From the IMG/VR virus record IMGVR_UViG_3300037847_000937, positions 1 through 35,191 of that record: DNA of 35,191 nt; one strand, given 5' to 3'. This DNA comes from a virus. Both the position numbers and the translations under genes were made by a program. Under the pieces are notes generated by a model. It ran no database searches, was not told where the DNA came from, and saw only the letters and a list, made by a program, of their open reading frames with translations. Below are positions 1-35,191 of the stretch, piece by piece. Positions within the stretch are counted from its first letter, which is position 1; each line of letters starts with the position of its first letter.

Positions 1-141
1 TGTCAACAAGTCAGCATACTTATTTTTGAAGTATGGATTGTCAGCAGTTGCACCTGGATTATTTAACTCGTGATACAAGTTAAACAAATCCATATTGAAA
101 CCATCTAAGTTAGTTTCTTTCTTTGTCTTTGTGTCTGGCAT
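1..141 (-). CDS. erf: ERF-family ssDNA-annealing recombinase, N-terminal part (continues at 35191)
   Basis: This is the 5' end of the ERF gene, running off the left edge and continuing at the right end of the window. The 47 codons here join in frame to the rest, giving a protein of 214 residues. ATG codons occur at 147 and 141 in the same frame. A GGAG motif lies 7 nt before the ATG at 141 but only 1 nt before the one at 147, so 141 is the likely start. The start lies inside the preceding 46-aa gene (110-250), which suggests coupled translation. The ERF role is single-strand annealing together with the phage exonuclease and SSB encoded next to it. Codon 47 reads ACA here and ACT at the other end; both encode Thr. 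Confidence 0.88.
   Translation of the reverse strand, partial: MPDTKTKKETNLDGFNMDLFNLYHELNNPGATADNPYFKNKYADLLT
2..99. repeat. Terminal direct repeat, left copy (circular closure)
   Basis: These 98 bases are identical to 35094-35191. Base 1 (T) differs from the corresponding base 35093 (A). The repeat lies inside the ERF gene, whose frame continues correctly through the junction, so the two ends are the same locus. An assembly overlap of a circular or circularly permuted molecule explains this best. A true short terminal redundancy cannot be excluded from one sequence. Confidence 0.95.
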
Positions 142-250
142 TGTCATACTCCACTATTAAGTTGTTAATAAATCCTGAATATTTCTCACACATATTTTCA
201 TTGTAAGTTTTATTCCACATTAGTATTATTTCTTTCAATGTAAACTTCAT
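110..250 (-). CDS. 46-aa protein of unknown function between exonuclease and ERF
   Basis: An ORF of 46 codons starts at ATG 250 (MKFTLKEI...) and ends with TAA at 110-112. It has a good ribosome-binding site: AAGGAG lies 8 nt before the ATG, inside the last codons of the exonuclease gene, whose stop codon is 1 nt from this start. The 3' end overlaps the start of ERF in another frame. Its position between an exonuclease and an annealing protein suggests an accessory recombination role, but I recognise no family. It has no membrane segment and is charged and partly basic at the C terminus. Confidence 0.6.
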   Translation of the reverse strand: MKFTLKEIILMWNKTYNENMCEKYSGFINNLIVEYDNARHKDKERN

Positions 251-251
251 C

Positions 252-1052
252 TTAGTTTCTCCTTTTTACAGCAAGTGTACCTTTCTTGTTGCGTGTTATT
301 AAATAGTTACTACCTGAAAACTGTACTTGTTTAGCATCAGGAGGTACAAGTAACTTCATCTTCTTCTTCGTTTCTTCGAAGCTCGATACAGCACCTTCGT
401 ATTGCATAAGCATACCGTCTAACTTTTTGTATTCTTCATTGTTAAAGTTGTCATAGTTTTTTACACCATCAACTAGTATGTCTTGTGTGCTGTTAAATTT
501 TTCTTTGTCTGTTACAATAGGTGGCTGTTTATCATGTACTACAAACAACCAAAACCTTTTCATCTTTACTAATAGTTTGTTGTAGAACTCTTGGTTCCAA
601 TCTACTCTTACTACTTCAGGTTCTTCATTACCTCGTATAGCTGAGAACCAACAATAGTCTTGACAATACACTTGCATATAATGATGTAACTGTGGTGCAT
701 AGTATCTTGCTTTCTGTTCTACTGTTTGTCCTGGATTGGTATGTTTTACTTCAAGTACAACACCGTCAACTAAAGCATCTACATTAGCATACATTGGTAT
801 GTCATTTTCTTTATACCATTTTGCATCTTTAGGTTTGGTTACTTTTTTACTAGCAAAATCTTTTTTCTTTAGCCAGTCTATATGAAATGATTCTGTGTAT
901 GTACCTAGTTGTACTTTCCATTCCATAGATAAATCATCTTCCATATCTCGTTTGGTTTTAATACTCCACAATCTAGCTAAGTCATAACCCCACCAAATTT
1001 TATGAGCATCACTACCACCAAGTCCTTTAGTTCTATCAAATTTAAACTTCAT
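252..1052 (-). CDS. YqaJ/lambda-type phage exonuclease (PD-(D/E)XK)
   Basis: This 266-aa protein carries the expected nuclease core: an N-terminal LGGSD motif (residues 11-15), a Glu near 54 in a helix, Asp92, E101-V-K103, and a Gln at 121 in a YYAPQLHHYMQ helix. These fit the lambda-exonuclease/YqaJ branch of PD-(D/E)XK enzymes, which resect double-stranded ends to produce ssDNA for an annealing protein. The ERF and SSB genes follow in the same operon, which supports that role. ATGs occur at 1058 and 1052. The AAGGAG motif is 7 nt from the second, so I use 1052. A promoter lies just upstream at 1073-1101. Confidence 0.88.
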   Translation of the reverse strand: MKFKFDRTKGLGGSDAHKIWWGYDLARLWSIKTKRDMEDDLSMEWKVQLGTYTESFHIDWLKKKDFASKKVTKPKDAKWYKENDIPMYANVDALVDGVVLEVKHTNPGQTVEQKARYYAPQLHHYMQVYCQDYCWFSAIRGNEEPEVVRVDWNQEFYNKLLVKMKRFWLFVVHDKQPPIVTDKEKFNSTQDILVDGVKNYDNFNNEEYKKLDGMLMQYEGAVSSFEETKKKMKLLVPPDAKQVQFSGSNYLITRNKKGTLAVKRRN

Positions 1053-1072
1053 AATCATTCTCCTTTATAATA

Positions 1073-1101
1073 ATTATAATGCATAACTGCATATTAATCA
1101 A
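1073..1101 (-). promoter_or_regulatory. Sigma70-like promoter for the exo-ERF-SSB-lysozyme operon
   Basis: On the minus strand TTGATT (1101-1096) and TATAAT (1078-1073) are separated by exactly 17 nt. The promoter lies between a terminator (1106-1141) and the exonuclease start, so it opens a new transcription unit. A palindromic operator (1079-1092) fills the spacer next to the -10 box. Confidence 0.75.
1079..1092. promoter_or_regulatory. Operator-like palindrome, site 1 (ATGCA-TAAC-TGCAT)
   Basis: This is a perfect 5-bp inverted repeat around a 4-nt spacer, placed inside the promoter spacer and abutting the -10 box. Near-identical sites lie at 2424-2437 and 4981-4994, each on a leftward promoter. 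Repression by a dimeric HTH protein is the simplest reading. Confidence 0.65.
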
Positions 1102-1105
1102 GCAT

Positions 1106-1141
1106 AAAAAAAGCCAGCAAACATAGAGTAATACTGGCTTT
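1106..1141 (-). terminator. Rho-independent terminator after the replication genes
   Basis: On the minus strand an 8-bp stem, AAAGCCAG (1141-1134) with CTGGCTTT (1117-1110), encloses a 16-nt loop and runs into a U-tract (1112-1106). It follows the stop codon of the leftward gene ending at 1160. Confidence 0.85.
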
Positions 1142-1159
1142 AAGAAGAATGAACTAAGA

Positions 1160-1753
1160 CTACTGTTTTAGGGATGTAAGTCTTTGCCACGCAACCTCAC
1201 ACCACCTAAGAAAAGTCTGACAGAAATCTAATTTCTTGTCAACACTTTCTCTGATAGTAGCAGGTAGTGGAAAGAAGTTATACTTGTGTGTCTTCATTAC
1301 ATTTACTATAGCTTCACGCATATAGATAGGCGGTATGTCTTTGATCGCTTCAATGTAATAGTATAGTCCATCATCCTTTGGCATTTCACATTGGAATGTA
1401 TCACCTAATAACTGTAAACTTTTTACAATCTTTTCTTTAGGTGAATGTTGCAATGTTATATTAAGATTAGTTATTATCTTTTCTAGTTGATGTGTTAATA
1501 CATCTATCTCTTTGTTACCTTTTAATTCTTGTAATGCTTCGGATGTTGCTCTCATTACTGTGTCTATTAAGATAAGTTCTCGCTGAGTCAGAGTTACTGG
1601 TAGCAATTCTGGTTGGTTTAGAATAGGCTGAGTTCGTTTGTTTCTTATTACCCAGCTTGAAAGAAAGTCTGCACCAGTATCTAAATCTTGCGTTCCAGTT
1701 TCTGCTTGTGTACCCTTTTGATAAGTAGTAGTCGACAAATTGTTCGTGTTCAT
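1160..1753 (-). CDS. Possible helicase loader or replication accessory protein
   Basis: This 197-aa protein begins at ATG 1753, where GGAGG lies 9 nt upstream, inside the DnaT-like gene. From about residue 35 it is a convincing helical protein. Near residues 120-180 there is a segment (LQLLGDTFQ, then IPPIYMREAI, then FFPLPATIRE) resembling the small helical domain of phage helicase-loader proteins such as G39P. That match is from memory and weak. Roughly the first 80 codons overlap the DnaT-like gene in a different frame, and the early part is Thr/Asn/Gln-rich and looks less protein-like. A frameshifted fusion with the upstream gene is an alternative. A terminator follows. Confidence 0.6.
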   Translation of the reverse strand: MNTNNLSTTTYQKGTQAETGTQDLDTGADFLSSWVIRNKRTQPILNQPELLPVTLTQRELILIDTVMRATSEALQELKGNKEIDVLTHQLEKIITNLNITLQHSPKEKIVKSLQLLGDTFQCEMPKDDGLYYYIEAIKDIPPIYMREAIVNVMKTHKYNFFPLPATIRESVDKKLDFCQTFLRWCEVAWQRLTSLKQ

Positions 1754-1865
1754 AGTCCAAGTCCTCCATTGTAGCATCTTTAAATTTATTAAAGAACCAA
1801 GTTTGTATGTCTAAGCTTGGCTCCCAAGTTTCTTTTATTGGTTCTTCGGTATTGTTGTTACCCAT
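1515..1865 (-). CDS. DnaT-like primosomal protein
   Basis: A 116-aa protein. Residues about 14-72 show a WEPS motif, a YEHEQFVDYYLSKG helix and NWNARFRYWCR, the pattern of the DnaT-like ssDNA-binding domain found at the C terminus of DnaT and in phage replication proteins (usually W-x-PS ... FRdYW ... dWdaaFrnWlr). The role would be primosome assembly or delivery of the host helicase. The start has a GAGGTG site 5 nt upstream. The last 45 or so residues are Ser/Thr/Asn/Arg-rich without a domain pattern and coincide with the well-formed frame of the next gene. Confidence 0.65.
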   Translation of the reverse strand: MGNNNTEEPIKETWEPSLDIQTWFFNKFKDATMEDLDYEHEQFVDYYLSKGYTSRNWNARFRYWCRLSFKLGNKKQTNSAYSKPTRIATSNSDSARTYLNRHSNESNIRSITRIKR

Positions 1866-2227
1866 TTATTCACCTCACTTGCTTTGATATTATTTATAAT
1901 ACAACTATTAGTTAGTTCTATTAATTGTTTACGCAGTTTGTAAAGTTCTGTAGCATCTGCTTTAACATCTTCAATAACACGATACCCTCTGTGTCCATTA
2001 ATTTCTAATGTCATATACCTAAAGTCTGGCTGAAATGTACATACCTTTACATTATGTACAACAGCAGTAAGTGTAGGATATAATTCTAAATCAATGATTA
2101 ATTTCTGTTCAGAAAATTTTATAAGCTGTAAGTATCTATCAGCTTTAGCTTGAGTCTGAAAGTAAATCATCTTACCTTGATAAGGTTCGTATCTACCCTT
2201 TGGTTTTCTTTTTGTTTTTGATTTCAT
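1835..2227 (-). CDS. DUF1064-like PD-(D/E)XK nuclease
   Basis: A 130-aa basic protein with the layout of the DUF1064 phage family: YFQTQAKADRYLQL near residues 22-35, a hydrophobic strand IIDLELYP (44-51), QPDFRY (66-71), and VIEDVKA (84-90), then a helix rich in Lys/Arg. Asp68, Asp87 and Lys89 are the likely catalytic residues of a PD-(D/E)XK fold. The family is common in phage replication regions and is thought to act as a structure-specific nuclease, possibly resolvase-like. It overlaps the HTH gene upstream and the DnaT-like gene downstream by about 30 nt each. It lacks a strong ribosome-binding site and may be translated by coupling. Confidence 0.7.
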   Translation of the reverse strand: MKSKTKRKPKGRYEPYQGKMIYFQTQAKADRYLQLIKFSEQKLIIDLELYPTLTAVVHNVKVCTFQPDFRYMTLEINGHRGYRVIEDVKADATELYKLRKQLIELTNSCIINNIKASEVNKWVTTIPKNQ

Positions 2228-2402
2228 ATATATAATTCCACACAGTTACCGCTGTTGATTCTCTGAGTGAATACTTACTTGATTTAATTCTATGATATGT
2301 GCTTGCTTGCACACCAGCTTTCTGAAACGCAGTACTTAACTTGATACCTTTTTTGTCTGCAAGTTTTTTAAGCTGGTCATAATAAGTTAGTAGTCCATTC
2401 AT
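2193..2402 (-). CDS. Small HTH regulator, possibly the phage repressor
   Basis: A 69-aa basic protein with an N-terminal helical region and a helix-turn-helix around residues 22-48 (STAFQKAG, then ASTYHRIKSSKY), typical of short CI/XRE-like DNA-binding proteins. No sensor or cleavage domain follows. No Shine-Dalgarno is visible before the ATG. The predicted -10 box ends only 6 nt from the start codon, so its transcript is probably leaderless. A palindrome matching the operators of two other leftward promoters overlaps its -35 box, so autoregulation is plausible. Its gene overlaps the DUF1064-like gene by 35 nt. Confidence 0.65.
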   Translation of the reverse strand: MNGLLTYYDQLKKLADKKGIKLSTAFQKAGVQASTYHRIKSSKYSLRESTAVTVWNYIYEIKNKKKTKG

Positions 2403-2408
2403 AAATAT

Positions 2409-2437
2409 ATTCTATCATAGTGTATGCACAAGTGCAA
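2409..2437 (-). promoter_or_regulatory. Promoter of the HTH gene with operator site 3
   Basis: On the minus strand TTGCAC (2437-2432) and TAGAAT (2414-2409) are spaced by 17 nt. The palindrome at 2424-2437 (ATGCA-N4-TGCAA) covers the -35 box and matches sites at 1079 and 4981. Transcription would begin about at the start codon (2402). Confidence 0.65.
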
Positions 2438-2439
2438 CC

Positions 2440-2814
2440 CTACAGTTCAGCAGTTATAAAACAAGAGCCATGTTCTTTTACTTGTAGATACATTTTCTCT
2501 CCGAGTTCTAGTCTCGCATACCAACCTCTAAGATTATCTGCTTTATGTTCTGGTACATTTAACCATTCGGATAGAGTTTGAGCATACTTTGGATTACTTA
2601 CTATCTTGTTATAGAAGTGTTGCATTTGCTCAAGGTAATCTCCAATCTCCTCTCTGCATCTGGCTATACCATTTTCTATTAGACTTAAATCTTCTGTGTA
2701 ATAATCAACAGTATCACCTGGTTCTTCTACTGCTCCAAAGAATTTTGGATCATCACTTGGCTGTACTCCAAACCAGAACTTACCTTCGATATCTCCATGA
2801 TAATATCTACCCAT
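2440..2814 (-). CDS. Conserved-looking hypothetical protein (GRYYHGDIEGKFWFG type)
   Basis: A 124-aa acidic, aromatic-rich protein starting MGRYYHGDIEGKFWF. ATGs occur at 2817 and 2814. AAGGAG lies 3 nt from the first and 6 nt from the second, so 2814 is preferred. There is no membrane helix or signal peptide. The middle part (residues 44-90) looks helical. I recall similar starts in hypothetical proteins of environmental phages but know no function. It overlaps the upstream gene by 8 nt and ends just before the HTH gene promoter. Confidence 0.6.
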   Translation of the reverse strand: MGRYYHGDIEGKFWFGVQPSDDPKFFGAVEEPGDTVDYYTEDLSLIENGIARCREEIGDYLEQMQHFYNKIVSNPKYAQTLSEWLNVPEHKADNLRGWYARLELGEKMYLQVKEHGSCFITAEL

Positions 2815-3094
2815 CATTTTCTCCTTGTAACATTGCTTCTGCTTCTGCTTGACAAGCTATGTCATCACGAAACTGGATAGCATCATAAGCATTGTCAAAT
2901 ACTTTTACGATTTGAGGAAGTTCTTCACCATTTAACATATCTATCATTTCATAAAAGTCATAGGGTGATAGGTCGTAACCTTCTGGGTACATAGCTACTA
3001 CCCAGAATACATCATCACCATTCTTAGCCATGTTATAACTTGATTGACTTAGACACTCTAGCAGTCTTTCTCTATCTATTGGTTTTATAACCAT
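2807..3094 (-). CDS. Hypothetical acidic protein, 95 aa
   Basis: The start MVIKPIDRERL has AAGGAG 7 nt upstream, so initiation is well supported. The protein is acidic with a likely alpha/beta fold (FWVVAMYPEG near residue 30, then a helical C terminus rich in Ala and Glu). No family is recognised. It overlaps the winged-helix gene upstream by 23 nt and the next gene by 8 nt, so it is part of a tightly packed leftward operon. It might be a small host-takeover or anti-defence protein, given the ArdC-like gene nearby, but that is guesswork. Confidence 0.6.
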   Translation of the reverse strand: MVIKPIDRERLLECLSQSSYNMAKNGDDVFWVVAMYPEGYDLSPYDFYEMIDMLNGEELPQIVKVFDNAYDAIQFRDDIACQAEAEAMLQGENDG

Positions 3095-3437
3095 TTCTTT
3101 TCTCCTTATAATTTATGTGTGCTAATGCACCGTTTGGTGTAACAAACCAGACTCTTTGGTTTTTACCATGTTTGGATTTGCGTACACCGACTGATTGAAC
3201 TAAACCTTTTCTTTCTAGAAATACTCTTGCTGTTCGATACTTAGATGTAGTGATACCATCATGCAAAGATAGTTCTTCATCTGTCATACCAGATATACCA
3301 CCAACATCTACAATCAATTCAAGTATTCTTTCTTTGGCATTGTTTACTCTGCCAACTTCTTCTTGTGCGGCAACCTTGCTAGTATTTGGATCGTTCTTTC
3401 GTACTAGCTGTTGCCATTTTATATCGTCATCATTCAT
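3072..3437 (-). CDS. Winged-helix DNA-binding protein
   Basis: A 121-aa protein with a DPNTSKVAA segment (residues 17-25), a helical stretch ILELIVDVGG, then MTDEELSLHDG, TSKYRTARVFLERKGLV and a wing-like VWFV strand. The order TDEEL, SKYRTAR, L-x-x-KGLV is the classic winged-helix pattern seen in phage proteins that begin with TSK-AA segments. It probably binds DNA as a transcription or replication regulator. Two ATGs lie 6 nt apart; AAGGAG is 7 nt from the second (3437), which is chosen. It sits directly downstream of the ArdC-like gene. Confidence 0.65.
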   Translation of the reverse strand: MNDDDIKWQQLVRKNDPNTSKVAAQEEVGRVNNAKERILELIVDVGGISGMTDEELSLHDGITTSKYRTARVFLERKGLVQSVGVRKSKHGKNQRVWFVTPNGALAHINYKEKRNGYKTNR

Positions 3438-3448
3438 ATTCATTCTCC

Positions 3449-4369
3449 TTATTGATTAACTGCATCTTCATTACTAATGGCAAGTGACTCGTCTTGTTGG
3501 AGGTAAAGATACGAATCACTTGCATACTTACAAGCTGACCTTAGTGCATCTGGCTTATCTCTAAGAGCCTTAGCCCAACACTTCAAATACTTTGCGTGGT
3601 CTTTTCTAGTCTGATGAAACAAACCCCACTTAGCCATATGAAAGCTAGCACCAAACTCAGCTATAAGTTCCTCGAAGGCATAGTCTTTACTACCAAACTT
3701 CCCAGATAAATCTCTGTTCAATCTATCACTATGCCCTGACCAATGAGTTAGTTCATGATACATTACTGAGTAATATGTCTCAGGTAACTTGAATGAACTA
3801 TACATTGGCATCATTATCTTGTCTTCACTAGGTACATAACAAGCTCTGTTACTACCCTCAACAAAGTTTATGTTGTGAGTATGTATAATCGTAGCTATGT
3901 CATCATCTACCCTATGTATTCTTTCTTCTTTCATTGCGTTGCTGTGTACTGGTATCAAACTTTTCTTTAGTTCAATGATAGTGTTCTTGTCACCAGCAAC
4001 ATGGTCAATGTTATGTATTGATATTGTTTGATATCTTACACCAGCAACTTTATCTTCTTCTGTTTCTTTATCTTTAATTATTCTTGGTACTCGTTGCCAT
4101 AATGGTACACCACTTCTTGGTGCTGGATGTAAACCAATCTTCTTCCATTGGTTATATGTTCCCCATATAGGTGTCAAGTGTCCGTACTTAAAGTTTAAAT
4201 GAAACTGATTCCAACCCTTATACTCGTACCCATTTGGATTCTTATGCAATGAAGTAATCCACTTAGGTGTATATGGTTTGTTGATATCATGTTGTTCCCA
4301 TTCTTCTAGTATAGCTAATCTAATTTCCTCTGTATTTATCTTAGCTATTTCTGCAATAGTCTTAGTCAT
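3449..4369 (-). CDS. ArdC-like antirestriction protein with zincin domain
   Basis: A 306-aa protein with two recognisable parts. The N-terminal third has the ArdC ssDNA-binding pattern (NPNGYEYKGWNQFHL, residues 44-58, then TYNQWKKIG, 71-79). The C-terminal part is a zincin-like metallopeptidase domain with H205-E-L-T-H209, followed by SGHSDRLNR and an EELIAEFGA helix (third ligand probably one of Glu233, Glu234 or Glu238). ArdC proteins protect incoming DNA from restriction enzymes and are found on conjugative plasmids and in phages. Its place in the leftward early operon fits protection during DNA entry. The start has AAAGGG upstream. The length is normal for the family. Confidence 0.88.
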   Translation of the reverse strand: MTKTIAEIAKINTEEIRLAILEEWEQHDINKPYTPKWITSLHKNPNGYEYKGWNQFHLNFKYGHLTPIWGTYNQWKKIGLHPAPRSGVPLWQRVPRIIKDKETEEDKVAGVRYQTISIHNIDHVAGDKNTIIELKKSLIPVHSNAMKEERIHRVDDDIATIIHTHNINFVEGSNRACYVPSEDKIMMPMYSSFKLPETYYSVMYHELTHWSGHSDRLNRDLSGKFGSKDYAFEELIAEFGASFHMAKWGLFHQTRKDHAKYLKCWAKALRDKPDALRSACKYASDSYLYLQQDESLAISNEDAVNQ

Positions 4370-4373
4370 AGTC

Positions 4374-4697
4374 TTACCCTTTCATTAAATGTTTTCGATA
4401 TGTATCTTCTATAATTCTAGTTCCTCTCATTAGTTTATTGATGTCTCGTCTTCTTATTCTAGGTTTTAATTCATCCATAGCTTCATAAGATTTAGTATGA
4501 ATCCAACCTATTATGTCTGCTCTATCAACAACAGTAGTGTCAAAGTTTATTCTTTGTTTATGTATTCGCAACTTGATATATGCTGTTGCTATTCTTACAA
4601 TATCGAAATCGTAATCGCATACAAATCTCATATTGTGATCCGTTAGAAAACTTCTACGACTTTCGTGTTCTAACTGTGCGTGGAATGATTGGCTCAT
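4374..4697 (-). CDS. Hypothetical protein, 107 aa
   Basis: The start MSQSFHAQLEHESRR has GGAG 5 nt upstream. The protein is charged and Arg-rich (KPRIRRRDINKLMRG near residues 77-91), soluble and largely helical. No family is recognised. It overlaps the upstream 96-aa gene by 44 nt and ends 4 nt before the ArdC-like start, so all three are probably co-transcribed from the promoter at 4966-4994. Confidence 0.6.
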   Translation of the reverse strand: MSQSFHAQLEHESRRSFLTDHNMRFVCDYDFDIVRIATAYIKLRIHKQRINFDTTVVDRADIIGWIHTKSYEAMDELKPRIRRRDINKLMRGTRIIEDTYRKHLMKG

Positions 4698-4944
4698 CCT
4701 TTCTCCTTTCTCTCAACTGGTTGTTATATATATTTATCATTTGGTCATACCAAACTACATCATCACGATACTTGATATACATAGACTCTTTCATATCTTG
4801 TATCACTTTGGTTCTTGACTTGACCTTCATTGCGTCAGTAAATATATCTCGTAGAACTATGGCACGATTGCGTTGTGCTTCGTTCTCAAAGTGTTCATCT
4901 TCCGTTATAGTTTTTTCAAACTGTCTTAATAATTTACCAAACAT
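4654..4944 (-). CDS. Hypothetical helical protein, 96 aa
   Basis: The protein starts MFGKLLRQFEKT. An ATG five codons upstream (4959) is less likely because AGGAGGT lies 3-4 nt before the ATG at 4944. It is a highly charged, probably all-helical protein with no membrane segment and no recognised family. It is the first gene after a promoter carrying operator site 2, so it heads the operon that includes the ArdC-like and winged-helix genes. Confidence 0.6.
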   Translation of the reverse strand: MFGKLLRQFEKTITEDEHFENEAQRNRAIVLRDIFTDAMKVKSRTKVIQDMKESMYIKYRDDVVWYDQMINIYNNQLRERRKDEPIIPRTVRTRKS

Positions 4945-4965
4945 ATTACCTCCTAACATTATGGT

Positions 4966-4994
4966 ATTATATAATTAACAATGCATAACTGCAA
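4966..4994 (-). promoter_or_regulatory. Leftward promoter with operator site 2
   Basis: On the minus strand TTGCAG (4994-4989) and TATAAT (4971-4966) are spaced by 17 nt. The palindrome at 4981-4994 (ATGCA-TAAC-TGCAA) covers the -35 box. It shares 13 of 14 bases with site 1 at 1079-1092. The next gene starts at 4944, 22 nt beyond the -10 box. Confidence 0.65.
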
Positions 4995-5207
4995 CTATAA
5001 AGTATGTTGCTGCAATCTATATATATTTATAAACGAAATAATATATGCTATCACTGCTGATGTTGCACATACTGGTCCGAGTAAAAATCCGTAGTCACTT
5101 CTTGTTAATGCAAATACGATTGATAAAACACTAAGCATCATTGCAAGACAACTACTTACAGCTATCGTTAACAAAAGTTTGTTCCATTTTTTTCTGTAAG
5201 CTTGCAT
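4995..5207 (-). CDS. Small membrane protein, two transmembrane helices
   Basis: A 70-aa protein with a basic N terminus (QAYRKKWNK) and two hydrophobic segments at about residues 11-34 and 42-62. The start at 5207 is set by an exceptionally strong ribosome-binding site, AAGGAGGTGAT, 7 nt from the ATG; an ATG at 5225 lies before that site. The topology would place both ends on the cytoplasmic side. It could be an early inner-membrane protein or a second holin, but it has no recognisable holin motif and lies away from the lysis genes. The 3' end abuts operator site 2. Confidence 0.6.
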   Translation of the reverse strand: MQAYRKKWNKLLLTIAVSSCLAMMLSVLSIVFALTRSDYGFLLGPVCATSAVIAYIISFINIYRLQQHTL

Positions 5208-5312
5208 ACCATCACCTCCTTTCAAAACTGGGTGGCAAAATTACAATTCTCAATCCATATCCCCCTACCCCAGCGAGATAGGGCGGTGATATGTTTTTTA
5301 TTCATCAAACAG

Positions 5313-5325
5313 ACTGCCGAAGGCA
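5313..5325. other. Small perfect hairpin (CTGCC-GAA-GGCAG)
   Basis: A 5-bp stem with a 3-nt loop lies between the 151-aa gene terminator and the next leftward gene. Similar GC-rich mini-hairpins occur at 5937-5946, 6017-6029 and 6748-6764 around the terminase small-subunit locus. Confidence 0.5.
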
Positions 5326-5341
5326 GACCATTTCAAAGAAT

Positions 5342-5376
5342 AAAAAAATGAGGACAGCCCTAGCTAGACTGTCCTC
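5342..5376 (-). terminator. Rho-independent terminator of the 151-aa gene
   Basis: On the minus strand GAGGACAG (5376-5369) pairs with CTGTCCTC (5357-5350) around an 11-nt loop, followed by A and seven U. It starts 8 nt after the stop codon region of the gene ending at 5384, making that gene a separate transcription unit. The stem and loop align with coding sequence of the terminase small subunit (6584-6604) in the other arm. Confidence 0.88.
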
Positions 5377-5383
5377 TTGAGAG

Positions 5384-5839
5384 TTATCTTAGTAAGAAAG
5401 CTTTGTTGTTTGTAACTTGCTTTGAGTTAGTATCTTGTGGTTTCCATACTTCGCCTGTAACCATCTCATATACATCTGCGAAGAAGATATATTCTGCCCT
5501 CCAATATTTGTAGGCTAAATCGTCTGGCTTTCTCATTTCGGCGAGCTCGTCTAAAAGTTCGTGCTTTAGATCATCGTTCAGAACAAAATCAGGTGACTCG
5601 ATTTCCTGAGCTTTTGAGTCCCAATGCTTGGTACCTTTTATCCTATAATCTTTATTGCCTTCGCTGTACTGCTCTTGTTGTTTGTAAGCAACTGATACTT
5701 GATTAGCAATGAACTTGATTCGACTGTCTGGTAACTGCTGACCTTCCGAGTTCTTGTATTTACAATTCAATATCATTTCTTTGATGATTGAAAGTCTATC
5801 TGTTTTGTCGTTTAAGTTTTTATGATTTGTTTTTGTCAT
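5384..5839 (-). CDS. Unrecognised 151-aa protein in the left arm of the inverted repeat
   Basis: The start MTKTNHKNLNDK has AAAGG about 8 nt upstream; a further ATG at 5878 lacks a site. The protein is soluble, rich in Lys, Asp, Glu and Tyr, with a probable helical N-terminal half and a C-terminal region (HELLDELAEMRKPDD, then YWRAEYIFFADVYEM). I recognise no family. It is monocistronic, with its own terminator, and is transcribed divergently from the terminase small subunit. Its DNA is homologous to the terminase locus in inverted orientation. Some shared blocks are in the same frame (QDTNS here, QDANS in TerS) and others are not. It may be a neofunctionalised or overprinted derivative, an early regulator, or a relic. 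Confidence 0.65.
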   Translation of the reverse strand: MTKTNHKNLNDKTDRLSIIKEMILNCKYKNSEGQQLPDSRIKFIANQVSVAYKQQEQYSEGNKDYRIKGTKHWDSKAQEIESPDFVLNDDLKHELLDELAEMRKPDDLAYKYWRAEYIFFADVYEMVTGEVWKPQDTNSKQVTNNKAFLLR

Positions 5840-6131
5840 TGTATTTACCTTTCTGTAATATAAGTTGTTAATAATCATAAGGATGTCCGCCTATCACCGT
5901 AAAATATAAAGTCCACTACTAATTTGGGGGGGAATGGCGATAGCCAATGATAAAGGGCGAAGCACAATATAACCCTCCAGGAATAAAGGGGGGGAACCGA
6001 ATTAGTAGTGGATATAGTCGCAAGGCGACAGAAATATAGGGTGCTACGCACACCATATACTTTCTATTTTACTGTGGTAGAAGGGTAATATCCTATGATT
6101 ATTAACCTACTTATATGAGAGGAAAGGTAAA
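5840..6131. promoter_or_regulatory. Divergent control region at the centre of the inverted repeat
   Basis: This stretch separates the leftward and rightward arms and encodes no protein. Both arms carry the same upstream elements in mirror image: TTAGTAGTGGA, then a TATGAT -10-like box (5879-5874 on minus; 6094-6099 on plus) leading into ATTATTAAC, then an AAAGG site and ATGACAAAAAC. The left side also has TTTACG 18 nt from its TATGAT. The 75-nt centre (5925-5999) holds two runs of seven G (5926-5932, 5988-5994), each followed by AA. The right arm has an extra 48 nt or so (6013-6060) with two small hairpins. Promoters are likely on both sides; exact boxes are not certain. Confidence 0.65.
6017..6054. 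other. Pair of small hairpins present only in the right arm
   Basis: GTCGC-AAG-GCGAC (6017-6029) and GGTG-CTACGCA-CACC (6040-6054) lie in a segment with no counterpart in the left arm. The second loop contains TGCTACGCA (6042-6050), found again at 6718-6726. CTACGCACA (6044-6052) recurs inverted at 6687-6695. Confidence 0.5.
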
Positions 6132-6297
6132 ATGACAAAAACGAATCAGGAATAAAAACTTGGACTCGTGACAAAACAGATAGGCTTTCACTTATCAAGC
6201 TGGCGTATCAACATTTATCAATAAATACAAGAACTTGGAAGGTCGTCAAATTATTTACTTGACAGTCGTATCAAGAGAATGGTAATCAAGTACCAAT
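6132..6297 (+). pseudogene. Degenerate copy of the 5' end of the 151-aa gene
   Basis: From ATG 6132 the sequence matches the start of the leftward gene (ATGACAAAAAC then AATCA, with one mismatch over 17 nt) and keeps the AAAGG site upstream. The frame closes with TAA after seven codons (MTKTNQE). Further blocks align through 6290 with insertions and another in-frame stop (TGA before the GACAGTCG block). The copy therefore cannot make the same N-terminal region. It might act as a short leader upstream of the terminase gene, or be a relic of the duplication. Confidence 0.75.
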
Positions 6298-6675
6298 ATG
6301 AGTCAACAAACAACAAAAGCATCTCTTACAGCGAAGCAATCCAGATTTATTGATAACTTGTTAGCAGGCATTGGGACACAAGAGCGGTGTGCAATCGAGG
6401 CAGGTTATTCTGAACGATCAGCTAAAGTCGAAGCGAGTCGCCTTTTGAGAAAGACAGCGATTTTGACAGTACTTGCCGAGAGGGCACGAATGTCCCTTCG
6501 AGCCAGATGTGTGAGTGCGTTGCAGACTGTATCAAAACTATCACAAGATGCTAACTCAGAGTATGTTAGATTAGAGGCGAGTAAGGACATTCTAGATAGG
6601 GCTGGCATCAGAGATGATTCTACTAGCCACAATCCTATCACAAACGCAATACAAGTTAATATAGACCTATCTTAG
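6298..6675 (+). CDS. terS: Terminase small subunit
   Basis: A 125-aa protein with the Terminase_2-type N-terminal pattern: LTAKQSRFIDNLL (residues 10-22), TQERCAIEAGYSERSAKVEASRLLRK (a helix-turn-helix, about 27-52), and a C-terminal LEASKDILDRAGI motif. TerS binds the packaging initiation site and recruits the large subunit to start headful or site-specific packaging. It is the first intact gene of the rightward arm. The ribosome-binding site is weak. Its whole coding sequence lies inside the right arm of the inverted repeat, and the conserved ILDRAG coding region aligns with the terminator of the leftward gene. No frameshift is apparent. Confidence 0.85.
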   Translation: MSQQTTKASLTAKQSRFIDNLLAGIGTQERCAIEAGYSERSAKVEASRLLRKTAILTVLAERARMSLRARCVSALQTVSKLSQDANSEYVRLEASKDILDRAGIRDDSTSHNPITNAIQVNIDLS

Positions 6676-6705
6676 CCCTATCTCGCTGTGCGTAGATTAG
6701 GGATT

Positions 6706-6744
6706 GACCGCCCACCTTGCTACGCATATGTGTAGGGGGTGGTC
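6706..6744. other. Long hairpin downstream of terS
   Basis: An outer stem (GACC at 6706-6709 with GGTC at 6741-6744, continuing CCC with GGG) encloses a near-perfect palindrome CTACGCAT-ATGTGTAG (6720-6735). No U-tract follows, so it is not a standard terminator. The TGCTACGCA motif (6718-6726) also occurs upstream of terS. It is a candidate packaging signal or mRNA processing site. Confidence 0.5.
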
Positions 6745-6747
6745 AAA

Positions 6748-6764
6748 AATGCCGACAAGGCATT
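6748..6764. other. Perfect 6-bp hairpin (AATGCC-GACAA-GGCATT)
   Basis: The hairpin lies 3 nt after the long hairpin at 6706-6744 in the untranslated gap between terS and the small basic genes. It resembles the other mini-hairpins around this locus. No U-tract follows. Confidence 0.5.
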
Positions 6765-6794
6765 AAGTAACACGACTAGCTTCCGTATTTTTCC

Positions 6795-6823
6795 TTTACA
6801 AAAGTCCTTCAATGTTTTATGTA
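6795..6823 (+). promoter_or_regulatory. Candidate promoter for the late genes
   Basis: TTTACA (6795-6800) is followed after 17 nt by TATGTA (6818-6823), a poor -10. The position upstream of a string of overlapping genes and downstream of hairpins suits a late promoter, but the match is weak. Confidence 0.3.
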
Positions 6824-6848
6824 TGGAATATAACTAAAGGAGAATACA

Positions 6849-6983
6849 ATGCCAGGTACAATGAAATCATATGGAACTGTAATGAAGAAGAAAAAAAAGA
6901 ACGGTGGTTTAAAAGGTAATCAGAAGAAGCTACCTACTGCTCTGAAGAACAAAATACTAAAGAGCAAAAAAAGAAAAGCATAA
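6849..6983 (+). CDS. Very basic 44-aa protein
   Basis: The start MPGTMKSYGTVMKKKKK has AAAGGAG about 7 nt upstream. The protein is extremely Lys-rich, with clusters at residues 13-17 and 34-43, and has no hydrophobic core. Its stop overlaps the start of the next gene (TAATG). It probably binds nucleic acid or packs with DNA in the virion, as an inference from composition and neighbours. Ordinary annotation could miss it because of its length. Confidence 0.6.
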   Translation: MPGTMKSYGTVMKKKKKNGGLKGNQKKLPTALKNKILKSKKRKA

Positions 6984-7135
6984 TGGCAAAGCTGTGTGCT
7001 AAAGGTAAAGCCGCCGCTAAACGAAAGTTTAAAGTTTATCCAAGTGCTTATGCTAATATGTATGCTTCTGGTGTGTGTTCAGGTAGAATAAAACCAAAGT
7101 CTGCTAAGAAGAAAACCAAAAGGAAACGCAAATGA
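6983..7135 (+). CDS. Basic 50-aa protein (MAKLC...KFKVYPSAYAN type)
   Basis: It begins MAKLCAKGKAAAKRKFKVYPSAYANMYASG and ends in a Lys/Arg-rich tail. The AAKRKFKVYPSAYAN core with two flanking Cys residues (5 and 32) is a pattern I recall from many marine phages, with no assigned function. It is linked by TAATG to the gene before and ATGA to the gene after, so the set is translated as a coupled string between the two terminase genes. Confidence 0.65.
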   Translation: MAKLCAKGKAAAKRKFKVYPSAYANMYASGVCSGRIKPKSAKKKTKRKRK

Positions 7136-7251
7136 ATGTAACTCCTGAGTTAATAGAGACAGTACACAACATATCTTGGTTTGATGGTATCTGTTATATT
7201 CTATTAGGTTTGGGAGCATACGCAATGTACAGATGGATTAGAAGAATATGA
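7132..7251 (+). CDS. 39-aa single-helix membrane peptide
   Basis: The ATG at 7132 overlaps the preceding stop (ATGA), and its own stop overlaps the next start (ATGA at 7248). The peptide has one hydrophobic segment at about residues 17-33 (FDGICYILLGLGAYAMY) followed by a basic tail, RWIRRI, so it should span the inner membrane with the C terminus inside. It might be an accessory lysis or membrane-targeting peptide, but no family is recognised. The double overlap is the main support for it being a real gene. Confidence 0.5.
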   Translation: MNVTPELIETVHNISWFDGICYILLGLGAYAMYRWIRRI

Positions 7252-7505
7252 GCCTTCGTAAATGGATAGATCAAAAATGGGTGGATATTGGTGCCCCTAA
7301 GAAGAAAGGTAAGTATCAACCTTGTGGTCGTAGCAAAGGATCAAAACGAAAATACCCAAAGTGTGTACCCCTTGCCAAAGCACGAAGAATGAGTGCCTCC
7401 CAAAAAAAATCTGCTGTTACTAGAAAGAGAGCAGTAAAGCAAGGGGTGGGTGGTAAACCAACCAATGTAGCAACTTTTAAGAGAAAAAAGAAAAGGAGAG
7501 CATAA
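7248..7505 (+). CDS. DUF5872-like basic protein
   Basis: An 85-aa protein beginning SLRKWIDQKWVDIG, with QPCGRSKGSKRKYPKCVPLAKARRM (residues 25-49) and QGVGGKPTNV (about 65-74). This order matches a family I know as DUF5872, found in marine phages and large algal viruses. Two Cys (27 and 40) could bind metal. It is very basic and Gly/Lys-rich at the end. The function is unknown; location beside the terminases suggests a DNA-associated virion or packaging role. It overlaps both neighbours by 1-4 nt. Confidence 0.7.
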   Translation: MSLRKWIDQKWVDIGAPKKKGKYQPCGRSKGSKRKYPKCVPLAKARRMSASQKKSAVTRKRAVKQGVGGKPTNVATFKRKKKRRA

Positions 7506-7771
7506 TGCCTAAGACACCAGCATGGCAACGCAAGGAAGGAAAGAATCCGAAAGGAGGACTCAACGCAAAAGGTCGTGCCAGTTATAACAAAGGTCGAACT
7601 AAGACTGGCAAGAAACGAAACCTAAAAGCACCAAGCAAAGTAGTAGGGAATAAAAGGAGAGCAAGTTTTTGTGCAAGGATGAAAGGTATGAAGAAAAAAC
7701 TTACTAGCAAAAAAACTGCAAGAGATCCTAATTCAAGAATCAACAAATCATTAAGAGCATGGAACTGTTAA
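7505..7771 (+). CDS. DUF6321-like basic protein
   Basis: An 88-aa protein with TPAWQRKEGKNPKGGLNAKGRASYN near the N terminus, SFCARMKGMKKKLTS in the middle and DPNSRINKSLRAWNC at the C terminus. This is the arrangement of the family I know as DUF6321, often encoded next to the DUF5872 type in marine phages. Two Cys are conserved-looking, one of them the last residue. It is strongly basic and probably binds DNA or RNA. Its start overlaps the preceding stop (TAATG). Confidence 0.7.
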   Translation: MPKTPAWQRKEGKNPKGGLNAKGRASYNKGRTKTGKKRNLKAPSKVVGNKRRASFCARMKGMKKKLTSKKTARDPNSRINKSLRAWNC

Positions 7772-7772
7772 T

Positions 7773-7958
7773 ATGTTTATTAGAACACTATCATTTAAAG
7801 ATTTATTACGACTAAGAAAAATAGTACGCAATACGCATTTAAAATTTTACCCACAAGCAGACTTATCGGATAAAGAGGTAGATAAGTTTATTAATACTCT
7901 CGGTCCAGAGGTAGCAGGTAAAATGATTAAATATGCAGTAGATAATAATCAAGTATGA
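7773..7958 (+). CDS. Hypothetical 61-aa protein before terminase large subunit
   Basis: A small helical protein (MFIRTLSFKDLLRLRKIVRN...), without membrane segments. A DLSDKEVDKFINTLG helix lies around residues 30-44. Its stop overlaps the start of the large terminase gene (ATGA), so translation is coupled. I recognise no family. The position suggests a packaging accessory or just a coupled leader gene. Confidence 0.6.
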   Translation: MFIRTLSFKDLLRLRKIVRNTHLKFYPQADLSDKEVDKFINTLGPEVAGKMIKYAVDNNQV

Positions 7959-9487
7959 AACTTGCATACAAGCCAGATGGCGAAGTGCTAAAAGCATTTA
8001 TGAAAGACAATAGTTTCTTTCGTGGTATTCGTGGACCAGTTGGTTCTGGTAAATCTGTAGCTTGTTGTATAGAAATATTTCGTAGAGCCTTAGCACAAAA
8101 ACCATCTCCTGATGGAATACGAAAAAGTCGTGTTGCTGTTGTGCGTAATACCAATCCACAATTACGAACAACAACAATGAAGACCTGGCTAGATTGGTTT
8201 CCTGAAAAAGATTTTGGTAAGATGAATTGGTCTCCTCCATACACACATAGAATCAAAATAGGAGATATAGATTTAGAAGTAATTTTTTTAGCTTTAGATA
8301 GACCAGAAGATGTGAAAAAGTTACTATCACTAGAACTAACATTCTTATTCTTTAATGAAAGCAGAGAAATAGCAAAGCCAATCATAGATGCAGGGACAAT
8401 GCGTGTAGGCAGATATCCATCTATGAAAGATGGTGGACCAACTTGGTATGGTGTAATCGCAGATACCAACGCACCAGATGAAGACCATTGGTGGTCTGTG
8501 ATGAGTGGAGATGCTCCTCCTCCAGAACATCTGTCACGAGAAGAAGTTATGATGTTAGTAAAACCTGATAACTGGAAATTTTTTACACAGCCTTCAGGTA
8601 TGGTAGAACAAAAAAATAATAACCAAGAAGTAGAAGGTTACAAAGATAATGAAGTAGCAGAGAATAGAAAGAATCTTATGTCCGATTACTATAGGTCTAT
8701 TATAAGAGGAAAAACAAAAAGCTGGATTGATGTGTATGTGATGAATCGATTAGGATCGATAGAAGATGGGAAGCCAGTTTACAAACAATTTTCTCCTGAT
8801 GTACACATAGCAAAAGAACCTATTATTCCAGCAGAGGTTCCATACTATGTAGGTATAGATTTTGGATTAACTCCTGCTTGTGTGTTTGCACAACAAGTAC
8901 GAGGGAGGTGGTTAATCCTTAGAGAGATTGTAGCAAAAGATATGGGAATGGTGCGATTTGCCGAATTGCTACGAAAAGAAATGGCAGAGTATTTTAGATC
9001 GATACCTATAGCTAGAATTTATGGCGATCCTGCTGGTGACTATAGAGCCCAAACAGATGAGTCAACTCCATTTCAAATTTTGCGTGGTGCTGGTATTCGT
9101 GCCATTCCAGCACCATCCAATGATGTAAGTTTACGAATAGAAAGTGTGCAAGCACCATTAACTCGTTTAATAGAAGGTAAGTCAGGAATGTTAATAGACA
9201 AACAATGTAAGCATCTAATCAAAGGTTTTGAAGGTGGTTATCAATACAAAAGGATGCAGGTATCAGGAGAACGATACACCGATAAACCAGATAAAAATCA
9301 TTATTCGCATATCCATGATGCATTACAATATTTATTATTAGGAGCAGGAGAAGGAAAACAAATAACAAAATCACAACAACCAGCTAGAGTGGTACAAGCA
9401 AAAACTGATTTTGATGTCTTTACAAAAGCTCCAAAAAAGAATATAAGAAAGAAATGGAATATATTCGATATTCGTACAAGGTTATAA
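7955..9487 (+). CDS. terL: Terminase large subunit (packaging ATPase and nuclease)
   Basis: A 510-aa protein of normal family length. The N-terminal ATPase domain has a Walker A, GPVGSGKS (residues 27-34), and a Walker B-like strand FLFFNE ending N134-E135. The C-terminal RNase H-like nuclease domain has the expected acidic residues: Asp302 in VGIDFG, Asp358 in YGDPAGD and Asp455 in IHDALQYLL. It pumps DNA into the prohead with TerS and the portal and cuts the concatemer. Asn replaces the usual Walker B Asp, while the catalytic Glu is kept. The start overlaps the previous stop. Confidence 0.92.
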   Translation: MKLAYKPDGEVLKAFMKDNSFFRGIRGPVGSGKSVACCIEIFRRALAQKPSPDGIRKSRVAVVRNTNPQLRTTTMKTWLDWFPEKDFGKMNWSPPYTHRIKIGDIDLEVIFLALDRPEDVKKLLSLELTFLFFNESREIAKPIIDAGTMRVGRYPSMKDGGPTWYGVIADTNAPDEDHWWSVMSGDAPPPEHLSREEVMMLVKPDNWKFFTQPSGMVEQKNNNQEVEGYKDNEVAENRKNLMSDYYRSIIRGKTKSWIDVYVMNRLGSIEDGKPVYKQFSPDVHIAKEPIIPAEVPYYVGIDFGLTPACVFAQQVRGRWLILREIVAKDMGMVRFAELLRKEMAEYFRSIPIARIYGDPAGDYRAQTDESTPFQILRGAGIRAIPAPSNDVSLRIESVQAPLTRLIEGKSGMLIDKQCKHLIKGFEGGYQYKRMQVSGERYTDKPDKNHYSHIHDALQYLLLGAGEGKQITKSQQPARVVQAKTDFDVFTKAPKKNIRKKWNIFDIRTRL

Positions 9488-9496
9488 TGAGGTATT

Positions 9497-9739
9497 ATGT
9501 GTATAGGTAGATTATTTGGTGGTGGTGGAAGTAGAGTGTATGTACCTCCTCCTCCAAGACCTGATCCAGCAATCGCTGCAAGAGAAGATTCTAACAGAAG
9601 GAGAGGGTTAGATGAACAAGCAAAAGCAACACAAGCTAGGAAACAACAACTACAAGCAGGATTAGGTAGAAGAACATTATTATCAAGTAGTGGTGGTGGT
9701 TATTTATCAAATCAAAAAGGAACAACTAGATTAGGATAG
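9497..9739 (+). CDS. Small Gly/Pro/Arg-rich virion-associated protein
   Basis: An 80-aa protein starting MCIGRLFGGGG with a PPPPRPDP stretch, a charged helical middle (residues 26-58) and a Gly-rich end, LSSSGGGYLSNQKGTTRLG. Short proteins of this composition sit between terminase and portal in many podoviruses. The Cys at position 2 and the Gly/Pro pattern are typical. The exact role is not known to me. GAGG lies upstream of the ATG. Confidence 0.6.
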   Translation: MCIGRLFGGGGSRVYVPPPPRPDPAIAAREDSNRRRGLDEQAKATQARKQQLQAGLGRRTLLSSSGGGYLSNQKGTTRLG

Positions 9740-9740
9740 T

Positions 9741-11339
9741 ATGGTAGCATTAGTACCAGAACCAATTTTAAAAGAAATGTCAGGCATAGAGAATATGCTT
9801 GCTCGATATAAAAGAGCAGAAAGCATAAAGGAATTATGGAGACCTACCTTTGAAGAATGTTTTGAATATAGTATGCCAGCAAGAGAAAGTTTTTATCCTA
9901 CAACAGCTGGACAAACTAAAACAGATAAAATATTTGATGAGACTGCTGTTGTTGGTGTACAAGAATTTGCATCACGATTACAAGCAGGGATAGTTCCAAA
10001 CTACGCAAGATGGGCAGAACTTATATCAGGTAGTGAAGTACCTCCAGAAGAACGCACACAAGTAAATGAAGCACTAGATAATGTAACAGCTTATGTGTTT
10101 GAAGTATTACAGAATAGTAACTTTGCTCAAGAGGTACACGAATCATTTTTAGATTTAGCTGTTGGTACTGGTGCTATGTTAGTAGAAGAAGGAGATGCAA
10201 TACGACCAATAAGATTTACTGCTGTACCTTTATCTAGATTAACTTTAGATACTGGACCGAATGATGTTGTTGATACTATCTACAGAACTAGAAGAATGAA
10301 AGCATCTTCAATTAACATTATATATCCACAAGCAATTATTGCACCAGAAACACAAAGACAGTTAGATAATGGCAAAGATTTCTTTATTGATATTGTTGAA
10401 TGTGTGTCAAGAAACTATTCAAAACCAAATGTAGAATTATATGACTTTTCTGTATTTAGTCAAAACCCACAGCATATATATTTACAAAAACAATTTATGG
10501 GAGAAGGTTCAAATCCATATGTAGTATTTCGTTGGAGCAAAGCGGCAGGTGAGGTATATGGTCGTGGTCCACTTTTAAATTCTATGCCTGCAATTAAAAC
10601 TTGTAACTTAGTTATAGAAATGATTTTAGAAAATGCACAGATGTCTATCTCTGGTATGTACCAAATGGAAGATGATGGAATTATAAATGTAGATACAATC
10701 CAACTATTACCTGGAACAATTATTCCAAGAAGTCCATCATCAAGAGGACTAGAACCAATCAAGCCAGCAGGTAATTTTAATGTTGCTGATTTAGTATTAA
10801 AAGATATGAGAATGAATATACGCAAAGCTTTGTATAATGAAATGCTTGGCGATCCAAATCGTACTCCTATGTCTGCAACAGAAGTAGCAGAAAGAATGGC
10901 AGACTTATCAAGACAGATAGGTTCATCCTTTGGAAGATTACAAGCAGAAATGGTTACACCTATCTTACAAAGAGTAATACATATTCTTAAAAAGCAAGGA
11001 AGAATAAATATACCAGAAGTAAATGGTAGAGAAATAAAAGTACAATCTACATCTCCACTAGCACAAGCACAAGCTAATCAAGATATAAATGGATTTAATA
11101 GATTTTTAGAACTAATACAAGCTAGATTCGGACCACAGCTTATCAATCTATTGGTAGATAGTAACGAAGCAACAAGATACTTGGCAGAAAAATTTGGTAT
11201 ACCAGAAAAATTAACAAGGTCTCCAGAAGAAATGCAACAAGCTATGCAACAAATGCAACAAGCATTACAACAACAACAACAATTACAACAAGGAATGGCA
11301 CAACAAAATGAAGGACAAACAGAACCCCCTACAACCTAG
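9741..11339 (+). CDS. Portal protein (T7-like head-tail connector)
   Basis: A 532-aa protein of the podoviral head-tail connector family. Residues 14-60 show the family start (NMLARYKRAESIKELWRPTFEECFEYSMP), followed by FDETAVVGVQEFASRLQAGIVP, a strong signature. The C terminus is a Gln-rich tail with repeated MQQ units from about residue 493. Twelve copies form the DNA channel at the head vertex and bind the tail tube A protein. It follows the small Gly/Pro-rich gene by 1 nt, with AGGA upstream. The last 32 nt overlap the next gene. Confidence 0.9.
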   Translation: MVALVPEPILKEMSGIENMLARYKRAESIKELWRPTFEECFEYSMPARESFYPTTAGQTKTDKIFDETAVVGVQEFASRLQAGIVPNYARWAELISGSEVPPEERTQVNEALDNVTAYVFEVLQNSNFAQEVHESFLDLAVGTGAMLVEEGDAIRPIRFTAVPLSRLTLDTGPNDVVDTIYRTRRMKASSINIIYPQAIIAPETQRQLDNGKDFFIDIVECVSRNYSKPNVELYDFSVFSQNPQHIYLQKQFMGEGSNPYVVFRWSKAAGEVYGRGPLLNSMPAIKTCNLVIEMILENAQMSISGMYQMEDDGIINVDTIQLLPGTIIPRSPSSRGLEPIKPAGNFNVADLVLKDMRMNIRKALYNEMLGDPNRTPMSATEVAERMADLSRQIGSSFGRLQAEMVTPILQRVIHILKKQGRINIPEVNGREIKVQSTSPLAQAQANQDINGFNRFLELIQARFGPQLINLLVDSNEATRYLAEKFGIPEKLTRSPEEMQQAMQQMQQALQQQQQLQQGMAQQNEGQTEPPTT

Positions 11340-11586
11340 TATAGACGGATTTACTCGTAACAAAGAAACAGAAAGTAAACTTAATGAATCATTTGTAACT
11401 TTGTTCCGAAGTGATGTTGGTAAATATGTATTACAATATTTACGAAGTATAACAATAGAAACTGTAGCAGGTTTCAATATTACTAATGAAGAACTACGAG
11501 GTCGAGAAGGAATGAGATTCTTAGTAGGTATAATTGAACAACGCATAAAGGAGGGCGAAAATGCAAGAGCAAGAAAGTCTAATTAA
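11308..11586 (+). CDS. Bbp19-like protein
   Basis: A 92-aa protein whose core (KLNESFVTLFRSDVGKYVLQYL, then LRGREGMRFLVGIIEQRI) matches small podoviral proteins of the Bbp19 type, usually encoded between portal and scaffold. The family is found with head genes but its precise function is not settled. The gene starts inside the portal gene and its 3' end overlaps the scaffold gene start by 26 nt, with the scaffold ribosome-binding site inside it. Confidence 0.65.
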   Translation: MKDKQNPLQPSIDGFTRNKETESKLNESFVTLFRSDVGKYVLQYLRSITIETVAGFNITNEELRGREGMRFLVGIIEQRIKEGENARARKSN

Positions 11587-12283
11587 CTCAGAACAAGAAA
11601 CAAAAGATGAAGTTGGTGAGGTAAATGAAAGACCTGAATGGTTACCAGAGAAGTTTTTTAAAGAAGGTAAACCAGATTATGAAAGTTTAGCTAAGTCATA
11701 TACAGAAGCAGAGACCTATATTGGTAAGAAAAAAGAAGATTTAACTGCTGAAATACGAACACAAATAGAAGAAGAACAAACAAAAGGTTTACCTGAAACA
11801 GCAGATAAGTATGTTTTACCAGAGATTCCTGATAATTATGATACAGATACACCACTTATGGATGGCTGGAAAAAGTATTGTCTTGATAATAAACTAAATC
11901 AAGAAGCTTTTAATAAAGGTATAGAGCTGTTTATTGAGTCACAACCTAAGTTTGACATTGAAGGTGAGAAGAAAAAATTAGGAGAAAATGCAAACTCAAG
12001 AATAGAAGCTGTATCTTTATGGGTTAACAAACATTTTCCAGATGAACAAAAGCCAATGCTTGAAGCAATGTGTTCAACATCTCAAGGAGTAGAAGCAGTA
12101 GAAAAAATTATGGCTATGTTAAAAGATAATATGAGTCAATCTCCAGAGACAGATGTAACTGGTGGTAAGTCATTAGCTGATTTACAAATGATGATGAAGG
12201 ATCGTAGATACTGGCATCCTACTCAAAGAGATCCAAACTTTGTAAAACAAATTGATCAGGCATTTGCAAAACTTTATAAATGA
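11561..12283 (+). CDS. Capsid assembly scaffold protein
   Basis: A 240-aa, acidic, Glu/Lys-rich and mostly helical protein. It contains RPEWLPEKFFKEGKPDYESLAKSY (residues 24-47), the usual start of podoviral scaffolds, and a C-terminal basic segment with RRYWHPTQRDPNFVKQID that probably contacts the capsid protein. It directs prohead assembly and is then removed. AAGGAGG lies about 6 nt before the ATG. The gene precedes the gp13-like and capsid genes as expected. Confidence 0.8.
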   Translation: MQEQESLINSEQETKDEVGEVNERPEWLPEKFFKEGKPDYESLAKSYTEAETYIGKKKEDLTAEIRTQIEEEQTKGLPETADKYVLPEIPDNYDTDTPLMDGWKKYCLDNKLNQEAFNKGIELFIESQPKFDIEGEKKKLGENANSRIEAVSLWVNKHFPDEQKPMLEAMCSTSQGVEAVEKIMAMLKDNMSQSPETDVTGGKSLADLQMMMKDRRYWHPTQRDPNFVKQIDQAFAKLYK

Positions 12284-12759
12284 CTTGTAAAAAATGTGTG
12301 TCGATACAACCTTCGACAGAGAAAGATGCTATGTTGCTTGCAAAAAATATGAGGAAGCAAGATATTATGGAGTGTGAAGCAAACAATACAGATCCATTAT
12401 CTGCTTTATTGTACCCATTAAATGCAAATAACTCACAAACATTTACACTTTTGTATGGAAAAGAGCCAGTTTTGATGGGTGGAACAGTAGCAGAAGGTAT
12501 AGGATTAGCTAGAGTTTGGCTATTAGCCAGCGATCAGGCTTTCAAAAAACCTATGAAATTGGCACTTTTAAGCAGAAAATGGGTAGATTTAATACATAAA
12601 CCTTACGAAATTTTGTACAATTATGTGTGGATTGGCAACAAAAAAGCAGTAAGATTGTTAGAACATTTAGAATGTAGGTTTGATTCTGAATATATAAAGA
12701 AAAAAAATCTTGACTTCGTTAAATTTAGTCGTTGCAAAAACAAACAAATTTCTATATAA
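12280..12759 (+). CDS. T7 gp13-like protein with GNAT-like features
   Basis: A 159-aa protein starting MTCKKCVSIQPSTEKDAMLLAKNMRKQD, with GGTVAEGIGLARVWLLAS around residues 67-84 and a KAVRLLEHLECRF helix near the end. This matches the DUF2833/T7 gp13-type proteins, which resemble small acetyltransferases in layout. T7 gp13 is needed for virion maturation and is lost from the particle. The start overlaps the scaffold stop (ATGA). Whether it binds acetyl-CoA cannot be told; the glycine-rich acetyl-CoA loop is not clear. Confidence 0.7.
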   Translation: MTCKKCVSIQPSTEKDAMLLAKNMRKQDIMECEANNTDPLSALLYPLNANNSQTFTLLYGKEPVLMGGTVAEGIGLARVWLLASDQAFKKPMKLALLSRKWVDLIHKPYEILYNYVWIGNKKAVRLLEHLECRFDSEYIKKKNLDFVKFSRCKNKQISI

Positions 12760-12859
12760 GTAAAATTGTAGCCCAGAGTATTCGAGTATTGCCCTTTGGA
12801 TAACCTTACAAAAATATAATGGATAACTCATTGTTGTTAATTTTTAATAAGGAGGATTT
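12760..12859 (+). promoter_or_regulatory. Gap before the capsid gene with a candidate -10 box
   Basis: This 100-nt gap, the largest within the late arm, holds a perfect TATAAT at 12815-12820 but no good -35 at 16-18 nt. AAGGAGG precedes the capsid ATG. A capsid-specific promoter or processing site would explain the break in the otherwise overlapping gene string. Confidence 0.4.
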
Positions 12860-13681
12860 ATGTCCGTAGCAATAAGTACTGCTTTTATTAAACAGTTTGA
12901 GAGTGATGTCCATATGGCTTATCAAAGAATGGGCTCCAAGTTAAAAGATACTATTAGACAAAAGCCAAGTATTAATGGTAATCAAACAGTTTTTCAAAAA
13001 GTAGGTAAAGGAAGTGCTGTCCAAAAATCCCGTCATGGACAAGTACCTATAATGAACATTGACCATACCAATGTAACTGTAACTCTACAAGATTATTTTA
13101 GTGCAGATTATGTTGATAGGTTAGATGAACTTAAAATAAACATTGATGAAAGAATGGTAGTGGCTCAAAGTGCCGCTGGTGCATTAGGAAGAAAGACTGA
13201 TGAACTAATTACTACTGCTCTTGACGGAACATCAAACACACAAACTGAGTCTGGTTCAGATGGTTTAACTCTCACAAAGATAAACAATGTGTTTACTTCT
13301 ATGGGAGAAGGAGACATACCTGATGATGGCGACAGATACTTTGTAGTATCACCTGATGGTTGGGTGGATCTACTTGGTATTAATGCTTTCGCAGACGCAG
13401 ACTTTATCGGTCCTGATGAGTTACCATACAAAGGTGGTATGGTTGCAAAAAGATGGCTTGGCTTTATGTGGATGGTACATAGTGGTTTACCAACTACATC
13501 AAGTAAGAGACAATGTTTTGCATATCACAGAACTGGAGTAGGAGTAGCAATGGGTGCTGATGTAACAACAGAAGTAAACTATATTCCTGAAAGAGTGTCT
13601 AACTTAATTACTGCATATATGAGTCTGGGTGTTGTACTGATTGACGACAACGCAGTCTTTGAAGTGCAGATAGCTGAATAG
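12860..13681 (+). CDS. Major capsid protein
   Basis: A 273-aa protein in the position of the capsid gene, after the scaffold. It has typical podoviral capsid segments: FIKQFESDVHMAYQRMGSKLKDTIR (residues 9-33), DYFSADYVDRLDELKINIDERM, and YFVVSPDGWVDLLG (about 155-168). It probably adopts the HK97 fold and forms the icosahedral shell. A strong AAGGAGG site lies 6-7 nt before the ATG, fitting high expression. The length is at the short end for podoviral capsid proteins but similar to those of small marine podoviruses. Confidence 0.82.
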   Translation: MSVAISTAFIKQFESDVHMAYQRMGSKLKDTIRQKPSINGNQTVFQKVGKGSAVQKSRHGQVPIMNIDHTNVTVTLQDYFSADYVDRLDELKINIDERMVVAQSAAGALGRKTDELITTALDGTSNTQTESGSDGLTLTKINNVFTSMGEGDIPDDGDRYFVVSPDGWVDLLGINAFADADFIGPDELPYKGGMVAKRWLGFMWMVHSGLPTTSSKRQCFAYHRTGVGVAMGADVTTEVNYIPERVSNLITAYMSLGVVLIDDNAVFEVQIAE

Positions 13682-13690
13682 GAGGTACAA

Positions 13691-13936
13691 ATGGCTTTAG
13701 ATGCAACAAATTTATTTAAGGTTGGTGGTGCTAATCCTGGTTTGTGGATTTATAAATCTACAGATGCAATAGGCACTATTGATGATACAGATTATTTTGC
13801 TAGTGTAACAAACGAGTTAAAGCAATTTGATGTAATTATTATCATAGGAGCAACTGGTGGTTCGCCAACAGTCGATATGGCAACGGTTACAAGTGCAACT
13901 GGTGCCGCTTCGGTAACAGTAGCATTACTATCTTAA
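13691..13936 (+). CDS. Small head protein (possible decoration protein)
   Basis: An 81-aa protein (MALDATNLFKVGGANPGLWIYKSTDAIGTIDD...) with a beta-rich, Thr/Val/Ala-rich C-terminal part. It directly follows the capsid gene with an AGGAGGT site. I recall the same N-terminal pattern after capsid genes in other marine podoviruses. It is probably a virion protein, perhaps decorating the capsid, though this is inferred from position. A hairpin follows the stop. Confidence 0.6.
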   Translation: MALDATNLFKVGGANPGLWIYKSTDAIGTIDDTDYFASVTNELKQFDVIIIIGATGGSPTVDMATVTSATGAASVTVALLS

Positions 13937-13944
13937 CGGAGTAT

Positions 13945-13962
13945 GGGGGAGGTAACTCCCCC
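13945..13962. other. Strong hairpin downstream of the capsid genes
   Basis: GGGGGAG (13945-13951) pairs perfectly with CTCCCCC (13956-13962) around a GTAA (GNRA) tetraloop. No U-tract follows, so it is more likely an mRNA-stabilising or attenuating structure that separates high capsid expression from the tail genes. It also sequesters the GGAGG that might otherwise serve the next gene. Confidence 0.7.
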
Positions 13963-13970
13963 AACATTAT

Positions 13971-14594
13971 ATGGCTACAACAAAGATAGATATATGTGCA
14001 AGAGCATTAGTTATGATAGGAGCAAGTCCTATTACTTCATTTGCAGATGGCACAACAGAGTCTACAGTAGCTAGTAATTTATACGAAGATACAATTAAGA
14101 ATATGTTATCTAGCTATCGTTGGAGATTTGCTAGTAAACAAGCACAACTATCAAGATTAACAGATACACCTGATCATAAATGGGATAGTGCATACCAATT
14201 ACCAGCAGATTTAGTAGGATTACATGGTGTGTTTGTAAACGATCAGCCTATAAAATTTGAAAGATATGGTGATATGGTATACAATGATGCAGTATCAACA
14301 GATAAAGTATATGCAGATTATACATTTTACGATACAACAGTAGCAAATCCAGAAGCTTTATTTCCTGCATATTTTATATTCTCAGCAGAATTATCATTAG
14401 CAAGTATCTTTGCATTTGCTGTAGCTCAGAATCCAACTCTTGCAGATTCATTAGAAGGTAAAGCACAAAGACAAATAGCTATAGCAAAAAACATTGATGC
14501 ACAACAAAGAACTTCAAGTAGGCTTCGTGTATCAAGATTTAATAACACACGAAACTCTACTGGTTTAGGAAACATAGAAGGCATAGTGGAGTAA
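13971..14594 (+). CDS. Tail tubular protein A (gp11-like)
   Basis: A 207-aa protein with the T7 gp11-type layout: KIDICARALVMIGASPITSFADGTTES (residues 5-31), LYEDTIKNMLSSYRWRFA, and YQLPADLVGLHGV (73-85). It forms the adaptor ring under the portal to which nozzle and fibres attach. The length is normal. No clear ribosome-binding site is available because the only GGAGG upstream is in a hairpin. Confidence 0.88.
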   Translation: MATTKIDICARALVMIGASPITSFADGTTESTVASNLYEDTIKNMLSSYRWRFASKQAQLSRLTDTPDHKWDSAYQLPADLVGLHGVFVNDQPIKFERYGDMVYNDAVSTDKVYADYTFYDTTVANPEALFPAYFIFSAELSLASIFAFAVAQNPTLADSLEGKAQRQIAIAKNIDAQQRTSSRLRVSRFNNTRNSTGLGNIEGIVE

Positions 14595-14596
14595 AT

Positions 14597-16783
14597 GTGG
14601 CAAAAACAAAAGCACTACTAAGGCAACTTAAAACAACATTCCAAGCAGGTGAATTAGATCCATTGATGATAATGCGTAGTGATGTAAACGCATATGCAAA
14701 TGGTGCAAAACAAATGCAGAATGTATCATTGTTTTCTCAAGGAGGATTGAAAAGAAGAAATGGTACAAAAAGATATGCTAGTCTATCAGGTAATGCCAGA
14801 TTAGTAGGATTTGATTTTGATGATAATGAACAATACATAATGGCATTTGGTAATGAAAGAGTAGATATATACTATTTAGAAACAGATGCATTAGCACAAA
14901 GTATTACTGGATGCCCCTGGACCACTTCTATTTTATTTGAAATGCAGTTTACACAAGCTGGTGATACTATGATTATTACACATCCTAGTATGGCAACACA
15001 GAAAATATTTAGAACTGGGTTAACTACCTTTACTAGAAGTGCATTTGCTTTTGATGAAGATACAGCAAATGTATATCAACCATACTATAAATTTGCAGAT
15101 GCAAGTACTACAATATCTGCTAGTGGAACTACTGGTAGTGTAACCTTAACTACAAGTGCTAATCATTTTACATCTGCATATGTAAATGTTTGTTTAAAAA
15201 TAGAAGATACTACATTAAAGATAACTGGATATACAAGTGCTACACAAGTAACAGCTACCATACAAGGTACATTAAGAAAGAAACTAATTACCGATCCGTT
15301 TACAACAGAAAAAGGATCGCAAACAATAACTGTAAATGATCCATTGCATGGATTAACAAATGGTGCATCAGTTACATTTAGTGGTGCTAATAGTATAGAA
15401 GGTATAGATGGTACAGAATTAAATGGAACAAGAACTATAGCTGTACTAGATGAAGATACATATACTTTTACTGCTGGTGGTTCTACCAATGCTACCAATA
15501 CTGCGGCAGGTGGTGGGACAGCAATATTTATAACAAGTGCTAACCAAGCAAACACAAGATGGAAAGAACAAACATTTAGTAGTATAAGAGGTTATCCAGC
15601 AAGTGCTACATTTCATGATGGTAGGTTATGGTTTGGTGGTTCTTCAAGTTTGCCTGACTGGGTATGGGCTTCTAAAGTAGATGAGTATTTTAATTTTGAT
15701 TTAGGTGAAGCTAATGATAGTGATAGTATACAATCTAGTATAGGAGCATCACAAGTAGCAGATATAAGGCATCTATTATCTAACAGACACTTACTTATAT
15801 TTACAGCAAACGGAGAATTTTTCTGTCCACAAAGCGAACAGTCTGTATTAACACCTGCTAATTTTACAGCTAGAAGACAAACTACACATGGCAGTAGTTT
15901 TGTAAATGTTAAAACTTTAGAAGGTGGTGCTTTGTTTGTACAAAAACATGGTAGAGCAGTAAGAGAGTTATTATTTACAGATTTAGAATTATCATACTCT
16001 GCTACTAATATAAGTGTGTTAGCAAGTCATTTAATACAAACACCAGTAGATATGACAGTATTACAAGGTACATCAGAAAGACCAGAGTCTTATGCTATCT
16101 TTATAAATACAGATGGATCTTGTGGTGTATTTCACGCAGTACGATCTGAAAAACTAGCAGGATGGACAGAATGGAAAACAACAACTGGTGCTTCATTTAA
16201 AAGTGTAGAATCAGTAGGCTCTCGATTGTTCTTTACTGTTTACAGAAATAGTGCATATTTTATAGAAGAAATGGGATTAGAAGCAAATACATTAGACCAT
16301 TCATCTACATTTACAATAGGTAGTGCAGGCACAGTATTTACTGGATTGTCTAATTATGCAAGTAAAACAGTCAAGGTAAGAAGTGGTAACTTTTATATGG
16401 GAGAGTTTGCAGTTACATCAGGAGGACAACTTACATTGTCTACTGGATTTGATACTACTACGATTACTGTTGGATATGATTATGATGTTAACATAGAGAC
16501 TATGCCAGTAGAAACAGTTATAACAGCAGGTACATTACAAGGTAAACCTAAAAGAATAAGTAAGGTTATATTAGGATTAGACTCTGCATTAGCTACATCT
16601 GTCGAAGGCAACAGACTTGTGTTGCGACAAGTAACAGATGATTTATCTATAGCACCAACAGCTTTTACTGGTAAAAAAGATTTTTATTTATTAGGATATA
16701 ACAAAGATGCAACGGTAACAATTACCCAAAGCGATCCATTACCATTGCGTATAACTGGTTTAATTATGGAGTATTATTATTAA
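14597..16783 (+). CDS. Tail tubular protein B (gp12-like nozzle)
   Basis: A 728-aa protein starting with GTG at 14597, with GGAG 7 nt upstream. The N-terminal FQAGELDPLMIMRSDVNAY and QMQNVSLFSQGGLKRRNGTKRY (residues 38-59) are typical of T7 gp12-type nozzle proteins. The rest is beta-rich with a DGRLWFGGSSSLPDWVWAS segment, as in the family. Six copies form the tail tip nozzle. Its length is near that of T7 gp12. Confidence 0.9.
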   Translation: MAKTKALLRQLKTTFQAGELDPLMIMRSDVNAYANGAKQMQNVSLFSQGGLKRRNGTKRYASLSGNARLVGFDFDDNEQYIMAFGNERVDIYYLETDALAQSITGCPWTTSILFEMQFTQAGDTMIITHPSMATQKIFRTGLTTFTRSAFAFDEDTANVYQPYYKFADASTTISASGTTGSVTLTTSANHFTSAYVNVCLKIEDTTLKITGYTSATQVTATIQGTLRKKLITDPFTTEKGSQTITVNDPLHGLTNGASVTFSGANSIEGIDGTELNGTRTIAVLDEDTYTFTAGGSTNATNTAAGGGTAIFITSANQANTRWKEQTFSSIRGYPASATFHDGRLWFGGSSSLPDWVWASKVDEYFNFDLGEANDSDSIQSSIGASQVADIRHLLSNRHLLIFTANGEFFCPQSEQSVLTPANFTARRQTTHGSSFVNVKTLEGGALFVQKHGRAVRELLFTDLELSYSATNISVLASHLIQTPVDMTVLQGTSERPESYAIFINTDGSCGVFHAVRSEKLAGWTEWKTTTGASFKSVESVGSRLFFTVYRNSAYFIEEMGLEANTLDHSSTFTIGSAGTVFTGLSNYASKTVKVRSGNFYMGEFAVTSGGQLTLSTGFDTTTITVGYDYDVNIETMPVETVITAGTLQGKPKRISKVILGLDSALATSVEGNRLVLRQVTDDLSIAPTAFTGKKDFYLLGYNKDATVTITQSDPLPLRITGLIMEYYY

Positions 16784-17364
16784 TGTGTGTAGATCCAGGA
16801 ACAGCAATATTGATAGCCACAGCAGTTAGTGCTGGTACATCAATAATACAAGGGCAACAGCAAGCAAGAATAGCTAGAGACAATCAAGCATTACTGCAAG
16901 GTGAAATGGCTATTCGTAATGCACAACTAGCAGAAGAACAAAAGATAGCAAAGTTAAATGCACAAGAAGAAGAAGAACAACGCAAACAATTACTGCGTAG
17001 AAGCATAGCTACACAACGAGCATACAATAGAGGGCTAGAGAATAATTCATTTTTACGATTAATAGAATATGAAGAAGAAGCATTAGCAAAAGATATAGCT
17101 AATTTACGATTAGGATTAGGAGTAGAAACTAGCAGGTTAGCAACTGAAATATCAGTTAATACTACAAGAGCAAATCAACCAAGTGGTGCTAGTCAGATAG
17201 CAACAGCAGGATTCCTACAAGCGGCTGGTACTGTTGCTGGTGGATATGCAGATTACTCTTTAACAAGTAGTGGTAGATCTAATAATACAAATACAAATAC
17301 AACAAGTAGCTTTGGTGGGTATGGAACACAAAGAAACTCTAATAGACAATTAGGTGTGAAGTAA
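16783..17364 (+). CDS. Internal virion protein B-like (gp14-like)
   Basis: A 193-aa protein with an N-terminal hydrophobic segment (PGTAILIATAVSAGTSII, residues 5-22), a long Gln/Glu/Arg-rich helix (24-110), and an Ala/Gly-rich region near 140-160. This is the pattern of T7 gp14, the ejection protein that forms the outer-membrane end of the DNA-injection channel. The start overlaps the gp12-like stop (TAATG), and the same overlap links it to the next gene. Confidence 0.75.
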   Translation: MCVDPGTAILIATAVSAGTSIIQGQQQARIARDNQALLQGEMAIRNAQLAEEQKIAKLNAQEEEEQRKQLLRRSIATQRAYNRGLENNSFLRLIEYEEEALAKDIANLRLGLGVETSRLATEISVNTTRANQPSGASQIATAGFLQAAGTVAGGYADYSLTSSGRSNNTNTNTTSSFGGYGTQRNSNRQLGVK

Positions 17365-20300
17365 TGGTCAAAAGATTTTCTGATATATCTAGAACCTTAA
17401 TAAAAAGAAGTGGAGTTAGTAATGCTAGTGCAGGTAGAATAGATCCAAATCCTTCTGCACAAATAACAACAGAAATAAAAAATATAGCAAAAGAAGCATC
17501 TAATAGATTTACAGATATAGCTAAAACAAAAGCAATAAAGGATGGATTACGAGATGGTAAAATTTATGGAGTTACCTTTGATCATAACAATGTTCCTCAA
17601 TATAATAAAGCAGAGACAGGTGGTATGTTTTATCAAAATGCTTTTGAAGAAGCTGCAACAATAGAATACAAAAATTCAATACAAGATAATATTGCTAAAA
17701 AAATAGATGATGGATATTTTTCTTGGGCTGAAAATCCAGAAAACTTAAATGATATGGATTTATTAAGAACTAATATGGCAAGTGGTGTTGCTGGTATATT
17801 AGAATCTGTACCTAATGAATTTAGAAATTATGCTCAGAATCAGGCAAACAATAGAATATCTAGTAATTTAAATAATGAATATAAAAAACTTGCAAGTAGA
17901 AAGTTTAATAGATTAAACGAAAATATAAAACAAAGGTTAATTAATCTTACAAGCGAAATAGCAAACACTACATTTGATAATTTAGATGAAAGAGTAAATA
18001 TAAAAAATGCTTTTGATGAAACATTGAAAGCATTTACAAAATTAAATTTTGGATTAACAGATGTAGCTGTGTCTGCTGAAAAAGATTTTCTCCAAGCTTC
18101 AAATATAAATGCTTTTATATCAACACTATTTCATTATGACAATAACGGAGTTTTAGTAAATGCTGATAAAATAGAAAAAGTAGCAAGTGTATTAAATTTG
18201 TCTGGAGAGTCAGTAACTATAACAGATAAAAATGGTAAAGATTTAGTAATAGATAATGATTTTGTATTAAGTAAATACAATTCTGATGCTGTAAGAAATA
18301 TGTTAATAGAAAGAATTAATAAAGCAAAAGCATCAAGCCAAGAAAAAAAAATAAAATATCAAAATTATATAATAGCTAACCAAGAGACATACGCACAAGC
18401 AGATAGAAAATTAACTGATATGATTAATAACAACTCGCTTAATAGAGAAAACTTTGAAGAATTAAAAAATAATTTTCAAATTTCTAATAATATAAATAAA
18501 GATAATACCAATGTTTATGATGATGATATAAATAGTAATAATGCTGACATTGCATTTGCTAAACAAAAAAATGATATTATTAGAAGGGGTGAAGAATATT
18601 TTTCAAATATAAATAAAAATAAAGAAGCAGTACTTAGAGATTTAGATATAGAAACATTAACAGATTCAATCGTAGATAGTAGTACAAGTGTTGAAACATT
18701 AACTGATTCTGTAGATAGTCTTGCTAAACAATATCCAGGAAATAAAAAAATTATTGCTTTACAAAATTTAATAAAAAATGAACCTGAAGCTTTAAGTGTT
18801 ATGCGAGCAATAGTTCCTAAACTTGATGATGATACTGTTACTTCTCAAGGATTACAAGCTTTGTATAATGCTATAGATACTGGCACAGAAATGAAAGAAG
18901 ATTATACTTTTGCTGGCAAAACATATAGTAGTGCAAGATTAAATCAGTTATTTTCTGGATATGAACCAGTAAAACAAATAGTACTAAAACAATTAGCAGA
19001 TAGAATTAATACAATAAAGTCAGATGAAACTGTACAAAAAAGTGCAGCTGTAAAGATACAAAATATACTTACTGGAAATGGATCAATAACAAATTTAAGC
19101 ACAGTAAAACCAGGCGATATAGATAATGCATTTAATATAAATTTAGAAAATGTAAATATACCTTTTGAAAACATACATAGTTATATTAATGTAGCAGATC
19201 AAAATCAACGAGAAAAAAATATAGAAAACTTAGTAGGTATTACAGAAACTTATATGGAAAAAACAAGACATATACCTGCTACCATTGTAGATTATTTAAA
19301 ATCACCATACAATGATTTAGAAGACTTTAAAGCAAAAGTAGAATTTTATTCACATTTAAAAAGAAACAATAAGTATGCTTATCTTGTTGATGCTAAACAA
19401 TATCCACAATTAGAGGTAGCTAATGCTTTACCTACAGATAGTAAATTTTTAGAAACATATTTAACTAGTTTAAGAACATTTACAACAATGGATAAAGGTG
19501 CAAAAAATGCATCAGTTAATACATTTCTCGAATCTATAGATATGAAAAATCCAGATGATGCTACTCAAGCAAGTAAATTAAAACATATAAGAAATATATT
19601 ATTTGATGAATTTGAAACAGATAACAATCAAATAGAAATGGAAAGAGCATATGAAGATTTAAAACCAGCACTATTAGAAATAGGAGCTATAGCAAGTTTT
19701 CATAATAGCATACAAGGTGGTAATTTAGATTTAGAAAAATTATTATTTAATACATTTGAAGCTAGGTTAAGTACAAAAATAAAACCAGCAGAACAAGTAG
19801 TGGATGGTGCTACTAACAAAGATGATATAGAACACGCATTAGTTACAGATGGACTAAACTTTAGTAAAGCAGGACAGTTAACTGAAATGTTTCAACCAGT
19901 AAAAGAAGTGATTGATGTTGTTGGAGGTAATTCACAATTTGCAGGAAGTACTGTTGCTATTTTAAATTTTTTACAAGATGAAGATATTAACTTTAATATT
20001 ACAGATGGTATGAAAAGTAATGAGTTAGAACAACTTATAAGAAATCAAAGAGGTAGATTAGTAGAAAAATATGGAGATTATTATGTAAATCCAGAACAAA
20101 CAACTAAAGAACAAACTAGAATTAAAATGAATGCATCACCTATAACATATAACTTTGCAAGTACAGAATTTAAGGCAGAAGATTTTTTTAGATTATCAGA
20201 TAGAGATGGAGATACAATACATCTTATACCTGGAAAAACTTTTAAACTAGAAGTAGTAAAAGAAAACAATAAAATACAAGGATATCATTTAAAGTTGTTT

Positions 20301-21617
20301 GGTGAAAGAACTACAGCAGAGGATGCTAATTCTTCTAATTATGTAGAATATTCATATCTTACAAATCGAGAAGGAGAAAAAATATTAATACCATTGCATC
20401 TATTAATGGAAGATGCTAATAACTTTTTTGATAAAGCGGCAGAGGATGAATTGCTATTAGAAGCAGAATCAGAAAAAAGTAGAACTATAGAATTTCCTCC
20501 AGAAGCAACACCAGATTTAGGTCAACCACAACCGCCAACTGTAAGACAATATGAAGCAGGATTTACAAAATTTACACCTATACAAGTAGGAGAAAATACA
20601 TTATCTACTGGACAAAAAATTGATTTAGATCAAAAAGAACTAGCATATGTTAATTTACACAGAGTAGTATTAGGTAGTAATAATGCTATTGTAAATGAAG
20701 ATGGATCGTACACAACTGCAAAAGGTTCTATTATTGATGTTAGTACATTTATAGATAGTTACCAACAAGATATAACTCCAGTAAAAAGATACATTGTTGT
20801 GCCAAATGTAGTGCCATATACAAATAAAAACGGAGAAAGAAAGTATAGAGTAATTGGTAATGGAGAACAAGAGTTAAGAGATGATTATATAAATGAATTA
20901 GGTGGTATAGATAAGTTTCCTACATATAATAGTTTAGAAGCGGCGGAAGCTGGAGAACGCAAAATGAAAAAAATAATGACAGAAGATTTGCGTTTTTATA
21001 AAGGTGAAGCACAACCTGAATTAGCTTTTACAGTTAATAAAGGTGTAGGCAGAGAGATGGCTGTAGCAGGTGTTCGTTATATATTAAATTTAACTGCAGG
21101 TAATAATGAAGCTAATAGAAGGTTTATGATTGCTTTGTTAGGAACAGAAAGTGAATTTGGAAAAAATGAACTTACATACAAACCAGGTAGAATAAGTACT
21201 GGTATAGCACAATTTGATAAAGTATATACTGATAAAAAAACTGGTAAAGAAGTAGTAGGTATTTTTGATGATCTAAAACGCAGACATACTAAAGAATTAA
21301 AAGAAAATAATTATGGTGATGCTGGTACTGGATTACCACCAGTATTTGGTAAAACAGTTAAAAAAATAGAAGATGGTATTAATGCAGATTTTCCTGACTT
21401 ACTAGGAGGTAAAAAATTTAAACTAGAAAATTTAAATTATAATGATTTAGATAATCCTTTAGTATCAATAGCTATAGTAAGATTATGGTTAGCTACACAA
21501 GGAGCTACAAGTACATATAATAATCCTACTGATGCTTATTGGTTATATAAAAATATATATAATACAAATTTAAAAGTAGATACAAAAGATAAATTTATAG
21601 ATTTCTATAATGAGTAA
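17364..21617 (+). CDS. Ejection protein C-like (gp15-like) with C-terminal lytic transglycosylase-like domain
   Basis: A 1417-aa, Asn/Lys/Asp-rich, mostly helical protein in the gp15 position, longer than T7 gp15. Near the C terminus, MIALLGTESEFGK (with E1262) and RISTGIAQFDKVYT resemble the catalytic ES-x-F-G and the G-x-x-Q motifs of soluble lytic transglycosylases. That domain would open peptidoglycan during DNA injection. In T7 the equivalent domain is at the N terminus of gp16, so the arrangement differs. Coding sequence is strongly AT-biased. The 3' end overlaps the next gene by 8 nt. Confidence 0.75.
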   Translation: MVKRFSDISRTLIKRSGVSNASAGRIDPNPSAQITTEIKNIAKEASNRFTDIAKTKAIKDGLRDGKIYGVTFDHNNVPQYNKAETGGMFYQNAFEEAATIEYKNSIQDNIAKKIDDGYFSWAENPENLNDMDLLRTNMASGVAGILESVPNEFRNYAQNQANNRISSNLNNEYKKLASRKFNRLNENIKQRLINLTSEIANTTFDNLDERVNIKNAFDETLKAFTKLNFGLTDVAVSAEKDFLQASNINAFISTLFHYDNNGVLVNADKIEKVASVLNLSGESVTITDKNGKDLVIDNDFVLSKYNSDAVRNMLIERINKAKASSQEKKIKYQNYIIANQETYAQADRKLTDMINNNSLNRENFEELKNNFQISNNINKDNTNVYDDDINSNNADIAFAKQKNDIIRRGEEYFSNINKNKEAVLRDLDIETLTDSIVDSSTSVETLTDSVDSLAKQYPGNKKIIALQNLIKNEPEALSVMRAIVPKLDDDTVTSQGLQALYNAIDTGTEMKEDYTFAGKTYSSARLNQLFSGYEPVKQIVLKQLADRINTIKSDETVQKSAAVKIQNILTGNGSITNLSTVKPGDIDNAFNINLENVNIPFENIHSYINVADQNQREKNIENLVGITETYMEKTRHIPATIVDYLKSPYNDLEDFKAKVEFYSHLKRNNKYAYLVDAKQYPQLEVANALPTDSKFLETYLTSLRTFTTMDKGAKNASVNTFLESIDMKNPDDATQASKLKHIRNILFDEFETDNNQIEMERAYEDLKPALLEIGAIASFHNSIQGGNLDLEKLLFNTFEARLSTKIKPAEQVVDGATNKDDIEHALVTDGLNFSKAGQLTEMFQPVKEVIDVVGGNSQFAGSTVAILNFLQDEDINFNITDGMKSNELEQLIRNQRGRLVEKYGDYYVNPEQTTKEQTRIKMNASPITYNFASTEFKAEDFFRLSDRDGDTIHLIPGKTFKLEVVKENNKIQGYHLKLFGERTTAEDANSSNYVEYSYLTNREGEKILIPLHLLMEDANNFFDKAAEDELLLEAESEKSRTIEFPPEATPDLGQPQPPTVRQYEAGFTKFTPIQVGENTLSTGQKIDLDQKELAYVNLHRVVLGSNNAIVNEDGSYTTAKGSIIDVSTFIDSYQQDITPVKRYIVVPNVVPYTNKNGERKYRVIGNGEQELRDDYINELGGIDKFPTYNSLEAAEAGERKMKKIMTEDLRFYKGEAQPELAFTVNKGVGREMAVAGVRYILNLTAGNNEANRRFMIALLGTESEFGKNELTYKPGRISTGIAQFDKVYTDKKTGKEVVGIFDDLKRRHTKELKENNYGDAGTGLPPVFGKTVKKIEDGINADFPDLLGGKKFKLENLNYNDLDNPLVSIAIVRLWLATQGATSTYNNPTDAYWLYKNIYNTNLKVDTKDKFIDFYNE

Positions 21618-24600
21618 TTTTGATTTAAGATATAGACCAAATCCTGCACCTAAAAGAACAAGAACATTTTGGCAAGATGTAGGTGATACTTATAAATTTG
21701 TATACAAACCAGTAGTTTCACGCATAGCACAAGGTGATATATTTGGATTTGAAGAAGATCCAGAATTTGAAGTTACATCAGAAATGATAAAAGGTATGCC
21801 TTATGAATTACAAGAAGACATTGTAATGTCAAAGTCTCAAAAAGAATTTGATTACAGAAGTAGATTGTGGGATGAAATGGATAGTGTAAGACAAAACCTA
21901 GCAATAAATAAATCTATAGGAGCAGGTTTATTTGCTGGTGTGTTTGATCCAATAAACTTGATACCTATACCTACAGTATGGGGAGTGGGTTTTTGGCGAG
22001 GAGCAAAAAGAATGGCAACTGCTGGAGCATCATTAACAGCAGGACAAGAATTAGCTAGAGGATATAATGATCCACATTATCAACCAATAGAAAGTGTATT
22101 AGCTATCGGAGGTAGTGCTTTACTTAGTGGTGCATTAGGTGGTGCTATAGGTGGTTTATCTAAAAGATTTGGTAGTAATTATACAAGAACTGCATATTAT
22201 GATGATGGTGCTGATGAAATAAAACAAGTCACATATGAAGGAGATGTAATAGAAAGTACAGCAGAACGAATATATGATAGCAGTCCAGCACAAGGCACCG
22301 ATCCAAAACTAATTACTTATGAACCTAAACTTACTTTTGATGGCAGATATGGTAAAAAACAACCAATGCCAGAACCTACTATTATTAAAGTAGATGATGA
22401 AGGTAACGCAAATGTAAGTGATGTTATTATACCAAAGATGCCTCCAGGTTATAAAATACAATTTGTTAGTACAAATAAAATAAAAAATGAAGCAGGTAAG
22501 ATGAGAATAATTTCAGCTTACACAGACAATGTAAATAAAATAATATACATAAATCCTAAATATATTATGGGTGAATTGTATAATAAAAAAGGATGGACAA
22601 ATCCAAAACTATCTGGAGTAAAAGCATTGCCTGAAGATACTTTTAGTACACCGCAAGAATGGTTAGATTTTATTATTATGCACGAAGTAATGCATACTCG
22701 TAATGCTCCTGAGACTTTAGGTTTTTTAAAAAGAACAGATCCAAACTACAAAAAAAGATTAGCTGATTATGAAAATACTATTAATGATTTAGCACTTAGA
22801 GAAATACGAAGACAAAGAAATAATACTAATTATAATGGTAAAATAGATGGCACTTTAGGTAAACGAGTAAGAGTTAAACCTAGTCCTGCAAATAAAAAAG
22901 ATAATATAGATGATAACTTAATTGTATTAAATCCTAAACTTATGAGTGTTGATACTCCAGAGTTATTAAAAAAAGGATTTAACAAAGAACCTTCTGATTA
23001 TAATAAATTTCTACAAAGTAAATATGCAGATAGGTCTTTACGAAAAGATAAAGAACCAGATGCACTACCAGAAAAAGCTTTTGGTTTAGAATTTTTTATG
23101 AAGGGAAGTATATATGGAAGAACAGTAACAAGATACCAATCATTAGCTATGCGACAATTACTTGAAAGAATGATGGGTGATAGAAACATAATGTATCGTG
23201 ATGCAAAGAAAGGTGTAGAACCTACTGGTGATGGTAATGTAACTGGTGGTTCTGTATCATTGAACGCAGGAAGATGGGAACTATGGACATTAAATGATTT
23301 TGTAAAATTTGCTAGAGATGAATATCAAGGTATGTTTACTGGTATTAAAGAAACAAAAGAATTTGCTACTATGGATATACGATATTACAGTACATCTTTA
23401 AAAGCATTTCTTGCTAATAGAAAAGATAAAAAAGTAATGACACCAGCAATGTTTAATCAAGAAGTTGGTAGAGTAATTATGAATGCAAGCAGACCAGAAT
23501 CTTATGGTGTTATAAAACATCCAATACCACAAGTAGAGAATGTAGCAAAAAAGTTTAATGAGATTATGCAGTTAGTAAAAAAAGAAGGTGACAATGTACA
23601 TTTCTTTAATACAGAAGCAGGTTTACAATATAGATATCAAACACAATATAGACATTTTGGAGAAGTAATAGACGATCTAAAACGATATGAAACTTTACTA
23701 GCACAACCAAAACCTTCTATTCCTAAAAATGTAATAGTAGCTTTACATAAAAATGCACAATATTATGCAGGACAATATTTAGATAATTTACGCAGTATGG
23801 AAAAAGAAATGTTTTTTAGAGATATACTTACACAAAATGCTAGTGGTAGATTAGAAGAACTATTACAAAGTATTAAAGTACAAAGAGAATCTGCTAAAGA
23901 TACATTTGGTAAAATATTAAATACAGTACAAGAAAAAAACTATGGTGCTAGATTTAATACTGATATAGATGAAATAAAACATTTTAATAATTATTTACGC
24001 AATCATTATGAAGAAGATTTAATGATACTTAAAACTATATTAGAAGATTCTAAAACAAATCCTATGTCAGCAGAAACAAAAAATTATGTAAAAGTATTAG
24101 TAGAAAGATTAAATAGTGCAGATGATTTTAAACGAATGGGTATAGACATATTTAAATTTAAAGACCAAGAATTTATAGGCACAACTAGACAAGTCAAAGC
24201 TTTAAATAATTTATTAAAAAAAATGAGAGAAGGTATGTCTATAAATCAAAAAGCATACTATTCAAGTTTAAAAAATGGTATGGCAACTGTAGGCAAAAGA
24301 GCTAGACAAAGAAAAGCTATGGATGAAGAAGCATTTTATATACATAGAGATTACATGGTGCCAGCTATAATGGATCATAGAGAAGCATTTACAAAATTTT
24401 TGATGGCACATTTTAAAAAGAATCCTAAAGCACAACTAAAAACTGCAATGAGATATATGAAAGTAGGTGCTACAAGATTTAAATATAAAAAAGTATACTA
24501 CGAAGTAAATGAAGATTTAATAAACCAAATAGCTAGAGACAAAGCTACACAAGCTATTAATGGTATGATTCGTGATACAGAAAATTTAAATATAGATAAC

Positions 24601-26247
24601 ATACATTCTAGAGGTACTAATGCTTTTGTTAAACTGCGTAAAGTAGACATACCTAATTATATGTTTTTAAAAGATTATAATGGTATAGCAGATTTTATTG
24701 ATACTGATGTAGTAGCTATAGCTAGAGTATATCTAAGACAAATGGGTGTAAACCTAGAAGCGGCTCGTATGTTTGATGGTGATAGATTTGCTACTTACGA
24801 AATGTACAGAACTATGGAAGATATAATTATAAGATATGGTGATGAGTTTGCTAACAATCCTAAATATGAAATAGATAAATTAAATAGACATAGAGAAAAT
24901 GTAGAAGATATATTTAATATTACATTAGGTAGAATTAACCAAAATACAGATATGGGTTCAAAAAGTAACCAATTAATGCAAGGTCTTATGAACTTTGCAC
25001 AAACACTTATGATGGGTAGTGCAACGATAGCTGGTATGGCAGATCCAATGAAGATAGTTTTAGCTAAAGGTTTTAAAGATACATTTGGTAGAGAACTAGC
25101 AGATTGGCAAACTAATTTATTAGCACACGAAGCAAAGTTACGAGCAGGCAAAGCTACATTAATGAGTGGTGAAGGTTTTGATACAAGATTAAATGTAGCA
25201 GGACAAAGAGTAGCAGACCAAGCAGATCAATCTAGTAATAGTTACAATAGAGCTTTTGGAAAAATAGGTGATAAAATATTAAATGCTTTAGGTAAAATAA
25301 ATACTGGATTTTATTCTTTTAATTTACTTAATCAATGGACTGCTAGTTGGAAAAGACAAGTAGCTTGGATTGCAAATGATAATATATATAGATTAGCAGA
25401 AGCAGTAGGTACTGGAAAACTATATGATGATTATGATGTAGATTTAAAAATATATACTAGCTACGGATTTGGTAAAGAGAAGTTAAAAAGATTATATACT
25501 TTATGGAAAAAGTATGATGGTCCGAAATTATATAAAGCTAAGAATACATACTACACTAACATAGATAAATGGATGGATGAAGATCCAAATCTTGCAAGAG
25601 ATTTATTAGCTACAATAAGAGCAGAACAAAACAATACTATTGTTACACCAGGTAATTCTGATAAAACATATATGCATTATGGTATAGGTAAATTTAGTCA
25701 TTGGGATGAAGGAATGAAAGACAGACATCACAATTTATTTAAGATACCTTTACAATTTATGTCTTGGGCTTTTGCCGCTGTTAATAGAATTATGATAAGT
25801 ACTCTGCAAGGTAGACATAAAGGTGTATTAAGTGGAGCTACAGCTATGTTAGCCGCAGGTATGTTAAGTGATTATATAAGAAATCCTGGTTGGTGGGCTT
25901 ATAAAAGTGAAGAAGAAAGAATATTAAAAGCAATAGAATACTCAGGATTGACTGCATATTTCTTAGATATTAATAATATTTTAGAAGTTATGTCTAATAA
26001 TAATTTTGGTATAAGACCTTTGATGGGTACAGAAAATCCATTTACTGGTACACCAGAAGATATTATATCTGAACCATTCGGACCAGTAGGTGGAATGGGT
26101 GCAGATTTATATAAATTATTTCAAAAAGATACAGCAACAGATAGAAAAGCATCTATAATTAGAAGAATGATACCTTTTAATAATGTGTTTTATCTTAAAT
26201 GGTTATTTAACTCAGCACAAAAAAGTGTTGTAGATACTTTAGAATAA
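21610..26247 (+). CDS. Ejection protein D-like (gp16-like) with HExxH metallopeptidase motif
   Basis: A 1545-aa protein, the largest in the genome, in the position of T7 gp16. Hydrophobic stretches at about residues 100-125 and 160-182 (glycine-rich) may insert in the membrane during ejection. Residues 350-365 (WLDFIIMHEVMHTRNAPE) contain H358-E-V-M-H362, preceded by a strand KIIYINPKYIMG, which is the layout of a zincin metallopeptidase. The remaining C-terminal 1100 residues are mainly helical. The role would be inner-membrane channel formation in DNA translocation. No transglycosylase domain is seen here. Confidence 0.75.
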   Translation: MSNFDLRYRPNPAPKRTRTFWQDVGDTYKFVYKPVVSRIAQGDIFGFEEDPEFEVTSEMIKGMPYELQEDIVMSKSQKEFDYRSRLWDEMDSVRQNLAINKSIGAGLFAGVFDPINLIPIPTVWGVGFWRGAKRMATAGASLTAGQELARGYNDPHYQPIESVLAIGGSALLSGALGGAIGGLSKRFGSNYTRTAYYDDGADEIKQVTYEGDVIESTAERIYDSSPAQGTDPKLITYEPKLTFDGRYGKKQPMPEPTIIKVDDEGNANVSDVIIPKMPPGYKIQFVSTNKIKNEAGKMRIISAYTDNVNKIIYINPKYIMGELYNKKGWTNPKLSGVKALPEDTFSTPQEWLDFIIMHEVMHTRNAPETLGFLKRTDPNYKKRLADYENTINDLALREIRRQRNNTNYNGKIDGTLGKRVRVKPSPANKKDNIDDNLIVLNPKLMSVDTPELLKKGFNKEPSDYNKFLQSKYADRSLRKDKEPDALPEKAFGLEFFMKGSIYGRTVTRYQSLAMRQLLERMMGDRNIMYRDAKKGVEPTGDGNVTGGSVSLNAGRWELWTLNDFVKFARDEYQGMFTGIKETKEFATMDIRYYSTSLKAFLANRKDKKVMTPAMFNQEVGRVIMNASRPESYGVIKHPIPQVENVAKKFNEIMQLVKKEGDNVHFFNTEAGLQYRYQTQYRHFGEVIDDLKRYETLLAQPKPSIPKNVIVALHKNAQYYAGQYLDNLRSMEKEMFFRDILTQNASGRLEELLQSIKVQRESAKDTFGKILNTVQEKNYGARFNTDIDEIKHFNNYLRNHYEEDLMILKTILEDSKTNPMSAETKNYVKVLVERLNSADDFKRMGIDIFKFKDQEFIGTTRQVKALNNLLKKMREGMSINQKAYYSSLKNGMATVGKRARQRKAMDEEAFYIHRDYMVPAIMDHREAFTKFLMAHFKKNPKAQLKTAMRYMKVGATRFKYKKVYYEVNEDLINQIARDKATQAINGMIRDTENLNIDNIHSRGTNAFVKLRKVDIPNYMFLKDYNGIADFIDTDVVAIARVYLRQMGVNLEAARMFDGDRFATYEMYRTMEDIIIRYGDEFANNPKYEIDKLNRHRENVEDIFNITLGRINQNTDMGSKSNQLMQGLMNFAQTLMMGSATIAGMADPMKIVLAKGFKDTFGRELADWQTNLLAHEAKLRAGKATLMSGEGFDTRLNVAGQRVADQADQSSNSYNRAFGKIGDKILNALGKINTGFYSFNLLNQWTASWKRQVAWIANDNIYRLAEAVGTGKLYDDYDVDLKIYTSYGFGKEKLKRLYTLWKKYDGPKLYKAKNTYYTNIDKWMDEDPNLARDLLATIRAEQNNTIVTPGNSDKTYMHYGIGKFSHWDEGMKDRHHNLFKIPLQFMSWAFAAVNRIMISTLQGRHKGVLSGATAMLAAGMLSDYIRNPGWWAYKSEEERILKAIEYSGLTAYFLDINNILEVMSNNNFGIRPLMGTENPFTGTPEDIISEPFGPVGGMGADLYKLFQKDTATDRKASIIRRMIPFNNVFYLKWLFNSAQKSVVDTLE

Positions 26248-26265
26248 TGGTAAAAGGATAGCATT

Positions 26266-28344
26266 ATGCCAATAGTTGTAAATGATACAACACCAAGAAA
26301 TCAATATACTGCTTCAGGTGGTCAAACAGTATTTGCATACTCATTTGAAATATTTGCAGTAGGTGATATTAAAGTTTATCAAGGTTCTACTTTGTTATCC
26401 TATGCGGCAAGTCCTTCGGATAAAACAGAATATTCTGTATCTGGTGCTGGTACATCAGGTGGTGGTAATGTAACACTAGGTGGTGGTGCTACTGCTGGAG
26501 ATAAATATACTCTAGTAAGAGATATAGCAGTAGCAAGAACAACAGACTTTCCGTTATCTGGTCCGTTTGTTATAGACAGTTTAAATACTGATTTAGACAA
26601 AATGGTTGCTATGATGGGTGAAAGAGAAGATGAGATAGCAAGAACTATTCGATTAAAAGATGAAGATGCTACATCAACATTAGAGCTACCATTATCTGCA
26701 TCTAGAGCAAATAAAGTTCTTACTTTTGATGGTAGTGGTAATGTAACTACTTCGATCGCATCTACAGATGTAAGTACAGTAGCAGGAATATCAAGTGAAA
26801 TAACAACATTAAATGGCATAGCAAGTAATATAAGTACTGTTGCAGGAATATCAGCTAATGTTACAACTGTAGCAGGCAAAGCTTCGGAGATAACATCTGT
26901 TGCCGCCAAAGCTAGTTTGATAACTTCTGACTTTGTGTCTGATTTAAATACACTTGCAGTAACAGATGTAATCAATGATATTAATACATTAGCTACTTCT
27001 GATATAGTTTCAGATTTAAATACATTAGCAACATCTGATATTGTTAGCGATCTAAATACACTAGCTACATCTGATATAGTATCAGACTTAAATCAGTTAG
27101 CTACAAGTGATATAGTTACAGACTTAAACATACTGGCTACATCTGATAATGTAACAAATATGGCAACATTAGGTGCATCTGGTGTTGTTGGTAATATTGC
27201 CACAGTCGCAGGTAATAATAGTAATATAAATACTGTAGCTGGTAATAATTCTAATATATCTACAGTAGCAGGTATCTCTAGTAATGTTACTACAGTTGCA
27301 GGTATCTCAGCAAATATAGGTACAGTTGCAGGAATAAGTGCAAATGTAACTACTGTAGCTGGTAATAATGCAAACATTACAACACTTGCAGGCATAAGTG
27401 CTGATGTAACATCCTTAGCAAATGCACTTGCAAGTACAACAAACTATGCAGTAACAGTAGCATCTGGCACATTGTATGGTGGTGGTAGTGGTAATGTATT
27501 CTATTTAGATGGTACTGGTAATCCAGCTATTACTTTAACAAGAGGTAATACTTATGTATTTGACCAAAGTGATTCTAGTAATGCTGGACATCCAATAGCA
27601 TTTAGAACAAGTGCAGATGCTAGTTATACTACTGGAGTTACATCTACTGGTACACCTGGAAGTGCAGGTGCTAAAACTACTTTTGTAGTTCCCTCTGACG
27701 CACCTGCATCATTGAAGTATTATTGTACTTCGCATGGTAATGGTATGGGAAATCTTATTACTGTTGTAACTTCTAACATAAATGTTGTTGCAAGTAATAT
27801 AGGTGAAGTTAATAGTTTTGCACAACGATATAGAGTAGGAGCAAGCGATCCAACATCATCATTAGATGAAGGAGATTTAGCATATAATAGCACAGCAAAT
27901 GTATTAAAGTATTACAATGGTTCTTCTTGGGTAACTATTGTTGCTGGTTCATTGACAGATATAGTGCAAGATGGAAGTCCACAATTAGGTGGAAACTTAG
28001 ATGTACAAACAAACTCTATAGTATCTACTTCAAATCGTGATATAAATATCACACCAGATGGTAGTGGTAAAGTAGTGCTAGATGGTCTTAGTTACCCAAC
28101 ATCTGATGGTACAGCAGGACAAGCATTAACTACAGATGGTTCTGGTAATTTAACTTTAAGTACTATACAAGCTAGTGAAATAACTACTGCTGGAAATGTA
28201 TTTAGTAACTACAATACAGTAAGTTCTAATGCAACTATCACTACAGCGAATACTAAAAATAGTGTATTGTTTGGACCGATAACTGTTAGTGGTGGAAGTA
28301 CAGTCTTGACAATCGATGGTAATGGTGCTTTAAGTATAATGTAA
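26266..28344 (+). CDS. Tail fibre with T7-type N-terminal domain, repeats and cupredoxin-like domain
   Basis: A 692-aa protein. The N terminus (residues 1-150) has the T7 tail-fibre attachment pattern (TPRNQYTASGGQTVFAYSFEIF, then DFPLSGPFVIDSLN, then LDKMVAMMGEREDEIARTIRL). Residues about 170-390 are short repeats of two kinds, ISSNVTTVAG-like decamers and DIVSDLNTLATS dodecamers, forming the shaft. Residues about 395-500 form a cupredoxin-like domain with H442, C487, H490 and M494 in type-1 copper spacing. The end has SPQLGGNLDV and DGSGKVVL modules seen in other marine phage fibres. RBS AAAGGA lies upstream. Confidence 0.82.
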   Translation: MPIVVNDTTPRNQYTASGGQTVFAYSFEIFAVGDIKVYQGSTLLSYAASPSDKTEYSVSGAGTSGGGNVTLGGGATAGDKYTLVRDIAVARTTDFPLSGPFVIDSLNTDLDKMVAMMGEREDEIARTIRLKDEDATSTLELPLSASRANKVLTFDGSGNVTTSIASTDVSTVAGISSEITTLNGIASNISTVAGISANVTTVAGKASEITSVAAKASLITSDFVSDLNTLAVTDVINDINTLATSDIVSDLNTLATSDIVSDLNTLATSDIVSDLNQLATSDIVTDLNILATSDNVTNMATLGASGVVGNIATVAGNNSNINTVAGNNSNISTVAGISSNVTTVAGISANIGTVAGISANVTTVAGNNANITTLAGISADVTSLANALASTTNYAVTVASGTLYGGGSGNVFYLDGTGNPAITLTRGNTYVFDQSDSSNAGHPIAFRTSADASYTTGVTSTGTPGSAGAKTTFVVPSDAPASLKYYCTSHGNGMGNLITVVTSNINVVASNIGEVNSFAQRYRVGASDPTSSLDEGDLAYNSTANVLKYYNGSSWVTIVAGSLTDIVQDGSPQLGGNLDVQTNSIVSTSNRDINITPDGSGKVVLDGLSYPTSDGTAGQALTTDGSGNLTLSTIQASEITTAGNVFSNYNTVSSNATITTANTKNSVLFGPITVSGGSTVLTIDGNGALSIM

Positions 28345-28353
28345 GGAGGTTTT

Positions 28354-28737
28354 ATGGGGCAATTAAAAGTAGATCAATTAGCAGGACAAAGTGGTAGTAC
28401 TGTTACTGTACCTACTGGACAGACATTTACTATAACAGATGGATTGGCGGCAACTAGTGGAGGTACTGGATTAACTTCTTTATCTGGACAAGGTGGTAAA
28501 GTAATTAAAGTAAATAGTGGTGCTAGTGGTTATGAGTTTGGTACAGTTATTACAGACTTAGTAGGAGATACGAGTCCGCAATTAGGCGGTTCGCTTGATG
28601 TTAATGGACAGAATATAGTATCAGTATCTAATGGCAATATAAGTTTAGTTCCAAATGGAACTGGCAGAGTAAGTATACAAGGTTCAATGGATAGTAGTGT
28701 TTCATCTACTGGCAAAGCTCTTGTGTTTGGAATGTAG
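28354..28737 (+). CDS. Short fibre protein sharing modules with the long tail fibre
   Basis: A 127-aa, Gly/Ser/Thr-rich beta protein. Its second half (DTSPQLGGSLDVNG, NIVSVSNGNISL, PNGTGRVSI) repeats the module in the C-terminal part of the preceding fibre (DGSPQLGGNLDV, DINITPDGSGKVVL). It probably assembles with the tail tip. TAAGGAGG lies before the start. It may have arisen by duplication of the fibre C-terminal module. Confidence 0.65.
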   Translation: MGQLKVDQLAGQSGSTVTVPTGQTFTITDGLAATSGGTGLTSLSGQGGKVIKVNSGASGYEFGTVITDLVGDTSPQLGGSLDVNGQNIVSVSNGNISLVPNGTGRVSIQGSMDSSVSSTGKALVFGM

Positions 28738-28746
28738 GAGGTAAAT

Positions 28747-29076
28747 ATGGCAAGTGAAGTACTTAAAAGAACATTGACTAATGGAGTAACTAACTCTGAG
28801 TCTGTTGTTTTAAACGGAGTAAGTGGTCATACTTATACCATTTTATCAGTAGTAGTTACGGAAACAGCAGGAGCAGCTGAGACCTTTGACTTATTTATTG
28901 ATGCTGGTGGTGGAGGTACAGATACAGAAGTGTTATCAGACCAAGCAGTCGGTGCTAATGAAACTTTCGTTTTTAATGATAGACTTGTATTAGAAGACGA
29001 AGATCATCTTTGCGTACAATTAGCTAGTTCTGGTAATGTTGATGTTACTGTAAGCTATTTAGATCAAACTAGATAA
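28747..29076 (+). CDS. Small beta-rich virion protein
   Basis: A 109-aa protein (MASEVLKRTLTNGVTNSESVVLNGVSGHTYTIL...) with alternating hydrophobic strands and an acidic second half (VLEDEDHLCVQL). It resembles small beta-sandwich proteins encoded in tail-fibre clusters of marine phages. The function is inferred from position only. A TAGGAGGT site precedes the start. Confidence 0.6.
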   Translation: MASEVLKRTLTNGVTNSESVVLNGVSGHTYTILSVVVTETAGAAETFDLFIDAGGGGTDTEVLSDQAVGANETFVFNDRLVLEDEDHLCVQLASSGNVDVTVSYLDQTR

Positions 29077-29085
29077 GGAGGTATA

Positions 29086-29406
29086 ATGGCAACAAGAATG
29101 TCAGATCAAGTAAGAGCATACTGTACAGATAAAGGTTTTAGTGGTGAAGTAAAGTTTGTGGGACCAGAAGCAAATGTTATAATGGAAGAAGTAGATGGTT
29201 CAATTACTATTAAACATTGGTCAGTAGATGGTGTAGCAAAACCAACTATATCTACACTAAACACATATGCAAAGCAAGGCAAAGCATTAGAAGATGCAAT
29301 CATTGCTTTTGATAATAAAAGAGATGATTTAAAAGCTAGTGCTAAAACTAAGTTAAAAGACTTAGGTCTTACTGATGATGAAATAAAAGCTACTTTAGGA
29401 ATGTAA
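29086..29406 (+). CDS. Hypothetical protein, possible tail-fibre assembly factor
   Basis: A 106-aa protein with a beta-rich first half and a helical second half (TYAKQGKALEDAIIAFDNKRDDLKASAKTKLKDLG). The end has KLKDLGLTDDEIKATLG. It lies between fibre genes, as small fibre chaperones do, but I do not recognise a chaperone family with certainty. Its stop overlaps the start of the next gene (TAATG). Confidence 0.55.
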   Translation: MATRMSDQVRAYCTDKGFSGEVKFVGPEANVIMEEVDGSITIKHWSVDGVAKPTISTLNTYAKQGKALEDAIIAFDNKRDDLKASAKTKLKDLGLTDDEIKATLGM

Positions 29407-29972
29407 TGTCAGGTATAATTTCCGCAGGTATTAATAGGTCTTCAGGATTAATGAAAGCACTAGCATCAGGTGGTAATACACCATCATTTATGGCAGTACG
29501 AGGTGAAGATACTTGTTCTGGTGATAGCTGTAGACAATTATTAACTGATGCAACATTAGATAAATGTGAATTTAATCAAGAAATATATGATACAGATGGT
29601 TGTTATGATGTATCAAATTACAGATTTGTTCCAAGTACAGCAGGGTTCTATTATATAGAAGCTAAGTTTAAATTAAGGTGTCATACAGATAGATTCATAA
29701 CTTCTGATAGTTATTTAAGATTTAATGGAGGAAGTTCTGCAACAGATATATTAGCAGGACATAGACATCATGGTTCTCAAAGCAGTGGATATACTTATGA
29801 TGCAGAACTTAATGTTCATTTATCAGCAATAAAAGAATTTAATGGTTCGTCAGATTATGTTGAAGTGTGGACTAATTTTAATGTAACTACTGGTGTTCCT
29901 ATTTTTGTTGGTGGTAGTACAAATGCTAGCATTTGGAGACAATCACATTTTCATGGATTTAAATTAGGATAA
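29406..29972 (+). CDS. C1q-like receptor-binding protein, copy 1
   Basis: A 188-aa protein, first of three tandem paralogues. The N terminus SGIISAGINRSSGLMKAL is shared by all three. The body has F-M-A-x-RG at residues 33-38, a CSGDSC motif (42-47), FNQEIYDTDGCYDVSNYRFVPSTAG (59-83) and FNGSSDYVEVW, a pattern close to C1q/TNF-like jelly rolls, which trimerise and often bind receptors or glycans. It is inferred to be part of the adhesion apparatus at the tail. Four Cys residues at conserved places may pair. Confidence 0.65.
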   Translation: MSGIISAGINRSSGLMKALASGGNTPSFMAVRGEDTCSGDSCRQLLTDATLDKCEFNQEIYDTDGCYDVSNYRFVPSTAGFYYIEAKFKLRCHTDRFITSDSYLRFNGGSSATDILAGHRHHGSQSSGYTYDAELNVHLSAIKEFNGSSDYVEVWTNFNVTTGVPIFVGGSTNASIWRQSHFHGFKLG

Positions 29973-29974
29973 TT

Positions 29975-30529
29975 ATGTCAGGTATTATAGGAGCAAATGT
30001 AGGAAGGTCGTCAGGTTTAAAAAAAGTTTTACCTGCTGGTGGCAATACACCAATGTTTATGGCACATAGAGGTGCTGATGGTTGTTCTGGTGATGGTTGT
30101 TCGCAAAGTACATCAGATAATACTTACACAAAAGCATACTTCAATGGTGAAAGAATAGATACAGATAACTGTTATGATCCAAGTACCTATAGATGGACAC
30201 CAAATAAAGCAGGTAAGTATTATATATTTGCTAAACTATATATGGGTGAATATCAAGATAGATTAGTTATAGCTAGAACTGAATTTAGAATCAATGGTAA
30301 TAACTATGGTGTAGGACAGCAAACAAGTTATGATGCAGAATTTCAAAGTTCTGGGTATAGTAGAGATGCTCAAGTAAATAATACAATGGCTCAAATAATT
30401 GAATTCAATGGTAGTTCTGATTATGTAGAGTGTTGGTTACAAGTAGACCAAAGTGCAAATTATGCAAGACTTTTTGGTGGTGGTCAATCAGCAGATGGTA
30501 GTTATTGGGGTGGTTTTTATATAGGATAA
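29975..30529 (+). CDS. C1q-like receptor-binding protein, copy 2
   Basis: A 184-aa protein paralogous to its neighbours: SGIIGANVGRSSGLKKVL, FMAHRGADGCSGDGC, FNGERIDTDNCYDPSTYRWTP, then NGSSDYVECWLQ. The starts of copies 2 and 3 both use an AGGA that overlaps the previous gene stop, so translation is coupled. The framework residues are kept while loops differ (for example around residues 95-125), as expected of diversified binding surfaces. Confidence 0.65.
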   Translation: MSGIIGANVGRSSGLKKVLPAGGNTPMFMAHRGADGCSGDGCSQSTSDNTYTKAYFNGERIDTDNCYDPSTYRWTPNKAGKYYIFAKLYMGEYQDRLVIARTEFRINGNNYGVGQQTSYDAEFQSSGYSRDAQVNNTMAQIIEFNGSSDYVECWLQVDQSANYARLFGGGQSADGSYWGGFYIG

Positions 30530-30531
30530 TT

Positions 30532-31080
30532 ATGACTGGTATCATATCAAATAATGTAGGTAGAGATTCAGGTTTAATAAAAGCAACAGCTGGTGCATCT
30601 AACAAACCATACTTTATGGCATACAGAGGAACCAATGATTGTTCAGGAGATGCATGTAATTATAACTTTAGTGATAACAGTTATGTAAAGACACCATTTA
30701 ATAATGAAGCTATAGATTCTGATAGTTGTTATGATGTATCTAATTATAGATTTACTCCAAATGTAGCAGGTAAATATTTTGTTTTTGCATCTGTTCGTAC
30801 AACTGGAGGTACATTAGATAGGTGGCAACAAGGATATTATGAAATAAGAAAAAACAATACTAGAGAGGTTGGTTCTTATTATGATGGTGGTGGTCAAAGT
30901 TCTGGGTATACAAGAGATTATTCTAATACTATGTATCTTTCTACAGTAGTAGATATGAATGGTAGTTCAGATTATTTAGAAGTTTATATGAAAGTAGATG
31001 AGTCGTCTTCTACCCCCTGGTTATCTGGTGGTCCAGGCAATTATTTTCCAACATATTTTGGAGCATATAAGTTAGCATGA
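30532..31080 (+). CDS. C1q-like receptor-binding protein, copy 3
   Basis: A 182-aa third paralogue: TGIISNNVGRDSGLIKAT, FMAYRGTNDCSGDAC, FNNEAIDSDSCYDVSNYRFTP, then NGSSDYLEVYMK. The ATG at 30532 aligns with the starts of the other two copies and follows an AGGA, so the upstream in-frame GTG at 30505 is not used. Copies 1-3 have diverged most in the strands after residue 85. Its stop overlaps the start of the 27-aa AT-hook peptide. Confidence 0.65.
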   Translation: MTGIISNNVGRDSGLIKATAGASNKPYFMAYRGTNDCSGDACNYNFSDNSYVKTPFNNEAIDSDSCYDVSNYRFTPNVAGKYFVFASVRTTGGTLDRWQQGYYEIRKNNTREVGSYYDGGGQSSGYTRDYSNTMYLSTVVDMNGSSDYLEVYMKVDESSSTPWLSGGPGNYFPTYFGAYKLA

Positions 31081-31160
31081 TAAAAAAGATAATAGATAAA
31101 ATAAAATCTTTGTTTAAAAAAAAAAGTAAACGAGGGCGACCACCTAAAAGAGTTGACTAA
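31077..31160 (+). CDS. 27-aa AT-hook-like peptide
   Basis: The ORF MIKKIIDKIKSLFKKK... ends in KRGRPPKRVD. RGRPPK is the core AT-hook motif, which binds the minor groove of AT-rich DNA; the first 15 residues form an amphipathic basic helix. It overlaps the C1q-like copy 3 (ATGA) and the next gene (TAATG), as expected for a coupled gene. Unusually short, it would be missed by most annotation. The role is unknown: DNA condensation or host-DNA binding are possibilities. Confidence 0.6.
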   Translation: MIKKIIDKIKSLFKKKSKRGRPPKRVD

Positions 31161-31798
31161 TGGTTGAGCCAGTAACAGCTGTACTCAGCGGAATAGCTTT
31201 AGTTAGATCTGCAACATCATTCATTAAAGAAAATATAAATACTTGCCAGGATATAGGAGGTATTGCTAAACAGATTGACCAGTTATTTACTGGACAACAA
31301 GAGATTGAAAAGCAAAGAATCAAAGACCAGAACAATAACATTACAGAACAACTAGGTATATCTTCAGTTGCTCAAAGTGTAATTGATGCCAAGCTTGCAG
31401 CCGAACAATTAAATGAAATTAGAACCTTAGTGAACTATCGTTTTGGTCCGAATACTTGGGCGGAAATATTAGCAGAACGAAAGAAAAGAATTGACCAGGT
31501 AAAAGAAGCTAAACGAAAAATAGTTGCACAAAAAATAAAACGCAGAAAAGAAACTATACAAATAGTACAACAAGCAAGCATTGGGTTTGGTGTTGTCTTT
31601 CTTATAGTCTTTTTTTGTATCATAGCATATGTTGCTTTGTCTGAAGAAGTATTAGAATGTATGGAGTTTAAGCCAAAGTATTATATGATATGTATGAACG
31701 AAGGAAAAGAGATGGCATTAACAGAACAATATCTTGATGAGTTGCGTTATCGTCAAGAAAATATTATAATACAAGATAAGGAGAAAGTATGGCACTAA
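31160..31798 (+). CDS. Membrane-anchored hypothetical protein
   Basis: A 212-aa protein with a weakly hydrophobic N terminus (VEPVTAVLSGIALVRSATSF), a long helical, Gln/Lys-rich middle (30-135), one transmembrane helix (141-160) and a 50-residue charged tail with two Cys. The N-terminal pattern followed by a coiled-coil-like region is common in marine phages near fibre and lysis genes. With the holin next to it, a lysis accessory such as a spanin is possible but no signal peptide or lipobox supports that. Confidence 0.6.
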   Translation: MVEPVTAVLSGIALVRSATSFIKENINTCQDIGGIAKQIDQLFTGQQEIEKQRIKDQNNNITEQLGISSVAQSVIDAKLAAEQLNEIRTLVNYRFGPNTWAEILAERKKRIDQVKEAKRKIVAQKIKRRKETIQIVQQASIGFGVVFLIVFFCIIAYVALSEEVLECMEFKPKYYMICMNEGKEMALTEQYLDELRYRQENIIIQDKEKVWH

Positions 31799-32178
31799 CA
31801 GCATTAATCGGACCAGCTACCAAACTCATTGGTAAGTTTGTTAGAGACAAAGATAAACAAGCACAACTTGCACATGAGATATCTACTATGGCAGAGAAGC
31901 ATAGCCAACAACTTATGCTACAACAATTAGAAGTAAACAAAGCTGAAGCAAAAGGTAATTGGTTTCAATCTTCGTGGCGACCACTAGTCGGTTGGATCTG
32001 TGCAATATCGCTAGGAATAAATTTCATGGTCTCGCCAATTTGTGCAGGCTTTGGCATTACAATACCACAAGCTGATATGAGTGTGATGATGCCATTGTTA
32101 CTCGGTATGCTTGGGCTTGGTGGACTTCGTTCATTTGACAAGTTAAAGAAAACAGATACCAAGTTAATTAAAAAGTGA
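31789..32178 (+). CDS. Holin (3TM GTA-type)
   Basis: A 129-aa protein with a helical cytoplasmic N-terminal part, the signature NWFQSSWRPLVGW (residues 57-69), and hydrophobic segments at about 64-90 and 98-112. This matches the family of holins known as GTA_holin_3TM. It should form lesions in the inner membrane to release the lysozyme. It overlaps the previous gene by 10 nt, with AAGGAG upstream. The lysozyme gene is on the opposite strand, over 1 kb away. Confidence 0.78.
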   Translation: MALTALIGPATKLIGKFVRDKDKQAQLAHEISTMAEKHSQQLMLQQLEVNKAEAKGNWFQSSWRPLVGWICAISLGINFMVSPICAGFGITIPQADMSVMMPLLLGMLGLGGLRSFDKLKKTDTKLIKK

Positions 32179-32687
32179 TAGATATACACGACAATGTGTT
32201 TGAGTTTGCAGACTGTCATAAGTTTTTTAACTATGTAGTAAGTCAAAATAATTTTAAGGTTGGACTTACTGATAGCAAAGCAAGAGTACAAGAGAAAGTA
32301 TTCTATGCTAACTACACACCAAACCATTTAAATGATTTAAAGTTTCTTGAGTTACTTCCGATAGAATTTAAATACAAATATGCATATACTACCGTTGAAA
32401 GAACTTTCATAAATGTAGTTACACCAAATGGTGTATACTATCCACATGATGATAGTGGAACGGAAGCTAAGTATTCTCTACTCTACTATTTAAATATGGA
32501 TTGGAAACTAGAATGGGGAGCTGATACTTTATTTTTAGATCCAAAGACAAATGAAATAACCAAGACAGTTCAATGTAAACCTAATAGACTTATAATGTTT
32601 GATGCAAAGATACCACATATGATACGACCAAGTACTATCATTGCACCACAATACAGATACTCTATTAGTATTACACTAAGAGGATAA
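32175..32687 (+). CDS. 2OG-Fe(II) oxygenase-like protein 1
   Basis: A 170-aa protein starting with GTG at 32175, overlapping the holin stop (GTGA). The double-stranded beta-helix motifs are present: H91-x-D93 in YYPHDDSG, a SLLYYLN strand, WGADTLFL, distal H148 in IPHMIRPS and R161 in YRYSISITL. The H-x-D...H triad binds iron and the Arg binds 2-oxoglutarate. The substrate is unknown; marine phages carry many of these and protein or nucleic-acid hydroxylation is possible. Confidence 0.75.
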   Translation: MIDIHDNVFEFADCHKFFNYVVSQNNFKVGLTDSKARVQEKVFYANYTPNHLNDLKFLELLPIEFKYKYAYTTVERTFINVVTPNGVYYPHDDSGTEAKYSLLYYLNMDWKLEWGADTLFLDPKTNEITKTVQCKPNRLIMFDAKIPHMIRPSTIIAPQYRYSISITLRG

Positions 32688-33145
32688 TGATTACTGTAGT
32701 CATAGATAACTATCTGGCTGAGAAGCAATGCGAAGAACTTATACAGTTTTATAAAGCTAATACTAAAAGAGTTAGACAGTATATGAGTTACTATCCTTTT
32801 GTTGTTGATCCAAATGAGATTCCATACATTGAAAGAAAATTAAATCATACTGCAATGGATGTAAATAAATCAAAGCTTGGTTACTTTGGTTTAGTTAAAT
32901 GGAAAGTTAATACAGAACTAGGAGTACATAAAGATTTTCATATGGAAAAGAATCATGGTTATCGGCTGGGTGCAGTTATATATTTAAATGACGACTATCG
33001 AGGTGGTAATACTTTCTATGATGATGGTATGGTGATAACTCCGAAGCAAGGTCGTGCATTATTTTTTGATAGTATGTACTATCGGCATGGTGTATCTACT
33101 GTAAAAGAAAAAGAACGATATACTTTGACTGCGTGGTTTAAATAA
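32687..33145 (+). CDS. 2OG-Fe(II) oxygenase (prolyl 4-hydroxylase type)
   Basis: A 152-aa protein with a full P4H-like core: H81-x-D83 in GVHKDFH, LGAVIYLNDDYRGGNTFY (94-111), TPKQGRALFFDS, distal H134 in YRHGVSTV and R144 in ERYTLTAWF. The start overlaps the previous stop by 1 nt (TAATG), so both oxygenases are co-translated. The two share the metal ligands but little other sequence. It is the last gene of the rightward arm. The substrate is unknown. Confidence 0.82.
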   Translation: MITVVIDNYLAEKQCEELIQFYKANTKRVRQYMSYYPFVVDPNEIPYIERKLNHTAMDVNKSKLGYFGLVKWKVNTELGVHKDFHMEKNHGYRLGAVIYLNDDYRGGNTFYDDGMVITPKQGRALFFDSMYYRHGVSTVKEKERYTLTAWFK

Positions 33146-33321
33146 CTAGGTAGAATCATAAGCGAAAGTTTTTTAGTGGCACTCAGCGGTCATTTAAACG
33201 GATTTAAAAAGCCTAGATTTCTGGGATTTCTACACGACTAGGGTTTTAGTAACTTATCCCCAAGTTATCACACACAATTTAATATTGTTAGCAAATTTTC
33301 CCTAGTCGTATAGGAATATTA
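33146..33321. other. Convergent intergenic region with 10-bp inverted repeat
   Basis: This gap separates the ends of the rightward and leftward arms. ACGACTAGGG (33234-33243) is exactly inverted as CCCTAGTCGT (33301-33310) with 57 nt between. Inside are a 6-bp hairpin (TAACTT-ATCCCC-AAGTTA), a TTATCCCCA (33254-33262) one base from the DnaA box TTATCCACA, and an AT-rich stretch. I see no convincing terminator, RNA gene or ORF. An origin or recombination site is possible. Confidence 0.4.
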
Positions 33322-33765
33322 TCAGTCATAAAACTTTTGTCCAGCTTCTTTCATCAACAACACAATTCTTTCTGCTCTACTTTTTGTTTGTTCATACCAT
33401 TTAGAGTCTTGAGCTTCGATACTTGCTTGATCGTAGTTACCTTTCTCAAGTGCGGCAATCATATTCTTGAACTTACTGAACCTAGTTATGCCTAAATTAA
33501 ATGCCATATTGTATACAGCTTTCTGTATTGGATGTGGTGCTGTCTTCATAAAGGGATAGTTTACATCTACCTCTGCTATTACTTCTTCTATTCTTGCTTG
33601 TAATAATAGTCTTGCTTCTTTCTCAGACAGTCCATGACTTTCTACTTCTATGCCATAGCCAATAGTTTTTAATCCTGCTGGACAATCATAAACTATATGT
33701 CTTCCTCTATCATTAGTTATTGAACCTTCATCTCTTACTAAATCATTTACTAAATCATCTATCAT
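33322..33765 (-). CDS. Phage lysozyme (GH24 endolysin)
   Basis: A 147-aa protein with catalytic-type Glu13 (RDEGS), Asp27 followed by CPAGLKTIGYG (28-38), and the C-terminal PIQKAVYNMAFNLGITRFSKFKNMIAAL region of T4-type lysozymes. The CPAG-x-x-TIGYG version is a common subclass. There is an insertion between Glu13 and Asp27 compared with T4. No signal peptide is present, so release depends on the holin. GGAGG lies 8 nt before the ATG. It is the last gene of the leftward operon that also encodes ERF and SSB, not next to the holin. Confidence 0.88.
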   Translation of the reverse strand: MIDDLVNDLVRDEGSITNDRGRHIVYDCPAGLKTIGYGIEVESHGLSEKEARLLLQARIEEVIAEVDVNYPFMKTAPHPIQKAVYNMAFNLGITRFSKFKNMIAALEKGNYDQASIEAQDSKWYEQTKSRAERIVLLMKEAGQKFYD

Positions 33766-34022
33766 TTAACTAACCTCCATTTATTTATTTTAATCTTTCT
33801 TGGTTTCTTTCTACTAACCTTAACTTTGGAATGTTCAACATCCCTCCTTTTCATATGAGAGGGTGCCGAACATTCCTCTTTCTCTATTTGTTTTACTATT
33901 ACTTCTTCATAGCATTTCTTACAATAGTATATTCCTCCTTTCCATTCTTCTGCTGGTTTATCACAATACCTACATTTTTTTTGTAAGCAAGCAATCTTCC
34001 AGGCATCATCCATTGTACCCAT
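33762..34022 (-). CDS. Small zinc-ribbon protein
   Basis: An 86-aa protein with a CxxC pair (CRYCDKP) and a second CxxC (YYCKKCYEE) about 15 residues later, the arrangement of a treble-clef or zinc-ribbon metal site. A further Cys (ECSAP) and a basic tail (KVSRKKPRKIKINKWR) suggest nucleic-acid binding. ATGs lie at 34025 and 34022; the AGGAGG spacing favours 34022. The stop overlaps the lysozyme start by 4 nt. The function is unknown. Confidence 0.65.
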   Translation of the reverse strand: MGTMDDAWKIACLQKKCRYCDKPAEEWKGGIYYCKKCYEEVIVKQIEKEECSAPSHMKRRDVEHSKVKVSRKKPRKIKINKWRLVK

Positions 34023-34031
34023 CATTACCTC

Positions 34032-34259
34032 CTACAAATATATTACATTACCTTTAGTATATTCGTCTAGGTTAATATCAAGTCCATAAATTTCAGACAA
34101 CACTTTTAATGTTCTAAGTGAAGGCAATCTTCTTTCGGAGTTGACTATTGTGGATATAGAAAGCTCCGACAAGTTAGACACTTCTAAGTATGTTAATTGT
34201 TTCTTAGCTCTAGCTTGTCGAAGTTTATCACATATATTAGAATGGCGGTGCGTCATCAT
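34032..34259 (-). CDS. XRE/Cro-type HTH regulator
   Basis: A 75-aa protein that is little more than a Cro/CI-type DNA-binding domain: ICDKLRQARAKKQLTYLEVSNLSELSISTIVNSERRLPSLRTLKVLSEIYGL. Helices 2 and 3 fall at about residues 24-43. It is encoded inside the recombination operon and its start overlaps the SSB 3' end by 23 nt; no clear ribosome-binding site is seen, so translation is probably coupled. It is a candidate partner for the palindromic operators at 1079, 2424 and 4981. Confidence 0.75.
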   Translation of the reverse strand: MMTHRHSNICDKLRQARAKKQLTYLEVSNLSELSISTIVNSERRLPSLRTLKVLSEIYGLDINLDEYTKGNVIYL

Positions 34260-34605
34260 CTGCTACACTCTTAGTCGTACCACCATCTCCTTTCTTTTCA
34301 CATAGTTCAATACGACTATTGTATTCACCACAAACTATACTCCACCATGTCTTACCTTCATCATCTTTACGAGAACGAAGCTCGCCTTCTAAGTATACTA
34401 TGCTACCTTTCTTTACATAGTCTAATACAAACTTGGCTTTGTACTCATCAAAGACAGAGACTCTATGATGGTCTGCCTTTCTATTTTCTTGTGTGCCAGA
34501 GTTAGTAGTAACTACTAGCTTACACCATGTCTTGTCGTCTCTTGCTATTCTCTCTGGATCTACTGCACAATAACCAAGACAAGTAAATTTATTTACTGTT
34601 CTCAT
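34237..34605 (-). CDS. ssb: Single-stranded DNA-binding protein
   Basis: A 122-aa OB-fold SSB: MRTVNKFTCLGYCAVDPE at the N terminus, then HHRVSVFDEYKAKFVLDYVKKGSIVYLEGELRSR, and an acidic tail ending DDDAPPF, the tip used by bacterial SSBs to recruit partner enzymes. A GTG in frame at 34617 is available, but GAGG lies 6 nt before the ATG at 34605, so that is the start. It overlaps the ERF gene by 17 nt. It would coat ssDNA made by the exonuclease for ERF-driven annealing. Confidence 0.9.
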   Translation of the reverse strand: MRTVNKFTCLGYCAVDPERIARDDKTWCKLVVTTNSGTQENRKADHHRVSVFDEYKAKFVLDYVKKGSIVYLEGELRSRKDDEGKTWWSIVCGEYNSRIELCEKKGDGGTTKSVADDDAPPF

Positions 34606-35191
34606 TTTTAACCTCACTTTCTTTTATAAATTTAATTTGTTCTTTGTATGAATTTTGAAACCACTTTTGATCGTCTTTAGTAAGAGCTTCTATTTCATCT
34701 TTGTATGTAAAATATAATTTATCTAACATAGCTTTGTCTGCTGATTCATGGATAGTATCAGTAAACTCTTGCTTCAATCTATTGATATCTTTCTCTGTCT
34801 TACCACTTGCAGCTTGACCATCATCATCTGTGTCTGCAACTATACCAAGTATAGACTGCATACCATATCTTCTAGCATAAGTAATAGCACTACCTTGTTG
34901 CTGTGGATCTGCTGGATTTTTACAGACCAATGGTACACCTTCATCTTCAATACTTTCACCAGATATATGACGCAGTATAGTTTTAAGTAAAGGTGTTTTA
35001 GATCCACTATCACTTAATACACTTGGTTGCTTTACTACTTGAAACAAAATAAACCCATGTTTGTATAATATAGGTTTTACTGTTTTGATAATAGTCAACA
35101 AGTCAGCATACTTATTTTTGAAGTATGGATTGTCAGCAGTTGCACCTGGATTATTTAACTCGTGATACAAGTTAAACAAATCCATATTGAA
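34589..35191 (-). CDS. erf: ERF-family ssDNA-annealing recombinase (main part; 5' end at 1-141)
   Basis: This carries most of the 214-aa ERF protein; the 5' end continues at 1-141 of the window. The ERF pattern is clear: NPYFKNKYADLLTIIKTVKPIL, KHGFILFQVV, then GSAITYARRYGMQSILGI followed by DTDDDGQA. ERF proteins form rings that anneal complementary ssDNA; they replace RecT/Beta in phages such as P22. The C-terminal third is charged and helical. An internal ATG at 35185 is not the start, because the frame and a better ribosome-binding site continue across the junction. Confidence 0.9.
   Translation of the reverse strand, partial: FNMDLFNLYHELNNPGATADNPYFKNKYADLLTIIKTVKPILYKHGFILFQVVKQPSVLSDSGSKTPLLKTILRHISGESIEDEGVPLVCKNPADPQQQGSAITYARRYGMQSILGIVADTDDDGQAASGKTEKDINRLKQEFTDTIHESADKAMLDKLYFTYKDEIEALTKDDQKWFQNSYKEQIKFIKESEVKNENSK
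35094..35191. repeat. Terminal direct repeat, right copy
   Basis: Identical to bases 2-99. See the left copy; together they define a unit length of 35,092 bp. Confidence 0.95.

Follow-up and report, generated by a model that had tools for sequence, protein, structure and literature searches.

A putative Cro-like repressor and three palindromic operators at the early promoters of a small tailed phage, with a layout that recurs in distant relatives

Which protein acts on three matching palindromes at the leftward promoters of a small tailed phage, and to what effect? The window, i.e., the whole stretch of DNA analysed here, is a complete IMG/VR virus record of 35,191 bp, whose ends overlap by 98-99 bp, so that the map closes into a circle; the ERF open reading frame runs through the join. 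Terminase, portal, capsid and tail genes have been found on the right side of the map, and recombination, SSB, resolvase, ArdC and lysozyme genes on the left. By terminase identity, Pelagibacter phage Hodr (65%) is the closest annotated isolate and MEP301 of OM43 bacteria (45%) comes next, and the window phage is probably a small virus of marine bacteria. The three palindromes had been pointed out in an earlier note on this DNA, and all of them lie exactly where it had placed them:

1079-1092, no strand: op1, ATGCA-TAAC-TGCAT, ATGCATAACTGCAT, located between the -35 and the -10 of the exonuclease (exo) promoter
2424-2437, no strand: op2, ATGCA-CAAG-TGCAA, ATGCACAAGTGCAA, at the promoter of HTH1
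4981-4994, no strand: op3, ATGCA-TAAC-TGCAA, ATGCATAACTGCAA, covering the -35 in the promoter of the ArdC operon

A genome-wide scan for TGCA-N4-TGCA with shuffled controls, which the note had suggested, returns these 3 sites in 35,191 bp and no others, and the many equally good sites inside genes that would speak against a regulon are absent: 0 copies are genic and all 3 are intergenic, even though intergenic DNA makes up only ~1.56 kb (<5%) of the record. Shuffles of the whole window contain on average 0.92 such sites and reach at least three in 4 of 100 cases, and the mean in shuffled intergenic segments is 0.025. When half-sites with gaps of 0-14 have been scanned without bias, TGCA-N4-TGCA has emerged as the top intergenic family and as the sole half/gap family with three intergenic and zero genic copies. 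When the intergenic DNA was shuffled 200 times, some half/gap family did reach three copies in 4 cases, which lends something to the view that the sites are accidental pairs of the self-complementary TGCA in AT-rich intergenic DNA; the probability of this is nevertheless close to nil, as chance is refuted by the conservation of the sites and their recurrence in distant lineages described below. Since TGCA is self-complementary, the palindrome is formally both a direct and an inverted repeat, but the outer bases are symmetric in relatives (ACTGC-N6-GCAGT), and hence the inverted-repeat reading is right. Scanning viral contigs for exact matches to AATGCATAACTGCA has given 95 of them, which we judge uninformative by themselves.

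Each palindrome stands before a leftward operon. Behind op1 lie the genes for recombination and lysis, the lysozyme being found in the same gene order on a single contig in the relatives L001, L010 and L014:

252-1058, minus strand: exonuclease, RecE/YqaJ-like, first gene behind op1 (phrog_434, E 4.4e-24)
34589-35191, minus strand: ERF recombinase (PF04404, E 1.1e-19), the gene continuing over the overlapping ends into window positions 141-1
34237-34617, minus strand: SSB (PF00436, E 9.3e-13)
34032-34259, minus strand: HTH2, XRE-type protein of 75 aa (HTH_3, E 0.0016, below the curated cut-off)
33322-33765, minus strand: lysozyme/endolysin, last gene of the operon (phrog_7, phrog_13211)

The operon behind op2 encodes the proposed repressor and is closed, directly upstream of op1, by an intrinsic terminator:

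2193-2402, minus strand: HTH1, the proposed repressor, 69 aa, with a predicted lambda-repressor-like fold and the recognition helix QASTYHR
1835-2227, minus strand: Holliday-junction-resolvase-like gene (phrog_190, E 4.4e-5)
1160-1777, minus strand: conserved 205-aa protein with homologs in relatives
1099-1141 (bounds approximate), minus strand: intrinsic terminator GCCAGTA...TGCTGGC-T7 (-13.9 kcal/mol, z -3.9)

The third operon, behind op3, contains:

4654-4959, minus strand: first gene behind op3
3449-4369, minus strand: ArdC-like antirestriction protein (ArdcN, E 1.6e-8; MPTase-PolyVal, E 3.5e-38)
3072-3443, minus strand: small basic protein, for which a reading of the sequence makes a winged-helix fold possible (phrog_1123, E 1.5e-4)

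The corresponding promoters have been assigned as follows:

1073-1101, minus strand: op1 promoter of the exo operon, TTGATT-N17-TATAAT, 10 of 12 consensus matches
2409-2437, minus strand: op2 promoter, given in the earlier note as TTGCAC-N17-TAGAAT, with an alternative -10, TATGAT, at 2414-2419
4966-4994, minus strand: op3 promoter, TTGCAG-N17-TATAAT, below the threshold of the sigma70 consensus scan

The sigma70 consensus scan, in which op1 alone of the three operator promoters passes, has yielded 25 matches within positions 1-7000 compared to 28.9 by chance and consequently cannot by itself support the promoters. Regarding conservation, TTGA[TA]T and TA[TC]AAT at N17 are retained at op1 in the relatives, as is TATA[AC]T at N17 at op3 in nearly all of them. 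At op2 the N17 -10 (TAGAAT) is unconserved and TATGAT/TATGCT at N12 is retained in most relatives; the -10 element of op2 is uncertain. Of the 17-nt-spaced sigma70-like promoters claimed for the three sites, that of op1 is good, that of op3 has its N17 -10 kept, and that of op2 is weak as drawn. Since each site is situated either on the -35 or between it and the -10, repression with autoregulation is the most likely mode of action. An RNA hairpin has been rejected, because the sites are located upstream of the likely start points in the window genus, and MerR-like activation has been rejected in view of the normal 17-bp spacers of op1 and op3.

A search with the exonuclease has retrieved 15 IMG/VR contigs from close relatives, and searches with HTH1 and HTH2 have added more. 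Within this genus, all contigs that cover the relevant DNA have retained the sites at the same three places, down to ~60% protein identity; indeed, relatives with HTH1 and exo ~60% identical still carry all three. The arms do not vary, with the single exception of op3 in L135, where one arm base has changed and TGC-N6-GCA is retained, and those of op1 are invariant across all relatives holding that DNA. The N4 core occurs as GTTA, GTTC, GAAA, CTTA, TTTA, TAAA, CTTG and CTAA. HTH1 is preceded by op2 at a distance of 34-42 bp in 27 of 27 genus contigs holding the gene, and in some relatives a new gene has been inserted behind op1 while the operator has remained with the promoter. The near-complete relatives G004, G006 and G007 contain exactly three sites each; one near-complete relative has a fourth, within a gene near op1.

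Beyond the genus, an exonuclease profile has brought up some 60 more contigs at 27-35% identity, among which most of the L186-L193 group possess an HTH1 homolog, whose start is preceded by TGCA-N4-TGCA at a distance of 23 bp, and lack HTH2. A widened HTH1 alignment search has added L219/L226, L221/L227, L241-L243 with L248-L250, L244/L245 and L246/L247, which include three scaffolds of a Novosphingobium MAG, and tblastn has found no convincing HTH1 homolog in GenBank phages. The distant homologs are 29-47% identical, retain STY[HY]R, and reside in loci with a GC content of 0.38-0.61. In at least five lineages with an exonuclease 27-34% identical, each has an HTH1 homolog with TGC-N6-GCA 7-49 bp upstream, a motif found within 60 bp of only 18 of 237 control ORFs (about 8%). 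The operator at the promoter of HTH1 is thus shared by the genus and distant lineages, with one mismatch in L244/L245 and with the exception of L211, whose homolog (helix SVLFR) is not preceded by any TGCA-type site; its leader contains the palindrome ATGTT-CGTA-AACAT, which occurs once in that locus. Four distant lineages have additional sites at the exo promoter and the early operon, and the L221/L227 lineage has a site at HTH1 and none at exo. The whole records G010, G012 and G013 each contain three good sites, at the early operon, HTH1 and exo; G010 and G013 additionally contain weaker matches elsewhere, with one mismatch to the extended pattern. According to these comparisons, the layout of early/ArdC operon, HTH1 and exo operon recurs in phages whose exonucleases are ~30% identical.

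Across these distant lineages the sites are inherited together with HTH1. Among the exo relatives, the exo-promoter site co-occurs with HTH1 (15/1/3/10, Fisher 2.6e-4, rows not independent), and the exo site is missing from those that have no HTH1, L216 being the sole exception. Hodr has neither HTH1 nor an operator site, and MEP301 also lacks HTH1. This distribution bears on whether the sites serve to activate transcription or to bind a host factor; phages with host-type promoters often make use of host factors. A protein bound to op1 or op3, however, both located within core promoters that have the normal 17-bp spacing, would block polymerase; the operator-bearing phages span 33-61% GC, for which reason their hosts are probably different; and no site is present where HTH1 is absent (Hodr). 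Activation or a host factor is consequently highly improbable. In contrast, the suggestion of a phage regulon with autoregulation is supported, as far as sequence comparison reaches, by the scan, by the conservation, and by the absence of sites where the regulator is absent.

With one candidate DNA-binding protein encoded in every one of the three operons, linkage within the window cannot discriminate the binder, and one may postulate that HTH2 or the 3072-3443 protein, each behind an operator, binds the palindromes instead of HTH1. HTH2 is, however, absent from every operator-bearing lineage outside the window genus, and the 3072-3443 protein, present in most operator-bearing lineages, is missing from G011, which retains the HTH1-promoter site, whereas HTH1 has been found in all of them. 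Both proteins are disfavoured by this distribution, and binding by either is very unlikely. As HTH2 is confined to the genus and the operator tracks HTH1 across lineages, HTH1 is the likely binder and, judged from its distribution, clearly the leading candidate; between the two HTH proteins that had been named, the distribution thus favours HTH1.

The predicted structure of HTH1 comprises four helices (mean pLDDT 80). Its top PDB matches are nearly all of XRE type, i.e., DdrO, HipB, CylR2, C.Esp1396I, P22 c2 and SinR, with a single remote match each to Aca10 and Aca1, all of these fold matches being weak (Foldseek E at least 0.4, Z at most 6.6). A sequence search has found no relative of HTH1 among solved structures. 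HTH_3 (PF01381) is matched by 6 of 9 HTH1 members, at best with E 0.011 and below the curated Pfam cut-off, and has no match in the HTH1 of the window itself. In the recognition helix, all members of the alignment A5 share S34, T35, Y36 and R38; these invariant residues parallel the invariant TGC of the operator. On the outer side of TGC, the STYHR helix goes with A or T and STYYR mostly with C: the outer C occurs in 1 of 40 half-sites with STYHR versus 31 of 42 with STYYR, all listed by hand. A shift of the outer base with the helix is suggestive only, as these hand-listed sites represent a single phylogenetic split.

Taking the sites and their distribution into account, the three-site layout is almost certainly a genuine genetic switch that regulates itself and belongs, in general terms, to a well-known type, as the same layout with HTH1 recurs in very distant relatives. 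We consider it quite likely that HTH1 is a Cro-like repressor that binds three early promoters and brings about early shut-off with autoregulation. Upon entry of the phage, host RNA polymerase would fire three host-type early promoters together, i.e., those of the exo/ERF/SSB/lysozyme operon, of the operon of HTH1 itself (HTH1, resolvase and 205-aa protein), and of the operon behind op3 (ArdC along with other small genes). HTH1 would accumulate and, probably as a dimer, bind the 14-bp palindrome wTGCA-N4-TGCAw at each of them, so that polymerase would be excluded from the occupied operators. The early region would thereby be closed by HTH1, whose own level would be limited by negative feedback.

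The timing of this shut-off in a lytic cycle would be different if HTH1 were a CI-like repressor of lysogeny, with the phage integrated by an unrecognised route or maintained as a plasmid. A protein acting on every early promoter simultaneously would suit such a role, and so would the three HTH1 matches in the Novosphingobium MAG, although these scaffolds are 12-22 kb. No Shine-Dalgarno motif can be read before HTH1, whose mRNA may possibly be near-leaderless and would then resemble the leaderless message of lambda cI. On the other hand, HTH1 is a single 69-aa domain lacking a cleavage or oligomerisation domain, each promoter has a single operator, and neither the window nor ten HTH1-bearing relatives contain a match to Phage_integrase (PF00589) or Resolvase (PF00239), the resolvase domain having been found in MEP301 alone, which is without HTH1. 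Lacking such a match, the phages favour early shut-off of the Cro/Ner/Aca kind over lysogeny, which we regard as unlikely; a lytic cycle is not proven thereby.

The proposed action of HTH1 as an early repressor can be compared to described systems, of which Aca repressors, Cro or Ner appear closest in logic. With the Cro/CI-type repressors of lambda, 434 and P22 it would share a small HTH of predicted lambda-repressor-like fold, autoregulation (likewise predicted) and operators within promoters; the operators of 434 are 14-bp palindromes, as are those of the window phage. Unlike the clustered OR/OL and tripartite operators of these systems, single operators have been found at each of three dispersed promoters, no opposing repressor gene is adjacent (HTH2 belongs to another operon and is confined to the genus), and no integrase has been identified in the window phage. 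Ner of phage Mu is a small early-gene repressor, and HTH1 as a small HTH protein would similarly lower early transcription in lytic growth, with the difference that no transposition genes have been identified in the window phage. Aca proteins are HTH autorepressors, and the inverted repeat that they bind lies within the core promoter of an anti-CRISPR operon (PMC9410906). One target operon of HTH1 likewise carries an anti-defence gene, the ArdC antirestriction gene, but the predicted targets are three separate operons, recombination and lysis genes included, and HTH1 has its own promoter instead of being the last gene of an acr operon. We have found no description of an HTH1 regulon in the open-access literature; the kind of system is known, and the HTH1 family and its fixed three-site layout appear to be undescribed in the searchable literature.

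For a gene family that is unrecognised by Pfam and weakly matched by PHROGs, these results provide a predicted function, binding site and target list, and with one small protein and three sites the prediction is strong and cheaply testable. They concern uncultured phages with a terminase 65% identical to that of a SAR11-infecting isolate, in which the control of early genes seems little described. We regard it as evenly balanced whether, in small phages without a recognised integrase, one Cro-like protein and exactly three operators time the whole early programme (anti-restriction, replication/recombination and the repressor's own gene), in a layout that remained constant as the proteins diverged to ~30% identity and the outer base of the operator moved with H37/Y37. 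The fixed layout in divergent phages offers material on the joint change of repressor and operator and, if the reading is true, H37/Y37 versus the outer base would constitute a natural data set for the HTH-DNA recognition code.

Close to the end of the conserved 205-aa gene, and ~105 bp before the putative operator op1 at the exo promoter, one subgroup of relatives has been found to carry a fourth TGCA-N4-TGCA site (L005:1408 and L009:7824). The putative operator of the ArdC-operon promoter, op3, is adjoined by a gene for a small, conserved hydrophobic protein (window 4995-5225); in several relatives the stop codon of this gene precedes op3 by a few bp.

The promoter of HTH1, the proposed repressor, has in the distant lineage L246/L247 a second half-site (GGGTTGCA ... 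TGCAACCC, L246:1753-1800) that is positioned around the -35 and -10 elements. The HTH1 homolog of the related contig L211 has a different recognition helix, SVLFR, and the leader of its gene contains a palindrome of unchanged geometry, ATGTT-CGTA-AACAT (L211:5773-5784), which occurs only once in this locus. Upstream of the same gene, TACGAAC/TGCGAAC motifs are repeated at L211:5660-5705 and are possible iterons.

Elsewhere in the window, three consecutive genes at 29406-31080 all match phrog_15750 and possibly form a tandem family. Where the leftward early genes meet the rightward late genes, we have observed an inverted repeat of 540 bp with arms 69% identical (5384-5912 and 6059-6568), and a similar one is present in the relatives L012 and L135. 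The gene 5384-5878 lies in one arm, and the small-terminase gene (6298-6675) begins within the other, where it is read in a different frame; judging by this arrangement, one of the two genes may be the product of an inverted, frame-shifted duplication.

Follow-up and report, generated by a model that had tools for sequence, protein, structure and literature searches.

In bacteria, long inverted repeats tend to be unstable, and they rarely overlap coding sequence. The nearest published parallel that we found to the locus described here is provided by the coding palindromes of Nematomorpha mitochondrial genes, which are perfect, reach 284 bp and lie inside genes (PMC6649704). Those palindromes resemble the present locus in being long inverted repeats in coding sequence, with both arms coding, that recur at the same places in relatives, and template switching has been discussed as the cause of their concerted evolution, as it is below for the phage locus (PMC6649704). 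In contrast, the phage repeat is imperfect, extends up to 690 bp and joins two different divergent genes together with a non-coding leader. A second parallel is quasipalindrome template-switch mutation, by which arms grow alike, multinucleotide changes arise and proteins can be altered (PMC8604942, PMC7202029, PMC8794818). When replication switches template between the arms of an imperfect inverted repeat, the arms can become homogenised and multinucleotide changes can arise in genes (PMC8604942); such events can mimic compensatory changes (PMC8794818). The quasipalindromes of yeast genes have arms of 7-16 bp with spacers of up to 70, whereas the phage arms are 100-690 bp long and have been kept over deep divergence.

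Phages also offer a parallel in lambda nutL/nutR and HK022 putL/putR, which are short, conserved and similar leader RNA elements carried on two outward transcripts. The present locus likewise has similar leader sequences on either side of a phage control region; unlike in lambda and HK022, hundreds of bases, coding sequence included, change in step with the adjacent gene in each genome. Literature searches on pelagiphage inverted repeats, and on phage inverted repeats with terminase and concerted evolution, found nothing relevant.

A mirrored locus at the terminase small subunit gene

The window analysed here is the whole 35,191-bp stretch of IMG/VR virus record IMGVR_UViG_3300037847_000937. 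A sequence-only reading had described mirrored DNA running over a divergent control region and the genes on both sides of it, and end-to-end alignment bears this out. Aligned globally, the reverse complement of the left arm (5271-5924, - strand) and the right arm (6000-6688, + strand) share 466 identities in 588 aligned columns with a score of 209.5, compared to a mean of 29.5 (sd 4.7, maximum 46.5) when the left arm was dinucleotide-shuffled 300 times. With the control region excluded, the alignments still stand at z of about 22-24 above shuffles, 5271-5690 against 6298-6688 scoring 107.5 (shuffles 17.2 ± 3.8) and 5384-5690 against 6298-6661 scoring 95 (shuffles 16.3 ± 3.5). The repeat listing gives colinear inverted blocks between the arms at 75-100% identity, and to the earlier description we add about 50 small indels that, besides the mismatches, set the arms apart. 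A scan of the whole record found a single long inverted repeat, scoring 194 at position 5985, with a runner-up of 30. The limits of the arms rest on their alignment and co-variation; the centre, or loop, between them (5925-5999) is that of the sequence-only reading, and short hairpins appear there in the predicted fold.

The right arm contains the terminase small subunit gene terS (6298-6675, + strand, 125 aa), whose identity, already proposed from the sequence, was confirmed by matches to Pfam Terminase_2 (E 3.9e-10; 41 bits, curated cut-off 26.1) and to the PHROG terminase small subunit; the TerL gene lies next to it at 7955-9487 (PHROG profile). Divergent from terS, the left arm contains what we call the L gene (5384-5839, - strand), which starts at an ATG 13 codons into the listed ORF and encodes an unrecognised helical protein of 151 aa. 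Profile searches with the L protein yielded no Pfam match and no PHROG match, and its AlphaFold2 models, which are helical and of moderate confidence, retrieved no Foldseek match at E<=0.001. Recognisable L gene homologues were found in the near-identical contig L001/L021, in L002 and in L003 only, and dN/dS for the window against L002 and L003 is 0.45-0.48. Within groups, dN/dS where defined is 0.03-0.48 for the left gene and about 0-0.30 for terS, and by these ratios both genes are under purifying selection. The L gene is a separate, fast-evolving gene. A paralogous gene pair was considered and rejected, since both genes read the aligned DNA in different frames and a family match exists for terS only; the two genes are not copies of one another, the DNA being homologous and the frames different. 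In the window's clade one DNA carries two unrelated genes, each under purifying selection, in different frames.

An intrinsic-terminator-like hairpin 3' of the L gene (5350-5376, - strand), recognised from sequence and alignment, lies opposite the terS codons for KDILDRAGI, and as read from the alignment the terminator of each phage in the window's clade tends to mirror that phage's own KDILDRAGI codon choice. On the other side, the stretch 6000-6297 (+ strand) is non-coding and aligns as the mirror of the promoter region and leader of the L gene and of its first ~50 codons. Within this mirror, a short ORF reading MTKTNQE followed by a stop (6132-6155, + strand), with the ribosome-binding-site-like sequence GAGAGGAAAGG, mirrors the L gene start. 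Further along, the motif GTCAAATTATTTACTTGACA (6244-6288, + strand) is kept upstream of terS in relatives, its 21-bp form being present in 16 viral stretches, and it includes the promoter-like TTGACA-18-TAATCA, a putative promoter. The palindromic motif TGTCAAATTATTTACTTGACA (6244-6264; 16 viral-contig stretches) is near-invariant upstream of terS in relatives and may serve as an operator and/or -35 box. We considered and rejected the TGTCAA half of this motif as a leftward promoter, since by eye no convincing -10 follows it. A consensus promoter scan gave 6 matches against 4.4 expected, which is not above chance. Downstream of terS, a G+C-rich hairpin-like sequence with no clear T run (6695-6750; TTGACCGCCCACC...GGGGGTGGTCAA) recurs after terS in L002 and L007.

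Elsewhere in the window, three consecutive genes at 29406-31080 match phrog_15750 (unknown function), which suggests tandem paralogues, and profile matches at 3449-4369 (an anti-restriction protein), 252-1058 (a RecE-like exonuclease) and 34589-35185 (an Erf-like annealing protein) show that the phage carries its own recombination genes.

Distribution of the repeat among relatives

Relatives of terS were found at 20 viral loci, and in every one examined terS is faced by a divergent gene. The genes in this left position form several groups that cannot be aligned with one another. The search of relatives gave a mixed picture: many carry an inverted repeat at the same place, the junction of terS and the divergent gene, and L004, L010, L011, L016 and L017 show little or none. 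The closest cultured relative found is Pelagibacter phage EXVC031P Hodr (OQ414635), which has the same gene order as the window, a TerL 65% identical and a terS 36% identical. Its repeat is at the same place, scores 178 over a genome background of ~29 and is unique in the genome; it differs from that of the window in its extent, which takes in the leader and roughly the first 80-90 codons of Hodr's own L gene but no more than the beginning of terS, and the Hodr L protein has no recognisable similarity to the window's. Labels look swapped between two GenBank records: OQ414635.1 (L065), titled EXVC031P Hodr, has locus tags EXVC032PBaldr_*, and OQ414636.1 (L067), titled EXVC032P Baldr, has locus tags EXVC031PHodr_*.

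A wider TerL search retrieved 80 loci, 31 of them with at least 2.9 kb upstream of TerL, and a repeat scoring at least 45 is present in 15 of these 31. Where the layout was read, the repeats lie upstream of terS, usually at the start of the divergent gene. No repeat of comparable strength was found in Methylophilales phage MEP301, Burkholderia phage BcepC6B or Pelagibacter phage Baldr.

By inspection, the left arm includes the L gene start codon in 18 of 24 repeats, the other six being among the weaker ones. The whole of terS lies within the repeat in the window's clade only, and the beginning of terS does so in the L007-L046 clade and in Hodr; terS is also present in relatives whose repeat leaves it uncovered. 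Because the L gene start is so widely included and terS is covered in few clades, the common element is the left-gene leader and start, plus a right-hand and mostly non-coding mirror. The core of the mirrored locus is accordingly the L gene start region, and not terS itself. In both L070 and the window, copies of parts of the left gene start survive in the mirror: a sequence resembling a ribosome-binding site and a short ORF, which in L070 reads MDKMIELEHLKDKH followed by a stop. Between L004 and L005, terS DNA is ~96% identical. This identity ends ~60-70 nt before the terS start; the entire left gene, centre and right leader differ beside this near-identical terS. To judge from this pair, the mirror pair appears to have been exchanged as a unit.

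The two arms change together

In a matrix of left against right arms, the own-pair scores of phages with a clear repeat are 94-244, and those between groups are mostly 20-40; a right arm resembles the left gene of its own genome, even where the left genes of different groups cannot be aligned. We also used a four-sequence site test, for which an old duplication predicts equal concerted and cross counts. The concerted:cross counts are 45:6 for window/L002, 38:5 for window/L003 and 14:3 for L002/L003; they are 20:4, 20:3 and 12:3, respectively, within terS coding sequence, and 20:2 against L002 in the non-coding mirror at 6000-6297.

In consensus folds, Watson-Crick double changes were counted at long-range pairs and compared to slid controls, in which the pairing partners were shifted by 1-3 columns. 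Such changes occur at 42 of 286 pairs in the window's clade (controls 2-4) and at 45 of 152 pairs in the L007-L046 clade (controls 4-10). For the short repeats of the Hodr-like group, the counts are 7 against 0-1 (L094/L116) and 12 and 14 against 1-6 (L102); L139 and L144, of the same group, are too similar to show co-variation either way. Compensatory base-pair changes thus exceed slid controls, as structured RNA would require, and arm-to-arm co-variation appears in at least three sub-lineages. As an imperfect inverted repeat with arm-to-arm homogenisation, the locus also fits the definition of a quasipalindrome on that point.

For either strand, the predicted fold is far stronger than in shuffles (z -16 and -19). 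Among the mismatches, G.T prevails on the + strand by 161:55, at sites that are G/T-rich overall (T.T+G.G 145 against A.A+C.C 95) and whose base make-up, calculated from the mismatch counts, predicts 24% G.T where 25% is observed. Reading the strand from G.U counts (113:54, then 75:14) was abandoned, as a composition control removes most of the signal, and transitions to G.U versus those to A.C, counted in close pairs, gave no clear strand signal. Unpaired (bulged) bases are A/G-rich on the - strand. Rfam 15 returned no match at gathering score in the window.

Pairing, template switching and other explanations

The reading that we favour, at about even odds, is that the locus forms a long imperfect hairpin, in RNA or single-stranded DNA, whose arms are kept complementary by selection on pairing and which controls expression of the L gene. 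The core of the hairpin would be the L gene leader, ribosome-binding site and start codon, and the right arm would be for the most part a non-coding mirror, following the L gene through its changes. In the clade of the window, this mirror would have been extended through the rest of the L gene, the L terminator and terS, so that one DNA would carry two unrelated proteins and a pairing constraint. Pairing would most probably take place in RNA and control L gene expression, either as a long hairpin in the leader of the L mRNA that would conceal the L gene start, or as an antisense or decoy pair formed by + strand RNA of the L side with right-arm RNA. Two points weigh against this reading. The promoter-like motifs may be located within the arms and direct transcription outward, so that each mRNA would hold a single arm, and some relatives have little or no repeat. 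That pairing beyond mutation maintains the repeat, that RNA is the molecule and which target is regulated are all points that we infer. The sequence-only reading had allowed that selection for shared regulation, a DNA structure or packaging might hold the arms, which comes close to our reading.

The main rival is mutational. Under it, the locus is a quasi-palindrome in which template switching during replication keeps copying patches between the arms, the resulting similarity serves no function, and coding constraint together with the instability of perfect palindromes keeps the repeat imperfect. Arm homogenisation and mimicked compensation are both documented (PMC8604942, PMC8794818), and some clustered co-changes here resemble what it would produce. 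A terS serine codon is TCA or AGT in L002 versus L003 with a matching change in the L gene, and is a candidate clustered co-change. The window and L001 differ at 9 positions in 10.4 kb, three of them adjacent substitutions at 5419-5421 in the left arm and the other six isolated. Of seven comparisons, two show clustering of the double changes (W/L002, P 0.01; L007/L012, P 0.0055). In the closest informative pair, L002/L003, they are instead spread: the helices that contain the co-changed pairs are 3-14 bp long, and the mean distance from such a pair to an interruption common to both genomes is 1.85 bp, a placement that suits pair-by-pair compensation better than long conversion tracts. Against homogenisation there is also the persistence of the repeat at one place over deep divergence, and the non-coding right arm, although free to do so, has not been turned into a perfect copy of the left. 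Template switching is likely to be the source of some of the mutations here; as the explanation of the whole we regard it as unlikely. We favour selection on pairing because of the spread co-changes of L002/L003, the persistent interruptions, the imperfect right arm and the recurrence at one place across a deep group.

Palindromes occur at viral origins, and the repeat could instead act as DNA, extruding or folding in single-stranded DNA as a replication origin or packaging signal between the divergent gene blocks. The cumulative GC skew of the window has its minimum at 5779 and its maximum at 33249, where the gene blocks converge, but this is confounded, as skew follows gene direction. The repeat is missing from some relatives, and its core tracks the L gene start and not the geometric centre. 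We consider a function of this kind improbable.

If the control region and its neighbouring genes had long ago been duplicated in inverted orientation and were now simply decaying, colinear homology from end to end would be accounted for. After a single old event, left and right arms should be as similar between genomes as within one, and both the site counts of 45:6 and 38:5 and the arm matrix contradict this, within-genome similarity being far greater; nor does such a duplication explain why right arms match their own left genes across groups with non-alignable left genes. As the whole story it fails, and we hold it to be very unlikely. An assembly or amplification artefact, which inverted chimeras in amplified metagenomes and the error-like, indel-rich difference between the arms might bring to mind, is next to impossible given the near-identical locus in L001, a contig with another IMG/VR sample number (99.9% identity over 10.4 kb), the homologous repeats in many contigs and a cultured phage, and the purifying selection on both genes.

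Significance of the locus

Returning to selection on pairing, we tentatively suggest that this giant, fast-evolving hairpin could be a new kind of phage regulatory element, in which a non-coding mirror arm is re-tuned all the time to the start of a divergent gene, and sometimes to its whole coding sequence, and control of that gene is exerted by RNA-RNA pairing; in one clade the mirror would have captured terS, which would now be under a second constraint in another frame. Arms of up to 690 bp over two genes, recurrence in a wide group of marine phages with a cultured member among them, and co-variation in at least three sub-lineages point to a function or a mutational process that is apparently undescribed for phages. 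With this locus, compensatory selection can be tested against template-switch homogenisation, and so can the question of how a packaging gene tolerates an overlapping structural constraint. That the arms change jointly suggests that their mutual pairing is useful to the phage, in a way undescribed so far.
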